Shown piece by piece: positions 1 to 64,000 of a DNA stretch of 64,000 nt. The translations under genes and the position numbers were made by a program. Source of the stretch: Pseudomonas fortuita (lineage in GTDB: Bacteria > Pseudomonadota > Gammaproteobacteria > Pseudomonadales > Pseudomonadaceae); contig NZ_CP114035.2 in NCBI RefSeq assembly GCF_026898135.2, forward strand, positions 4,629,501-4,693,500. Direction: 5' to 3'. The notes under the pieces were generated by a model. It had not been told where the DNA came from. It did no database searches and saw only the letters and a program-made list of their open reading frames with translations. Numbering within the stretch: position 1 is the first letter of the stretch; each line of letters begins with the position of its first letter.

Positions 1-125
<125 letters not shown>

Positions 126-1154
126 TTATTGGGCCTCCCGGCTGGCCGACAGCGGCACGGCACGCACGTTGTCGCCAGCCCCCATGCGCAGACGCTTGGC
201 GGTCAACGGGTCGACCACCAGGGTACCGGCGGCCAGCCGCGCCGGAGCGGCAGTGATGCGGCAATCGTCGCGTTTGCGGTTGTGGATGATGTAAGGGGTG
301 GCGTCATCGCCCGGCGTGCCGACTGCCAGCACCAAGGTCTGGCTCTCGCGCACGGCGCGGATCTTGGCGGTATCACACTCGATGGCGGGGCCTGCGTCGA
401 AGATGTCGACATAGCCCTGATAGTTGAAACCTTCCTGCTTGAGCATGGCCAGCGCCGGCTCGGTGTCGACGTGCACGCGGCCGATCACCTCGCGCGCCGC
501 CTCGGACAGGAAGCAGGTGTACAGCGGGAACTTGGGCATCAGCTCGGCGATGAACGACTTGTTGCCTACGCCGGTCAGGTAGTCCGCCTGGCTGAACTCC
601 ATCTTGAAGAAATGCCGGCCAAGGCTTTCCCAGAAAGGCGAACGGCCATGCTCGTCGGACATGCCACGCATTTCGGCGATGATCTTTTTGCCGAACAGCT
701 CCGGGAACTCGGCAATGAACAGCATGCGCGCGCGCGACAGCAGGCGGCCATTGAGCCCGGAGCGGTAGTCGCTGCGCAGAAACAGCGAGCACAGTTCAGA
801 GTTGCCGGTCAGGTCGTTGGCGAGGAACAGGGTGGGGATTTCGCGATAGATCTTCAGCTCCTGCGAGGCGCTGACGGTCAAGCCGACCCGGTAGTTGTAC
901 CACGGCTCGCGCAGGCCGACGGCACCCGCGATGGCACTGATGCCCACCACCAGGCCTTCGTCGTTTTCCAGCACGAACAGGTAGTCGGTGTCGCCACGCT
1001 CGGCTTCGCCACGGAAGCTCTTTTCCGCCCAGCCAACGCGATGCCCCAAGCGTTCTTCGTTGGCCGGCAGCGTGGTCAGCCCGGTGGTGCCGGTGCTGCG
1101 TGCCAATTCGATCAACGCAGGCAAATCGCTGCTGCGTACAGGACGAACGATCAT
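126..1154 (-). CDS. aruG: Arginine N-succinyltransferase, beta subunit (AruG)
   Basis: This 342-residue protein is of the AstA family. It carries the N-terminal MIVRPVRSSDLPALIELA acyltransferase-like segment and the conserved FELF/ELMP stretches (for example SFIAELMPKFPLY and GYVDIFDAGP). With AruF it forms the heteromeric enzyme that moves succinyl from succinyl-CoA to the alpha-amino group of arginine, the first step of the AST pathway. A GGAGATAGC ribosome-binding site precedes the ATG. It lies 78 nt after aruF and abuts aruD. It is assigned to the beta subunit by order after aruF, as in P. aeruginosa; subunit naming is inferred from context. Confidence 0.93.
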   Translation of the reverse strand: MIVRPVRSSDLPALIELARSTGTTGLTTLPANEERLGHRVGWAEKSFRGEAERGDTDYLFVLENDEGLVVGISAIAGAVGLREPWYNYRVGLTVSASQELKIYREIPTLFLANDLTGNSELCSLFLRSDYRSGLNGRLLSRARMLFIAEFPELFGKKIIAEMRGMSDEHGRSPFWESLGRHFFKMEFSQADYLTGVGNKSFIAELMPKFPLYTCFLSEAAREVIGRVHVDTEPALAMLKQEGFNYQGYVDIFDAGPAIECDTAKIRAVRESQTLVLAVGTPGDDATPYIIHNRKRDDCRITAAPARLAAGTLVVDPLTAKRLRMGAGDNVRAVPLSASREAQ

Positions 1155-1232
1155 GCTATCTCCTTGTGCGGCGGCGGCGGCCGGCGCAAAACTCTTCTAA
1201 CGCATCAATCCCGAAACGTCTGTTACCAGACC

Positions 1233-2252
1233 TCAGACTGCGACCAGGCGCACACTGCCACCCTCGCCCACACCCAGCGCATCGGCCGCAGCCAGGCTCA
1301 GGCACACCGGCTTGCCGGGCACCCAGTCCAGGTCCAGCAGCACTGCGCGGTAGTCCTGCAACTGGCCGTTGCACACCAGGTACGGGCGCCCCCCCTTGCC
1401 CGGCGCGTCCTCGATTTTCACCGGCGCCGAGCGGCTCTGGGCAATCGAGCGAATGCCCGAAGTGCGCGCATGCAGAGTCGGGCCGCCGTCGAAAATGTCG
1501 ATGTAATGCTCGGTCTCGAAGCCTTCGCGCATGAGGATGTCGAAGGTGATCTGCGCGCGCGGGTGCACCTGCCCCATGGCTTCCTGCGCCTCATCGGGCA
1601 GCAGCGGCACGTAGATAGGGTAATGCGGCATCAGTTCGGCGAGGAAAGTGCGGCTCTTCAGGCCACACAGGCGCTCGGCGTCGGAGTAGTTAAGGTCGAA
1701 GAAATTGCGGCCGATGGCATCCCAGAACGGCGATTCGCCATTCTCGTCGCTGTAACCGACGATTTCGGTCACTACCGAGTCGGCGAAACGCTCCGGGTGC
1801 GCGGCCATGAACAGCAGGCGACCGCGCGAATTGAGCTCGGCCCAGCCGCTGTTCACCAGCTCCGGCAATACATAGAAGCTGGTCAGCAGGCTGTTGCCGG
1901 TCAGGTCATGACACAGCGACAGCACGTGGATCTTGTTGTGGATCTTCAGTTCGCGCGAGGCATGCACGAAGGTTTCGTTACGAAAACTGTAGAACGGCTC
2001 GGAGTAGCCAGCCGAAGCGACAATGGCCGAGCAGCCGGCCAGCTTGCCGGTCTCGCTGTCTTCAAGCACAAAAAAGTAGCTTTCCTCGCCGTTGAAGCTG
2101 ACCTCGGCGGCGAAGGAAGTCTCGGAAGCGGCGATCTTGTCGCCCAGGCGAGCAGCGTCGTCCGGCAGCGAGGTGACACCAATGGGGCTGTCTGCAGCCA
2201 TGCGCTGCACTTCGTTCAGATCAGCCATTTGCGCGGGGCGCATCACCAGCAT
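1233..2252 (-). CDS. aruF: Arginine/ornithine N-succinyltransferase, alpha subunit (AruF)
   Basis: This is a 339-residue AstA-family paralogue of the neighbouring aruG; both begin with an (M)RPxxxxDLxxL segment and share the ELMPxYPIYVPLLP and YIDIFDGGPTLHA regions. In P. aeruginosa the two subunits together make the arginine/ornithine succinyltransferase. The ATG follows GGAGTGACACC, a good ribosome-binding site. The 135-nt gap to aruC contains an imperfect GC-rich hairpin. The tandem paralogues suggest an old duplication that became a heteromer. Confidence 0.93.
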   Translation of the reverse strand: MLVMRPAQMADLNEVQRMAADSPIGVTSLPDDAARLGDKIAASETSFAAEVSFNGEESYFFVLEDSETGKLAGCSAIVASAGYSEPFYSFRNETFVHASRELKIHNKIHVLSLCHDLTGNSLLTSFYVLPELVNSGWAELNSRGRLLFMAAHPERFADSVVTEIVGYSDENGESPFWDAIGRNFFDLNYSDAERLCGLKSRTFLAELMPHYPIYVPLLPDEAQEAMGQVHPRAQITFDILMREGFETEHYIDIFDGGPTLHARTSGIRSIAQSRSAPVKIEDAPGKGGRPYLVCNGQLQDYRAVLLDLDWVPGKPVCLSLAAADALGVGEGGSVRLVAV

Positions 2253-2336
2253 GGTGTCACTCCTTTGGAATACGGGCCGCTCACCGCGGCACGGAAAAAC
2301 GGCAGGTACACAGGCACCTGCAGTGGAATCGGTTAT

Positions 2337-2370
2337 CGCCGGCCAGGCCCGCTAGTGGCCTGGGCCGGCG
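2337..2370. other. GC-rich imperfect hairpin between aruC and aruF
   Basis: The arms GCCGGCCAGGCC and GGCCTGGGCCGGC pair with one bulged G around an 8-nt loop. There is no T-run, so it is probably not a terminator. It may stabilise or process the operon mRNA between aruC and aruF. Confidence 0.5.
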
Positions 2371-2387
2371 ACGGGACCGCAGGCGGA

Positions 2388-3809
<1,422 letters not shown>

Positions 3810-3837
3810 TCACATTGGGATTGAACGCTGCCTGCAC

Positions 3838-3933
3838 CGGCCCTTTCGCGGGACAAGCCCGCTCCCACAGATTCACTACTGAATCAGATGGCAACGAGCA
3901 TCTGTGGGAGCGGGCTTACCCCGCGAAAGGGCC
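3838..3933. repeat. REPIN (inverted pair of REP elements)
   Basis: Two REP sequences face each other: a left arm with TTCGCGGGACAAGCCCGCTC and a right arm with GAGCGGGCTTACCCCGCGAA. They are separated by about 31 bp. The element lies between argR and aruC and is typical of the P. putida group. Confidence 0.9.
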
Positions 3934-3951
3934 AGCACTGACAGCAACGTT

Positions 3952-4932
3952 TCAGCCCTTTTCGGCAGGCGCCGAGCTCAGTTCGAACGGGCTGCTGCTG
4001 CGTCGCTGGTTGCGGTCTTCCCGTGGCGTGGCGCCAAAGAAGTTGCGATAGGCACTGGAAAAATGCGGCCCCGAGGAGAAGCCACAGGACAAGCCGATCT
4101 GGATGATCGACTTACTGGTCTGCATCAGCATCTGCCGCGCCTTGTTGAGCCGCAGCTCCAGGTAGTACTGGCTAGGCACGCGGTTCAGGTACTGTTTGAA
4201 GATACGCTCCAGCTGGCGACGCGACACGCACACATGCTGAGCAATCTCGTCGGTGGTCAGCGGTTCTTCGATGTTGGCTTCCATCAACAGCACCGCCTGG
4301 GTCAGTTTGGGATGACTCGAACCCAGGCGGTTTTGCAGCGGAATGCGCTGACGCTCGCCACCCTCACGGATGCGCTCCACCACCAGTTCTTCCGACACCG
4401 CACCCGCCAGCTCCGCCCCGTGGTCACGGGCCAGCACTGCCAGCAGCAGGTCGGCCACGGCGATGCCGCCACAGGCCGTCAGGCGATCACGGTCCCAGTC
4501 GAACAGGTGGCTGGTGGCGATGACCTTGGGGAAGCGTTCGGCAAAATCGTCCTGCCAGCGCCAGTGCACCGCAGCCCGGTAACCGTCGAGCAGGCCCAGC
4601 ATCGCCAGCGGATAAACCCCTGCAGACAAGCCGGCGATCATGCAGCCACTGCGCGCCAGCTGCTTGAGCGCAGTCGACAGGGACGCCCCTACCGCCGCAG
4701 GCGGCTCATCAGCAACCAGGAACAGTTTGTGGCACCCCTCCAGGCGGCCGGCCCACGGCTCGCCGGGCAGGCGCCAACCGCCTTCTTGCGCTGGCTCCGC
4801 CTGTAGAAAGGCCAGTTCGTAAACCACATCCGGATGCACCCGCTGCGCCACCTGCAACACTTCCTCGGCCAGCGCCAGGGTCAAGGGCTTGGTGCTGGGC
4901 CAGATGAGAAAACCGATTCGCTGGGTGGTCAT
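3952..4932 (-). CDS. argR: AraC-family transcriptional regulator of arginine metabolism (ArgR)
   Basis: This 326-residue protein has an N-terminal DJ-1/PfpI-like amidase fold (GFLIWPSTKPLTLALAEE through DEPPAAVGASL) and a C-terminal AraC double helix-turn-helix (DEIAQHVCVSRRQLERIF and IQIGLSCGFSSGPHFSSAYR). This is the architecture of Pseudomonas ArgR, which activates aot and aru genes in response to arginine and is unrelated to E. coli ArgR. It follows aotP by 98 nt in the aotJQMP-argR order. TGTCGC-N8-AA sites lie upstream of both aotJ and aruC. No strong ribosome-binding site is seen before the ATG. Confidence 0.93.
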   Translation of the reverse strand: MTTQRIGFLIWPSTKPLTLALAEEVLQVAQRVHPDVVYELAFLQAEPAQEGGWRLPGEPWAGRLEGCHKLFLVADEPPAAVGASLSTALKQLARSGCMIAGLSAGVYPLAMLGLLDGYRAAVHWRWQDDFAERFPKVIATSHLFDWDRDRLTACGGIAVADLLLAVLARDHGAELAGAVSEELVVERIREGGERQRIPLQNRLGSSHPKLTQAVLLMEANIEEPLTTDEIAQHVCVSRRQLERIFKQYLNRVPSQYYLELRLNKARQMLMQTSKSIIQIGLSCGFSSGPHFSSAYRNFFGATPREDRNQRRSSSPFELSSAPAEKG

Positions 4933-5030
4933 AGGGTGCGGTCCGAAACCTGAGGTCGTTCGAGTCTGTGCGCCGGGTCAGGCTGCGCTCGCAGCGCAGC
5001 ATGCCCTATTCTGGTGCAAAAATGCAGCTT

Positions 5031-5795
5031 TTACTTCAGGCTGCCCGAGAGGAACTGCTTCAGGCGCTCCGACCGCGGGTTGGCCAGTACTTCGCGAGGG
5101 CAGCCGGTCTCTTCCACCAGGCCTTTGTGCAAGAACACCAGCTGGTTGGACACCTCACGAGCAAACCCCATTTCGTGAGTCACCACCACCATGGTCCGGC
5201 CCTCCTGAGCCAGCGCCTGCATGACCTTGAGCACATCCCCCACCAGCTCCGGGTCGAGCGCCGAAGTCGGCTCATCGAACAGCATGACCTCCGGCTCCAT
5301 GGCCAAGGCCCGGGCAATTGCCACACGTTGTTGCTCACCGCCCGACATATGCCCGGGGAAAGCGTCCTTGCGGTGGGCCACCCCCACCTTGGCCAGGTAG
5401 TGCTCGGCCTTTTCAAGGGCTTCTTTCTTGTTCACACCCAGTACATGGACCGGCGCTTCGATCACGTTCTCCAGCGCCGTCATGTGCGACCACAGGTTGA
5501 AGTGCTGGAACACCATCGACAGGCGCGAGCGCATGCGCTGCAGCTGGCGAGGGTCGGCGGCCTTCAGCGCACCGTCCTTGGCGGCGACCAGCTTGAGTTC
5601 TTCGTTGTTGAGCAGGATCTTGCCAGCGTGCGGCTGCTCCAGCAGGTTGATGCAGCGCAGGAAGGTCGACTTGCCCGAACCGCTGGAGCCGATAATGCTG
5701 ATGACGTCGCCGGCCTTGGCCGCCAGGGACACGCCCTTTAGCACTTCATGGCTGCCGTAGCGCTTGTGCAGGTCTTGGACTTCGAGTTTGTACAT
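5031..5795 (-). CDS. aotP: Arginine/ornithine ABC transporter ATP-binding protein (AotP)
   Basis: This is a HisP-type ATPase of 254 residues that powers arginine/ornithine import. It shows Walker A (GSSGSGKST), the Q-loop region, the ABC signature ([15 protein letters not shown]), Walker B ([12 protein letters not shown]) and the switch histidine (VVTHEM). The ATG giving [14 protein letters not shown] is chosen; an in-frame GTG five codons upstream is possible. It follows aotM by 22 nt. P. aeruginosa has aotO between aotM and aotP; it is absent here. Confidence 0.94.
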
Positions 5796-5817
5796 GCTGT
5801 CGATTCTCACAAAGCGG

Positions 5818-6516
5818 TCAGTGCTTGCGCGGCGCCAGGTAGCCGAGCCAGCGGCGTTCGGCCATCTTGAACAGGCGCACCAGGATGAAGGTCAGGCACA
5901 GGTAGAACACGCCCGCCGTGATATAGGCCTCGAAAGGCAGGTAGTACTGGGCATTGACCGTGCGTGCGGCACCGGTGATGTCGATCAGGGTGACGATCGA
6001 CGCCAGGCTGGTGGTCTGCAGCATCATGATCACTTCGTTGCTGTACTGCGGCAGCGCGCGGCGCAGGGCCGACGGCAGCAGGATGCGCCGGTACATCTTC
6101 ATGCGTGACATGCCCATGGCCTTGGCCGCCTCGATCTCGCCGTGCGGCGTGGCCTTGAGGCTGCCGGCGATGATTTCGGCGGTATAGGCACTGGTATTGA
6201 TACCGAACGCCAGGCAGGCGCAGAACGTGGCGCTGGACAACAGCGGCCACAGGAAGCTTTCGCGTACCGCCTCGAACTGCGCCAGGCCGTAGTAGATCAG
6301 AAACAGCTGCACCAGCATTGGCGTGCCGCGAATCACGTAGGTGTAGAGCCATGCCACGAGGTTGATCGCAGGCTGTTTGGACACGCGCATCAGGCCCAGC
6401 GGAATGGCCGCCAGCAGGCCGAAGAACAGCGAAATCGCCAGCAGCTTGAGGGTGGTCAGCAGGCCGCCGAAGTACATCGGCAATGCCTCCCAGACGACGT
6501 TGTAGTCGAAGATCAT
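5818..6516 (-). CDS. aotM: Arginine/ornithine ABC transporter permease (AotM)
   Basis: This 232-residue inner-membrane permease is of the HisM/ArtM type, with about five hydrophobic segments and the conserved EAA loop (EIEAAKAMGMSRMKMYRRILLP). It pairs with AotQ to form the channel of the basic amino-acid importer. Its ATG overlaps the TGA of aotQ in an ATGA arrangement, which indicates translational coupling. Confidence 0.94.
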   Translation of the reverse strand: MIFDYNVVWEALPMYFGGLLTTLKLLAISLFFGLLAAIPLGLMRVSKQPAINLVAWLYTYVIRGTPMLVQLFLIYYGLAQFEAVRESFLWPLLSSATFCACLAFGINTSAYTAEIIAGSLKATPHGEIEAAKAMGMSRMKMYRRILLPSALRRALPQYSNEVIMMLQTTSLASIVTLIDITGAARTVNAQYYLPFEAYITAGVFYLCLTFILVRLFKMAERRWLGYLAPRKH

Positions 6517-7202
6517 AGTTCAGCCACCTTGACGCCTACCGAGTAGCGGCGCTCGAGATACTTCAGGGCCAGCAGCGAGACACTGGTCAGCACCAGGTAC
6601 AGGGCCGCCACCGCCAGGAAGAAGGTGAAAGGCTCGCGGGTGGCGTCGGCCGCCTGCTTGGCCTTGAACATCATGTCCTGCAGGCCGACTACCGAGATCA
6701 GCGCGGTGGCCTTGGTCAGCACCAGCCAGTTGTTGGTGAAGCCCGGGATCGCCAGGCGAATCATTTGCGGCACCTGGATGCGGAAGAACACCTGGCGGTT
6801 GCTCATGCCATACGCCACGCCCGCTTCGGCCTGGCCTTTGGGAATGCCGAGGAAGGCACCGCGGAAGGTTTCCGACAGGTACGCGCCAAAGATGAAGCCC
6901 AACGTGCCAATACCCGCAACCAGCGGGTTGAGGTCGATGTAGTCTTCGTAGCCGAGCAACGGCGCCACCCGGTTGATGATGTCTTGCCCGCCGTAGAAGA
7001 TCAGCAGGATCAGGACCAAGTCCGGAATACCACGGATCACCGTGGAATACAGATCGCCCAGCCAGGCCAGCCAGCGCACCGGCGACAAGCGCAGCGCCAC
7101 ACCGATCAGGCCGAGCACGATGGCCAGGGCCATCGACGACAGGGCGAGCTGCAGCGTCAGCCACGCCCCGTCGAGGATGACTGCCCCGTAGCCTTTCAAC
7201 AT
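6513..7202 (-). CDS. aotQ: Arginine/ornithine ABC transporter permease (AotQ)
   Basis: This 229-residue HisQ-type permease has an EAA-type loop (QAEAGVAYGMSNRQVFFRIQVP) and several transmembrane segments. It is the partner of AotM. The 88-nt gap after aotJ contains a strong hairpin that may lower expression of the permease and ATPase genes relative to the binding protein. Confidence 0.94.
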   Translation of the reverse strand: MLKGYGAVILDGAWLTLQLALSSMALAIVLGLIGVALRLSPVRWLAWLGDLYSTVIRGIPDLVLILLIFYGGQDIINRVAPLLGYEDYIDLNPLVAGIGTLGFIFGAYLSETFRGAFLGIPKGQAEAGVAYGMSNRQVFFRIQVPQMIRLAIPGFTNNWLVLTKATALISVVGLQDMMFKAKQAADATREPFTFFLAVAALYLVLTSVSLLALKYLERRYSVGVKVAEL

Positions 7203-7230
7203 GATGAGGTCCTCGACCTAGAGAATGAAA

Positions 7231-7269
7231 AATGGTGCAAACCTCAGAGCTTCTGCTGTTTGCACCATT
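7231..7269 (-). terminator. Intercistronic hairpin with T-tail between aotJ and aotQ
   Basis: The perfect 12-bp arms AATGGTGCAAAC (7231-7242) and GTTTGCACCATT (7258-7269) enclose a 15-nt loop. In the direction of transcription (minus) the stem runs into TTTTTCATT. This looks like a leaky intrinsic terminator or an mRNA-stabilising stem, as is common after periplasmic binding-protein genes. Confidence 0.65.
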
Positions 7270-7290
7270 GCACAGGTGAAACCCGACGTC

Positions 7291-8076
7291 TTAGTTCGAG
7301 TCTGGACCGTAGATATCGAAGTTGAAGTACTTCTTCTCGATTTCTTTGTACTTGCCGTTGGCACGGATGGCGTCGATAGCCGCGTTGATGCGGTCGACGT
7401 TGGCCTTGTCGCCCTTGCGTACGGCAATGCCGATGCCGTCACCGAAGTATTTGGCGTCGGTGAAAGCCGGGCCTACGAAGGCGAAGCCCTTGCCGGCGTC
7501 GGTCTTGAGGAACCCGTCTTCCAGCAGGGTGGCGTCAGCCACGGTGCCGTCGAGGCGACCGGCCGCCACGTCCAGATAGATTTCGTTCTGGGTGCCGTAA
7601 GGCACCACGGTGGCCCCTTTGGCGCCCAGCACTTCCTTGGCGAAGCGGTCATGGATCGAGCCACGCTGCACACCGATCTTCTTGCCTTTGAGCTCATCCA
7701 GGCTGTCGCTGACAGCGGTGCCGTCCTTCATGACCAGGCGCGCCGGGGTGAGGTAGTAGCGCTTGGTGAAGTCGACCGACTTCTTACGGTCTTCAGTGAT
7801 CGACATGGAGGACAGAATGGCGTCGATCTTACGCACCTTAAGCGCAGGGATCAGGCCGTCGAACTCCTGCTCGACCCAGGTGCACTTGGCCTTCATCTCT
7901 TCGCACAGGGCGTTGCCGATGTCGTAGTCGAAGCCGGCGATGCTGCCGTCAGGCTGCTTGAAGGCGAAGGGTGGGTAGGCGGCTTCAATGCCGATTTTCA
8001 GTGGTTTTTCATCGGCCTGCGACACCAGGGAAAACACAGACAGCGCCAGGGCGCCAAGCAGTGCGAGCTTCTTCAT
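7291..8076 (-). CDS. aotJ: Arginine/ornithine periplasmic binding protein (AotJ)
   Basis: This 261-residue SBP family 3 protein has a Sec signal peptide ([21 protein letters not shown], cleavage after QA). The mature start is [21 protein letters not shown], followed by the signature [14 protein letters not shown]. It binds arginine and ornithine for the AotQMP importer. The frame is open further upstream, but this ATG follows GGAGTTACCTG and begins the signal peptide. It is the first gene of aotJQMP-argR and has ArgR-type half-sites about 120-165 bp upstream. Confidence 0.94.
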
Positions 8077-8193
8077 CAGGTAACTCCATCGGTACGGGGC
8101 AATACAAGGCAGGTAACAACTGCCCGATATGCGAATGGGTACAACGCGAGCCGCGCAGGGTTCGACCAAGGTCGCAGACCACGAGCGAGTGAG

Positions 8194-8240
8194 TGGCATT
8201 TTAGCGACAGCCCGGTAGTCGATATTTCTTCAAAGCGACA
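8194..8240 (-). promoter_or_regulatory. ArgR half-sites upstream of aotJ
   Basis: On the minus strand TGTCGC-N8-AA occurs at 8225-8240, and a second copy with CA in place of AA at 8194-8209, 31 bp downstream. They match the Pseudomonas ArgR half-site. The pairing with the aruC upstream sites supports one arginine regulon. The rest of the 505-bp gap 8077-8581 shows no gene, only the acsA terminator. Confidence 0.6.
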
Positions 8241-8511
8241 ACTACTTACAGAAGCGCCTGAAACCGCTGCGGGCAATGTTGACAGCCAATGCAAAATATG
8301 CAAGAGCGCAAGAAATAGAACCTATAGACCTAGCAATTCCTGGGCCTATTATTGGCAAAGCCTTGTACTACGGCAAGTGGAGCGTGCTGTGTTGCATAAA
8401 TTGGCTACGCAAATGCACCAAAACGGGCCAGATGTGTTTCTTCGCGCCCCGAACCTGTGCGGGACCGGTGACAGAACAGTTACCGATGAATGTCGGGTAA
8501 CAGTAAAGCAA

Positions 8512-8540
8512 AAACCCCGCCGGTTGCCCGGGCGGGGTTT
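8512..8540 (-). terminator. Intrinsic terminator of acsA
   Basis: The stem AAACCCCGCC / GGCGGGGTTT has a 9-nt loop, and on the minus strand it is followed by further T residues. It lies 42 nt after the acsA stop codon. Confidence 0.85.
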
Positions 8541-8581
8541 AGTCTGGTCGTGGCGCTCCCACCGCGTAAGCGGCGAGGCTA

Positions 8582-10543
<1,962 letters not shown>

Positions 10544-10941
10544 CTGTGTTACCTCGGTGTAATAGTTGTTTTTGTATGGAACCGTTTGTAACTGTACCAG
10601 AGCGACAAAAGCCATTCGACGTTGGTAGTAATTTGGTACGCCCGTTCCGCCCAAGCGCTCTGGCCCGGGCATTACAGACCCTGCGTCGAAAAAAAAGAGG
10701 CGGTTAACAGGGGATTGTTACAGATTCTGTCAAAACACTTTATCAAAAGACCCACTGTTTCAGCCTTGGCCACCGCCATAAAATTCACCTCGCCAGCAAC
10801 GGCAAGGCGATTAACAACTGGTAACAGCCCCCACGAAGGCAAGCGTTAATCTCCATTTCATCCCGATAGTTAAAACTCGCTGTACTCGCGGCGCCATAAG
10901 CGCCGCGTGCCCCCTCACGACCTTAGACAGGTAAATAGAAA
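10544..10941. promoter_or_regulatory. Divergent promoter region of acsA and the DUF2790 gene, with a Crc-like motif
   Basis: This 398-bp region has no credible gene. It is AT-richer than its flanks and must hold the divergent promoters. On the minus strand AAAAACAA (10566-10573) matches the AANAANAA target of Hfq/Crc next to the acsA ribosome-binding site. No sigma-54 or other known operator was recognised. Confidence 0.5.
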
Positions 10942-11196
10942 ATGAAAGCTTTACTGGTATTGGTACTTGGCAGTCTTTGCGGCGCGGCGATGGCCGGCGA
11001 AGCCAAAGATGCCGAGCAGATTCCGGTTGAACAATACAGTTACTCGCAACACCTGGACATTGCCCGCGTCATCTCCATGAGCGAAGTGCCCAATGTGTGC
11101 GAAGTCGTGCCAGCCCGCATGACCTACGAGGACTCCCAGGGCCAGAAGCACATTCTCGAATACCGCGTGATGGGGAACGGCTGCTCCAACGGCTGA
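10942..11196 (+). CDS. Small exported DUF2790-family protein
   Basis: This 84-residue protein has a signal peptide (MKALLVLVLGSLCGAAMAG) and a mature domain with two cysteines (PNVCEVVPARMTYEDSQG and GNGC). The YxYxxxLDIARVIS pattern and the CEVVPARMTYxDSxG block are typical of DUF2790, a periplasmic family common in Pseudomonas with no established function. It is followed directly by a GGGGCCC/GGGCCCC stem and a REP pair. Confidence 0.8.
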   Translation: MKALLVLVLGSLCGAAMAGEAKDAEQIPVEQYSYSQHLDIARVISMSEVPNVCEVVPARMTYEDSQGQKHILEYRVMGNGCSNG

Positions 11197-11209
11197 TACC
11201 TTGTGAATC

Positions 11210-11326
11210 GGGGCCCTGCGGGCCCCTATCGCGACACAAGGCCGCTCCTGCAGGTATTGCGCAATCCTCAAACCCGCGCCGTACCTGTAGGAGCGGCCTT
11301 GCGCCGCGAAAGGACTGCGAAGCAGT
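11210..11326. repeat. GC stem-loop plus REPIN
   Basis: The stem GGGGCCC-TGC-GGGCCCC at 11210-11225 is followed by two inverted REP arms. The left arm contains CACAAGGCCGCTCCTGCAGG and the right arm CCTGTAGGAGCGGCCTTG. A short GACTGC/GCAGTC hairpin closes the element. It lies between the convergent DUF2790 gene and phhR and may terminate both transcripts. Confidence 0.8.
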
Positions 11327-11347
11327 CCCAAGTTCTTTGCCTGACAA

Positions 11348-12907
<1,560 letters not shown>

Positions 12908-12954
12908 GTGGGGCCCGCGAAGCGCCAATGTTTTTCAACACCGCGCAGAAAATT

Positions 12955-13045
12955 TGTAAAGAGAAGCTGACAAAAATAGTGTAACCATCAGCCAGATGCC
13001 TCGGATTTTCCGACACCTGCCGCATTTTGTAAAATTATCGTTACG
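12955..13045 (+). promoter_or_regulatory. PhhR boxes in the phhR-phhA intergenic region
   Basis: The site TGTAAA-N6-GTTACG at 13028-13045 is close to the published PhhR box TGTAAAN6TTTACG/A. A weaker upstream copy, TGTAAA-N6-CTGACA, lies at 12955-12972. The two are 73 bp apart and lie between the divergent starts. The motif is from established work; occupancy here is inferred. Confidence 0.6.
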
Positions 13046-13134
13046 AAAATGAGGGTGAAAACGCGCGACAGGGCGTGCGGTCCATCGTGCAAACCGATCC
13101 GGGCGGGGATATTACTGAGTCATGTCCTGCACAT

Positions 13135-13142
13135 AACAAGAA
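13135..13142 (+). promoter_or_regulatory. Crc/Hfq-type catabolite-repression motif before phhA
   Basis: AACAAGAA matches AANAANAA and lies 22-29 nt upstream of the phhA ATG, just before the AGGAG ribosome-binding site. Translational repression by Hfq/Crc is plausible. The motif is short, so chance occurrence cannot be excluded. Confidence 0.4.
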
Positions 13143-13164
13143 AAGCCCTCACCAGGAGAGCCTC

Positions 13165-13953
13165 ATGAAACAGACGCAATACGTGGCACGCGAGCCCGAT
13201 GCGCATGGTTTTATCGATTACCCGCAGCAAGAGCACGCGGTATGGAACACCCTGATCACCCGCCAGCTGAAAGTGATCGAGGGCCGCGCGTGCCAGGAAT
13301 ACCTGGACGGCATCGACCAGCTCAAGCTGCCCCATGACCGTATCCCGCAACTGGGCGAGGTCAACAAGGTGCTGGGCGCCACCACCGGCTGGCAAGTTGC
13401 CCGGGTACCGGCACTGATCCCCTTCCAGACCTTCTTCGAACTGCTGGCCAGCAAGCGCTTCCCGGTTGCCACCTTCATTCGTACCCCGGAGGAGCTGGAC
13501 TACCTGCAAGAGCCCGATATCTTCCACGAGATCTTCGGCCACTGCCCGCTGCTGACCAACCCATGGTTCGCCGAATTCACCCATACCTACGGCAAGCTCG
13601 GCCTGGCCGCGACCAAGGAACAACGCGTCTACCTTGCGCGCCTGTACTGGATGACTATCGAGTTTGGCCTGATGGAAACCCCGCAAGGCCGCAAGATCTA
13701 TGGCGGCGGCATTCTCTCGTCGCCGAAAGAGACCGTCTACAGTCTGTCTGACGCGCCTGAGCACCAGGCCTTCGACCCGATCGAAGCCATGCGTACGCCA
13801 TACCGCATCGACATCCTGCAGCCGGTGTATTTCGTGCTGCCGAACATGAAGCGCCTGTTCGACCTGGCCCACGAAGACATCATGGGCATGGTCCACAAAG
13901 CCATGCAGCTGGGCCTGCACGCGCCGAAGTTTCCACCCAAGGTCGCTGCCTGA
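13165..13953 (+). CDS. phhA: Phenylalanine 4-hydroxylase
   Basis: This 262-residue bacterial aromatic amino-acid hydroxylase makes tyrosine from phenylalanine using tetrahydropterin, O2 and non-haem iron. The iron ligands sit in DIFHEIFGHCPLL (two His) and in TIEFGLMET (Glu). The ATG at MKQTQYVAREP follows ACCAGGAGAGCCTC. phhB follows after 39 nt and regenerates the pterin cofactor, so the two form a PhhR-controlled operon. Confidence 0.97.
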   Translation: MKQTQYVAREPDAHGFIDYPQQEHAVWNTLITRQLKVIEGRACQEYLDGIDQLKLPHDRIPQLGEVNKVLGATTGWQVARVPALIPFQTFFELLASKRFPVATFIRTPEELDYLQEPDIFHEIFGHCPLLTNPWFAEFTHTYGKLGLAATKEQRVYLARLYWMTIEFGLMETPQGRKIYGGGILSSPKETVYSLSDAPEHQAFDPIEAMRTPYRIDILQPVYFVLPNMKRLFDLAHEDIMGMVHKAMQLGLHAPKFPPKVAA

Positions 13954-13992
13954 TCAACCTTGCCGATAACAACTCGAACCGGAAAACATCTC

Positions 13993-14349
13993 ATGAATGC
14001 CTTGAATCAAGCCCATTGCGAAGCCTGCCGCGCCGACGCACCGAAAGTCTCCGACGACGAGCTGGCCGAACTGATTCGCGAAATCCCGGACTGGAACATC
14101 GAAGTGCGTGACGGCCACATGGAGCTTGAGCGCGTGTTCCTGTTCAAGAACTTCAAGCACGCCCTGGCGTTCACCAACGCCGTGGGCGAAATCGCCGAAG
14201 CCGAAGGCCACCACCCGGGGCTGCTGACCGAGTGGGGCAAAGTTACCGTGACCTGGTGGAGCCACTCGATCAAAGGCCTGCACCGCAACGACTTCATCAT
14301 GTGCGCACGCACTGACAAAGTGGCTGAAACGGCTGAAGGCCGTAAGTAA
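13993..14349 (+). CDS. phhB: Pterin-4a-carbinolamine dehydratase
   Basis: This 118-residue PCD/DCoH protein dehydrates the carbinolamine left by PhhA so that the pterin can be recycled. It has the family core [26 protein letters not shown] and [20 protein letters not shown]. It sits directly behind phhA. Confidence 0.97.
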
Positions 14350-14361
14350 TCGCTTAGGAAG

Positions 14362-14480
14362 TGGGGCCGCTGCGCGCCCCTTCGCGGGCTTGCCCGCCCC
14401 CACAAAGACGGCGCGCGCCCCTGGTTTTCGCGGTCCCTGTGGGAGCGGGCAAGCCCGCGAAGGGGCGCGAAGCGGCCCCA
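14362..14480. repeat. REPIN after phhB
   Basis: Inverted REP arms (CTTCGCGGGCTTGCCCGCCC and GGGAGCGGGCAAGCCCGCGA) are bracketed by GGGGCCGC / GCGGCCCC. The element follows phhB by 12 nt and could end the phhAB transcript. Confidence 0.9.
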
Positions 14481-14641
14481 ATTATTTGCAGGAAAAATGT
14501 GCGCTGTTCGCCCGCAAAACCGACAAGCGACCGGTAAAAAATCCAAACTGTCATCCAGACTTGTGTATCCTGCCCCAGCTTTGCGAAGCTTCAACCGCGC
14601 CTGGCGCAGACTTTTCACTCACACTTGCGAGGAACGACGAG

Positions 14642-14770
14642 ATGCACGAAATCCCGAATCTTCCCTTCCCAAGCCTGAACCCAGAAGAGCCATCCGTGAC
14701 CGTTCACGCCGAACCGGCAGCTGCCGTCGAGCAGGATGGTGACGATCAATCCAGCGCTGACCAGGAATAA
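14642..14770 (+). CDS. Acidic 42-residue protein of unknown function
   Basis: The frame begins MHEIPNLPFPSLNPEEP and ends DGDDQSSADQE. The ATG follows a good ribosome-binding site (GCGAGGAACGACG). The product is strongly acidic, has no membrane segment or cysteine and looks disordered after the N-terminus. It lies alone between a REPIN and an MFS gene and is followed by a long inverted repeat. It is probably a real small gene given the ribosome-binding site and the lack of another gene in the gap; no function can be given. Confidence 0.6.
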   Translation: MHEIPNLPFPSLNPEEPSVTVHAEPAAAVEQDGDDQSSADQE

Positions 14771-14786
14771 CTGCGCATCCCCGACT

Positions 14787-14836
14787 GTGTGAAAACGGCT
14801 GACCTGCGGGCTACCCCCGTCATCACGTTTTCACAC
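14787..14836. other. Long-spaced perfect inverted repeat upstream of the MFS gene
   Basis: GTGTGAAAACG (14787-14797) and CGTTTTCACAC (14826-14836) are perfect reverse complements 28 bp apart. The right arm ends 24 bp before the MFS start. It could be an RNA stem in the leader of the MFS gene, the terminator of the small gene, or a two-site operator. Confidence 0.5.
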
Positions 14837-14860
14837 CGTCCTGAACACACGTAGGTCCCC

Positions 14861-16060
14861 ATGCCCGACTCACCGCGCCCCCTTGCGGTCACCCTGCAAG
14901 TCGTCTCCATCGTCCTCTTCACCTTCATCGGCTACCTGAACATCGGCATTCCACTGGCCGTGTTGCCCGGCTATGTGCATAACGACCTGGGTTTCAGCGC
15001 CGTAGTCGCCGGCCTGGTGATCAGCGTGCAGTACCTCGCCACCCTGCTCAGCCGCCCTACCGCCAGCCGCATCATCGACAACCATGGCAGCAAGAAAGCA
15101 GTCATGTATGGCTTGGTCGGCTGCGGGCTTAGCGGGGTGTTCATGCTGGCGTGCGCCTTCCTTACCCACCTGCCTTGGCTGAGCCTGACCTGCCTGCTGG
15201 TTGGCCGCCTGGTGCTGGGCAGCGCCGAAAGCCTGGTGGGCTCGGGCGCTATTGGCTGGGGCATCGGCCGGGTAGGCGCCGAAAACACCGCCAAGGTCAT
15301 CTCCTGGAACGGCATCGCCAGCTATGGCGCCCTGGCCATCGGCGCTCCGCTGGGCGTACTGATGGTCAAGAGCCTGGGGCTGTGGAGCATGGGCGTCAGC
15401 ATCATCCTGCTGTGCGCCCTCGGCCTGCTGCTGGCCTGGCCCAAGCGGGCCGCGCCTATTGTCAGCGGTGTACGCCTGCCGTTCCTGCGGGTGCTGGGCA
15501 AGGTGTTCCCGCATGGCTCGGGACTGGCCCTGGGCTCAATCGGCTTTGGCACCATCGCCACCTTCATCACCCTGTACTACGCCAGCCGTGGCTGGGCCGA
15601 TGCGGCGTTGACCCTGAGCCTGTTCGGCGCCAGCTTCATCAGCGCGCGATTGCTGTTCGGCAACCTGATCAACCGGATTGGCGGGTTCCGGGTGGCGATT
15701 GCCTGCCTGTCGGTGGAAACACTCGGGCTGCTGATGCTGTGGCTGGCCCCCAGTGCCGAACTGGCATTGGCGGGTGCAGCACTGAGCGGGTTTGGTTTCT
15801 CGCTGGTGTTCCCGGCATTGGGCGTGGAGGCGGTGAACCAGGTGTCGGCGGCCAACCGCGGCGCGGCGGTGGGGGCGTATTCGCTGTTCATCGATTTGTC
15901 GCTGGGGGTGACCGGGCCACTGGTGGGCGCGGTGGCGGCGGGGTTCGGGTTTGCTTCGATGTTTCTGTTTGCGGCGGCTGCCGCGGCTTGCGGGCTGGTG
16001 TTGAGCCTGTATTTGTACAGGCAGGCGCGGCGGCCTAGAGATCGGGGGCAAGAAGCCTGA
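14861..16060 (+). CDS. Major facilitator superfamily transporter
   Basis: This 399-residue protein has about 12 hydrophobic segments. The MFS loop motif between TM2 and TM3 appears as [18 protein letters not shown]. The overall pattern resembles the YhhS-type (arabinose-efflux-like) MFS family, often linked to drug or sugar efflux. The substrate is unknown. It stands alone, with an inverted repeat upstream and a REPIN downstream. Confidence 0.85.
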
Positions 16061-16080
16061 CCCTTGCATTGCCTGCACTG

Positions 16081-16170
16081 GCCCTATCGCCGGCAAGCCG
16101 GCCCCCACAGGATCACCACAAAGTTCAGGCCTGTGGTGATCCTGTGGGAGCTGGCTTGCCGGCGATGGGC
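16081..16170. repeat. REPIN with a nested palindromic core
   Basis: The outer arms are REP sequences (TATCGCCGGCAAGCCGGCCC and GAGCTGGCTTGCCGGCGAT). Inside, CAGGATCACCACA (16108-16120) and TGTGGTGATCCTG (16133-16145) extend the palindrome, so the whole could fold into one very long stem. It separates the convergent MFS and ydiJ genes. Confidence 0.9.
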
Positions 16171-16197
16171 TGCAAAGCAGCCCCGAGCCCCTGAAGG

Positions 16198-19100
16198 TTA
16201 ACGCTGGGCGTACTGCAACACCACTTCCAGCGGGTGGCGCATCTTGCGCTCGGTCATGCGCTTGACCTGGCTACGGCACGAGTAGCCCGTTGCTAGCGGC
16301 TCCCCCTCCTTGTCCAGCTTGGTGGCCCAGCTCTGCTCAAAGATGGTCCGCGATGTTTCCTGGTTACGCGCCTCATGCCCGTAGGTACCGGACATGCCGC
16401 AGCAACCCGTCGCCTCGGTAACCAGCTTCAGGCCCAACCGGGCAAACACCTGCTCCCACTGCCTTGTGCTGGCCGGTACGTTGGTCTTTTCGGTGCAATG
16501 GGCCATCAGGCGGAAGTTGCCCGGCGCGGTCGGCGCCTGCTCGGGCAGCACATCCATCAGCCACTCCTGCGGCAACAGCACCTTAGGGCAATCTTCCAAC
16601 CCCGGCACTTTCTGGTATTCCTGGCGATACACAAGGGTCATCGCCGGGTCCAGGCCCACCAGCGGCACGCCACAGTCGGCCAGGGCCTTGAGCTGGGTGG
16701 CGTTGCGGATCGCCGCCTTGGCGAATGCGCCAAGGAAACCCTGCACGTGCAGCGGCTTGCCGTTGGCGCTGTACGGCGCCAGGAACACCCGATGACCGAG
16801 GCGATGGGCCAGGTCGATGAAGGCCGACAGCAGCGGCGTTTCGAAATAGCGGGTAAAGGCGTCCGGCACCAGCACGATGCTGCGCTCGCGCTGGGCCGGG
16901 GTCAGTTCACGCAGGGCCGGTACGCTGGCCACACCAACGCGGCAGCGGGTCAGGGTGGCCTGGAAGTTGAAACGGCTGATCAGCGGGCTGTCGACCATGC
17001 CGATCTTGTCGGCCAGCAGCCGGGTTACCCACTTCGACCCCATCACCGCGTTGTAAAGCCCTGGCGCGTGGGCCAGGTACGGAATGCTGAACTCCAGCGA
17101 GCCGATCAGGTAGTCACGCAGCGGGCGCTGGTAGCGGCCGTGGTACAGCTCAAGGAAGCGTGAACGGAAATCCGGCACGTTGACCTTGATCGGGCACTGC
17201 CCGGCGCACGACTTGCACGCCAGGCAACCGGCCATGGCGTCGTACACTTCATGGGAGAAATCTTCCTGCCCCTGGCTGCGTGCGCGGTTGTTGCGCAGCC
17301 GCGCTGGCAGGCCCTTGAGCCACGACACCTTGTTGCGCGCCGCGGCCAGCACGTCGATGTTCGCCTCGCCCTGCAGGCGCAGCCACTCGCGCATCAACGA
17401 AGCACGGCCCTTGGGCGAATGCTGGCGTTCGCGGGTGGCCTTCCACGACGGGCACATGGCGTCGTTGGGGTCGTAGTTGTAGCAGGCGCCGTTACCGTTG
17501 CAGTGCACGGCACTGGGGAAATCCTGCCACACACGCTCATCGATGGTGCGGTCGAGGTCGCCGCGCAGGGTCACGCCATCGACCGGGGTCAGGCCCTCGG
17601 TGCTGCCCGGCGGAGTGCAGATCTTGCCCGGGTTGAGCTGGTTGTGCGGGTCGAAGGCACCTTTCAGGCGCTGCAGCGCCGGGTACAGCTCGCCGAAGTA
17701 CTCCGGCACGTACTCGGAGCGCAGGCCTTTGCCGTGTTCGCCCCACAGCAAGCCACCGTAACTTTTGGTCAGCGCCGCCACTGCATCGGAAATCGGCTTG
17801 ACCAACGCAGCTTGCGCGGGGTCTTTCATGTCCAGCGCCGGGCGCACGTGCAGTACGCCGGCATCGACGTGGCCGAACATGCCGTAGGCCAGGCCGTAGC
17901 CATCGAGCAGCGCGCGGAAGTCGGCGATGTAGTCGGCCAGCTGCTCCGGCGGCACCGCGGTGTCTTCGACAAACGGCTGCGGGCGCACCTCGCCCTCGAC
18001 GTTACCCAGCAGGCCCACCGAGCGCTTGCGCATGACGTAGACACGGGTGACCGCCTCGGCGCCTTCGGCCAAGGTATGCCCCAGCCGCTCGACGCTGGTG
18101 TCCGCCTGCAAGTGTTCGACAAAGGCCTGCACCCTGGCGTTGACCTCGGCCGGCTCATCGCCACAGAACTCCACCAGGTTGATACCCAAGGTCGGGCGCT
18201 CGGGGTCGGCCGGGAAGTATTCGGCAACGCTGTGCCAGACGATGTCTTTCATCGCCAGCATCAACACCTTGGAGTCGACGGTTTCGATCGACAGCGGCTT
18301 GTGCGCCATCAGCGCGTTGGCGTCGCGCAGGGCATCCATGAAACTGGTGTAGCGCACGTTGACCAGCACCGCGTACTTGGGGATCGGCAGCACGTTGAGC
18401 TTGGCTTCAACCACATAGCCCAGCGAGCCCTCAGCGCCACACAGCACGCTGTTGAGGTTGAAACGGCCCTGCTCATCGCGCAGGTGCGCCAGGTCGTAGC
18501 CGGTCAGGCAACGGTTGAGCTTGGGGAAGGTGGCTTCGATCAGCTCAGCCTGGGTTTCCTGAATGTCGCGGGCCATGCGGTACACCTCGCCGACCCGGCC
18601 GGGGTCGGCACAGGCCTGTTCCAGCGCGGCATCGTCAATCGGCAGGCTGTGCAGGCGCTCGCCACCGAGCAGCACGCTGTGCAACTCCAGCACGTGGTCG
18701 CGGGTCTTGCCATAGGTGCAACTGCCCTGCCCGCTGGCGTCGGTATTGATCATGCCGCCAACGGTGGCGCGGTTGGAGGTGGACAGCTCGGGGGCGAAGA
18801 ACAGACCGTGCGGTTTGAGCGCAGCATTGAGCTGGTCCTTCACCGTACCGGCCTGCACCCGTACCCAGCGCTCCTCGACATTGATTTCGAGGATCTTGTT
18901 CATGTGCCGCGACAGGTCGACGACGATGCCATCGGTCAGCGACTGGCCGTTGGTGCCGGTGCCACCGCCGCGCGGGGTCAGCTTGACCTGCTGGAAGCGC
19001 GCCTCGCTCATCAGCGTGGCAACCCGCGCCACATCATCGGCGTCCAGCGGGAACACCGCCGCCTGGGGCAACCGCTGGTAGATCGAGTTATCGGTGGCCA

Positions 19101-19218
19101 GTACGGTGCGGGTGCCGTAGTCGGCACTGATCTGGCCACGGAAGCCGCTGTTGCGCAAGGCTTCGAGGAATTCTGGGTAGTCGGCGCTCGGTGCAACGGT
19201 CGGCAGCTGGGCGATCAT
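16198..19218 (-). CDS. ydiJ: YdiJ-type FAD/Fe-S D-2-hydroxyglutarate dehydrogenase
   Basis: This 1006-residue flavoprotein has an FAD-binding PCMH domain (TPRGGGTGTNGQSLTDGIVVDLSR), an FAD-oxidase C-terminal domain (GHVDAGVLHVRP, GLLWGEHGKGLRSEY, LNPGKICTP), a 4Fe-4S ferredoxin-like segment with C-x2-C-x2-C-x3-C (CLACKSCAGQCP) and CCG-type Cys-rich repeats (TGCCGMSGTYGHE). YdiJ relatives oxidise D-2-hydroxyglutarate; older annotations call them D-lactate dehydrogenase-like. A LysR regulator is divergent. Substrate assignment is by family. Confidence 0.8.
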   Translation of the reverse strand: MIAQLPTVAPSADYPEFLEALRNSGFRGQISADYGTRTVLATDNSIYQRLPQAAVFPLDADDVARVATLMSEARFQQVKLTPRGGGTGTNGQSLTDGIVVDLSRHMNKILEINVEERWVRVQAGTVKDQLNAALKPHGLFFAPELSTSNRATVGGMINTDASGQGSCTYGKTRDHVLELHSVLLGGERLHSLPIDDAALEQACADPGRVGEVYRMARDIQETQAELIEATFPKLNRCLTGYDLAHLRDEQGRFNLNSVLCGAEGSLGYVVEAKLNVLPIPKYAVLVNVRYTSFMDALRDANALMAHKPLSIETVDSKVLMLAMKDIVWHSVAEYFPADPERPTLGINLVEFCGDEPAEVNARVQAFVEHLQADTSVERLGHTLAEGAEAVTRVYVMRKRSVGLLGNVEGEVRPQPFVEDTAVPPEQLADYIADFRALLDGYGLAYGMFGHVDAGVLHVRPALDMKDPAQAALVKPISDAVAALTKSYGGLLWGEHGKGLRSEYVPEYFGELYPALQRLKGAFDPHNQLNPGKICTPPGSTEGLTPVDGVTLRGDLDRTIDERVWQDFPSAVHCNGNGACYNYDPNDAMCPSWKATRERQHSPKGRASLMREWLRLQGEANIDVLAAARNKVSWLKGLPARLRNNRARSQGQEDFSHEVYDAMAGCLACKSCAGQCPIKVNVPDFRSRFLELYHGRYQRPLRDYLIGSLEFSIPYLAHAPGLYNAVMGSKWVTRLLADKIGMVDSPLISRFNFQATLTRCRVGVASVPALRELTPAQRERSIVLVPDAFTRYFETPLLSAFIDLAHRLGHRVFLAPYSANGKPLHVQGFLGAFAKAAIRNATQLKALADCGVPLVGLDPAMTLVYRQEYQKVPGLEDCPKVLLPQEWLMDVLPEQAPTAPGNFRLMAHCTEKTNVPASTRQWEQVFARLGLKLVTEATGCCGMSGTYGHEARNQETSRTIFEQSWATKLDKEGEPLATGYSCRSQVKRMTERKMRHPLEVVLQYAQR

Positions 19219-19370
19219 CGAAGGATGGCCTCTTGATATTGGCTAATTCACGGGATTCCTGTCACCGCAGCATAAGTGTTGCCATGCGGGGATGACGTAT
19301 AGGCCAATGTTCCTGTAGTTTCGCCTCAAGGGCAAACGGATAATCCTGCCGCTATCAATGACTTTCATGA

Positions 19371-20255
19371 ATGAATTACCGCCACCTGACACCTTCCATG
19401 TCGCTGCTGCTGGCATTCGAGGCCGCCGCCCGGCATGAAAGCTACACCCGCGCCGCTGCCGAGCTGTCACTGACCCAGAGCGCGGTCAGCCGCCAGGTGC
19501 AGGCGCTGGAACAGCAATTGGGCCTGACCCTGTTCCGCCGCGAGGGCCGCCAGGTGCAACTGACCGATGTCGGCCGCCTGTACCAGCGCGAGCTCAGTGA
19601 GGCACTGGGGCGCATCCGCAGCGCCACCCTGCAGGCACTGGCCTACCAGTCAGGGGTAGGCACCTTGCGCCTGGCCACGCTGCCTACCTTCGGCTCGAAA
19701 TGGCTGCTGCCGAGGTTGCATGCGTTCTATAACGCCCACCCAGGCATGCTGGTGCACATTCATTCACGCATCGAAGCCATCAACTTCGACACCAGCGAAA
19801 TCGATGCGGCCATCGGTGTGGCCAGCCACGATCTGCCGGGGCTCATCTGCCATCGCCTGCATGCCGAGGAACTGGTGGTGATCCTGCCGCCAGAGGCCGC
19901 CGCGGACAGCCAGGCCTGGAGCCCGGCAAGGATCAGCGAAGAGGTGCTGCTGAATGTGGCGAACAACCCGCACGCCTGGGGCGAGTGGTTCTCGCACCAT
20001 GGCCTGCCGCACCGGTCGATGCGCCTGGGGCCGAGCTTTGAGCTGACTTCGCACCTGATTCAGGCAGTGCGCGCCGGGATTGGCATTGGCCTGGTGCCGC
20101 GCATTCTGGTAGAGGAGGAGTTGGCCAAGGCAGAGCTGTACAGCCCTGGGGTGGCGTTTGCCAGCCAGCGCAGTTACTACCTGATCTACCCGCCCAGGAA
20201 TGAGGCCTTGCCGTCGTTACGGGCATTCAGGGGCTGGTTGCTGGAACAGATCTGA
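19371..20255 (+). CDS. LysR-family regulator divergent from ydiJ
   Basis: This 294-residue LTTR has the N-terminal wHTH (AAARHESYTRAAAELSLTQSAVSRQVQ) and an effector domain of the GcvA-like subgroup (LPTFGSKWLLPRLHAF). It lies back to back with ydiJ, 152 bp away, so it is the likely regulator of 2-hydroxyglutarate oxidation. An ATG 4 nt upstream is out of frame; the ATG giving MNYRHLTPSMS is used. Confidence 0.85.
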   Translation: MNYRHLTPSMSLLLAFEAAARHESYTRAAAELSLTQSAVSRQVQALEQQLGLTLFRREGRQVQLTDVGRLYQRELSEALGRIRSATLQALAYQSGVGTLRLATLPTFGSKWLLPRLHAFYNAHPGMLVHIHSRIEAINFDTSEIDAAIGVASHDLPGLICHRLHAEELVVILPPEAAADSQAWSPARISEEVLLNVANNPHAWGEWFSHHGLPHRSMRLGPSFELTSHLIQAVRAGIGIGLVPRILVEEELAKAELYSPGVAFASQRSYYLIYPPRNEALPSLRAFRGWLLEQI

Positions 20256-20275
20256 AGAGGCCGGCACAGGCAATA

Positions 20276-20309
20276 AAAAACCCCAAGCCGGTCACCTGGC
20301 TTGGGGTTT
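20276..20309. terminator. Bidirectional terminator
   Basis: The stem CCCCAAGCC / GGCTTGGGG is flanked by an A-run on the left and TTTC on the right. It sits between the convergent LysR gene and aroP and can serve both strands. Confidence 0.9.
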
Positions 20310-20330
20310 CTTCTTACTACGTTGGGTTGC

Positions 20331-21749
20331 TTACTTGGCTGCGGTACCCGCCACCCCACCGGCATTCATCCTGCGGCGCGGCTTGACCATGTAGACAACA
20401 AACATCGCAAACAGCCACACAGGGATCGCATACACCGAAACCTGGATGCCCGGAATCATCAGCATGATGCCCAGAATCAGCACCACGAAGGCCAGTACCA
20501 CATAGTTGCCGTAGGGGTACCACAGCGCCTTGAACAGCGGCTTCTGGCCGGTACGGTCCATGTGCTGACGGAACTTGAGGTGCGAATAGCTGATCATCGC
20601 CCAGTTGATCACCAGGGTGGCCACTACCAGCGACATCAGCAGCTCCAGGGCGTTCTGAGGCATCAGGTAGTTGAGCAGCACGGCGACAAAGGTCACCGCG
20701 GCCGACACCAGGATCGAACGCACTGGCACGCCACGCTTGTCGACCTTGGCCAGCGACGCCGGGGCATCGCCCTGCTCGGCCATGCCCAGCAGCATGCGGG
20801 CGTTGCAGTAGGTGCCGCTGTTGTACACCGACAGCGCTGCGGTCAGCACCACGAAGTTCAGCAAGTGGGCGGCCACATCACTGCCCAGCAGCGAGAACAC
20901 CTGCACGAACGGGCTGCTGCCATAGCTGCCACCCGAGGCATCGATGCTGGCAACCAGGTTGTCCCACGGGGTCAACGACAGCAGCACCACCAGCGCACCG
21001 ACATAGAAGATCAGGATGCGGTAGATGACCTGGTTGATCGCCTTGGGGATCACGGTCTTCGGCTTGTCAGCCTCGGCAGCGGTGAAGCCGAGCATTTCCA
21101 GGCCACCGAAGGAGAACATGATGAACGCCAGGGCCATTACCAGCCCGCTGACACCGTTCGGGAAGAAACCGCCATGCGACCACAGGTTGGCGATGGTGGC
21201 GTCCGGGCCACCGCTGCCACTGGTGAGCAGGTAGGCACCCAGGCCGATCATGCTGACGATGGCCACGACCTTGATGATGGCAAACCAGAATTCGGCTTCA
21301 CCGAAGAACTTCACGTTCATCAGGTTGATGGCGTTGATCAGCACGAAGAACGCCGCCGCCGTGACCCAGGTCGGGATCTCCGGCCACCAGTAGTGAACAT
21401 ACTTGCCGACCGCCGAAAGCTCCGACATGCCGACCAGGATGTACAGCACCCAGCAGTTCCAGCCCGACAGGAAGCCGGCGAAACCACCCCAGTAGGTGTG
21501 GGCAAAATGGCTGAACGAGCCGGCCACCGGCTCTTCAACAATCATTTCGCCAAGCTGGCGCATGATCATGAAAGCGATGAAGCCGCAAATGGCGTAGCCA
21601 AGGATCATTGACGGGCCGGCGGATTTCATCACGCCTGCCGAGCCGAGGAACAGGCCGGTACCAATCGCACCACCAAGGGCGATCAACTGGATATGGCGGT
21701 TCTTCAGGCCCCGCTTGAGCTCGCCTGAATGCATGTTTTGTCCACTCAT
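20331..21749 (-). CDS. aroP: Aromatic amino-acid permease (AroP type)
   Basis: This 472-residue APC-superfamily permease has 12 hydrophobic segments. The family start HIQLIALGGAIGTGLFLGS and the motifs GEMIVEEPVAGSFSHFA and FSFGGLEMLGFTAAEADKP are present. It is probably a proton symporter for phenylalanine, tyrosine or tryptophan. The ATG at MSGQNMHSGELKRG is chosen because AGGTGA lies 8 nt before it; earlier in-frame starts lack this. A Crc-like AAAAACAA lies 18-25 nt upstream. Possible PhhR boxes about 0.45-0.5 kb upstream tie it to phhA. Confidence 0.9.
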   Translation of the reverse strand: MSGQNMHSGELKRGLKNRHIQLIALGGAIGTGLFLGSAGVMKSAGPSMILGYAICGFIAFMIMRQLGEMIVEEPVAGSFSHFAHTYWGGFAGFLSGWNCWVLYILVGMSELSAVGKYVHYWWPEIPTWVTAAAFFVLINAINLMNVKFFGEAEFWFAIIKVVAIVSMIGLGAYLLTSGSGGPDATIANLWSHGGFFPNGVSGLVMALAFIMFSFGGLEMLGFTAAEADKPKTVIPKAINQVIYRILIFYVGALVVLLSLTPWDNLVASIDASGGSYGSSPFVQVFSLLGSDVAAHLLNFVVLTAALSVYNSGTYCNARMLLGMAEQGDAPASLAKVDKRGVPVRSILVSAAVTFVAVLLNYLMPQNALELLMSLVVATLVINWAMISYSHLKFRQHMDRTGQKPLFKALWYPYGNYVVLAFVVLILGIMLMIPGIQVSVYAIPVWLFAMFVVYMVKPRRRMNAGGVAGTAAK

Positions 21750-21766
21750 GAACGAAGTCACCTGCA

Positions 21767-21774
21767 TTGTTTTT
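21767..21774 (-). promoter_or_regulatory. Crc/Hfq-type motif before aroP
   Basis: On the minus strand AAAAACAA fits AANAANAA and lies 18-25 nt upstream of the chosen aroP ATG, adjacent to the ribosome-binding site. The same octamer is found upstream of acsA. Confidence 0.45.
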
Positions 21775-22180
21775 ATCTGTGACGGAATCGGACCCACCGC
21801 GCTCGTGGCGCAGCGGAATGAGCAAGGTGGTTACCTTGGGTTTCTTGACCTCAGGTGCCGCCGGAGCGGGTCAACCAGGCGTGATCAAGAGTGCGCGGTA
21901 CGCAAGAGGGTCACAGGTAAAACGCGGCGCACTGTATACCCCTGCAAACGCGCAGGCGTCAACGCGTTGCGTCCTTCCATCCGGAAAAAACGCAGCGATC
22001 CTGTGGTGTGGGCCTTCAAAGGCGGAGTGATCGGCGTACATGGCGCCTCCATTTGTTGTTTTGTCAGCCCGGCGCTGTGGACGGGCTGTTGCACACGGCA
22101 ATGGTGGCTATAACACCGTGGGGACGGGGGTTTGGGCAAGGGTGGGTCGGGCCAGGGGCGCGGCTTTGGCACATGGACGC
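21775..22180 (-). other. Long aroP upstream region without a recognised gene
   Basis: About 400 bp separate the Crc-like motif of aroP from the possible PhhR boxes. Open frames on the minus strand here (up to 95 codons) are Pro/Arg-rich, lack ribosome-binding sites and look like chance frames. If aroP is transcribed from near the boxes, this would be an unusually long 5' leader. Confidence 0.4.
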
Positions 22181-22259
22181 CGGCAAGGTTTGTTTACACG
22201 ACCGGGCGCGATCTGAAATGCGGACTGAAAACGGCTACATTCGTATAAATTTCTTTACA
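22181..22259 (-). promoter_or_regulatory. Possible tandem PhhR boxes upstream of aroP
   Basis: On the minus strand TGTAAA-N6-TATACG (22242-22259) differs from the TGTAAAN6TTTACG box by one base in the second half. TGTAAA-N6-TTGCCG (22181-22198) differs by two. Their separation of 61 bp is similar to the 73 bp of the phhA pair. They would couple uptake to catabolism. Confidence 0.5.
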
Positions 22260-22312
22260 CGGCGGTTCAGGAACTTGCCAGTCGTCCGAAAAATCTTTTT
22301 TGTTCAATATCT

Positions 22313-22430
22313 TGGGGCCGCTATGCGGCCCTTTCCGACCGGTCCAGCGCCCCGTCAAGGCCGCTACAAGGACCGCGCAAGACCTCAAATTGACGCGGTA
22401 GCTGTCGAAGCGGCCGCGCCCCTACAGGCA
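22313..22430. repeat. Degenerate REP-like element
   Basis: It starts with the stem GGCCGC-TAT-GCGGCC, followed by diverged REP-like arms (AAGGCCGCTACAAGG; AAGCGGCCGCGCCCCTACAG). It lies just downstream of the rluB terminator. Confidence 0.5.
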
Positions 22431-22431
22431 T

Positions 22432-22459
22432 AAAAAAACCAGCCCGAAGGCTGGTTTCT
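22432..22459 (-). terminator. Intrinsic terminator of rluB
   Basis: The stem AAACCAGCC-CGAA-GGCTGGTTT has a 4-nt loop, and an A-run on the plus strand gives a U-tail on the minus strand. It follows the rluB stop by 20 nt. Confidence 0.9.
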
Positions 22460-22478
22460 TGATTACCACACTGACTTA

Positions 22479-23546
22479 TCAGCCACGCGGCTTGCCGCGA
22501 CCACGGCCTGCCGGCTTGTCACCCTCAGGCTTGCCGGTACGTTTGCGCATCTCGCTCGGGCGCTCGGCCACCGTGCTGCCACGGTTAGGTTTACGCGGGG
22601 CCTCTTCACGCGGCTGACGCGCCGGACGCTCGCCGGTAGCAGCACCTTCGTGAGCCGGGCGCAGGTTGCGCACGCGCTCGCCACGGCCCAGCGGGCGGGT
22701 CGACTTGCGCTGCAGGCGCTCCATCTTGTCCTTGGCCTTGAGCTTCATGGCAGGCAGCGCTACTGGCTGCAGGCCCACTTCGGCGGCCAGGATGTCGATT
22801 TCGCCCTGGGTCATTTCACGCCAGCGGCCCATCGGCAGGTCAGAGTTGAGGAACACCGGGCCGAAACGCACGCGCTTCAGGCGGCTGACCACCATGCCCT
22901 GGGATTCCCACAGGCGACGCACCTCACGGTTACGGCCCTCCATCACCACGCAGTGGTACCAGTGGTTGAAACCTTCGCCACCCGGTGCCTTCTGGATGTC
23001 GGTGAACTTCGCCGGGCCGTCTTCCAGCATCACGCCGGCTTTCAGGCGCTCGATCATCTCGTCGTCGACTTCACCACGCACCCGTACCGCGTACTCTCGG
23101 TCCATCTCGTAGGACGGGTGCATCAGGCGGTTGGCCAACTCACCGTCGGTGGTGAACAGCAGCAAGCCGGTGGTGTTGATGTCGAGGCGGCCGATGTTGA
23201 TCCAGCGGCCCTCTTTTGGCCGTGGCAGGCGGTCGAACACGGTCGGGCGGCCTTCAGGGTCGTCGCGGGTGCAGATTTCACCATCAGGCTTGTTGTACAT
23301 GATCACCCGGCGAGTGGCCTCGGCGGCCTCTTCGCGCTTGATCAGCTTGCCGTCTACGGCAATGGCGTCGTGCAGGTCGACGCGCTGGCCAAGGGTGGCT
23401 GCGACGCCGTTGACCTTGATGCGGCCCTGGCTGATCCAGGCCTCGACGTCACGGCGCGAACCCACGCCAATGCGCGCCAGCACTTTCTGCAGCTTTTCGC
23501 CAGCGGGTGGGGTGATCTCGGTATCTTGCAGGTCTTGCTCACTCAT
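22479..23546 (-). CDS. rluB: 23S rRNA pseudouridine(2605) synthase
   Basis: This 355-residue protein has an N-terminal S4 RNA-binding domain (EKLQKVLARIGVGSRRDVEAWI) and an RsuA-type synthase domain with the catalytic aspartate in IGRLDINTTGLLLFTTDGELANRL. The C-terminal 80 or so residues are basic and low-complexity (GRGRGKPRG end), typical of Pseudomonas RluB. The ATG follows CCGGGAGGTGCCCAG. It is the last gene of the PHP-yciO-scpA-scpB-rluB series. Confidence 0.94.
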   Translation of the reverse strand: MSEQDLQDTEITPPAGEKLQKVLARIGVGSRRDVEAWISQGRIKVNGVAATLGQRVDLHDAIAVDGKLIKREEAAEATRRVIMYNKPDGEICTRDDPEGRPTVFDRLPRPKEGRWINIGRLDINTTGLLLFTTDGELANRLMHPSYEMDREYAVRVRGEVDDEMIERLKAGVMLEDGPAKFTDIQKAPGGEGFNHWYHCVVMEGRNREVRRLWESQGMVVSRLKRVRFGPVFLNSDLPMGRWREMTQGEIDILAAEVGLQPVALPAMKLKAKDKMERLQRKSTRPLGRGERVRNLRPAHEGAATGERPARQPREEAPRKPNRGSTVAERPSEMRKRTGKPEGDKPAGRGRGKPRG

Positions 23547-23729
23547 CTGGGCACCTCCCGGTGTAGGAATGAAAACAGGTTCTTGGCGACGAACGCGCCA
23601 AAAGGCCGCGCATCATACGCGGTTCGGCAATGGAACGCACTGGAGGTTAGAGGGTTTTGCACGCATTGGGAGAGGTTTCAGCCTAGTGGTCTTGTGTTGA
23701 TCTCACTGGCCCTGTCGCCAAGAGAAGAA

Positions 23730-24497
23730 TCAGGGCTGTAACTTGCCCTCTTCCCCCAGAGAAGCCTCAGGCTCCTCCTCGCGCAAGTCATCAAAATCGA
23801 TCTTCAACCCCTCCTCCATGGCATCCAGCTCCACCAGCAAACTACGGAAGCTGGTTTCGTCCTTTGGCTCAGAAACGTCTTCTTCCCCAAGGCTGGCATC
23901 TGCCAACGCCTGCAGGTGCGCGGGCACTGGCGCATCATCCGGGTCGAGCAGCGGCTCCGGCTCCATTTCGCGCAGCTCGGCCAGGGCCGGCAGCTCATCC
24001 AGGCTCTTGAGGTTGAAATGGTCGAGAAACGCCTTGGTGGTGGCAAACATCGCTGGCCGCCCGGGCACTTCGCGGTAGCCAACCACGCGAATCCACTCGC
24101 GCTCGACCATGGTCCTGATGATATTGCTGTTCACCGCCACGCCCCGCACGTCTTCGATCTCGCCACGGGTGATGGGCTGGCGGTAGGCGATCAGGGCCAG
24201 GGTTTCGAGCAGCGCGCGCGAATAACGCTGCGGGCGCTCTTCCCACAGGCGCCCGACCCAGGGCGCAAAGTCCTCGCGAATCTGCAGGCGGTAGCCGCTG
24301 GCCACTTCCTTGAGCTCGAAGGCACGGCCGCTGCACGACTTGCCCAGCACCTCAAGGGCCTGCTTGAACACCTGGGGCTCGGGGCGCTCGGCCTCTTCGA
24401 GCAGTTCGTACAGGCGCTCCAGGGATTGCGGCTTGCCCGAAGCCAGCAAAAAAGCTTCGATCAGTGACGCCAGGTCGCGGGGGTCATTCAGGTTCAT
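23730..24497 (-). CDS. scpB: Segregation and condensation protein B
   Basis: This 255-residue ScpB protein has two winged-helix domains (LASLIEAFLLASGKPQSLERL; ETLALIAYRQPITRGEIEDVRGV; FATTKAFLDHFNLKSLDELP) and an acidic C-terminal tail. With ScpA and SMC it compacts and helps segregate the chromosome. The start at MNLNDPRDLASL is chosen by family; it overlaps the scpA stop by 14 nt. Longer in-frame starts would lengthen the overlap. Confidence 0.93.
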   Translation of the reverse strand: MNLNDPRDLASLIEAFLLASGKPQSLERLYELLEEAERPEPQVFKQALEVLGKSCSGRAFELKEVASGYRLQIREDFAPWVGRLWEERPQRYSRALLETLALIAYRQPITRGEIEDVRGVAVNSNIIRTMVEREWIRVVGYREVPGRPAMFATTKAFLDHFNLKSLDELPALAELREMEPEPLLDPDDAPVPAHLQALADASLGEEDVSEPKDETSFRSLLVELDAMEEGLKIDFDDLREEEPEASLGEEGKLQP

Positions 24498-25338
24498 CAG
24501 GTTCTTCAACAAGCGCTGGGCGAAGCCGCACATGGATAGCGGCGAAGGGTTCATTCTGCACCAGTTCGATCAGCGATTCCTTCACCAGTTCGAGAACCGC
24601 CATGAAGGTCACCACCACACCCAGCTTGCCCTCTTCGGCGGCAAACAGGTCGCCGAACGGCACGAAAGCACCGCCCTTGAGGCGCTCCAGCACCTGGCTC
24701 ATGCGCTCACGGGTGGACAAGGTCTCACGGCTGATCTGATGGCTTTCGAACAGGTCGTTGCGGCGCATGACCTCGGCCATGGACATCAGCAACTCTTCCA
24801 GGCTGACCTGCGGCAACAGCTTGCGGACCTTGGCCTGCGGTGCTTCCAGACGCGGCACAACGACCTCGCGGCCCACCCTTGGCAGGTCGTCAATGCCCTC
24901 GGCTGCGGCCTTGAAACGTTCGTACTCCTGCAGACGGCGGATCAGCTCGGCGCGCGGGTCGCCCTCCTCCTCCTCGACATCGGCCGAACGCGGCAGCAGC
25001 ATGCGCGACTTGATCTCGGCGAGCATGGCGGCCATCACCAGGTACTCGGCAGCCAACTCCAGGCGCACGCTTTTCATCAGTTCCACGTAGCCCATGTACT
25101 GGCGGGTGATTTCCGCCACCGGGATGTCAAGGATGTCGATGTTCTGCTTGCGGATCAGGTACAGCAACAGGTCGAGCGGCCCTTCGAAGGCTTCCAGGAT
25201 GACTTCCAGGGCATCCGGCGGAATGTACAGGTCCAGCGGCATTTCGGTCAGGGCTTCGCCGTAGACCAGGGCCAGTTGCAACTGCCGAGGCGACTCGGCC
25301 TGCTCAGCCGGTGCCTCGGGCGCCTCCATCTGGCTCAC
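24484..25338 (-). CDS. scpA: Segregation and condensation protein A
   Basis: This 284-residue kleisin of the SMC-ScpAB complex has the family core EAFEGPLDLLLYLIRKQNIDILDIPVAEITRQY at about 50-80 and the SRMLLP stretch. A GTG start overlapping the yciO TGA as GTGA is used; an ATG three codons downstream (MEAPEAPAE) is an alternative. Confidence 0.93.
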   Translation of the reverse strand: MSQMEAPEAPAEQAESPRQLQLALVYGEALTEMPLDLYIPPDALEVILEAFEGPLDLLLYLIRKQNIDILDIPVAEITRQYMGYVELMKSVRLELAAEYLVMAAMLAEIKSRMLLPRSADVEEEEGDPRAELIRRLQEYERFKAAAEGIDDLPRVGREVVVPRLEAPQAKVRKLLPQVSLEELLMSMAEVMRRNDLFESHQISRETLSTRERMSQVLERLKGGAFVPFGDLFAAEEGKLGVVVTFMAVLELVKESLIELVQNEPFAAIHVRLRPALVEEPDEPE

Positions 25339-25964
25339 GCGTTGACCATAAACGGCGTGGGGTCGCCGCAGCCTTCGCGGATCAGCGCGGGCTCATCGCC
25401 AGTGAGGTCAATGACGGTCGACGCCTTGAGGTCGCCAAAACCGCCATCGATGATCAGATCGACATGGTGCTCCAGGCGCTGACGGATCTCGTAGGGGTCG
25501 GTCATCGGCTCTGTTTCGGGCGGCAAGATCAGGCTCACGCTCATCAACGGCTCGCCCAGCTCTTCTAGCAGAGCCAGCACGATCGGGTTGGATGGCACGC
25601 GCAATCCAATGGTCCGCCGTTTCTCGTGCATCAGCAACCGCGGTACCTCGCGGGTGGCATTGAGAATGAAGGTATAAGGCCCCGGAATGTGCGCTTTGAG
25701 CAGGCGGAACGTAGACGTATCGATCTTGGCGAACAACCCCATTTGCGACAAGTCGCAGCACAGCAGCGTGAAGTTGTGCTGCTTGTCCAACTGGCGCAAG
25801 CGCCGAACCCGCTCGATGGCGTTTTTATCGCCAATCTGGCAGCCCAGCGCGTAGGCCGAGTCGGTCGGGTAAACCACCACGCCACCCTTGCGGATGATCT
25901 CGACGGCCTGTTTTATCAGCCGCGCTTGTGGGTTCTCCGAATGAATCTGGAAAAATTGGCTCAC
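25335..25964 (-). CDS. yciO: YciO-type YrdC/Sua5-domain protein
   Basis: This 209-residue YrdC-domain protein has the KGGVVVYPTDSAYALGCQIG nucleotide-binding region and the LLCCDLSQMG and GLRVPSNPIVLALL segments. It is related to the TsaC threonylcarbamoyl-AMP synthase but lacks the Sua5 C-terminal domain; its role is less certain. A GTG start (VSQFFQIH) with AGGATGACTAC before it is chosen over an upstream ATG that would overlap the PHP gene. Confidence 0.85.
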   Translation of the reverse strand: MSQFFQIHSENPQARLIKQAVEIIRKGGVVVYPTDSAYALGCQIGDKNAIERVRRLRQLDKQHNFTLLCCDLSQMGLFAKIDTSTFRLLKAHIPGPYTFILNATREVPRLLMHEKRRTIGLRVPSNPIVLALLEELGEPLMSVSLILPPETEPMTDPYEIRQRLEHHVDLIIDGGFGDLKASTVIDLTGDEPALIREGCGDPTPFMVNA

Positions 25965-25977
25965 GTAGTCATCCTGT

Positions 25978-26838
25978 TCATAGCGCCAAAGGCTGTTCAT
26001 GGCTGAATCGACGCCACAGAGGTGGCAGATCCTCGGGCAAAGGCCGGTAGGCACCGATCTCTCCCCAGGTGCCGGGGCCGTGGAAGTCACTGCCAGCGCT
26101 TGCCAGCAGGCCGAACTCACGAGTAAGGATGGACATCGTGCCCACCTGCTCGGCCGGCATCATCCCGTTGACCACCTCAAGTGCCTGCCCGCCTGCCTGA
26201 ATATAGTCGGCAATCAGCCTTCTGCGCTTGCTGCGGGTCAGGTCGTAGTGCATGGGGTGTGCAAGGCTCACCCACGCTTTGGACTGCCGCAGGGTGGCGA
26301 CAGTTTCGTCGAGGGTCGGCCAATGCTGCTTGACGTCGCCCAGCTTGCCGGCACCCAGCCACTTGCGAAACGCCTCGCCGCGGTCCTTGACGTGCCCGGC
26401 ACGCACCAGGTACTCGGCAAAATGGGGGCGCGCCGGGGCGTTGCCGCTGTCGCCCAGCTCGTGCTGTACGGCGCGGGCGCCCTCGAGTGTGCCGGGCATG
26501 CCCTTGGCTGCCAGCCGTTTGTCTATTTCTTCGGCGCGCAGCCAGCGGCCACGGTGCAGCGCTTCAATGGCCGCCAGCAAGGGCGGCGCGTCCAGCGGGA
26601 AGTCATAACCCAGCACATGGATGGTCGCGCCACCCCAGGTGCACGACAATTCCACCCCGCTGACCCAGCGCATGCCCCGCTCAATGCAGGCCTGGCGGGC
26701 TTCGGGCAGGCCTTCGAGGGTGTCGTGGTCAGTCAGTGCCAGCGTTTGCACCCCGTGCTCATGGGCCCGGGCAACCAGTACCGAGGGCGACAGGGCGCCG
26801 TCGGAGGCCGTGCTGTGACAGTGCAGATCAACATTCAT
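25978..26838 (-). CDS. PHP-domain phosphoesterase (RNase AM / TrpH type)
   Basis: This 286-residue polymerase-histidinol-phosphatase protein has metal-binding motifs [27 protein letters not shown] and [10 protein letters not shown] (here [14 protein letters not shown]). Relatives (E. coli YciV/Rnm) act as 5'-3' exonucleases on short RNAs or as 3',5'-nucleoside bisphosphate phosphatases. It starts the minus-strand gene series and is divergent from yciB. Confidence 0.88.
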
Positions 26839-26904
26839 GGAGAGCGCTTTCGCTGGAATCGATGTTTGTTATTATGCCGTCACATCCCGATTCTGGCTGC
26901 CATT

Positions 26905-27498
26905 GTGAAACAATTCATCGATTTCATCCCGCTGCTGCTGTTCTTCATCGTCTACAAGCTTGACCCGCGCCCCATGGAAGTCGCCGGCCACAGCTTCGAA
27001 TTCGGCGGCATCTACAGTGCCACGGCCATGCTGATCATCAGCTCGCTGGTGGTGTACGGTGCGCTGTTCCTGCGCCAACGCAGGCTGGAAAAGGGCCAAT
27101 GGCTGACGCTGGTGGCCTGCCTGGTATTCGGCGGCCTGACCCTGACCTTCCATAGCGAAACCTTCCTCAAGTGGAAAGCGCCGGTGGTGAACTGGCTGTT
27201 CGCCCTGGGCTTTGCCGGCAGCCATTTCATCGGCGATCGGGTGCTGATCAAGCGCATCATGGGCCACGCCCTGACCCTGCCCGATGCCGTCTGGACCCGC
27301 CTGAACGTTGCCTGGATCGGTTTCTTCCTGTTCTGCGGCGCGGCCAACCTGTTCGTCGCCTTTACCTTCCAGGACTTCTGGGTGGACTTCAAGGTGTTCG
27401 GCAGCCTGGGCATGACCGTGATCTTCCTGGTGGCGCAAGGCGTGTACCTGTCGCGCCACCTGCACGACGACCCTTCTACTACCAAACCCAAGGATTGA
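26905..27498 (+). CDS. yciB: Inner-membrane septation protein A (YciB)
   Basis: This 197-residue protein has five hydrophobic segments and starts at a GTG ([21 protein letters not shown]). The signatures [20 protein letters not shown] and [14 protein letters not shown] identify YciB/IspZ, involved in envelope integrity and division. yciI follows at once. Confidence 0.93.
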
Positions 27499-27499
27499 C

Positions 27500-27799
27500 A
27501 TGCTCTACGCCATCATCGCCAGCGACGTCGCAAACTCCCTGGAAAAGCGCCTGGCTGCCCGCCCGGCGCACATCGAACGCCTGCAGCAGCTCAAGGCCGA
27601 AGGCCGCGTGGTGCTGGCCGGCCCCCACCCAGCCATCGACAGCAACGACCCGGGCGAAGCCGGTTTCAGCGGTAGCCTGATCGTTGCCGAATTCGAATCG
27701 CTGGCCGCGGCGCAGGCCTGGGCCGATGCCGATCCTTACATTGCGGCGGGCGTGTACGACAACGTCGTCGTCAAGCCGTTCAAGCAAGTATTGCCTTGA
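27500..27799 (+). CDS. yciI: YciI-family protein
   Basis: This 99-residue ferredoxin-like protein has the YciI pattern [17 protein letters not shown]...[24 protein letters not shown] and a C-terminal [20 protein letters not shown]. Its histidine-aspartate pair is as in the family; enzymatic role is unsettled. Its start lies one base after the yciB stop, so the two are coupled. Confidence 0.9.
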
Positions 27800-27806
27800 T
27801 CTGAGA

Positions 27807-27843
27807 CCAAGTCGCTTCCTCGCGGGCAAGCCCGCGAAGAAGC
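27807..27843. repeat. Single REP element
   Basis: The palindromic REP core TCGCGGGCAAGCCCGCGA is present without a partner. It follows yciI. Confidence 0.8.
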
Positions 27844-27941
27844 TGACACGGCACCAGTAGTTATACGGCTGCCATCAGTCTGCGGTATCTTTGCCACTGG
27901 CGGGCCGAATAGCCGCCGTCAATGGTTGAATTGAGTGAGTC

Positions 27942-28619
27942 ATGAGCGAGCTGTTACTGATTGATGATGACCAGGAACTGTGCGAGCTGCTCGGCAGCTG
28001 GCTGACCCAGGAAGGGTTCACCGTGCGTGCGTGCCATGATGGCCTGAGCGCACGCCAGGCCCTGGCCGAGCACGCTCCGGCGGCCGTGGTACTGGATGTG
28101 ATGCTGCCCGATGGCAGCGGCCTGGAATTGCTCAAGCAATTGCGCAGCGAGCACACCGAGCTGCCGGTGCTGATGCTCTCTGCACGGGGCGAGCCGCTGG
28201 ACCGCATTCTTGGCCTGGAGCTGGGCGCCGACGACTACCTGGCCAAACCTTGCGACCCGCGCGAGCTCACGGCCCGTCTGCGAGCAGTGTTGCGCCGCAG
28301 CCACCCCACCGCCACCACCAGCCAGGTGGAACTGGGCGACCTGGTGTACAGCCCTGCGCGCGGCGTGGCCAGCATCGACGGCCGTGAAATGACCCTGACC
28401 CTGTCCGAAAGCCGCATTCTTGAAGCCCTGCTGCGCCAGCCTGGCGAACCGCTGGACAAGCAGGAGCTGGCGCAAATCGGCCTGGGGCGCAAACTGACCC
28501 TGTACGACCGCAGCCTGGACATGCATGTCAGTAACCTGCGCAAGAAGATCGGCCCGCATGCCGATGGCAGGCCACGTATCGTGGCGCTGCGTAGCCGTGG
28601 CTATTACTACTGCCTGTAA
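27942..28619 (+). CDS. cpxR: OmpR-family response regulator (CpxR type)
   Basis: This 225-residue protein has a receiver domain with the acidic pocket IDDD (8-10), the phospho-acceptor Asp52 in VLDVMLPDGSG and the lysine of ADDYLAKP. A C-terminal winged helix (LSESRILEALLRQPGEPLDKQEL...DMHVSNLRKKIGPH) follows. It lies upstream of a CpxP-like gene and a sensor kinase, the order of the CpxR-PA3205-CpxS locus in P. aeruginosa. A CpxR-box-like site lies just after it. Confidence 0.88.
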   Translation: MSELLLIDDDQELCELLGSWLTQEGFTVRACHDGLSARQALAEHAPAAVVLDVMLPDGSGLELLKQLRSEHTELPVLMLSARGEPLDRILGLELGADDYLAKPCDPRELTARLRAVLRRSHPTATTSQVELGDLVYSPARGVASIDGREMTLTLSESRILEALLRQPGEPLDKQELAQIGLGRKLTLYDRSLDMHVSNLRKKIGPHADGRPRIVALRSRGYYYCL

Positions 28620-28620
28620 C

Positions 28621-28690
28621 TCGCTGCAAGCTACAAGAAGGCGCAAGATCGCAATCGGCTTCACTTGCAGCCTGGAGCTTGGAACTGTTC
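28621..28690. repeat. Imperfect inverted repeat after cpxR
   Basis: GCTGCAAGCT near 28623 and CTTGCAGCCTGGAGCTTG near 28665-28682 form an imperfect dyad of the type often found between Pseudomonas genes. No T-run is present, so it is not a clear terminator. Confidence 0.4.
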
Positions 28691-28706
28691 TTTACAGTGC
28701 CTTTAC
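28691..28706 (-). promoter_or_regulatory. CpxR box upstream of the cpxP-like gene
   Basis: Read on the minus strand it is GTAAA-GGCACT-GTAAA, a perfect fit to the CpxR consensus GTAAA-N4-8-GTAAA. It lies 81-96 bp upstream of the CpxP-like start, suggesting feedback control. The motif is established in enterobacteria and reported for P. aeruginosa CpxR; use here is inferred. Confidence 0.65.
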
Positions 28707-28786
28707 CATCCCCTGACTGCGCTTGACGGTGATCTCCCTAGACTGTGCTCATCCGGTAACCACCGGCCTATGAAAGGAGAGACACC

Positions 28787-29203
28787 ATGCGCAAGACCCT
28801 TATCGCCCTGATGTTCGCCGCCGCCCTGCCGACCGTGGCCATGGCCATGCCTGAAGGCGGCCCGCGTCACGACGGCCCGCATCATCGCGGTGATGCGCCT
28901 TTCCATCAACTGGACCTGAGCCGCGACCAGCGCCAGCAGATCGGCAAGCTGATGGGCGAGCAGATGCAGCAGCGCCGTGACATCACCGAGCGCTACCTGG
29001 CCAAGCTGCCAGCCGCCGACCAGAAAGCCATGAAAGACGAGCTGCAAGCCAGCCGCGACAAGACCGACACTGCGGTGCGCAACCTGCTCAAACCTGAACA
29101 GCAGAAAAAGTTCGACGAACTGCAAAAGGAACGCGCCGCCAAGAAAGCCGAGTGGCAGGAGTTCCAGGCCTGGAAAGCTGAAAAAGGCACCAAGGCTCAG
29201 TAA
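28787..29203 (+). CDS. Spy/CpxP-like periplasmic protein
   Basis: This 138-residue protein has a signal peptide (MRKTLIALMFAAALPTVAMA), a His-rich N-terminus (HDGPHHRGDAPFH) and two LTxxQ-like motifs (LDLSRDQRQQIGKLM and LLKPEQQKKFDELQ) in a helical, charged domain. CpxP and Spy are periplasmic chaperone or sensor modulators. It lies between regulator and kinase. The His cluster might bind metals. Confidence 0.87.
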   Translation: MRKTLIALMFAAALPTVAMAMPEGGPRHDGPHHRGDAPFHQLDLSRDQRQQIGKLMGEQMQQRRDITERYLAKLPAADQKAMKDELQASRDKTDTAVRNLLKPEQQKKFDELQKERAAKKAEWQEFQAWKAEKGTKAQ

Positions 29204-29217
29204 GCTGTCCGCCCGAT

Positions 29218-29249
29218 GCCCGGCCCGCCTCCCCGCGGGCCGGGCTTTT
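29218..29249 (+). terminator. Intrinsic terminator or attenuator between the cpxP-like gene and the kinase
   Basis: The perfect 11-bp arms GCCCGGCCCGC and GCGGGCCGGGC have a 6-nt loop and are followed by TTTT. The kinase ribosome-binding site begins only 10 nt further on, so readthrough must feed the kinase gene. Confidence 0.8.
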
Positions 29250-29269
29250 ACCGTTTACAGGAGGTGCAC

Positions 29270-30604
29270 TTGCGTTCACTGTTCTGGCGCATCCTGGCCA
29301 GTTTCTGGCTGGCTATCACCCTGGTCGCAGGCCTGTCTATCCTGCTGGGCCACATGCTCAACCAGGATGCCTGGATCCTTAGCCGCCACCCGGGCCTGAA
29401 TACCTTGGCCAGCAAGTGGGCCAAGCATTACGAGCAGCAAGGCCTGGATGCGGCACAGCACTTTCTGGAACGGCGCAAAGATCGCTACAAGATCGACGTG
29501 CAGGTACTCGATGACAGTGGCGAGGCCGTGGTGCCCGGCACCTTCCCACGCCGTGCGGCGGCCTTCGAGGCACGCCAGCACAATGACGAGCGGCGCCTGC
29601 CATGGCGTCGGCTGACCGAGGAATACACCAGCCCGGAGACCGGCGAAACCTACCTGCTGATCTACCGCATCCCCCACCCTGCACTGGACGCCTGGCACCG
29701 CGAAAGCCTGATGTGGCCGCTCAGTGCCTTGGGCATTGCGCTGGTGGTACTGACCCTGTTCAGCCTGCTGGTCACCCTGTCCATTACCCGCCCGCTAAGC
29801 CGCCTGCGCAGCGCGGTGCATGACCTGGGGCAGACCACTTACCAGCAGAACAGCCTGGCGCAGCTGGCTGCACGGCGTGACGAGTTTGGCGTGCTGGCCA
29901 AGGACTTCAACAAGATGGGCGCGCGCCTGCAAAGCACCATTGGCAGCCAGCGCCAGTTGCTGCGCGATGTGTCCCATGAGTTGCGCTCGCCGCTGGCCAG
30001 GCTGCGCATTGCCCTGGCTTTGGCCGAGCGCGCCGGGCCTGAGCAGCGGGAGACCTTGTGGCCGCGCCTGACCCGCGAGTGCGACCGGCTGGAAGACCTG
30101 ATCAGCGAAATCCTTGCCTTGGCCCGGGTCGATGCGGAGCAGGCTCATGCCGAGCCGGTCGACCTCAATGCCCTGCTCGGCAGCGTGCGCAAAGACGCCT
30201 TGCTCAGCGCACCGGACCAGGACGTGCGCCTGGAGGCGCAGCCGGGGTTGACCCTGCAAGGTTGGCCGACGCTGATCGAGCGCGCCGTCGACAACCTGCT
30301 GCGCAATGCCCTGCGCTTCAACCCGGTGGGGCAGCCGGTCGAGGTCAGCGCCGTGCGTGAGCAGGACCACATCGTGATCAGCGTGCGTGACCATGGGCCC
30401 GGGGCGGCAGCGGAGCATCTGGCGCAGCTGGGCGAGCCGTTCTTCCGCGCGCCGGGGCAGGACGCGCCAGGGCATGGCCTGGGGCTGGCGATTGCGCGCA
30501 AAGCGGCGGAGCGCCATGGCGGGAGACTGGTGCTGGATAACCACCCACAGGGGGGCTTTGTGGCCAGGCTGGAGTTGCCCTTGGCTGAAGCTACTGGCAG
30601 TTGA
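29270..30604 (+). CDS. cpxA: Sensor histidine kinase (CpxA/CpxS type)
   Basis: This 444-residue kinase has an N-terminal TM (FWRILASFWLAITLVAGLSILLG), a periplasmic domain (about 30-150), TM2 (WPLSALGIALVVLTLFSLLVT), a HAMP domain, the H-box DVSHELRSPLARLRIAL, the N-box NLLRNALRFNP and G-boxes DHGPG and GHGLGLAIARK. A TTG start is used because AGGAGGTGCAC precedes it. The last 21 codons coincide with the first half of the tandem repeat that follows, so copies of its C-terminus are repeated seven times downstream. Confidence 0.9.
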   Translation: MRSLFWRILASFWLAITLVAGLSILLGHMLNQDAWILSRHPGLNTLASKWAKHYEQQGLDAAQHFLERRKDRYKIDVQVLDDSGEAVVPGTFPRRAAAFEARQHNDERRLPWRRLTEEYTSPETGETYLLIYRIPHPALDAWHRESLMWPLSALGIALVVLTLFSLLVTLSITRPLSRLRSAVHDLGQTTYQQNSLAQLAARRDEFGVLAKDFNKMGARLQSTIGSQRQLLRDVSHELRSPLARLRIALALAERAGPEQRETLWPRLTRECDRLEDLISEILALARVDAEQAHAEPVDLNALLGSVRKDALLSAPDQDVRLEAQPGLTLQGWPTLIERAVDNLLRNALRFNPVGQPVEVSAVREQDHIVISVRDHGPGAAAEHLAQLGEPFFRAPGQDAPGHGLGLAIARKAAERHGGRLVLDNHPQGGFVARLELPLAEATGS

Positions 30605-31700
30605 TGTGATGCAAAGGCCACTGGCCTCTTCGCGGGGCAAGCCCGCTCCCACAGGTACGGTGCAGGTATCAGGCAGCGCGGACAACCACCCACAGGGGGG
30701 CTTTGTGGCCAGGCTGGAGTTGCCCTTGGCTGAAGCTACTGGCAGTTGATGTGATGCAAAGGCCACTGGCCTCTTCGCGGGGCAAGCCCGCTCCCACAGG
30801 TACGGTGCAGGTATCAGGCAGCGCGGACAACCATCCACAGGGGGGGGTTGTGGCCAGGCTGGTGCTGCCCTTGGCTGAAGCTGCTGGCAGTTAATGTGAT
30901 GTAAGGGCCACTGGCCTCTTCGCGGGGCAAGCCCGCTCCCACAAGTACGGTGCAGGTATCAGGCAGCGCGGACAACCATCCACAGGGGGGGCTTTGTGGC
31001 CAGGTTGGAGTTGCCCTTGGCTGAAGCTACTGGCAGTTGATGTGATGCAAAGGCCACTGGCCTCTTCGCGGGGCAAGCCCGCTCCCACAAGTACGGTGCA
31101 GGTATCAGGCAGCGCGGACAACCATCCACAGGGGGGGGCTTGGTGGCCAGGCTGGAGTTGCCCTTGGCTGAAGCTACTGGCAGTTGATGTGATGCAAAGG
31201 CCACTGGCCTCTTCGCGGGGCAAGCCCGCTCCCACAGGTACGGTGCAGGTATCAGGCAGCGCGGACAACCATCCACAGGGGGGGCTTTGTGGCCAGGCTG
31301 GAGTTGCCCTTGGCTGAAGCTACTGGCAGTTGATGTGATGCAAAGGCCACTGGCCTCTTCGCGGGGCAAGCCCGCTCCCACAAGTACGGTGCAGGTATCA
31401 GGCAGCGCGGACAACCATCCACAGGGGGGGCTTTGTGGCCAGGCTGGAGTTGCCCTTGGCTGAAGCTACTGGCAGTTGATGTGATGCAAAGGCCACTGGC
31501 CTCTTCGCGGGGCAAGCCCGCTCCCACAGGTACGGTGCAGGTATCAGGCAGCGCGGACAACCATCCACAGGGGGGGCTTGGTGGCCAGGCTGGAGTTGCC
31601 TTTGGCTGAAGCTACTGGCAGTTGATGTGATGTAAAGGCCACTGGCCTCTTCGCGGGGCAAGCCCGCTCCCACAGGTACGGTGCAGGTATCAGGCAGCGC
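30541..31700. repeat. Eight-copy tandem array, unit 145-147 bp (kinase 3' end plus REP)
   Basis: Units begin at 30541, 30686, 30831, 30976, 31122, 31269, 31415 and 31561, each at CCACCCACAG or CCATCCACAG. Each contains a G-run of 6-8, the sequence for the kinase C-terminus (FVARLELPLAEATGS and stop), then CTCTTCGCGGGGCAAGCCCG (a REP) and GGTATCAGGCAGCGCGGACA. Unit 1 is the true end of the kinase gene. Copies differ at few positions, so the array is young or homogenised. Unit-length differences come mainly from the G-run. Neither strand has a credible gene here. Confidence 0.95.
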
Positions 31701-31746
31701 ACAGTACCTGTGGGAGCGGGCTTGCCCCGCGAAGAGGCCAGTGGCC
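31637..31746. repeat. Terminal REPIN of the array, 43-bp perfect arms
   Basis: The left arm 31637-31679 (inside unit 8) and right arm 31704-31746 are perfect reverse complements over 43 bp, with a 24-bp loop. Only the last unit has the inverted partner, so the ancestral state was probably one kinase gene followed by one REPIN. Confidence 0.93.
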
Positions 31747-31775
31747 CTGATGCAATAAATCAGCCCCAGGCTGCG

Positions 31776-32333
31776 TTACTCGCCCCAGGCGCTGACGAAC
31801 TCGGTAGTGTCCAGCACCGGCGCAGTGCGCGGCTCGGTCAGCGGCGTGCCGACATACAGGTAACCGATCAACTCTTCATTCTGGGCCAGACCCAGGCCCT
31901 TGTGCACATGGGCATCGAAGGCCATGTCCCCGGTACGCCACACCGCCCCGATGCCTTGCGCATGCGCGGCAATCAGAATGCCGTGCGCCGCACAGCCGGC
32001 TGCCAGACGCTGCTCGGACTTGGGCACCTTGAAGTGGTCCTGCAGCTTGGCGATCACCACGATCAGCAGCGGCGCCCGCAGCGGCATGGCGCGGGCCTTG
32101 TCCAGCGCAGCCTGGCTGGCTTCGCCCTTGTTCTGCACCGCTTCAGCGAACAGCTCACCCAGCTTTTCACGGCCCTGGCCCTCGATGGTCAGGAAGCGCC
32201 ATGGTCGCAGCTGGCCATGATCCGGGGCGCGCAAGGCAGCCTGGAACAGCGCCTCGCGCTGTGCGGCATTGGGTGCCGGGTCAGTCAGGCGTGGCACGGA
32301 AACACGGTTGAGCAATGCGTCGAGAGCCTCCAT
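31776..32333 (-). CDS. Nitroreductase-family protein (YdjA type)
   Basis: This 185-residue FMN-dependent nitroreductase fold has the YdjA-like start ALLNRVSVPRLTDPAPN and the APDHGQLRPWRFLTIEGQ signature, then GIGAVWRTGDMAF. The small size matches YdjA, a minimal nitroreductase with unclear natural substrate. It is divergent from trkH. Confidence 0.9.
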   Translation of the reverse strand: MEALDALLNRVSVPRLTDPAPNAAQREALFQAALRAPDHGQLRPWRFLTIEGQGREKLGELFAEAVQNKGEASQAALDKARAMPLRAPLLIVVIAKLQDHFKVPKSEQRLAAGCAAHGILIAAHAQGIGAVWRTGDMAFDAHVHKGLGLAQNEELIGYLYVGTPLTEPRTAPVLDTTEFVSAWGE

Positions 32334-32435
32334 CGGCTACCCTCCTGGCAGTTGAATGTGCGGCCATTCTAGCGTTTACATCACCAGACCCATAGGTAGA
32401 ATGGCGCCCTTCCGTTTCGAGTCAGAGCAGATCAC

Positions 32436-33890
32436 ATGGCGTTGCCGACCTTAAGGATCATTGGTTTCATCATCGGCATCTTCCTGATTACCCTCGCCGT
32501 CGGCATGGCTGTGCCCATGGCGACCCTGGTGATCTTCGAGCGCACTGGTGACATGCCCTCCTTCCTCTGGTCGAGCCTGATCACCTTCATCGCCGGCCTG
32601 GCCCTGGTGGTACAGGGCCGCCCCGAGCATGTCCACCTGCGCCCGCGTGACATGTACCTGCTCACGGTCAGCAGCTGGCTGGTGGTGTGCGTGTTTGCCG
32701 CCCTGCCGTTCCTGCTGACCCAGCACATCAGCTACACCGACGCCTTCTTCGAGAGCATGTCGGGCATCACCGCTACCGGCGCTACCGTACTCAGCGGGCT
32801 CGATAACATGTCGCCGGGTATTCTCATGTGGCGCTCGATGCTTCACTGGCTCGGCGGCATCGGCTTCATCGCCATGGCGGTGGCGATCCTGCCATTGCTG
32901 CGCATCGGCGGCATGCGCCTGTTCCAGACCGAATCGTCCGACCGCTCGGAAAAGGTCATGCCACGCTCGCACATGGTGGCCAAGTCGATCGTGGGGGTGT
33001 ACGTCGGCTTCTCTATCCTCGGCTCGCTGGCCTTCTGGTGGGCGGGGATGAGCCCGTTCGATGCAATCAACCACGCCATGTCGGCAATCTCCACCGGCGG
33101 CTTCTCCACCTCCGACCAGTCGCTGGCAAAATGGGATATCCCGGCCGTGCACTGGGTCGCGGTGGTGGTCATGATCATGGGCAGCCTGCCGTTCACCCTT
33201 TACGTCGCGACCCTGCGTGGCAACCGCAGGGCGCTGATCCGTGACCAGCAGGTGCAAGGTTTGCTGGGCATGCTGGTGGTTACCTGGTTGGTCCTGGGCA
33301 CCTGGTACTGGTACAGCACCAACCTGCACTGGCTCGATGCCCTGCGCCACGTAGCCTTGAACGTGACCTCGGTGGTCACTACCACCGGCTTCGCCCTGGG
33401 CGACTACAGCCTGTGGGGCAACTTTTCGCTGATGCTGTTCTTCTACCTGGGCTTCGTCGGCGGCTGCTCCGGCTCGACCGCAGGCGGTATCAAGATTTTC
33501 CGCTTCCAGGTGGCCTACATCCTGCTCAAGGCCAGCCTCAACCAACTGATCCACCCGCGTGCGGTGATCAAGCAGAAATACAACGGCCACCGCCTCGACG
33601 AAGACATCGTGCGCTCGATTCTGACGTTCTCGTTCTTCTTCGCCATCACCATCTGCGTCATGGCCCTGTTGCTGTCGTTGCTGGGCGTGGACTGGATGAC
33701 CGCATTGACCGGCGCTGCCGGCACAGTTTCGGGTGTAGGCCCGGGCTTGGGTGAAGTGATCGGCCCGTCGGGCAACTATGCCACGCTGCCGGACGCGGCC
33801 AAGTGGATCCTGGCGGCCGGCATGCTGCTTGGCCGCCTGGAAATCATTACGGTGCTGGTGCTGTGTATGCCGGCGTTCTGGCGTCACTGA
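32436..33890 (+). CDS. trkH: Trk potassium uptake protein TrkH
   Basis: This 484-residue membrane protein has 10-12 hydrophobic segments. The four pore-loop selectivity regions appear near MSGITATGATVLSGLDNMSPG, AISTGGFSTSDQS, VVTTTGFALGDYS and GTVSGVGPGLGEVIGP. It imports K+ with cytoplasmic TrkA (not in the window). Its last 44 bp overlap the end of the convergent AraC gene. Confidence 0.95.
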   Translation: MALPTLRIIGFIIGIFLITLAVGMAVPMATLVIFERTGDMPSFLWSSLITFIAGLALVVQGRPEHVHLRPRDMYLLTVSSWLVVCVFAALPFLLTQHISYTDAFFESMSGITATGATVLSGLDNMSPGILMWRSMLHWLGGIGFIAMAVAILPLLRIGGMRLFQTESSDRSEKVMPRSHMVAKSIVGVYVGFSILGSLAFWWAGMSPFDAINHAMSAISTGGFSTSDQSLAKWDIPAVHWVAVVVMIMGSLPFTLYVATLRGNRRALIRDQQVQGLLGMLVVTWLVLGTWYWYSTNLHWLDALRHVALNVTSVVTTTGFALGDYSLWGNFSLMLFFYLGFVGGCSGSTAGGIKIFRFQVAYILLKASLNQLIHPRAVIKQKYNGHRLDEDIVRSILTFSFFFAITICVMALLLSLLGVDWMTALTGAAGTVSGVGPGLGEVIGPSGNYATLPDAAKWILAAGMLLGRLEIITVLVLCMPAFWRH

Positions 33891-34908
33891 CCCCCTCGGC
33901 GTCCGTGCCGAGGCGGGCGCGGTACTCGCTTGGGGTGGCATCGAACCAGCGGCGGAATGCCCGGTAGAAATTGCTGGGGTCGGCAAAGCCCAGCAGGTAG
34001 GCGGTTTCCAGCAGTGTCATGCCCGGCTGGGCCAGGTATTGCTCGGCCAGCTCGCGACGGGTGTCATCAAGCAAGCTCTGGAAACTGGTGCCCTCCTCCT
34101 GCAGACGCCGCTGCAAGGTGCGCTGCGACAAGTGCAAGGCCTGGGCCAGGGTTTCGCGCTTGGGTTCCCCCTGCGGCAAGATGCGGCACAACACCTGCCG
34201 CACGCGGTGGGTAACCCGGCTTTCGGAAAATCGTGCCAGGTACTCCCCGGCAAAACGGTCGTGCAGCACCGCCATGGCCTCGTTGGCAGTCGGCAGCGGC
34301 GCCTCCATGTCGGCCCGTTCGAACACCAGCGCATCGTGCGGCGCGCCGAACACCAGGGGCGAATGGAACGCCACTTTGTACGGCTCGACATTCTTTGGCT
34401 GCGGCCCCTGCACCAGTACCCGGCGCGGCTGTACCGGCCGCCCACTGAGCCATTTGCTCAGCGCCAGCGCACAGGCCAGCGATGCTTCGGCACTGTGCCG
34501 GGTCGGGGGCAGATGGTCGCCATGCACCGTCAGGATCAGCGAATAGCCCTCGTCGCCAAGGACAAAACTGAGATCGGAGCTTTCGGCGATGATGCGCTGG
34601 TACCGCACCAGGCGCTGGAAGCCTTCTGCCAGGGTGCGGCTGGACATCAATGCATAGCCCACCACATGGAACGAAGCCGGCCGTACCACGCGGGCCATGT
34701 TCAGGCCAATGGCTTCATTGCCTGACAGCTCCACCGCCAGCTGCCACAGCCGGGTCATGGAATCTTGCGGAAAACGTGCATCGGGGTCGTCGAGGGCAGC
34801 GAAGTCCAGCCCCAGTTGCTTGAACATGGACGGGCAGTCCAGCCCTTCCAGTTCGAGCGCCTTCACAATCCCTGATGCCCAGCTGGCTGACGTGGTTCTT
34901 TCGCTCAT
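33847..34908 (-). CDS. AraC-family regulator with arabinose-binding-like N-terminal domain (OruR/VirR type)
   Basis: This 353-residue regulator has an N-terminal PF12625-like domain (WQLAVELSGNEAIGLNMARVVRPASFHVVGYAL) and a C-terminal HTH-18 (ETLAQALHLSQRTLQRRLQEEG and LLETAYLLGFADPSNFYRAFRRWFDATPSEYR). This architecture is common in pseudomonads (OruR, VqsM, ArgR-unlike). The start MSERTTSASW is used. Target is unknown. Its 3' end overlaps trkH tail to tail by 44 bp. Confidence 0.87.
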   Translation of the reverse strand: MSERTTSASWASGIVKALELEGLDCPSMFKQLGLDFAALDDPDARFPQDSMTRLWQLAVELSGNEAIGLNMARVVRPASFHVVGYALMSSRTLAEGFQRLVRYQRIIAESSDLSFVLGDEGYSLILTVHGDHLPPTRHSAEASLACALALSKWLSGRPVQPRRVLVQGPQPKNVEPYKVAFHSPLVFGAPHDALVFERADMEAPLPTANEAMAVLHDRFAGEYLARFSESRVTHRVRQVLCRILPQGEPKRETLAQALHLSQRTLQRRLQEEGTSFQSLLDDTRRELAEQYLAQPGMTLLETAYLLGFADPSNFYRAFRRWFDATPSEYRARLGTDAEGVSDARTPAYTAPAP

Positions 34909-35062
34909 GACAGGCTTCTTTTTACCGACCGCTCCTGCGGTGAACCCCAAGGATACTCATTTGGCGCCTATTGTCACTGGTAGGCCCCGTCAGTCACTCT
35001 AGACTCGAATCAGGCTCCACGCCGTGCATCTTGTCCAGAAGTATTAATCCCGGAGCACTGCC

Positions 35063-35374
35063 ATGAACCGCACAGCGCAGTATCGCAGTTTTGCCGAGTT
35101 CTATCCTTACTACCTGGGGGAGCACAGCAACCCCACCTGCCGCCGCCTGCACTTTGTCGGCACCAGCTTGGTAATAGCGCTGCTGGCCTACACCATTGGC
35201 AGTGGCAAATGGTTGCTTTTGCTGGCCGTGCCGCTGTTCGGCTATGGCTTCGCCTGGGTCGGGCACTTCTTTTTCGAAAAGAACCGGCCGGCGACCTTCA
35301 CCTACCCGCTGTACAGCCTGGCCGGGGATTTCGTGATGTTCCGGGATATCTTGCTGGGCAAGATCCGGCTATAG
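35063..35374 (+). CDS. Mpo1-like (DUF962) membrane protein
   Basis: This 103-residue protein has two or three hydrophobic segments and the motif YYLGEHSNPTCRRLHFVGT (H-x-NP-x3-R-x2-H), plus WVGHFFFEKNRPATFTYPLYS. This is the DUF962 signature; yeast Mpo1 is an Fe-dependent dioxygenase of 2-hydroxy fatty acids. A bacterial role is inferred only. A possible ribosome-binding site (CGGAGCACTGCC) precedes the ATG. Confidence 0.85.
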   Translation: MNRTAQYRSFAEFYPYYLGEHSNPTCRRLHFVGTSLVIALLAYTIGSGKWLLLLAVPLFGYGFAWVGHFFFEKNRPATFTYPLYSLAGDFVMFRDILLGKIRL

Positions 35375-35413
35375 ACATTGAGGGCGGGTTGCGGCCCCAT
35401 GGTTCTGCAGCCT

Positions 35414-36226
35414 CTAAGCCGGCTCACGCGACGCCGCCACTGCCTGCGCTTCCCGCGCCTGGGCATCGGCCAACCGATACAGCTCCATACGGCCATCCCA
35501 ATGCTCGATCAGCGCCGTGCACGACTCCACCCAGTCTCCGCAATTGAGGTAGTCCACCTCGCCCACCTTGCGGATCTCGGCATGGTGGATATGCCCACAC
35601 ACCACCCCGTGCAAACCACGCCGGGTGCACTCATGGGCAATGGCATCCTCGAAGTCGCTGATGAAGTTCACCGCGCCCTTGACCTTGTGCTTCAGGTACG
35701 CCGACAGCGACCAGTAACCATAGCCATACCGCGCACGCCAGTGGTTGAGCCAACGGTTGAGCACCAACGTGAACCCGTAGGCACGATCACCGAGAAACGC
35801 CAGCCAGCGGTGGTAACGGGTAATCACGTCGAACTGGTCACCATGGATCACCAGCAGGCGGCGGCCATCGGCGGTCAGGTGTTCGGCCTCATCCACCAGC
35901 TGGATGTTGCCCAGGATCAGCTTCGAGTAGCGGCGCAGGAATTCGTCATGGTTGCCGGTGACGTAGATCACCTCGGTACCGCGCTTGCTCATGGTCAGCA
36001 AGCGGCGGATCACGTTGGTGTGGGCTTGTGGCCAGTAAATGCCACCGCGCAGTTTCCAGCCATCGATGATGTCGCCTACCAGGTACACGCGGTCGGCCTG
36101 GTAGCCCTTGAGGAACTGCGACAGGTGTTCGGCCTGGCAGTCGCGTGTCCCCAGGTGGACATCGGAGATCCACAGGGTACGCACGCGTTGCTTGCGCGAG
36201 GGACGGGAGAGTTCGGCATGGGTCAT
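35414..36226 (-). CDS. Calcineurin-like phosphoesterase related to LpxH (UDP-2,3-diacylglucosamine diphosphatase)
   Basis: This 270-residue metallophosphoesterase has the motifs ISDVHLGTRD, VGDIIDGW, VTGNHDEFLR, VIHGDQFD and VVCGHIHHAEI, the full di-metal site. It is of the LpxH2-like family; whether it acts in lipid A synthesis in an organism that also has a canonical LpxH is uncertain. The start MTHAELSRPSRK with GGAG 8 nt before is chosen. Confidence 0.85.
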   Translation of the reverse strand: MTHAELSRPSRKQRVRTLWISDVHLGTRDCQAEHLSQFLKGYQADRVYLVGDIIDGWKLRGGIYWPQAHTNVIRRLLTMSKRGTEVIYVTGNHDEFLRRYSKLILGNIQLVDEAEHLTADGRRLLVIHGDQFDVITRYHRWLAFLGDRAYGFTLVLNRWLNHWRARYGYGYWSLSAYLKHKVKGAVNFISDFEDAIAHECTRRGLHGVVCGHIHHAEIRKVGEVDYLNCGDWVESCTALIEHWDGRMELYRLADAQAREAQAVAASREPA

Positions 36227-36353
36227 GGACAGGCTCCGGCGCAGTTTGCTGGAGACTGGCAGGCGCGCATGACAGCGCCGTGGCAAAACGGTTACCGGTG
36301 ATCGCCTGCCGGGAATGAGGCACAATGCGGATCTGCCCTGCGAGGACGCCCCC

Positions 36354-37121
36354 ATGACCGCCGGCCCGATACTCTCGCTGCGCCATTACCGCGACAGCCT
36401 GATCGCCCACAGCCACGAACACCCGCAACTGGTGTTCGGCCTGCGTGGCCGCCTGGAGTTCGAGGTACAGGGGCAAGGCGCCGGGATCGACCGGCAAGGG
36501 CTGGTCGTGGTCCCGGCAGGCGCGCATCACACCTGCGCCAGCGATGGCGGCAGCCACTGCCTGGTGCTTGATGTGCCTGGCGAGCAGTGGCTGCACGAGC
36601 AGCTGGGCGAGCATGCCGATGCCAGCCGCCGCCTGCTCGACCGCCCCGCCGCGCTGGGCCTGGACGACCGTCAGCAACAGTTGGTGGACTGGCTGGCGGC
36701 CAGCCCCATGGACGACCCGCTGATTGCCCGGCAAGGCGCAGCGCTGTTGCTGGCCAGCCTCAACTGCACGGCAGCAGCCAACGTGCGCCCCAGCCAGCGC
36801 CTACCCTATGCAGCCTTCGATGCCCATATCGAGCAGCATGCTGCCTACCCGTTGCAGGTCGCCGACCTGGCGCGCATCGCCGGGCTGTCCGGCGCCCGGC
36901 TGCATGCGCGGTTTACTGCCGAATGCGGCATGACACCGATGGACTACATTCGCCAGCGGCGCTTGCTCAAGGCGCGGCGGCTGGTGGTGCAGACCGTGCT
37001 ACCGATGAGTGAAATTGCGGCGCAGGTGGGGTATTGCTCGCAGAGTGCGTTTTCAGCGGCGATGTTGCGGGCGTTCGGGTGTACGCCAATGGCTTTGCGG
37101 CGAGAGCCTGGCGACAACTGA
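36354..37121 (+). CDS. AraC-family regulator with cupin sensor
   Basis: This 255-residue protein has an N-terminal cupin (SHEHPQLVFGLRGRLEFEVQG) and C-terminal HTH (LQVADLARIAGLSGARLHARF, MSEIAAQVGYCSQSAFSAAMLRAFGCTPMALRR). It lies 167 bp before an EamA transporter in the same direction, with a REPIN between, so it may regulate that transporter. Confidence 0.87.
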   Translation: MTAGPILSLRHYRDSLIAHSHEHPQLVFGLRGRLEFEVQGQGAGIDRQGLVVVPAGAHHTCASDGGSHCLVLDVPGEQWLHEQLGEHADASRRLLDRPAALGLDDRQQQLVDWLAASPMDDPLIARQGAALLLASLNCTAAANVRPSQRLPYAAFDAHIEQHAAYPLQVADLARIAGLSGARLHARFTAECGMTPMDYIRQRRLLKARRLVVQTVLPMSEIAAQVGYCSQSAFSAAMLRAFGCTPMALRREPGDN

Positions 37122-37172
37122 CAGCAGTCTTGCGACAGAAATCGTTGGCCTGTGGTTTTACACTTTGCCAGT

Positions 37173-37256
37173 GCCGGCCTCTTCGCAGCACAAGGCTGCT
37201 CCTACAGAATACGCACAGTCCCTGTAGAAGCAGCCTTGTGCTGCGAAGAGGCCGGC
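37173..37256. repeat. REPIN variant
   Basis: The arms contain GGCCTCTTCGCAGCACAAGG and CCTTGTGCTGCGAAGAGGCC and face each other across a short loop. It is a different sequence subtype from the GGGGCAAGCCCG type elsewhere in the window. Confidence 0.9.
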
Positions 37257-37288
37257 AACGTCGATAAAGATCTTGAGCAAGGACCACC

Positions 37289-38179
37289 ATGAACCACCGC
37301 ACCGCCCTCGGCGCCCTGCACATTGGCGCGCTGTTCTTCGGCCTGACCGGCGTCTTCGGCAAACTGGCCGCCACTGCCAGCCCGGCGATCATCGTCTTCG
37401 GCCGCGCCGCCTTCGCCGTACTCGCCCTGGCCCTGTTCGCCAGCCTGACCGGCCCGGGCTGGCAACGCCTGAGCAGCCAGGATATCCGTCGCCTGCTGCT
37501 CGGCGGTGTGCTGCTGGCCGGCCACTGGGTCAGTTTCTTCATTGCCGTCAAAGTTGGCGGCGTGGCCATCGCCACCCTCGGTTTCGCCAGTTTCCCGGCC
37601 TTCACCGTCATCCTCGAAGGCCTGCTGTTCCGCGAGCGCATCCGCCGCAACGAGGCCGTGCTGGTGCTGCTGGTCAGCATCGGCCTGATACTGGTCACGC
37701 CAGATTTCGACCTGGCCAGCGAGGCCACTGGCGGCCTGCTCTGGGCACTGCTGTCAGGGCTGCTGTTCTCGCTGCTGTCCCTCACCAACCGCGCCGGCTC
37801 CGGGCGTTTGCCAGCAGTACAGGCTGCCCTGTGGCAGAACCTGGTGGTAAGCCTGTGCCTGCTGCCGTTCGCCGCACCAGGTCTGGCAGGCGTGGCGGCC
37901 ATGGACTGGCTGTGGATCGCCCTGCTCGGCATCTTCTGCACCGGCGTGGCGCACAGCCTGTTCGTCGCCAGCCTGGCGGTGATCAAGGCGCGCACCGCCG
38001 CCGTGGTGTTCGGCATGGAGCCGGTCTATGGCATTGCCGTGGCCTGGGTGGTGTTCGCCGAAACCCCGACCTTGCGCATGCTGCTGGGCGGCGCGCTGAT
38101 CATCTTCGCCATCGTGCTGTCCAGCCGCATGACCCGCGAACAACCACCCAAGCAGCGGCCACTGGCCGAGGGCGCCTGA
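37289..38179 (+). CDS. EamA/DMT-family transporter
   Basis: This 296-residue protein has 10 hydrophobic segments in two EamA repeats (ALHIGALFFGLTGVFGKLAATASPA; ALLSGLLFSLLSLTNRAG ... GMEPVYGIAVAWVVFAETPTLRMLLGGALIIFA). Substrate is unknown; relatives export amino acids or metabolites. Its stop codon directly abuts the stop codon of the convergent SelW-like gene. Confidence 0.9.
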   Translation: MNHRTALGALHIGALFFGLTGVFGKLAATASPAIIVFGRAAFAVLALALFASLTGPGWQRLSSQDIRRLLLGGVLLAGHWVSFFIAVKVGGVAIATLGFASFPAFTVILEGLLFRERIRRNEAVLVLLVSIGLILVTPDFDLASEATGGLLWALLSGLLFSLLSLTNRAGSGRLPAVQAALWQNLVVSLCLLPFAAPGLAGVAAMDWLWIALLGIFCTGVAHSLFVASLAVIKARTAAVVFGMEPVYGIAVAWVVFAETPTLRMLLGGALIIFAIVLSSRMTREQPPKQRPLAEGA

Positions 38180-38461
38180 TCAGCGGTCGTTGTGGCCAAG
38201 GTCACGCTGCGGGTCGATCTGGTCGCGTACCCGCTGTTTCAGCACCTTGGCCTCGGGGAAGCCGCCGTCGGCCTTGCGCTCCCAGATCTGCACGCCATTG
38301 CAGGTAATGCAGAAGACCCCGCCGGTGCCCGGTGACAGCGCGACCTGGCCAAGGTCGTCGGCAAACGTGCTGAGCAGTTCCTGGGCCAGCCAGGCAGCGC
38401 GCAGCAGCCACTGGCACTGGGTGCAATAAGTGATGACGATTTCGGGCTTGTTGTCGGCCAT
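38180..38461 (-). CDS. SelT/SelW/SelH-family (Rdx) thioredoxin-like protein
   Basis: This 93-residue protein has the redox motif CxxC in ITYCTQCQWLLRAAWLAQELL, where selenoproteins have Cys-x-x-Sec, and the Rdx core GQVALSPGTGGVFCITCNGVQIWERK. A second CxxC (CITC) is present. Function is probably redox-related but not established. Its 3' end abuts the EamA gene with no spacer. Confidence 0.9.
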   Translation of the reverse strand: MADNKPEIVITYCTQCQWLLRAAWLAQELLSTFADDLGQVALSPGTGGVFCITCNGVQIWERKADGGFPEAKVLKQRVRDQIDPQRDLGHNDR

Positions 38462-38528
38462 GCTGAGGCATCTCCAGGTAAGGGGCCGCTTATACTAGCG
38501 GTCTTTAGCCCACGGTTTGAGACTCACG

Positions 38529-40715
38529 ATGCGCCGTTTGCTGTGCTGTTTGCTGCTCGCCCTCACCTTATTCATGGCTGCCGCTGCGGAACCTGCCAGG
38601 CCCAAGGTCGGCTTGGTGTTGTCGGGGGGTGCGGCCCGTGGCCTGGCCCACATCGGCGTGCTCAAGGCACTGGAGGAACAGGGCGTGCGCATCGACGCCA
38701 TCGCCGGCACCAGCATGGGCGCAGTGGTCGGCGGGCTTTACGCTTCGGGCTACAGTGTCGCAGAACTGGAAAAGCTCGCCACCACCCTGGACTGGCAACA
38801 GGCGCTGTCCGATGCCCCGCCGCGCAAGGACGTGCCGTTCCGGCGCAAGCAGGATGATCGCGATTTCCTGGTCAAGCAAAAGCTCAGCTTTCGCGACGAC
38901 GGCAGCCTGGGCCTGCCGCTGGGGGTGATCCAGGGGCAGAACCTGTCACTGCTGCTGGAAAGCAAACTGGCGCACACCGCCGATACCCGCGATTTCGACA
39001 AGCTGCCCATCCCCTTTCGCGCTGTAGCCACCGACATCGCCAGTGGCGAAAAGGTGGTGTTCCGCCACGGCCATCTGCCCCAGGTCATCCGTGCCAGCAT
39101 GTCGATCCCCGCCGTGTTTGCCCCGGTCGAACTGGACGGCCGCCTGCTGGTGGACGGCGGCATGGTCGACAACATCCCCGTCGACGTGGCCCGCGAAATG
39201 GGCGTGGACCTGGCCATCGTGGTCGACATCGGTACCCCGCTGCGCGATCGCAAGCAACTGCTGACCGTGGTCGACGTGCTCAACCAGTCGATTACCCTGA
39301 TGACACGGCGCAATTCGGAAGAACAACTGGCCAGCCTGCAGCGCGATGACATCCTCATCCAGCCATCGCTAGCTGCCTTCGGCGTGACCGACTTCGGCCG
39401 TGCCCGGGACATGATCGACGCCGGTTACCGCGCCACCCGCCTGCTCGACCAACGCCTGGCTGCCCTGCGCGAGCCTGAGGGTGACAGCAACCTGGCCGTG
39501 GCCCGCTCGCCACGCCAGCGCACGCCGGTGATCACCGCGATCCGGATCGAGAACGACTCCAAGGTCAGCGACGACGTGATCCGCTCTTACATCCGTCAGC
39601 CGATCGACGCCCCCCTTGAGCTGGACCGCCTGCAGACCGACATGGGCACGCTCTACGGCCTGGACTACTTCGACCGGGTGCAGTACCGCGTGGTGCACAA
39701 GGGCAACGACAACACCTTGGTGATCAACGCCCGCGGTCGACGCGGCGGCACCGACTACCTGCGCCTGGGCCTGAACCTTTCGGACGACCTGCGCGGTGAC
39801 AGCGCCTTCAACCTGGGCGCCAGCTACCGGGTCAATGGCATCAACAGCCTGGGTGCCGAGTGGCTGACCCGTGGCCAGATCGGCGACCAGCAAGAACTGT
39901 ACAGCGAGTTCTACCAGCCGCTGGACGTTGGCTCGCGCTATTTCATTGCGCCGTACCTGGATTTCAGCTCACAGAACATCGAAGCCACCCTGGACAACGA
40001 CCCCGTCGCAGAGTACCGCCTGGAACGCTACGGCTTTGGCCTGAACCTCGGCCGCCAGATTGGCACCAACGGTGAAGTACGCCTGGGCGTGGGCAAGGCC
40101 TGGGGCGAGGCCGAGGTACGCATTGGCGACCAGGACCTGCCCAAGGTCAGCTTCAACGAGGGCTTCTATGAACTGAAGTATTCGTTCGACACCCTCGACA
40201 ACGTGTATTTCCCGCACAGCGGTGAGGACATTGGCCTGACCTTGCGCAAGTACGACAAATCGCTGGACTCCGACCAGGATTACCGGCAGTGGCTGTTCAA
40301 CCTGGACAAGGCCATCAGTAGCGGGCCGAACACCTTCGTGCTGGGCGGACGCTACGGGCGCACCCTGGACGCTACCGAAGTGGTGACGTCCAGCTTCGTG
40401 ATGGGTGGGGCACGAGAGCTGTCTGGCTTTCGCCAGGACTCGGTGTCGGGGCAGAACGTGAGCCTGCTGCGCATGGTCTATTACCGCCGGCTGACGCCAC
40501 GGGCCTACGTACCGCTGGACTTCCCGCTGTACATTGGCGGGTCGCTGGAACGTGGGCGCGCGTGGAACAACGACAACGAGTTCGACAGCGGCTACATCAA
40601 TGCGGCGAGCATCTTCCTGGGGCTGGAAACGCCTCTGGGGCCGCTGAACTTCAGCTACGGCACCAACAGTGCGCATGAGCAGGCGGTGTACCTGAACCTG
40701 GGGCATACCTTCTGA
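38529..40715 (+). CDS. plpD: PlpD-like patatin phospholipase, type Vd autotransporter
   Basis: This 728-residue protein has a signal peptide (RRLLCCLLLALTLFMAAAA), a patatin domain with the oxyanion loop LSGGAARG, the nucleophile Ser62 in GTSMG and the catalytic DGG of LLVDGGMVDNIPVD, one POTRA domain (about 330-400) and a C-terminal 16-strand BamA-type barrel ending AVYLNLGHTF. This is the architecture and length of P. aeruginosa PlpD, secreted through its own barrel. The ATG at MRRLLCC is preferred to an upstream TTG. Confidence 0.92.
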   Translation: MRRLLCCLLLALTLFMAAAAEPARPKVGLVLSGGAARGLAHIGVLKALEEQGVRIDAIAGTSMGAVVGGLYASGYSVAELEKLATTLDWQQALSDAPPRKDVPFRRKQDDRDFLVKQKLSFRDDGSLGLPLGVIQGQNLSLLLESKLAHTADTRDFDKLPIPFRAVATDIASGEKVVFRHGHLPQVIRASMSIPAVFAPVELDGRLLVDGGMVDNIPVDVAREMGVDLAIVVDIGTPLRDRKQLLTVVDVLNQSITLMTRRNSEEQLASLQRDDILIQPSLAAFGVTDFGRARDMIDAGYRATRLLDQRLAALREPEGDSNLAVARSPRQRTPVITAIRIENDSKVSDDVIRSYIRQPIDAPLELDRLQTDMGTLYGLDYFDRVQYRVVHKGNDNTLVINARGRRGGTDYLRLGLNLSDDLRGDSAFNLGASYRVNGINSLGAEWLTRGQIGDQQELYSEFYQPLDVGSRYFIAPYLDFSSQNIEATLDNDPVAEYRLERYGFGLNLGRQIGTNGEVRLGVGKAWGEAEVRIGDQDLPKVSFNEGFYELKYSFDTLDNVYFPHSGEDIGLTLRKYDKSLDSDQDYRQWLFNLDKAISSGPNTFVLGGRYGRTLDATEVVTSSFVMGGARELSGFRQDSVSGQNVSLLRMVYYRRLTPRAYVPLDFPLYIGGSLERGRAWNNDNEFDSGYINAASIFLGLETPLGPLNFSYGTNSAHEQAVYLNLGHTF

Positions 40716-40749
40716 TTCGCCGGGGGCCGCAAAGCGACCCCAGGGGCCC

Positions 40750-41187
40750 TCAGGACTTCTCGAGGTTGGACAGGATCGTGGCATGCACCCGCATGCACAC
40801 CTGCAACTCTGCCTCGTCCACCCCGGTGAAAAGCTCCAACCGCAGCTGGTTGGCGATGGTTTCGATCTGGTCGATCAGCGGCTTGGCCGGCGGGCACAGC
40901 AAGATCTTCTTGGCCCGCCGGTCTTCCACCACCGCCTGCCGGCGCACCAGCCCTTGTGCTTCCAGGCTGTCGAGCAGGCGCGCCAGGGTCGGGCCTTCAA
41001 CGCCCACGCTCTGGGCCAGCTCACGCTGAGTAGGGGCTTCTTCGAAACGCGCCAGGTGCAGCAACACCAGCCAGCGCGCCTGGGACAGGTTGAGCCCGGC
41101 CAGGCGGCGGTCCAGTTCGGCACGCCAGCCCCGGGACATCTGGGCCAGCTGCATGCCGAAGCGGTGTTGGTTGTCGGTCAGGGGCAT
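40750..41187 (-). CDS. MarR/SlyA-family regulator
   Basis: This 145-residue wHTH protein has the MarR core LSQARWLVLLHLARFEEAPTQRELAQSVGVEGPTLARLLDSLE and DRRAKKILLCPPAKPLI. It resembles SlyA/HosA-type redox or phenolic sensors, but the ligand is unknown. The ATG is chosen; a TTG two codons upstream is possible. It is convergent with plpD. Confidence 0.87.
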   Translation of the reverse strand: MPLTDNQHRFGMQLAQMSRGWRAELDRRLAGLNLSQARWLVLLHLARFEEAPTQRELAQSVGVEGPTLARLLDSLEAQGLVRRQAVVEDRRAKKILLCPPAKPLIDQIETIANQLRLELFTGVDEAELQVCMRVHATILSNLEKS

Positions 41188-41337
41188 AAGCAACTCATTG
41201 AACAGATCTAATTATTAGGCAGCTAACCATGCCCTTTCCGACGAGGCAAGGCTCGCGCGCCCTTCGCCGTTCGATAATCGTCAAAAAGCATGACAAAGGT
41301 CAGCAGATGGCGGTTCTGCCCTCGATCTGACTGCCCG

Positions 41338-43485
41338 TCACATCTCGAACTCGGCCGCCAGCGCCGCACGCACGCAATACAGCACACCCTCCGGCACCCG
41401 TGCCCCGAACTGGGGCGCAATGGCCGACACCGGCGGCAGTTCGCCCTCGCCATCCAGGAAGGCGTCCTGTACTTCCATCAGCAGGTCTTCCGGCAGGTCG
41501 AGGGCCTGGTCAAGGCTAAGCTCCTGGCGGCCCAACGCCTCGGCCAGCAGGCTATACACGTTCTTCTCGCTGCAGTTGAGCTGCCCGGCGATCTGCGCCG
41601 GGGTCATGCCGGCCCGGGCCAGGCTGACCAGTTCGTGGCGCAGGTCGAGTACCACTTTCGGCGCCTCTTCGGTGCCACCGCTGTTGTTCAGTACCTCGAG
41701 GAACGCCTGGCCATAACGCTCCAGCTTGCGCGCCCCCACACCGCTGACCTGGGCCATATCGCTGAGGCTGACCGGCTGGCTGCGCAGCATTTCCAGCAGC
41801 GTCGAGTCGGGGAAGATGACATAGGGCGGCACACTGTGCTCCTCCGCCAGCTTGCGCCGCAGGGTACGCAGCGCTTCCCACAGCTCGCGCTCCTCGGCAC
41901 GCACCAACTGGCTGGCCGGGCTGCCACCGCTGGACGATGAGGTCTTGGCCGTGGTCTGCGGCTTGAGGTCGCGACGCAGTTGCAAGGTCACCTCGCCGCG
42001 CAGCAGTGGCCGGCAGCTGTCGGACAGGCGCAGGCCGCCATAGCCCTCCAGGTCGATGTCGACCAGCCCACGCGCCACCAGCTGGCGGAACAACGAACGC
42101 CACTCGACCTCGGCCAGGCCCTTGCCGACGCCGAACACCGACAGCTTCTCGTGGCCGAAATTGCGCACCTTCTCGTTGTCCTTGCCCAACAGCACATCGA
42201 CCAGGTGGCCGACACCATAGCGCTGGCCAGTGCGGAAAACCGCCGACAGCGCCTGACGGGCCGGCTCGGTGGCGTCCCAGGTCTGAATGTTGTCGACACA
42301 GTTGTCGCAGTGCCCGCACGGCTGCTCGAGGATTTCATCGAAATAGGCCAGCAACGACTGGCGGCGGCAGCGGGTCTCTTCGCACAACGCCAGCATGGCG
42401 TCGAGCTTGTGCTGCTCGATGCGCTTGTGGCGCTCGTCTCCTTCGGAGTTCTGCAGCATCTGCTTGAGCATGACCATGTCCTGCAGGCCGTAGGCCATCC
42501 AGGCATCGGATGGCAAGCCGTCCCGGCCGGCACGGCCGGTTTCCTGGTAATAGGCCTCAAGCGACTTGGGCAGGTCGAGGTGGGCAACGAAGCGCACGTT
42601 GGGTTTGTCGATACCCATGCCGAAGGCAATGGTGGCGACCATGATCAACCCTTCCTCATTAAGGAAGCGGTGCTGGTTGGCAGAACGGGTCTCGGCAGCC
42701 AGGCCGGCATGATAAGGCAATGCCGGGAAACCCTGATCACAGAGGAAGGCTGCCGTTTCGTCGACCTTCTTGCGCGACAGGCAGTACACAATGCCCGCGT
42801 TGCCGCGGCGCTCGCCAAGGAAGGCCATCAGCTGCTTGCGCGGCGCTTCCTTGGGTACGATGCGATAGAAGATGTTCGGCCGGTCAAAGCTCGACAGGAA
42901 GCGCTCGGCGCCTTGCAGGTGCAGGCGCTGGACAATCTCTTCGCGGGTGCGCATATCGGCGGTGGCGGTCAGCGCAATGCGCGGCACATGCGGGAACAGC
43001 TCGGCCAATTGCCCCAGTTGCAGGTATTCGGGGCGGAAATCGTGGCCCCACTGCGACACGCAGTGCGCCTCGTCGATGGCAAACAGCGAGATGTCCAGAT
43101 CGCGCAGGAAATCGAGCATGCGCGGCTGCACCAGGCGCTCCGGCGCCAGGTACAGCATCTTCACTTCGCCACGGCGCAGGCGCCCGGCCAGTTCACGCTG
43201 CTGCTCCGCCGTCAGGGTAGAGTTCAGCGCGGCAGCCGACACGCCCAGTTCGTCCAGCGTGGCGACCTGGTCGTCCATCAACGCAATCAGCGGTGAGACC
43301 ACCACCGTCAGGCCCGGGCGCAGCAGCCCCGGCACCTGGAAACACAGCGACTTGCCGCCACCAGTGGGCATCAGCACCAGGGCATCGCCGCCATTGGCCA
43401 CGCATTCGATGATTGCTGCCTGGCGCCCACGGAAACTGTCGTAGCCGAAGATGTCCTTGAGAACGCGCTGAGCCTGTTCGAGCAT
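41338..43485 (-). CDS. recQ: ATP-dependent DNA helicase RecQ
   Basis: This 715-residue SF2 helicase has Walker A ([12 protein letters not shown]), DEAH ([16 protein letters not shown]), motif VI ([10 protein letters not shown]), the Zn-binding cysteines (CEETRCRRQ...CGHCDNC), a winged-helix RQC and an HRDC domain ([32 protein letters not shown]). It is about 100 residues longer than E. coli RecQ, with an extra C-terminal helical/HTH-like region. The start at [10 protein letters not shown] with GGAG before it is chosen. Confidence 0.95.
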
Positions 43486-43730
43486 GTGCAACTCCACAAA
43501 TCGCCGTACCACCCTGCATACAGGCTGGACGAAAAACCCGCTCCGCACACGCCAAATGCGTAAGCGGTTTTTGCCAGGGGCCGATAAAATCTGCCCCTGC
43601 ATGAAAAATCGCGGAGTATACCGCAGCACCGCACTGCACAGGGCACCATGGTGATAGACGTTCCCTTTACCCCGCTACCCTTGCTTGGTGCTAGAATTCG
43701 GTATCGTTTATTCCCCAAGGTAGCCCTGTA

Positions 43731-44318
43731 ATGTCCTTCGCCGAGCAACTGACCCGCCTGCAAGCCTTCCTCGACGCCGACGAGCTGCACGAAGAGGCGC
43801 TGGACTACGTCGCCGCCCACGGCTACCTGACCGCCCTGTCGATCAACGCCGAGGACGTGCCCGAGCGCGAATGGATCGACGCCTTGTTCGCCGAAGAGCC
43901 GCACTACGCCAGCGAGGCCCAGCGCACCGAGATCGAAGCCACCCTGGTGGCGTTGAAAGCGCACATCGCCCGCCAGCTGGCCAGCGACGAAGAATTCGAC
44001 CTGCCATGCGACCTCGACCTGACCGACGAGCCGGATGATTCCGACCTGCGCGGCTGGTGCATTGGCTTCATGGAAGGCGTGTTCCTGCGTGAAGAGGCCT
44101 GGTTCGAGAACGCCGAAGAAGAAGTCAGCGAAATGTTGCTGCCGATCATGGTGGGCTCTGGCCTGTTCGACGAACAGCCAGAGTTCGCCGACATCGCCAG
44201 CAACGCCAACCTGCAGGATGACATGATCGTCCAGATCCCCGAGGCGCTGAGCGCATTGTTCCTGCTGCTGCACGCCCCTGACGAAAAACCGGCGCTGCTC
44301 AAGCCACGCCACCACTGA
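43731..44318 (+). CDS. YgfB/YecA (UPF0149) family protein
   Basis: This 195-residue acidic, helical protein has the UPF0149 pattern DELHEEALDYVAAHGYLTALSI and RGWCIGFMEGVFLREEAWFE. It lacks a SEC-C zinc tail. Function is unknown. It overlaps no gene and is followed after 7 nt by a DUF454 gene. Confidence 0.87.
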   Translation: MSFAEQLTRLQAFLDADELHEEALDYVAAHGYLTALSINAEDVPEREWIDALFAEEPHYASEAQRTEIEATLVALKAHIARQLASDEEFDLPCDLDLTDEPDDSDLRGWCIGFMEGVFLREEAWFENAEEEVSEMLLPIMVGSGLFDEQPEFADIASNANLQDDMIVQIPEALSALFLLLHAPDEKPALLKPRHH

Positions 44319-44325
44319 GTCGCCT

Positions 44326-44691
44326 GTGCGCTACCTGCTGCTGGCCATCGGCTGGCTCAGCGTTGCGCTGGGGGTGTTGGGGATATTCCTTCCGGTATTG
44401 CCCACCACCCCTTTCCTGCTTTTGGCGGCAGCCTGCTTTGCCCGCAGTTCGCCGCGCTTTCACCACTGGCTGGTCCATCACCCGAAGCTCGGGCCATGGA
44501 TCCGCGACTACCTCAGTGGTGAAGGCATCCCCCTCAAGGGCAAGGTCTACGCCATCGGCCTGATGTGGGCCAGCATTGGCCTGTCGTGCTATCTGGTGCC
44601 CCTGTTCTGGGCCCGCGCCTTCATGTTGACCAGCGCTGTATTGGTAAGCCTCTATATCGTCAGGCAGAAAACCCTGCACACACCGAAGTGA
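44326..44691 (+). CDS. YbaN-like DUF454 inner-membrane protein
   Basis: This 121-residue protein starts at GTG and has three or four hydrophobic segments. The DUF454 signature GVLGIFLPVLPTTPFLLLAAACFARSSPRFHHWLVHHP is clear. It follows the UPF0149 gene by 7 nt. No function is established; relatives affect the envelope. Confidence 0.9.
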   Translation: MRYLLLAIGWLSVALGVLGIFLPVLPTTPFLLLAAACFARSSPRFHHWLVHHPKLGPWIRDYLSGEGIPLKGKVYAIGLMWASIGLSCYLVPLFWARAFMLTSAVLVSLYIVRQKTLHTPK

Positions 44692-45002
44692 CATTTTTTT
44701 GTCGCCAAATATCACTTTCGCCTAACGGTCGTTTTCTTTATCCGAAATGGTTCTGGAACCACACAAAAGCCTTGTATTCATTGGCTTTCTTGCCTTTTCG
44801 CGCGCTTGCCAGCACAAAGTTTCGCTGCCCTTGTTAGACAATATATGTCTTATATGGCTATTTGATATGAAGAAATCTTCTTATCTATCGCGTTGAATGT
44901 ACTTAGCTGTGTTGTTAAAAACCTGCAACACTATACGCGATAATTTTATCGTCATTTTTTTGGCGAGCAGCAGGATCAATTCCAGGATCAGGGAGATGTA
45001 CC
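44692..45002 (+). promoter_or_regulatory. AT-rich upstream region of lapE with two small palindromes
   Basis: This 311-bp region is markedly more AT-rich than its neighbours. It contains AGACAATATATGTCT (44836-44850; arms AGACA/TGTCT) and CGATAA-TT-TTATCG (44938-44951) about 52 bp before the start. The second overlaps a possible -10 element (GATAAT). No operator of a known regulator is recognised with confidence. No gene is seen in it. Confidence 0.5.
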
Positions 45003-46361
45003 ATGCGCGTTTTGAACCCCATCACCAGTGCATTACTGTTGGCCCTGGCGAGTGCCAACGTACAGGCGATGTCGATCACCGAGGCCGTCCAGAGCGCCGT
45101 GGACTACCACCCGCAGGTAAGCTCCAACCGTAACAGCAAGCTGTCGGCCGATGAAGACGTCAAGTTTGCGCGTGGTGGCTACTACCCTTCCGTGGATTTG
45201 GTTGCTGGCTATGGCCGCCAGCGTTCGGACAATGCCACCACCCGTGCCGAGGGTAACCACAACAAGGAAACCCTCAACTACACCCAGTCCGAGCTACGCC
45301 TGCGGCAGATGATTTTCGACGGTTTCAACACCGCGAACGAAGTGGGCCGCACCGAAGCGGTTTCCACCTCCCGCGCCTACTACACCCAGGCAGTTGCCCA
45401 GGATGTCGCCCTGCGTGCGATCGAGGTATACCTGGAAGTGCTCAAGCGCCGTGAGCTGGTAACCCTGGCCAAGAACAACCTGCAAGCCCACCTGCGCGTC
45501 AACGACCAGATCGGCCTGCGTAACGAGCGCGGCGTTGGCAGCACCGCCGACCTCGACCAGTCCCGCGCCCGTCGCGCCCTGGCGGAAAACAACCTGGATA
45601 CCGCCGAAGTGGACCTGGCCGATGCCGAGGCCAACTTCTTCAGCGTGATCGGCCGTGCCCCGGACGAACTGGAAAGCCCGCCGACCATCAAGGGCGAGGT
45701 GCCTGAGACCCTCGACGGCGCGCGCGACAGCATGCGCCAGAACAACCCCTACATCAAATCGGCACAGGCTGACGTCAACGCCGCCGAGCAGCAATACGAA
45801 GTGGGCAAGTCGACCTTCTACCCGCGCTTCGACGCCATTCTTGCAACCGGTGCCAACAACAACACCGGTGGCGAAAAAGGCCACAACAACAACGATTGGC
45901 AGGCCGGCGTAGAGATGAACTACAACCTGTTCCGCGGCGGCAGCGACAAGGCCCGCCTGCAGTCTGACGCGCACAAGATCAACCAGGCCCTGGACATCCG
46001 CAACAACGCCCTGCGTGAGCTGACCGAAAACCTGAGCCTGGCGTGGAACGCCATGAACAATGCCAGCAAGCAGCTGCCTACCGCGCGTGAATACGCCGAG
46101 ACCACCAAGCGCGTGCGCGCCGCTTACCAGGACCAGTTCGGCCTGGGCCAGCGTACCCTGCTGGACGTGCTTGACAGTGAAAACGAGCTGTACAACGCCG
46201 ACCGCCGTTACACCGAAGTCCGCTACACCGAGGAATTCTCGCGCTACCGCGTGCTGGCGACCATGGGTGAGCTGTTGAGCAAACAGCGTATTTCGCTGCC
46301 GCCAGAGGCGCTGGCTACCACGGAAGTGCGTACCGAGGCGCGTCTACCTGAGATGCGTTGA
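45003..46361 (+). CDS. lapE: TolC-family type I secretion outer-membrane protein (LapE/AggA)
   Basis: This 452-residue outer-membrane efflux protein has a signal peptide (MRVLNPITSALLLALASANVQA) and two OEP repeats (SITEAVQSAVDYHPQV; GVGSTADLDQSRARRALAENNL; NNAEQQYEVGKSTFYPRFD-type; FGLGQRTLLDVLDSENELYNADR). It closely fits LapE/AggA of P. putida, the exit channel of the LapBC system that secretes the adhesin LapA. The lapABC genes are not in this window. A GGGAG ribosome-binding site precedes the ATG. Confidence 0.88.
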   Translation: MRVLNPITSALLLALASANVQAMSITEAVQSAVDYHPQVSSNRNSKLSADEDVKFARGGYYPSVDLVAGYGRQRSDNATTRAEGNHNKETLNYTQSELRLRQMIFDGFNTANEVGRTEAVSTSRAYYTQAVAQDVALRAIEVYLEVLKRRELVTLAKNNLQAHLRVNDQIGLRNERGVGSTADLDQSRARRALAENNLDTAEVDLADAEANFFSVIGRAPDELESPPTIKGEVPETLDGARDSMRQNNPYIKSAQADVNAAEQQYEVGKSTFYPRFDAILATGANNNTGGEKGHNNNDWQAGVEMNYNLFRGGSDKARLQSDAHKINQALDIRNNALRELTENLSLAWNAMNNASKQLPTAREYAETTKRVRAAYQDQFGLGQRTLLDVLDSENELYNADRRYTEVRYTEEFSRYRVLATMGELLSKQRISLPPEALATTEVRTEARLPEMR

Positions 46362-46380
46362 TCGGCTTCAAGTTCTGGGG

Positions 46381-46520
46381 GCCGCTTTGCGGCCCTTTCG
46401 CCGGCAAGCCAGCTCCCACAGGTACTGCATAGGCTTCAAACTTTGTGCAGTTGCCTGTGGGAATAAAAGCATGAGCCTTGACACTGTAACTGTGGGAGCT
46501 GGCTTGCCGGCGATAGGGCC
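46381..46520. repeat. REPIN after lapE
   Basis: It begins with GCCGCTTTGCGGC and has REP arms CGCCGGCAAGCCAGCTCCCA and TGGGAGCTGGCTTGCCGGCG facing each other over about 60 bp. An extra half REP tail (TGCCTGTGGGA) lies in the loop. Confidence 0.88.
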
Positions 46521-46532
46521 CTCACGGGCACC

Positions 46533-47132
46533 TCAACCCTCACCATGGTTACGCTGGAACGTCTCCACCCCCATGGCCCTGATCTGCCCCTCGATCAACG
46601 CCTCGAACGGCGCCAGCAGGGCATCGAAGCTGGCAGGTTGCTCCAACGCATTCAAAGCCCCCACCACTGCCTCTATGGTCGATAGCGCCCCCGCCTCCGG
46701 CGCCTTGCGCAGCCGATAACGCGAAGGCGCGACTGCCCCCAGCGTCACCCGCGGCAACCCTTCCAGCAGCGGGTTCATGTACAGCAGCTTGCGCGCCTTG
46801 CGCCAGGTGCCGTCGGGCACGATCAGCAGCAACGGCGTGTCATCGACCTTGCCATAGGCTGTCAGCACCTGAGCGTCATCGCCCGGGAACAGCAAGGTCG
46901 GCCGGTAACCAGGCGTTGCCAGCAATTCACCCAGATCATCGAATACCTCGCCCACCCGCAGCTCGGCGTTGTTCAGGCCAAGGGCAGCAAAGCGCGCAGT
47001 GTTCAGGGCATGGGCGGTTTCACTGGGGTGCTGCAGCAGGATGACGCGGGTGCGGCTGTCGAGCGCGGGGATCAGTGGGCAGAGGCAATGGTCGAGCGGG
47101 CGCTGGCAGCGCTCGCAGCGGGGTCTGGGCAT
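46533..47132 (-). CDS. DTW-domain protein, probable tRNA acp3U synthase
   Basis: This 199-residue protein has an N-terminal zinc-type knot CERCQRPLDHCLCP, then ILLQHPSETAHALNT and the IVPDGTWRKARKL region (DxTW variant DGTW). DTW proteins such as E. coli TapT transfer a 3-amino-3-carboxypropyl group from SAM to U47 of tRNA. The start MPRPRCERCQ is the likely one; frame extends upstream without support. Confidence 0.88.
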   Translation of the reverse strand: MPRPRCERCQRPLDHCLCPLIPALDSRTRVILLQHPSETAHALNTARFAALGLNNAELRVGEVFDDLGELLATPGYRPTLLFPGDDAQVLTAYGKVDDTPLLLIVPDGTWRKARKLLYMNPLLEGLPRVTLGAVAPSRYRLRKAPEAGALSTIEAVVGALNALEQPASFDALLAPFEALIEGQIRAMGVETFQRNHGEG

Positions 47133-47196
47133 GGGGTTCTCCTTGGCGGGAACAGTGTGCCACAGAACCGGGGCCCGCTTTGCGGCCCCAGCGATC

Positions 47197-48762
47197 TCAG
47201 CGGTTGAAGCGCTCTGCCAGGCTGTGCAGGTAATCCGCCATGCGCTCCAGGTCCTGGCTGATTTCTGCACCCTGCCTGGCCTGCCCGGCACTCTGGTCAC
47301 ACAGCTGGGCAATTCTCACGATCTGCTGGTTGATGTCCTCGGCCACATGGCTTTGCTGCTCCGACGCCGTCGCCATCTGCTGGCTCATGCCGGTGATGCG
47401 GCTGACCGCCTGGGCAATCCCGCTCAACGCCGTCTGCACCGCCTCGACGCTGTGCACGCTGTCCCGCGAGATCTGCTCACCCCGGCTGGCGGTGCTAACC
47501 GCCCGTTCCGCGCCCGCGCGCAACGAAGCAATGATGTGGTGAATCTCGTCGGTCGATGCACGGGTACGTTGTGCCAGCGAACGCACTTCATCGGCCACCA
47601 CGGCAAAACCCCGCCCCTGCTCACCCGCGCGCGCCGCCTCGATGGCAGCGTTGAGCGCCAACAGGTTGGTCTGCTCGGCAATCGAGGTAATCACATCGAC
47701 CACGCTGCCGATGGACTGGGTCTGCTCGGCCAGGGCATTGACCGCCTGACCGATGTCGTTGACGGCATCGCTCATGCTGCCCATGGCCTTGAGGCTCTGC
47801 AGCGCGAGCTCGCTGCCATGCTGCGCCAGTTGGTCGGCATCGCCAGCCGCATGCGCCGTGCTCTGCACGTTGTGAGTGACCTGCTGGATGGTTGCGGCCA
47901 TCTGCGCAATGGCCGTGGCCGATTGGTCGGTCTCGCTGCGCTGGCGGTCAAGCATCTGCGCCTGGGCATCGGACAAATCTGAGGACTGCGCAGCCCGCGA
48001 CTTCACCCCGACGCCAGCGTCCACCAGGCGGGTCAGGGCTGTTTGCAAGCGCGCTTCCTCGCTGATGATGGCCAGGTCAAGCTGGCCCTGCAGGCCCGGG
48101 TTGTCGCTGTAGGTCAGCGCCACCAGCGGGCTGGTGAAGGCTTTGGGATGCTCGGCCAACGTGCGGCGGATGGCCTGGTTCTGCCGGTGCTCGACGAGGT
48201 ACCAGGCCAACAGCAGGCTGGCCATCAGCACCCCAAGCGCTGCATAGGCCGGCAGCCACAAGTAACCGCCTGCCGATACCAGACCTGCGGCTATCAACGG
48301 CCAGCCATGGGCTAACCCGTGCCCCAGCCGCGCCGCCCAGGGCACAGCTGCGCGGTCGGCCCGCAGGCGCGCATACAGCGCCTCGGCGCGGCGGATCTGC
48401 TCACGCGTGGGCACCGAGCGCACCGACTCGTAACCACTGATGCGGCCCTGCTCGTAGATGGCCGTGACGTAAGCGCTGACCCAGTAGTAATCACCATTCT
48501 TCGCCCGGTTCTTGACCACCCCCATCCACGGCTTGCCCTGCTTGATCGTGTCCCACATATGCCCGAACACCGATGCAGGCATGTCCGGGTGACGCACCAG
48601 GTTGTGCGGTTGGCCGACCAGCTCGTCATAGGTAAATCCGCTGATCGCCACGAAGGCTTCGTTGCAGTAGGTGATGCGGCTGTTGAGGTCAGTCGTGGAA
48701 ATCAGGCGTTGATCGCTTGAGAAGGTTCTTTCGTGCTCAGTGACGGGCAAATTCATGCGCAT
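47197..48762 (-). CDS. aer: Aer-type PAS methyl-accepting chemotaxis receptor
   Basis: This 521-residue protein has an N-terminal PAS domain ([41 protein letters not shown]), a central hydrophobic hairpin (about 155-200) and a C-terminal MCP signalling hairpin ([35 protein letters not shown]). There is no periplasmic domain, as in Aer energy-taxis receptors. The start has AAGGATCGCC before it. P. putida has several Aer paralogues; this is one. Confidence 0.92.
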
Positions 48763-48898
48763 CGGGGCGATCCTTGCAGGATGAAATAAGGGGAAAATCA
48801 TCAGCGCAAGTTGATATGTAGCAGAGCGCTATCAGGTTAGCGGTCAGCTTTTGCCGGAATTTAACGTCGCCCGACGGAATGCATGAATGCGTCGCTGC

Positions 48899-49792
48899 TC
48901 AGCCCACGTTCAACTGGCTTTTCAACAGATCACGGAAGGTCTGGATCAGCGGTTCACGGCTACGCCCACGGCGAATGATCAGCGAGAACGGCGCCTGGTA
49001 GCCAAAGGTGGACGGCGACAACACGCGCAAATCCCCCTTGTCGACCCAAGCCTGGGCATAGTGCTCGGGCAAGTACCCGATATAGGCGCCGGACAGGATC
49101 AGGATCAACTGCGCTTCCATACTCTCCACCGTCGCCGCGCTGTGCTTGAAGCCATGCCGGGCCAGCTCGGCCTGGCTCCAGTAGCCGCGCCCGACCATGC
49201 GCTGCTGCGTCACTACCGGCTCGGGGATGCGCCGTTCGGTATACAACGGGTGGCGGCTGCTGCAATACAGCCAGTGCTGTTCACGGTACAACGGCTGATA
49301 GAGCAGGCCGCTCATGCGCGAGGAGAACGCACCGATGGCCAGGTCCAGTCGGTTGTCCTGAACGCCCAGTTGCAGCTCGTAAGGGCTGGACACCGACAGG
49401 TGCAGGTGCACCGCCGGGTGCTCCTGGCTGTAGGCGCCGATGGCTTCGGCCAACGGCAAGGCCCGGTCGCCGACCGTGGAGTCGATAACCCCGAGGTTGA
49501 GGGTGCCACGCAACTCGCCCTTGAGGGCAGCGGCATACTGCTCGAAGCCATCCAGTTCGGCCAGAAGCCGCAGGGTCTCCTGGTGGAACAGCTCGCCCTT
49601 GCTGGTCAGGCTGAAACCGCCACGGCCGCGGTGGCACAGCACGATGCCCAGCGCGCCCTCCAACTGGCTCATGTAGGTGCTGATGGCCGAGGTCGACAGG
49701 TTCAACTCGCGCTGGGCGTTGGCGAAGCCCTGGTGGCGCACCACGCTGACAAAGATGCGCAGCAGTTTCAGGTCGGGCAAGGTCGAGGCCAT
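48899..49792 (-). CDS. gbuR: LysR-family regulator of guanidinobutyrate use (GbuR)
   Basis: This 297-residue LTTR has a wHTH of VRHQGFANAQRELNLSTSAISTYMSQLE. It is divergent from gbuA, 225 bp away, as GbuR is in P. aeruginosa, where it activates gbuA with 4-guanidinobutyrate. A 22-bp inverted repeat lies in between. Naming is by context and general similarity. Confidence 0.85.
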   Translation of the reverse strand: MASTLPDLKLLRIFVSVVRHQGFANAQRELNLSTSAISTYMSQLEGALGIVLCHRGRGGFSLTSKGELFHQETLRLLAELDGFEQYAAALKGELRGTLNLGVIDSTVGDRALPLAEAIGAYSQEHPAVHLHLSVSSPYELQLGVQDNRLDLAIGAFSSRMSGLLYQPLYREQHWLYCSSRHPLYTERRIPEPVVTQQRMVGRGYWSQAELARHGFKHSAATVESMEAQLILILSGAYIGYLPEHYAQAWVDKGDLRVLSPSTFGYQAPFSLIIRRGRSREPLIQTFRDLLKSQLNVG

Positions 49793-49847
49793 GGTGCAAC
49801 GGTTCCGCAGGTGTATTTGCGCGCAGTCTAACCGCTCTGCCCGTCTT

Positions 49848-49869
49848 TAGTTCAGAAATTCCTGAACTA
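49848..49869. promoter_or_regulatory. Inverted repeat between gbuR and gbuA, probable GbuR operator
   Basis: Perfect 8-bp arms TAGTTCAG and CTGAACTA flank a 6-bp centre AAATTC. The centre is 67 bp upstream of gbuR and about 160 bp upstream of gbuA. It has the dyad form of LysR-type sites. Confidence 0.6.
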
Positions 49870-50017
49870 AGTATTTGTCGGTAGCGATTCTTCCCCGGCA
49901 CTACCTTCAGCAGACTTGGCCGAAATGTCCCTGCCCGCCGGCAAAACCACACGTGAGAGGCGCGCGGCGGCACAGGTTCGAACAAACACAACAATCGACC
50001 GACTGATGAGGCCCACC

Positions 50018-50968
50018 GTGGACAAGACTCTCCACCAACCACTGGGCGGCAACGAAATGCCGCGTTTCGGCGGCATCGCCACCATGCTCCGTCTCCCCCA
50101 CCTGCAAAGTGCTCAAGGCCTGGATGCTGCCTTCATCGGCGTGCCCCTGGACATCGGTACCTCGCTGCGTTCCGGCACCCGTTTCGGCCCGCGGCAGATC
50201 CGCGCCGAGTCGGTGATGATCCGCCCCTACAACATGGCCACCGGGGCCGCACCGTTCGACTCGCTGTCGGTGGCCGACATCGGTGACGTGGCGATCAACA
50301 CCTTCAACCTGCTGGACGCCGTACGCATCATCGAAGAAGCCTACGACGAAATCGTCGAGCACAATGTCATCCCGATGACCCTGGGCGGCGACCACACCAT
50401 CACCCTGCCGATCCTGCGGGCGCTGCACAAGAAGCACGGCAAGATCGGGCTGGTGCACATCGACGCCCACGCCGACGTCAACGACCACATGTTCGGCGAG
50501 AAGATCGCCCACGGCACCACCTTCCGCCGCGCCGTGGAAGAAGGCCTGCTCGATTGCGACCGTGTGGTACAGATCGGCCTGCGCGCCCAGGGCTACACCG
50601 CCGATGACTTCAACTGGAGCCGCCGCCAGGGCTTCCGCGTGGTCCAGGCCGAAGAGTGCTGGCACAAGTCGCTGGAACCGCTGATGGCCGAAGTGCGGGA
50701 AAAGGTCGGCGGCGGCCCGGTGTACCTGTCGTTCGACATCGACGGCATCGACCCGGCCTGGGCGCCCGGTACCGGCACCCCGGAAATCGGCGGCTTGACC
50801 ACCATCCAGGCGATGGAGATCATTCGCGGCTGCCACGGCCTGGACCTGATCGGTTGTGACCTCGTCGAAGTCTCCCCGCCTTACGACACCACCGGCAATA
50901 CCTCGCTGCTCGGTGCCAACCTGCTGTTCGAGATGCTCTGCGTGCTTCCGGGCGTCGTGCGTCGTTAA
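50018..50968 (+). CDS. gbuA: Guanidinobutyrase (agmatinase/arginase superfamily)
   Basis: This 316-residue ureohydrolase has Mn-binding motifs LGGDHTITLP, HIDAHADVNDH and SFDIDGIDPAWAPGTGTPEIGG. It closely resembles P. aeruginosa GbuA, which splits 4-guanidinobutyrate to GABA and urea; agmatinase annotation is a common alternative. A GTG start (VDKTLHQPLGGN) is chosen because GATGAGG lies 6 nt before it. It is divergent from gbuR and followed by a symporter. Confidence 0.88.
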   Translation: MDKTLHQPLGGNEMPRFGGIATMLRLPHLQSAQGLDAAFIGVPLDIGTSLRSGTRFGPRQIRAESVMIRPYNMATGAAPFDSLSVADIGDVAINTFNLLDAVRIIEEAYDEIVEHNVIPMTLGGDHTITLPILRALHKKHGKIGLVHIDAHADVNDHMFGEKIAHGTTFRRAVEEGLLDCDRVVQIGLRAQGYTADDFNWSRRQGFRVVQAEECWHKSLEPLMAEVREKVGGGPVYLSFDIDGIDPAWAPGTGTPEIGGLTTIQAMEIIRGCHGLDLIGCDLVEVSPPYDTTGNTSLLGANLLFEMLCVLPGVVRR

Positions 50969-51099
50969 CACCGCTACACCCCGGCAGGAGCCATGAGGGA
51001 GGGCCACAGAGGCCCGCCAACAACACGACAAGACCGCCGGCGGCCGTGGCCGCCCGCGTGGTCGATCTCGCCATAATAAAGATAATCGGGAGAACCCCA

Positions 51100-52479
51100 A
51101 TGGCCTTGGACATCATTGTTGTAATGATCTACACCGCCGGCATGCTCGGGCTTGGCTGGTACGGCATGCGACGTGCAAAAACCCATGAAGACTACCTGGT
51201 AGCCGGGCGCAACCTGGGCCCTGTGCTGTACATGGGCACCATGGCCACCACCGTGCTTGGTGGTGCTTCTACCGTGGGCACCGTGCGCCTGGGCTACGTC
51301 CATGGCATCTCCGGCTTCTGGCTATGCGCGGCCCTTGGCCTGGGCATCATCGCCATCAACCTGTTCCTGGCCAAACCGCTGCTGCGCCTGCGCATCTTCA
51401 CCGTGACCCAGGTGCTTGAGCAACGCTACAACCCGACCGCACGCCAGGCCAGCGCCGTGATCATGCTGGCCTATGCGCTGATGATCGGCGTCACCTCGAC
51501 ACTGGCCATGGCCACCGTATTGCAGGTGCTGCTGGACCTGCCCTTCTGGGCTTCGCTGCTGCTCGGCGGCGGTGTGGTGGTGCTGTACTCCACCATTGGC
51601 GGCATGTGGTCGCTGACCCTTACCGACATCGTCCAGTTCGTGATCAAGACAGTCGGCCTGATGTTCATCCTGTTGCCCGTGTGCCTGTACAAGGCAGGTG
51701 GCTGGGACACCTTGGTGGCCAAGTTGCCAGCGGCCAGCTTCCAGCTGACCACCATTGGCTGGGACACCATCATCACCTACTTCCTGATCTACTTCTTCGG
51801 CATCCTCATTGGCCAGGACATCTGGCAGCGGGTGTTCACTGCGCGTGACGAAAAGGTTTGCCAGCGTGCCGGTACCGTCGCCGGTGTGTACTGTGTGGTG
51901 TACGGCCTGGCCTGCGCCGCCATCGGCATGGCCGCGCATGTGCTGATGCCCGACCTGGCCAACCCGAACAATGCCTTTGCCGAGATGATCAAGAGCACCC
52001 TGCCCGATGGCATCCGTGGCTTGCTGATGGCCGCGGCCCTGGCGGCCATGATGTCCACCGCCAGCGCCGGCCTGCTGGCGGCCTCGACCACTGTGACCGA
52101 GGACCTGCTGCCCAAGCTGCGTGGCGGCAAGCAGTCGAGCCTGGGCATGAGCCGCCTGTTCACCCTGCTCACCGGCCTGGTGGTGCTGGGCATCGCGCTG
52201 ATGGTGAACGATGTGATCAACGCGCTGACCCTGGCCTACAACCTGCTGGTCGGCGGCATGCTGATCCCGCTGATCGGGGCGATCTTCTGGAAGCGTGCAA
52301 CCACCGCTGGCGCGATTGCCAGCATGTCGCTGGGCTTTGCCACCGCGCTGCTGTTCATGTTCAAAGACGGGCTGGAGGCCAATACGCCGATCTACTACAG
52401 CCTGGCGATCGGCTTGGTGAGCTTTGTGGCGGTTAGCCTGATGTCTCGCAAAACAGTCGGTGCGGTGAATCTGGCCTGA
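51100..52479 (+). CDS. Sodium:solute symporter (SSS family)
   Basis: This 459-residue protein has about 13 hydrophobic segments and the SSS signature GVVVLYSTIGGMWSLTLTDIVQFVIK. It lies 131 bp after gbuA in the same direction, as the symporter PA1418 lies near gbuA in P. aeruginosa. It may import guanidino compounds or polyamines. GGGAGAACCCCA precedes the ATG. A strong terminator follows. Confidence 0.88.
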   Translation: MALDIIVVMIYTAGMLGLGWYGMRRAKTHEDYLVAGRNLGPVLYMGTMATTVLGGASTVGTVRLGYVHGISGFWLCAALGLGIIAINLFLAKPLLRLRIFTVTQVLEQRYNPTARQASAVIMLAYALMIGVTSTLAMATVLQVLLDLPFWASLLLGGGVVVLYSTIGGMWSLTLTDIVQFVIKTVGLMFILLPVCLYKAGGWDTLVAKLPAASFQLTTIGWDTIITYFLIYFFGILIGQDIWQRVFTARDEKVCQRAGTVAGVYCVVYGLACAAIGMAAHVLMPDLANPNNAFAEMIKSTLPDGIRGLLMAAALAAMMSTASAGLLAASTTVTEDLLPKLRGGKQSSLGMSRLFTLLTGLVVLGIALMVNDVINALTLAYNLLVGGMLIPLIGAIFWKRATTAGAIASMSLGFATALLFMFKDGLEANTPIYYSLAIGLVSFVAVSLMSRKTVGAVNLA

Positions 52480-52534
52480 CATTAGCCTCAAGCCCTATCG
52501 CCGGCAGGGATAACACTAAACTCCAAGACACAAA

Positions 52535-52570
52535 AAAGGCCGCAGCACCCACCCAGGTGCTGCGGCCTTT
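52535..52570. terminator. Bidirectional terminator
   Basis: The perfect 15-bp arms AAAGGCCGCAGCACC and GGTGCTGCGGCCTTT have a 6-nt loop and A/T flanks on both sides. It ends the symporter gene on the plus strand and the PA1414-like gene on the minus strand. Confidence 0.93.
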
Positions 52571-52578
52571 GTCTTATA

Positions 52579-52707
52579 TCAGCGGCGACGCGGCTGGCGT
52601 TTGCGCTGCTCTTCATCAGTCGGGATCGGCACCGGCTGCAAGGGTGGTGGAATCAGCCCCAGGGCGACCGCCAGGTCGTGGAGCCAGTTGGACAGTGGTT
52701 TATTCAT
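52579..52707 (-). CDS. PA1414-family small protein / possible SicX-like sRNA locus
   Basis: This 42-residue frame starts MNKPLSNWLHDLAVALGLI, continues PPPLQPVPIPTDEEQRK and ends with a basic tail. The ATG follows AAGGGGGCATT. It resembles PA1414 of P. aeruginosa, which also lies near gbuA. From memory, that locus yields the oxygen-responsive sRNA SicX. An Anr-like box lies about 120 bp upstream and a strong terminator follows the stop, so a transcript of about 250 nt under low oxygen is likely. Whether the peptide or the RNA is the main product is open. Confidence 0.78.
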   Translation of the reverse strand: MNKPLSNWLHDLAVALGLIPPPLQPVPIPTDEEQRKRQPRRR

Positions 52708-52821
52708 AATGCCCCCTTGACGGGTCAGCCTCACGGCGAATCAATCCTGGGATGGTTCATACAGATCATAGCCTGATGTCCTGTACTACGCATGCCTATG
52801 CTCTTACAGATAAGGGCCATT

Positions 52822-52835
52822 TTGACGCGGATCAA
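52822..52835 (-). promoter_or_regulatory. Anr/FNR box upstream of the PA1414-like gene
   Basis: On the minus strand it reads TTGATCCGCGTCAA, one mismatch from TTGAT-N4-ATCAA. About 30 bp downstream, CATAGG is a fair -10 element for a class II FNR promoter with the start near 52788. The box overlaps the last codons of the upstream LysR gene. Confidence 0.65.
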
Positions 52836-53725
52836 GCCCTGGCGCCGCATTCCGACGACTGGTTAATCGTTTCGCTTTGTTGCAGGTCGATCCATGCCTG
52901 CAGATTCGCCCCACGCATGCCCTGACGCCACATCAGCCAGGTGACCGCCTGATCGAACGGCTGCTGCAGCCGGTGCACCCTCACCCGGTCACGCCCAGGC
53001 AGGCTGTCGAGCATCGATTGGGCCATCATCGCCACGCCTGCGCCCGCGATCACGCAGGCCAGCATGCTCTGGTACGACTCGATCTCCATCACCCGGCCCA
53101 TGGGCGTGTGGGCATGGGCATACCACGCCTCCAGACGCATGCGGTAAGAACAGCCCTGGCGGAAAGTGAACACCGCCTTGCCCGCCACATCCCTGGCGGT
53201 TTGCACCGCCGGGTGCTCGGGGCTGGTGATCAGCACCAGTTGTTCCTCGCACAACGGCACGCCATCCAGCCCGGCCAGGTTCGGCGGGCCATCCACCAGG
53301 GCAGCGTCCAGGGTGTGGCCAAGCAGGCCCTCCAGCAGCTCGCCGCTGGGCGCTGCGCGCACCTGCAGGTTTACTGCGGGGTAGGCCTGGTGATAACGCG
53401 CCAGCAAAGCTGGCAGGTGGGTGGCAGCCGTGCTGTACATGGTCCCCAGCACGAAGTCGCCGGCCGGCTCGCCGCCGCGTACAGCGGCCAGCGCCTCGTC
53501 GCGCAAGGCCGACAGGCGGTTGGCGTACTCCAGCAGCACCTTGCCCGCCGGCGACAGCTGCAGCCGTTGGCGCTCGCGCAGGAACAACTCGACACCCAGT
53601 TGCTCCTCAAGCTGGCGAAGGCGCGTGGACAGGTTGGACGGCACCCGATGCAGGCGCTCTGCAGCACGGGTGACTGAGCCTTCCTCGGCCACAGCCTGAA
53701 AGATACGCAGCTGGCTGAATTCCAC
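52832..53725 (-). CDS. LysR-family regulator
   Basis: This 297-residue LTTR has a wHTH (GSVTRAAERLHRVPSNLSTRLRQLEEQLG) and a CysL-like effector domain. A GTG start (VEFSQLRIFQAVAEEG) is chosen because GGAGAATGCT precedes it; a TTG four codons upstream is the alternative. It is divergent from a YbfB/YjiJ MFS gene, its likely target. Confidence 0.85.
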   Translation of the reverse strand: MEFSQLRIFQAVAEEGSVTRAAERLHRVPSNLSTRLRQLEEQLGVELFLRERQRLQLSPAGKVLLEYANRLSALRDEALAAVRGGEPAGDFVLGTMYSTAATHLPALLARYHQAYPAVNLQVRAAPSGELLEGLLGHTLDAALVDGPPNLAGLDGVPLCEEQLVLITSPEHPAVQTARDVAGKAVFTFRQGCSYRMRLEAWYAHAHTPMGRVMEIESYQSMLACVIAGAGVAMMAQSMLDSLPGRDRVRVHRLQQPFDQAVTWLMWRQGMRGANLQAWIDLQQSETINQSSECGARA

Positions 53726-53761
53726 AGCATTCTCCAAAACAGAACAACTTGATCATCATTA

Positions 53762-53776
53762 TTCAATTTTATTGAA
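53762..53776. promoter_or_regulatory. Palindrome between LysR gene and MFS gene
   Basis: TTCAATTTTATTGAA has perfect 6-bp arms around TTT and contains a T-N11-A LysR box. It lies in the 106-bp divergent promoter, 37 bp from the LysR start and 56 bp from the MFS start. Confidence 0.55.
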
Positions 53777-53831
53777 AATGAAACCACCCTAACCTGCCAG
53801 TCATCGCTTAATTCCACGCAGGAGACCTGTC

Positions 53832-55001
53832 ATGTCGCCACTCACTCAACTGTTGGCCAGCGCCGTGGCGTTGATGATGGCCATGGGCATCGGCCGTTTC
53901 GCCCTCACACCGCAACTGCCGCACCTGATCGCCGAAGGCCAGTTCGATCTGACGGTCGCCGGGCTGGTCGCGGCCGCCAACTACCTGGGCTATTTCATTG
54001 GCGCGGTGGACGCCATGTTCGCTCGCACACCCGGCCAGGTGCGCCTGCGCCTGCACGGCGGGCTGTGGCTGTGCGTACTGCTGACCCTGGCCTCATGGGC
54101 CGCCGACGGTTTCTGGAGCCACCTGCTGCTGCGCTTTGGCACCGGCGTGGCCAGTGCCTGGGTGCTGGTGATGATCACCAGCCTCAGCCAGCAGGTAGCC
54201 AACGCCCACAACCGCCAACGGCGGGGTGCCTTGGTGTTTGCAGGCCCCGGCCTGGGCATTGCCCTGACCGGGCTGTTGGCACTGCTGGCGCATCTGCTGG
54301 GGCTGGGTTCGGCAGCACTGTGGTTGATCTACGCCGTGGCTGCGCTGGTGATGCTGCTGGCAGTACGGCCTTGGCTGCCACGCGCTCTGCAAGCTGCCCC
54401 CACTCCCTCGCCAGCGCACCCGGGCCCGGCCCGCAGCGCCGGCATTGGCCGCCTGGCGCTGGTATATACGCTGTACGGCGTGGGTTACATCCTGCCGGCC
54501 ACTTTCCTGTCGCAAATGGCCAACCAGCAGTTCCGCGGGCAGTGGATGGCCGACCTGTTCTGGCCGGCGTTTGGCCTGGCGGCAGCGCTGGGGGTGGTGC
54601 TGGTGAGCTTGCGCCGTAACGGGCGCACCTCGGTCTGGCTGACCGCCACCCTGTGGTTGCAAGGGCTGGGCGTACTGGCCTGCCTGGTGGGCGGCGGGAT
54701 CGGTTTGGCGCTGGGTGTGGTGCTGTGTGGCGGGCCGTTCCTGGCCTGCATGCAATTGGTGATGCAACGCTCGCGGGAGCTGGCCCCGCATGCCACACAG
54801 CGCAATGCCGGGCTGCTGACTGCGTGCTTTGCCCTGGGGCAGTTGAGCGGGCCGTTGCTGGCGGCGGTCAGCAGCCATTACAGCGGCGGCCTGCAGCCGG
54901 CGTTGATGCTGGCGGCGATGGGGCTGGGGCTGGCGGGCGTGCTGGTGATCTCCAGCGGGCAGCGTATCCAAGGTTGCCAGGCGGCAACCCGCTCAGCCTG
55001 A
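53832..55001 (+). CDS. YbfB/YjiJ-family MFS transporter
   Basis: This 389-residue protein has about 12 hydrophobic segments. The family start MAMGIGRFALTPQLPHLIAEGQ and NYLGYFIGAVDAMFA match the YbfB/YjiJ group. Substrate is unknown. GGAG precedes the ATG. Confidence 0.87.
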   Translation: MSPLTQLLASAVALMMAMGIGRFALTPQLPHLIAEGQFDLTVAGLVAAANYLGYFIGAVDAMFARTPGQVRLRLHGGLWLCVLLTLASWAADGFWSHLLLRFGTGVASAWVLVMITSLSQQVANAHNRQRRGALVFAGPGLGIALTGLLALLAHLLGLGSAALWLIYAVAALVMLLAVRPWLPRALQAAPTPSPAHPGPARSAGIGRLALVYTLYGVGYILPATFLSQMANQQFRGQWMADLFWPAFGLAAALGVVLVSLRRNGRTSVWLTATLWLQGLGVLACLVGGGIGLALGVVLCGGPFLACMQLVMQRSRELAPHATQRNAGLLTACFALGQLSGPLLAAVSSHYSGGLQPALMLAAMGLGLAGVLVISSGQRIQGCQAATRSA

Positions 55002-55048
55002 TTAATTGGTTTTGCCTGTACCGGCCCTATCGCCGGCACAGGCAACCT

Positions 55049-55975
55049 TCAACCCACCAGCTTGCGCAATTGTTGCTTCACCCAAGGCTCGGCACTCACC
55101 AGAACCACGCCCAGCAACACCAACAGCGCGCCGATCACGAAATTGACGCTTAGCGGCTCGTCCAGCAGCAGCACCCCAAAGGTCACCCCGAACAGCGGTG
55201 TAATGAACGAAAACACCGCCAGGTTGGACGCCAGGTACTTGCGCAGCAACCAGAACCAGGTCAGGTAGCTGATGAACGACACCACAATGCCCTGGAACAG
55301 CACACTGCCCATCGCCAAGGGTGTCAGCGATACAGCGCCGATCTGCCCGCTAAGCAAGGCAATCAGCAACAGGCCTGTAAACCCCACCGCCAGCTGATAG
55401 AACAAGGTCAAGGTAGCCGGTGCTTCCGACAGCCGCGAGCAGCGCACCACGACTGTAGTAGCGCCCCAGGCCAGCCCGGCGATCACGCCAAAGGCATCAC
55501 CCAGCAGCATGCGTCCATCCATTTCCTCGAACGACATGCCGCCAGCAAACGCCATGGCAATGCCACCGAAGGCCAACAGAATGCCCAGCCACTGCAACAA
55601 CCGCAGGCGCTCGCTGGGCAGCCGAAAGTGCAGGCCCAACGCGGTAAAAACCGGCGCGGTGTAGAGGAACACGGACATGTGCGCCGCCGACGTCAGCTTC
55701 AGGCCCTCGGCAATGAACAGGAATTCCACGCCAAATAACCCGCCCGCGAGCAACCCGGCCCGCCAGGTGATGCCAACCTGCTCCCAGCCACCGCGCCAGC
55801 ACAGCATCAGCGCCACCAGCACAGCGGCAATGCCATTGCGCAGCGCAGCCTGCATCACCGGCGCAATGTCGACCGCGGCGGTCTTGATCAGCACCTGCTG
55901 GCAACCCCAGATCAGGCACAGCCCCAGCATCACCTGAAAGGCAAAGGCGTCTGGGTTCTTGCGGACCGCGCTCAT
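55049..55975 (-). CDS. EamA/DMT-family transporter
   Basis: This 308-residue protein has 10 hydrophobic segments and two EamA domains (MLGLCLIWGCQQVLIKTAAVDIAPVMQAALRNG; GVIAGLAWGATTVVVRCSRLSEAP; FLTPLFGVTFGVLLLDEPLSVNF-like). Substrate is unknown. It is convergent with the MFS gene. Confidence 0.9.
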   Translation of the reverse strand: MSAVRKNPDAFAFQVMLGLCLIWGCQQVLIKTAAVDIAPVMQAALRNGIAAVLVALMLCWRGGWEQVGITWRAGLLAGGLFGVEFLFIAEGLKLTSAAHMSVFLYTAPVFTALGLHFRLPSERLRLLQWLGILLAFGGIAMAFAGGMSFEEMDGRMLLGDAFGVIAGLAWGATTVVVRCSRLSEAPATLTLFYQLAVGFTGLLLIALLSGQIGAVSLTPLAMGSVLFQGIVVSFISYLTWFWLLRKYLASNLAVFSFITPLFGVTFGVLLLDEPLSVNFVIGALLVLLGVVLVSAEPWVKQQLRKLVG

Positions 55976-56081
55976 AGGCGGGCCTCAGGGGTGTTCGCAG
56001 GCATGGGCATAGGCTCGGCAGTCTTCAGAAGCTACCGATTATCGGGCTTCCCTACCCGCTGTTGCCAGCCTCAAAACGACC

Positions 56082-56477
56082 TCAAGCGATCTGCGCCTTC
56101 GAAGACACCTGTTCGAAGGTGGCTTCATCCAGCGCATCCGCCTGTTCGTCCAGCACCTGGCGCGGGTGTTCGAAGCCCGGGATGCTGCTGTCGATCAGGC
56201 TCAGCAAGCGTAAACCACGCTCGGTCAGCACAAAGTTTTCGCCATTGCCGCCCTCTTCTTCAGGCCGGCTTTCGATGAAGCCACGCTCGAACAGCAGCTT
56301 TTCATACTCACAAGCGTGGGTTTTAAGGTGATCCAGATCCCCCACCGGCTCACCCTTGGCGGCCTGGGCCGCGGCGTGCTGTTCGGCATAGGGGCGTGGC
56401 GTAAAGCTATGACCGGCGCCGTTCTGCACTTCGTGCAGCAAACGTTCGATCAGGTCCCAATCGTAAGCGATGCTCAT
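56082..56477 (-). CDS. DUF2513-like small protein
   Basis: This 131-residue protein starts MSIAYDWDLIERLLHEVQNG after AGCAGGAGCCCGTAGCC. The YDWDLIERLLHEV start, the HLKTHACEYEKLLFERGFIES core and LTERGLRLLSLIDS suggest a winged-helix fold as in DUF2513 proteins, which often occur on mobile elements. No function is known. It lies next to, and divergent from, a toxin-antitoxin pair. Confidence 0.6.
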   Translation of the reverse strand: MSIAYDWDLIERLLHEVQNGAGHSFTPRPYAEQHAAAQAAKGEPVGDLDHLKTHACEYEKLLFERGFIESRPEEEGGNGENFVLTERGLRLLSLIDSSIPGFEHPRQVLDEQADALDEATFEQVSSKAQIA

Positions 56478-56626
56478 GGCTACGGGCTCCTGCTGTGGAC
56501 GGAAGGGGTACACAGGTTGGGACCTGCCGACGCAAGCGGTGTTCCGAAAGATGAAGGCTGGATGGATGCCACGGTCTGAAGCCGCGTAGGTAGCAATAGA
56601 CAGAAACCATTTGCTGCCTCGCCTGG

Positions 56627-56644
56627 TGTAGTTTATAAACTACA
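56627..56644. promoter_or_regulatory. Perfect 18-bp palindrome, probable toxin-antitoxin operator
   Basis: TGTAGTTTATAAACTACA is fully self-complementary and ends 8 bp before the toxin ATG. It includes a TATAAA-like -10 region. Antitoxins of this type repress their own promoter through such dyads. Confidence 0.75.
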
Positions 56645-56652
56645 TTCACTCG

Positions 56653-56955
56653 ATGAAGAAAATCGAATCCAGCAGTTTCAGGCATTGGGTGACCGGACTA
56701 CGGGACTTAAGCGCCAGAGCCCGAATCATTTCTCGGATCAACCGGTTGATGGAGGGTCTGCCGGGCGACGGATCTCCGGTAGGCCATGGCGTGAGTGAGC
56801 TCAAAATTCACTATGGTCCCGGCTATCGGGTGTACTTCCATCAGACGGGCAGCACCTTCGTCATTCTGCTCTGTGGCGGCGACAAAAGCAGTCAAAAGCG
56901 AGACATCAAGGTTGCCCACCAGATTCTGCGTTCGTGGAGGATGCAAAATGACTGA
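56653..56955 (+). CDS. RelE/ParE-superfamily toxin (HigB-like addiction-module killer protein)
   Basis: This 100-residue protein has the fold pattern FRHWVTGLRDLSARARIISRINRL, GHGVSELKIHYGPGYRVYF and VILLCGGDKSSQKRDIKVAHQIL, typical of the type II killer-protein subfamily that cleaves mRNA at the ribosome. The toxin gene comes first and overlaps the antitoxin gene by 8 bp, as in higBA. Its ATG lies just after an 18-bp palindrome, and no good ribosome-binding site is visible, so it may be read from a leaderless or very short leader mRNA. Confidence 0.85.
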   Translation: MKKIESSSFRHWVTGLRDLSARARIISRINRLMEGLPGDGSPVGHGVSELKIHYGPGYRVYFHQTGSTFVILLCGGDKSSQKRDIKVAHQILRSWRMQND

Positions 56956-57241
56956 AACCTTCTCTGAATTCGATCCTGCCGCGTACCTCACTACACCTGA
57001 AGCAATCGCGCAGTTCATGACCGATGCACTTGAAACCGGCGATGCCAGCTATGTCGCTAAAGCTGTCGGCGTGGTTGCACGTGCCAAGGGCATGAGCGAA
57101 CTGGCGAAAGAGACGGGGCTGTCCCGAGAGCAGCTTTACAGGTCATTCAGCGAGCATGGCAACCCCACGCTGAAGTCGTTTCTGACCGTGATGAAGGCAT
57201 TGGGAATAGACATGACGGCGCGGCCTCACCTCGCTGGCTGA
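56948..57241 (+). CDS. HTH antitoxin of the addiction module
   Basis: This 97-residue protein has the start FDPAAYLTTPEAIAQFMTDALETGD and an XRE-type HTH (MSELAKETGLSREQLYRSFSEHGNPTLKSFLTVMKALGI). It is the usual partner of the preceding toxin subfamily. The HTH domain probably binds the palindrome upstream of the operon. Confidence 0.88.
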   Translation: MTETFSEFDPAAYLTTPEAIAQFMTDALETGDASYVAKAVGVVARAKGMSELAKETGLSREQLYRSFSEHGNPTLKSFLTVMKALGIDMTARPHLAG

Positions 57242-57330
57242 CAACGCATCTGCGCCATCGGTCGCCAAGGTTGAACTTGCTTGCCGCCGCATCGTTCCAC
57301 CGCGCATAGCCACCGCTAGAGGTAAAAAGG

Positions 57331-57603
57331 ATGAAACCGCTGCTGCCGATTACCTGCGTCATTGTCCTGTCCTGCGCCCTGCCCGCCTGGGCCTGCACAC
57401 CGGAAGAAGCCACGCAGAAACGTGAAGAGCTGGCCGGGTTGGTTACCCAGTTGACCCAGCAGAACCCGCAGAAGGCGAAGGAGATCAACGACGAGCTTCA
57501 AGGGATGGATCTAGGAACGGCGAGCAAGGACTTGCCCGACAAGTGTCAGCTGATAGACCAGCGGATCAAGGAACTGAAAACGGCGGAGAAGAAGGCCGAT
57601 TGA
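57331..57603 (+). CDS. Small exported protein of unknown function
   Basis: This 90-residue protein has a signal peptide (MKPLLPITCVIVLSCALPAWA) and a short helical, highly charged mature part with cysteines at CTPEEA and DKCQLID that may form one disulphide. The helical pattern TQKREELAGLVTQLTQQNP suggests a coiled coil. No family is recognised. It stands alone. Confidence 0.75.
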   Translation: MKPLLPITCVIVLSCALPAWACTPEEATQKREELAGLVTQLTQQNPQKAKEINDELQGMDLGTASKDLPDKCQLIDQRIKELKTAEKKAD

Positions 57604-57620
57604 TTGACGGGTTGCCTTCG

Positions 57621-57713
57621 ATAGCTCCATCGCCGGCAAGCCAGCTCCCACAGGTCCGCTGAATTCAGCGTCTGTGGTTTCCCTGTGGGAGCTGGCTGGC
57701 CGGCAATAGAGCC
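57621..57713. repeat. REPIN
   Basis: The arms ATCGCCGGCAAGCCAGCTCC and GGGAGCTGGCTGGCCGGCAA are inverted around about 35 bp. It lies between the convergent small-protein and helicase genes. Confidence 0.9.
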
Positions 57714-57724
57714 TTGATCGCTAC

Positions 57725-59047
<1,323 letters not shown>

Positions 59048-59189
59048 GGAGGTAACCTCAGGCAAGTGCGGGAAATTCAGTTGCATAGGGTAACGTTTTC
59101 TGCCGCCTTAGCCGAATTTCTTTTGGCAACTTTGTCGCCATCCGCGCTCTAATGGCCCTTCGTTTCGCAACAAGACTGTACGCAAGCCC

Positions 59190-60491
59190 ATGGATATACA
59201 ACGAATCTGGCGTGACTCCCTCGACCTGTGGGGCACCCTCGACCAACACCCGATGCTGCACGCCGCCATTGGCCTGGCGGTGCTGCTGCTGATTTCCCTC
59301 ATCCTCGGCCGCCTGGCGCGCTTCCTGATGCTGCATGGCGCCCGTCTGCTGGCCCGCCAGCCCGCGCTGAAATGGCTGGATGACCTGCGCCACAACAAAG
59401 TGTTCCACCGCCTGGCGCAAACCACGCCGTCGCTGGTGATCCAGTTCGGCCTGAAGCTGGTGCCGGAGCTGTCCGACACTGCCCAGCACTTCCTCGGCAA
59501 CGTGGCCCTGGCCTTTACCCTGCTGTTCATGACCATGGCGCTGTCGTGCCTGCTGGATGCCCTGCTCGACATCTACGCCCGCACCGAACACGCCCGCACC
59601 CGCTCGATCAAGGGCTATGTGCAACTGGCCAAGATGATGCTGTGGATCTTCGCCTCCATCGTCATCGTCGCCACCTTGATCGACCGCTCGCCGTTGCTGC
59701 TGCTGTCGGGCCTGGGTGCCATGTCGGCGGTGCTGCTGTTGGTGTACAAGGACACCCTGCTGTCGTTCGTCGCCAGCGTGCAACTCACCAGCAACGACAT
59801 GCTGCACGTGGGTGACTGGATCGAAATGCCGCAGGTGGGTGCCGATGGCGACGTGGTGGACATTACCCTGCACACGGTGAAGGTGCAGAATTTCGACAAG
59901 ACGATTGTCTCCATCCCCACCTGGCGCCTGATGAGCGAGTCGTTCCGCAACTACCGCGGCATGCAGCAGTCTGGGGGCCGGCGCATCAAGCGCAGCCTGT
60001 TCATCGATGCGGCCGGGGTGCGTTTCCTCACCCGGGAAGAGGAGCAGCGACTGAGCCAGGTGCAGTTGCTGGGCGACTACCTGGCCGGCAAACGCCAAGA
60101 GCTGCAGAACTGGAACGAGGCCCTGGGGCCTGTAGCCGAGCTGGCTGCCAACCGCCGCAAGCTGACCAACATCGGCACCTTCCGCGCCTTTGCCCTGGCC
60201 TACCTGAAAAACCACCCCAACGTGCACCCGAACATGACCTGCATGGTGCGGCAGATGCAGACCACGGCCGAAGGCGTGCCGCTGGAGATCTACTGCTTCA
60301 CCACTACCACGGTGTGGGCGGATTACGAGCGGATCCAGGGGGATATCTTCGACTACCTGCTGGCGGTGTTGCCGGAGTTCGGGTTGAGCCTGTATCAGCA
60401 GCCCAGTGGCAATGACATGCGGGTGGGGCTGAGTGGGCGTGCGGCGCAAGAGCCTGTGTCGCGTCGGCTGGAAGAGATGAGCGAGGCTTGA
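59190..60491 (+). CDS. Mechanosensitive ion channel of the MscS/YbdG type
   Basis: This 433-residue protein has about five TM segments and the MscS pore/beta region LLLLSGLGAMSAVLLLVYKDTLLSFVASVQL and VGDWIEMPQVGADGDVVDITLHTVKVQNFD. The large C-terminal cytoplasmic part (from about 260) matches YbdG/MscM rather than the smaller MscS. It releases solutes on hypo-osmotic shock. It is divergent from the helicase gene. Confidence 0.93.
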   Translation: MDIQRIWRDSLDLWGTLDQHPMLHAAIGLAVLLLISLILGRLARFLMLHGARLLARQPALKWLDDLRHNKVFHRLAQTTPSLVIQFGLKLVPELSDTAQHFLGNVALAFTLLFMTMALSCLLDALLDIYARTEHARTRSIKGYVQLAKMMLWIFASIVIVATLIDRSPLLLLSGLGAMSAVLLLVYKDTLLSFVASVQLTSNDMLHVGDWIEMPQVGADGDVVDITLHTVKVQNFDKTIVSIPTWRLMSESFRNYRGMQQSGGRRIKRSLFIDAAGVRFLTREEEQRLSQVQLLGDYLAGKRQELQNWNEALGPVAELAANRRKLTNIGTFRAFALAYLKNHPNVHPNMTCMVRQMQTTAEGVPLEIYCFTTTTVWADYERIQGDIFDYLLAVLPEFGLSLYQQPSGNDMRVGLSGRAAQEPVSRRLEEMSEA

Positions 60492-60497
60492 GATTGC

Positions 60498-60597
60498 CGG
60501 GGCTGCTTTGCAGCCCTTTCGCGACACAAGGCCGCTCCTACAATGACCGCGTAAATGCTGATTCTGTGGGAGCGGGTTCACCCGCGAATGGGCCAGT
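60498..60597. repeat. REPIN
   Basis: A GGGGCTGCTTTGCAGCCC hairpin is followed by REP arms GACACAAGGCCGCTCCTACA and TGTGGGAGCGGGTTCACCCG. The two arms are of slightly different subtypes, so pairing is imperfect. Confidence 0.8.
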
Positions 60598-60599
60598 AG

Positions 60600-61535
60600 C
60601 TACCCCGCATAACCTAGCAGGTACAACAGCCCGGTCAAGGTCACCAGCGACGCCACGGTCGACAACAGGATCGTCCGCGAAATCAGCCCCGCCTCGCGGT
60701 TGTAATACTCCGCCAGCATGAACGGCCCCGTGCCGGTCGGCAGCGCTGCCAGCAGCACCGCCGAAGCCGCCCACATGCTCGGCAGGCTGAATACCTTGTA
60801 TGCCAGCACCCAGGTCAGCGCCGGCTGCCCCACCAGCTTCAAGCCCACCAATGGCCACGGGCTGGCTTGCGCACCCGCGCGCTTTTCTGCCAGGAATGCA
60901 CCCAGCGATACCAACGCGCACGGCGTGGTGGCCAACGCCAGCATGTCCAGAAAATGCAGCACCGGCTCGGCCAGCCCCAACCCGCTCATGGCCCAGCCAG
61001 CCCCCGCCAGCGGCGAAATCACCAGCGGGTTCTTCGCCAATGCCTTGCCAACGACCACCACGGCGCGACCGATATGCCGCTCCGCTTGTAGCCCGACCTC
61101 GATCAGCGTCAGCGAAATGGCGAACACCAGGCACACCACGATCAACGATGAAATCAGCGCCGGCTGCAAGCCCGCCTGGCCGAACAGCAGCAGGCACAAC
61201 GGGATGCCTATGTAACCGGTGTTGGCATACCCCGCACTCAGCCCGTCGATGCTCGACGCCACCAGGCCATGGCCGCTGTTCAGGCGCCACAACAGCGTGG
61301 CCACGAACATGGCCAGGGCGCCCGTGCCAAAGGCCGCGATGAACCCCGGATGCCAGATCTCGCTCCAGGTGGCAGTGGCCGTCACCTTGAACAGCAACGC
61401 CGGCAGGCACAGCCACACCACCATCTTGTTGATTTCGGCGGCGGCCTTGTCACCCAGCTTGTTGGTCTTGCGGCACAGATAGCCGACGAGGATCAGGGCG
61501 AAGATCGGCGCAACAATCACGAAGATGGTGTGCAT
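60600..61535 (-). CDS. AEC-family (auxin efflux carrier-like) transporter
   Basis: This 311-residue protein has 10 hydrophobic segments with the AEC pattern PIFALILVGYLCRKTNKLGDKAAAEINKMVVWLCLPALLF and YANTGYIGIPLC. AEC proteins export organic acids or amino-acid derivatives. It lies one base after the preceding EamA gene on the minus strand, so the two are an operon. Confidence 0.9.
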   Translation of the reverse strand: MHTIFVIVAPIFALILVGYLCRKTNKLGDKAAAEINKMVVWLCLPALLFKVTATATWSEIWHPGFIAAFGTGALAMFVATLLWRLNSGHGLVASSIDGLSAGYANTGYIGIPLCLLLFGQAGLQPALISSLIVVCLVFAISLTLIEVGLQAERHIGRAVVVVGKALAKNPLVISPLAGAGWAMSGLGLAEPVLHFLDMLALATTPCALVSLGAFLAEKRAGAQASPWPLVGLKLVGQPALTWVLAYKVFSLPSMWAASAVLLAALPTGTGPFMLAEYYNREAGLISRTILLSTVASLVTLTGLLYLLGYAG

Positions 61536-61536
61536 G

Positions 61537-62412
61537 TCAGGCCTTGCCGGCCAGCGGTGCCTGCGCGCGTGCGCCCAACCGGCTCAGCCACACGGACGCC
61601 AGGATGATCGCACCGCCGATGAACAGCCGCCCCAGCGGCTCGTGCTGGTTCCAGATCAGCAGGTTCAGCAGCAACCCCACCGGCACATGCAGGTTGTTCA
61701 TGACCGCCAGCGTGCCGCCAGAAACCATGCACGCGCCCTTGTTCCACCAGTACAGGCCCAGCGCCGTCGGGCACAGGCCCAGGAACAACAGCACCAGCCA
61801 TTGCACATCGGTACTCGGCAGGTGCTGGGCATTGCCGAACAGCAGGAAGGCCGGCAGCACCACCAGCAAGGCGCCCAGGTAGAAGTAGCCAAAACGCGCG
61901 TAGTGCGGCAGGTCACTGGGGTTGCGCGCGACCAGGTGGCGGTACAGCACCTGGCCGGCGGCATAGGTGAAGTTGGCCAGTTGCAGCAGCAGGAACCCGA
62001 TGAAAAACTCGCCGCTGATGCTGTCGAAGCGGATCACCGCGGCACCGGCTACCGCCACCAGCGCCGCCAGCAGTGCCCATGGGTTGAAACGCCGGTTCAT
62101 GGCGTCTTCGATCAGCGTCACGTGCAACGGCGTGAGGATGGTGAACAGCAGCACCTCCGGCACCGTGAGTACGCGGAAGCTCAGGTACAGGCAGACGTAG
62201 GTGATGCCGTACTGCAGTGCGCCGATCAGCAGCATCGAGCGCATGAAACGCGGTTCGACCTGGCGCCAGCGGGTCAGCGGCAGGAACACCAGGCCGGCCA
62301 GCAGCACCCGTGCGAGCACGGCGAAGTAGCTGTCGACGTGCCCGGCCAGGTACTCGCCGATCAGGCTGAAGGAAAACGCCTGGATCAGCGCGACGATTAT
62401 CAGGTAGCCCAT
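61537..62412 (-). CDS. EamA/DMT-family transporter (carboxylate/amino acid type)
   Basis: This 291-residue protein has 10 hydrophobic segments (LIIVALIQAFSFSLIGEYLAGHVDSYFAVLARVLLAGLVF) and is of the YedA/Tdt-like EamA group. It is translationally coupled to the AEC transporter downstream (1-nt gap). Substrate is unknown. Confidence 0.9.
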   Translation of the reverse strand: MGYLIIVALIQAFSFSLIGEYLAGHVDSYFAVLARVLLAGLVFLPLTRWRQVEPRFMRSMLLIGALQYGITYVCLYLSFRVLTVPEVLLFTILTPLHVTLIEDAMNRRFNPWALLAALVAVAGAAVIRFDSISGEFFIGFLLLQLANFTYAAGQVLYRHLVARNPSDLPHYARFGYFYLGALLVVLPAFLLFGNAQHLPSTDVQWLVLLFLGLCPTALGLYWWNKGACMVSGGTLAVMNNLHVPVGLLLNLLIWNQHEPLGRLFIGGAIILASVWLSRLGARAQAPLAGKA

Positions 62413-62563
62413 GGTTGCCTCTCGTAATCAAGGCCGCGACCTTAGCGGGTTGCGCCGAATGAGTTCAACCATTCAGGTGCCTGTCATGGTTTTTTTGTTA
62501 GGGCATAAATCGAGCGCCGCCCGCGCGGCGCATCGCGAGCACTACAAAGCTCAGTAGAGTCAC

Positions 62564-62589
62564 AAAAAAAGCCCGGCCATTGGCCGGGC
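62564..62589 (-). terminator. Intrinsic terminator of azoR
   Basis: The stem GCCCGGCC / GGCCGGGC has a 3-nt loop, and A7 on the plus strand gives a U7 tail on the minus strand. It lies 52 nt past the azoR stop. The rest of the 62413-62641 gap holds no gene. Confidence 0.93.
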
Positions 62590-62641
62590 AGTACACCCAA
62601 AGGAGCAAAAACAGGTGTCAGGGTTGGGAATTCAGTAAACC

Positions 62642-63241
62642 TCAGGCCACTGCCGCCAGCCTGGCCTTGGCCTGGTTGACGCCTTTCTCGTGGAATTCGC
62701 CACTCATGTTCAGGCCTTCGGCATGGATGAAGTCGACATCATGAATGCCAATGAACGCCATCACCTGGCGCAGGTACGGTTCCTGATGGTCGCTGGTGGC
62801 GCCCGCATGGATACCGCCACGGGCAGTCAGGACCACGGCGCGCTTGCCGGTCAGCAGGCCCTGCGGGCCGGTGGGGGTGTACTTGAAGGTGATGCCGGCA
62901 CGCAACACGTGGTCCAGCCAGGCCTTGAGGGTGCTGGGGATGGTGAAGTTGTACATGGGCGCAGCCATCACCAGCACGTCGGAGGCCAGCAATTCATCAG
63001 TCAATTCATTGGAACGGGCCAGGGCCTCAAGTTCGGCGGCGCTGCGCTGTTCTTCCGGCTTCATCCACCCACCCAGCAGGTTGGCGTCCAGGTGCGGCAC
63101 CGGGTTCACGGCCAGGTCACGCACAGTAATCTGATCAGCCGGGTGAGCGGCCTGCCATTGCTGGATGAAATCACGGGTCAGCTGACGGGAAACGGAATCC
63201 TGCTGGCGGGCGCTGCTTTCGATGATCAGTACGCGGGACAT
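62642..63241 (-). CDS. azoR: FMN-dependent NADH-azoreductase
   Basis: This 199-residue flavodoxin-fold quinone/azo reductase has IIESSARQQDSVSRQLTRDFI (FMN phosphate loop), LVMAAPMYNFTIPSTLKAWLDHVLRAGITFKY and VVLTARGGIHAG. It reduces quinones and azo dyes with NADH. The start MSRVLIIESSAR with GGAGGCACCC before it is chosen. Confidence 0.94.
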   Translation of the reverse strand: MSRVLIIESSARQQDSVSRQLTRDFIQQWQAAHPADQITVRDLAVNPVPHLDANLLGGWMKPEEQRSAAELEALARSNELTDELLASDVLVMAAPMYNFTIPSTLKAWLDHVLRAGITFKYTPTGPQGLLTGKRAVVLTARGGIHAGATSDHQEPYLRQVMAFIGIHDVDFIHAEGLNMSGEFHEKGVNQAKARLAAVA

Positions 63242-63348
63242 GGGTGCCTCCATCGGCGAAAAGGGTGCGATTCGATGGAGGTGAGATTAAGGCTTGACCT
63301 ATCGATAAAAAAGCGTAAAAAGTGGGTTCAATCAATCGATTAATCAGT

Positions 63349-63663
63349 TTATTCCGGGCTGCAGTTCACGGCGATCCGTAGTTTGATGATCTGCCTGTTG
63401 AATTTGGCAGTGACATCCACGCTTTTACCGGCCGGCACGTTCACCCGGCGTACCCGCGGTGCCTCCGGGCCATTGCGGAAGGTCACCTTGCACGCCGCCG
63501 GCACTTGCCCATAGTTGTTGAGGGTAATGGCGCCGATGTCGTAGGCCGTGTCATAGGCGGTGTAGTCCAGCTTGACCCCGGTCAGTTCCTTTTCCACATC
63601 GATGGGATAGGCCATGGCCCCGAGGGGCAGGCACATCAGTATTGCCGCACAATATTTCTTCAT
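63349..63663 (-). CDS. Small exported protein, conserved in Pseudomonas, function unknown
   Basis: This 104-residue protein has a signal peptide (MKKYCAAILMCLPLGAMA) and a beta-rich mature part (YPIDVEKELTGVKL; ITLNNYGQVPAACKVTFRNGPEAPRVRRV; SVDVTAKFNRQIIKLRIAVNC). Two mature cysteines may pair. Relatives are sometimes labelled 3-phosphoglycerate kinase in databases, which the length and signal peptide contradict. GGAGAGCGGCCC precedes the ATG. Confidence 0.8.
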   Translation of the reverse strand: MKKYCAAILMCLPLGAMAYPIDVEKELTGVKLDYTAYDTAYDIGAITLNNYGQVPAACKVTFRNGPEAPRVRRVNVPAGKSVDVTAKFNRQIIKLRIAVNCSPE

Positions 63664-63711
63664 GGGCCGCTCTCCTTGAAAGAGCGCAGCTTAGGACAAC
63701 AGGAGCGAAAG

Positions 63712-64000
63712 ATGAAAGCGCCGCGCGTAACCCTTGACCAGTGGCGAACCCTGCAAGCAGTGGTCGATCACGGCGGGTTTGCCCAGGCCGCCGAGGCACT
63801 GCACCGCTCGCAGTCCTCGGTCAGCTACACCGTGGCCCGCATGCAGGAACAACTGGGTGTGCCGCTGCTGCGCATCGACGGCCGCAAGGCGGTGCTCACC
63901 GAGGCGGGCAACGTGTTGTTGCGTCGCTCTCGCCACCTGGTCAAGCAGGCCAGCCAGCTCGAAGACCTCGCCCACCATATGGAACAAGGCTGGGAAGCCG
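63712..64000 (+). CDS. LysR-family regulator, N-terminal part
   Basis: The first 96 codons are in the window. The wHTH is clear: LDQWRTLQAVVDHGGFAQAAEALHRSQSSVSYTVARMQEQLG. AGGAGCGAAAG precedes the ATG. It is divergent from the small exported protein gene. Its target cannot be told from this fragment; azoR is a candidate. Confidence 0.88.
   Translation, partial: MKAPRVTLDQWRTLQAVVDHGGFAQAAEALHRSQSSVSYTVARMQEQLGVPLLRIDGRKAVLTEAGNVLLRRSRHLVKQASQLEDLAHHMEQGWEA

Follow-up and report, generated by a model that had tools for sequence, protein, structure and literature searches.

Tandem copies of a sensor kinase gene tail and one REPIN arm in Pseudomonas fortuita, with a proposed origin by duplication at the REPIN

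Tandem clusters of REPs or REPINs that carry flanking DNA along are, at the level of sequence, already known. Those of Pseudomonas fluorescens SBW25, in the parts of the literature cited here, consist of near-identical head-to-tail units, each a whole REPIN with both its flanks; the largest comprises four REPINs and a REP over more than 700 bp, and evenly spaced tandem single REPs are likewise named for this strain, with no detail given on their junctions (Bertels and Rainey, 2011; PMC3116915). Large clusters of GTAG-REPs, for which P. putida is among the species discussed, reiterate singletons or dimers together with flanking DNA, and these REPs are concentrated where convergent genes have their 3' ends (PMC3733652). 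In E. coli, tandem REP units occur as BIME-2, which is built of inverted REP pairs and for which gyrase binding has been reported (PMC2817692, PMC3686654). On how such clusters form, the text on SBW25 speaks of 'a second mechanism' (PMC3116915).

The array described here lies in a 64,000-nucleotide stretch of the Pseudomonas fortuita genome (the window), whose assembly is a single 6.31-Mb contig. TRF places it at 30535-31700, with a period of 146, 8.0 copies, 96% matches and a score of 2176; the remaining two arrays in the 64-kb window score just 54 and 52. Each unit begins with the end of a sensor kinase gene (the last 22 sense codons and the stop); a spacer comes next, then a REPIN's left arm with the loop (Table 1). 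TRF and the alignment of the units confirm the eight head-to-tail units of 145-147 bp proposed by the first-pass annotation from inspection of the sequence; its figure of 21 codons holds if the tail is counted from AAC, the unit actually having 22 codons before the stop. The inverted REP does, as was claimed, follow unit 8 only. The two arms of this REPIN, 48 nt each, are separated by a 14-nt gap, and their perfect stretch, read off the sequence, is 43 bp long (31637-31679 / 31704-31746), again in agreement with the first-pass annotation. Eight REPs at the array are in plus orientation and one in minus. The left arm of unit 1 still adjoins the kinase stop without a partner arm nearby. Most of the array sits between the stop codons of the kinase and the convergent nitroreductase gene, and the REPIN is the 3' flank of the latter too. 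Reading frames through the array on both strands were rejected as genes: three does not divide the usual period, and the frames would include translated REP.

Table 1. Coordinates of the genes, repeat units and closing REP arm at the kinase locus (positions in the window)
Feature	Position	Strand	Length (bp)	Description
OmpR-type response regulator, CpxR-like	27942..28619	+		Pfam Response_reg, Trans_reg_C; best NCBIfam model CpxR, 193.7 bits, under the cut-off of 341
Small periplasmic Spy/CpxP-like protein	28787..29203	+		LTXXQ and Metal_resist weak, Spy model 26.7 bits; all under cut-off
CpxA-like sensor histidine kinase	29270..30604	+		HAMP, HisKA, HATPase_c
Unit 1	30535..30679	+	145	Sole unit read as kinase: 22 codons and stop, spacer, left REP arm, loop
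Unit 2	30680..30824	+	145	G6 run; one substitution relative to unit 1
Unit 3	30825..30969	+	145	Most divergent, 7-11 substitutions relative to the others; G8 by substitution, length unchanged
Unit 4	30970..31115	+	146	G7 run
Unit 5	31116..31262	+	147	G8 run
Unit 6	31263..31408	+	146	G7 run
Unit 7	31409..31554	+	146	G7 run; differs least from the rest
Unit 8	31555..31700	+	146	G7 run; left REP arm 31637-31684 pairs with the lone right arm
Right REP arm, single, closing the REPIN	31699..31746	-		98% complementary to 31637-31684
Convergent NAD(P)H nitroreductase	31776..32333	-		Pfam Nitroreductase; NF008088 187.3 bits, over the cut-off of 183

For the kinase gene, which ends in TGA at 30602-30604, we infer a TTG start at 29270 with AGGAGGT ahead of it. 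The earlier CpxA-type label fits, in that the top two NCBIfam models are both CpxA, though far under their cut-offs (196.5 of 800 and 174.4 of 486 bits). The nearest named loci belong to the P. putida group.

Unit 1 is the only coding unit. Read as kinase tails, units 4-8 are frameshifted and unit 3 is substituted, and pairs of units differ by 1-11 substitutions (mean divergence 3.15%). A G-run that measures G6 at 30550-30555 in unit 1, and also in unit 2, measures G7-G8 in units 3-8; this homopolymer is lengthened in units where the kinase frame is not read. The kinase gene body has diverged by 5.5% from that of the closest of five genomes compared (G253), and faster drift is usual for non-coding DNA. 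With its units only 3.15% apart, the array is thus probably younger than the split from G253, although exchange between units can lower divergence as well. G253 and units 3-8 carry ACCATCC and units 1 and 2 the derived ACCACCC, which indicates that, with the array already present, unit 1 either served as template for unit 2 or took part in an exchange with it, a sign of later exchange or re-copying.

Recombination between units had been expected always to rebuild the same kinase C-terminus. Simulated exchanges between unit 1 and each other unit show that this is not strictly right: the protein is kept at 147/147 columns with unit 2, at 133/147 with units 4, 6 and 7, at 123/147 with units 5 and 8, and at 89/147 with unit 3. 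At the other exchange columns residues are substituted, or the tail loses five residues or gains three (unit 3) or 44 (unit 5). Exchanges within units 2-8 leave the kinase gene untouched.

As far as seen, the array looks lineage-specific. No tandem with a period of at least 40 was found from 150 bp before to 2.5 kb after the kinase stop at any of 78 related loci, a set that includes many drafts (L087 covers only 186 bp and L050 1,752 bp behind the stop). A search of 398 Pseudomonas genomes, one per species and overlapping in part with the 78 loci, in which the two best candidate places per genome were scored, returned unit matches (E<=1e-20) in 14: eight in this genome and one each in 13 others, the 384 genomes without any unit match saying little on the absence of the array. 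Given these counts (0 of 78 loci tandem, 13 of 397 other species-level genomes with a single match), the suggestion that the array is a fast-evolving marker is plausible. A plasmid search with the locus gave one record, whose eight short matching segments add up to 13% of the query. A protein search for strain variants, made with the spurious minus-strand frame of the array, found none, with three weak matches among 361 candidates. In P. capeferrum 20A1 (L087, 2888-3352), the orthologous kinase gene is preceded by an 80-bp unit in 5.8 copies, with one REP-like site close to its start.

Relatives often have a hairpin between the kinase and nitroreductase genes. Where both genes lie within 600 bp (75 relatives; three of the 78 loci do not qualify), a stem of at least 10 bp is found in 57 and of at least 20 bp in 33, and since 18 have no 10-bp stem between the genes, the hairpin is common, not universal. 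In the 33 relatives with the longer stem it begins a median of 18 nt behind the kinase stop (range 5-133; at most 25 nt in 31 of them). The visible effect of the array is that the strong hairpin now begins, with the stem of the last unit, 1,032 nt behind that stop rather than near it. The sequence of the intergenic hairpin turns over, and among the 40 closest relatives listed some retain just a short outer stem.

REP-bearing arrays also occur elsewhere. A sample of 2.0 Mb taken at even spacing, with 800 kb from this genome and 400 kb from each of three relatives, held 13 distinct TRF arrays with periods of 40-1000, of which seven overlap a REP, counting one known before sampling (L180, identical to L013) and one that merely touches a REP at its edge (L139). 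Random placement gave a mean of 0.84 REP-bearing arrays and a maximum of 5, and 0 of 20,000 runs reached 7. By genome, the REP-bearing share was 4/4 in this one and 1/3, 1/2 and 1/4 in the relatives; the 3/9 outside this genome counts against the origin proposed below.

Six further arrays have a gene tail in the unit, two of them in this genome. Four share the architecture of the window array, each with its gene tail: L010 of this genome (9 codons of an NRDE-like gene, 116 bp x3, a single right arm; the convergent neighbour is a ptsP-like gene), L236 of G359 (about 10 codons of a LysR gene, 127 bp x2; the convergent neighbour is an ispD-like gene), L300 of G057, a mirror image (7 codons of a hydrolase-like gene, 99 bp x3), and L345 of G108 (3 codons of a GGDEF-like gene, 90 bp x2). 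L353 of G307 repeats about 16 codons of a lytic transglycosylase gene with a lone REP that has no partner (86 bp x3.8), and L013 of this genome repeats both gene tails with a whole REPIN (298 bp x2). The codon counts were made by eye, and the names NRDE, ptsP, ispD, hydrolase and GGDEF are readings of the translations; the LysR and transglycosylase genes have NCBIfam support below cut-off, and no NCBIfam family matched the L010 and L300 genes. Our verdict is that these arrays, that of the window included, appear to reflect a recurrent REPIN-linked duplication process.

Arrays of other kinds were seen alongside. Mirror-image arrays without a gene tail are L011 (73 bp x3) and L302 (757-1748; G000:C1:1151556-1152547), whose unit of REPIN loop and right arm, 71 bp x14, exceeds the window array in copy number. 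At L189 (2801-4008; G000:C1:3562801-3564008), a 148-bp unit with both REP arms is repeated about eight times, giving 16 REPs between a cytochrome-like gene (a reading of its translation) and a convergent gene. The 40-bp unit of L139 (17862-18167; G000:C1:377862-378167), repeated 7.7 times, is apparently inside an enlarged REPIN loop, between a plus and a minus REP; a Y1_Tnp match (377302-377622) lies about 240 bp away. L219 (1-10276; G359:C1:350001-360276) has three large arrays without REPs, with periods of 651, 672 and 300 bp, possibly a repeat-rich coding region.

At the junction between units of the window array, GCGC is joined to GGAC with 0 nt of microhomology, as judged against the kinase end of G253. 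By eye, the joins of L010, L236, L300 and L347 have 0-2 nt of homology; those of L346, L349 and L352 have about 3-5 nt, and that of L353, the array with a lone REP, has about 10 nt. A script run over all loci gave 28 candidate arrays, of which 14 were retained; 12 were dropped for a full or diverged second arm inside the unit (break at +18 or more) and L318 and L330 because nothing matched upstream, while arrays noticed by eye that the script did not pick up (L011, L302 and L350, together with the L344 group) stand outside the 14. Relative to the base of the second REP stem, the 14 breaks fall at -23, -15 (the window array), -13, -9, -4, -2, -1, 0, +1, +1, +1, +1, +6 and +7; L239 and L346 score +7 and +6 since their alignment continues over a mismatch, and L348 and L327 have weak upstream matches. 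Ten of 14 breaks lie in -4..+7 and eight in -4..+1 (chance 0.0005 and 0.00012, respectively, uniform over 46 positions), windows that were picked after the data were seen, at loci many of which came from REP-pattern searches, so that the clustering of REPIN breaks at the second REP stem base is a strong hint and not a test. Two same-direction REPs with a cut right arm are common to five genomes (L324, L326, L331, L332, L344; about 2.2-3.1 kb, 82-95% identity). This shared arrangement is probably old and inherited, so structures of this type can be old.

We consider it fairly probable that the tandem array was born at the REPIN, by a duplication through stalling and template switching, and later grew by exchange between units. 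The ancestor would have had the kinase and the convergent nitroreductase genes with one hairpin-forming REPIN between their stops. In one duplication, position 31700, in the REPIN interior at the inner edge of the right arm, would have been joined back without homology to 30535, 22 codons before the kinase stop, yielding two copies of tail, left arm and loop with one right arm. The likely trigger would be DNA synthesis that passed the left arm and loop, stalled near the second arm and re-primed upstream in the last codons. This first duplication would supply homology through which later exchange or slippage could raise the number to eight, growth that would be nearly neutral; with only unit 1 read, the protein stays as it was. 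Against stalling, the window array has its break off the hotspot, 15 nt short of the stem base and towards the loop; stalling would also predict breaks where the first arm has its outer base, a place that the array collection sees poorly. A more tentative generalization, possible though we would not favour it, is that each REPIN acts as a duplicator and breaks at a defined point. Synthesis, or nicking by a RAYT, would repeatedly end at the second REP stem base and restart upstream, so that the 3' end of the neighbouring gene is copied with one arm; captured tails would alter only the 3' UTR, parting gene from hairpin with the protein intact.

Other origins are less probable to differing degrees. 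REP-REP recombination in enterobacteria can give duplications, and growth from two to eight units fits exchange between units, but ordinary unequal crossing-over between pre-existing REP copies is a very improbable source of the array: it would leave a REP at the join, and the actual join runs from loop to coding tail with 0 nt of homology. REP-REP crossing-over was accordingly rejected as the birth step. Eight 146-bp units are longer than short reads, which would invite an assembly artefact; this is the least probable explanation of all, as the units differ by up to 11 substitutions and have distinct G-runs, which speaks against simple assembly duplication, one contig represents the whole genome, and similar arrays occur in other assemblies. 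The main rival to stalling, itself unlikely, is a RAYT (TnpA-REP) that nicks beside the GTGG head of the right REP, the free 3' end with tail, left arm and loop then priming repair synthesis upstream. Four Y1_Tnp matches above the Pfam cut-off mark putative RAYTs in this genome, and 10 of the 14 breaks adjoin the GTRG head of the second REP. TnpA-REP of E. coli, as described in PMC8266576, cuts single-stranded REPs on the 5' or the 3' side of the structure, depends on GTAG and frees a 3'-OH, from which replication might be primed. Its cut, however, falls between C and T (which may not be that of P. putida RAYTs), whereas most of the ten breaks are 3' of GTGG, at or near the end of TGTGGGAG, and that of the window array precedes TGTGGGAG by 8 nt.

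The array might instead have been selected because it tunes 3' processing of the kinase or nitroreductase mRNA or binds gyrase as BIME-2 of E. coli does, a reading we rate as even less likely than the RAYT nick. The frequency of the hairpin between these genes (57/75 relatives) speaks for it. In E. coli, REPs at most 15 nt from a stop can lower translation, according to part of PMC12306157, and a hairpin moved 1 kb away could raise kinase translation; the median of 18 nt in relatives is, however, already past that limit. The downstream units show frameshifts and drift, 0 of 78 related loci are tandem, and the 13 other genomes with a unit match have no second copy. No Rfam match was found in the whole window and no intrinsic terminator (GC hairpin with U-run) at the REPIN itself; a weak terminator site at 31761-31773 on the minus strand adjoins the nitroreductase stop, and the 29100-32500 region has 2 terminator sites, compared with 2.2 in shuffles. 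IHF binding, also proposed earlier, finds no counterpart in 30531-31780, where nothing matches the consensus WATCARNNNNTTR. Copying of gene tail and REP probably changes just the untranslated end of the message, and the array's own function is probably slight.

Among known systems, the locus has the two inverted, hairpin-forming REPs of a REPIN, in a genome with putative RAYTs and dispersed REP copies (at least 91 among the matches listed, with 40 of 648 candidate places scored). By eye, TGTGGGAGCGGGC..GCCCCGCGAA agrees with the P. putida class Pput1, given as TGTGGGAGCGGGCgTGCCCGCGAA in a part of PMC2817692. Membership in BIME-2 was rejected, as it requires alternating orientation, and the array has its eight left arms all one way. 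Among the open-access titles and abstract openings listed by our literature searches, in which subscription papers are mostly not represented, none concerns units made of gene tail and REP, or breaks at the base of a REP stem.

A comparable placement is known from Mycobacterium, where MIRUs such as those at senX3-regX3 repeat in tandem across the stop codon that ends a sensor kinase gene and vary between strains; they form a dispersed family that is not known to have a REP or hairpin basis. The array agrees with GTAG-family clusters in that REP singletons are reiterated with flanking DNA, here in eight units; excerpts of PMC3733652 describe those clusters without junction mapping or gene-tail units. 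The SBW25 unit, as presented in passages of PMC3116915, is 5' flank, complete REPIN and 3' flank, whereas the window unit has one arm and a coding flank with its stop, the partner arm remaining single. Judged on its sequence, the array is thus an unusual variant of the known clusters, with one arm multiplied, its partner single and a coding tail inside. One multiplied arm with a unique partner reveals the side that was copied and the point at which copying stopped, so that the mechanism can be read from the junctions and tested with RAYT and repair mutants, and natural pairs of one-unit and many-unit loci offer a test of how a 3' REPIN affects the preceding gene.
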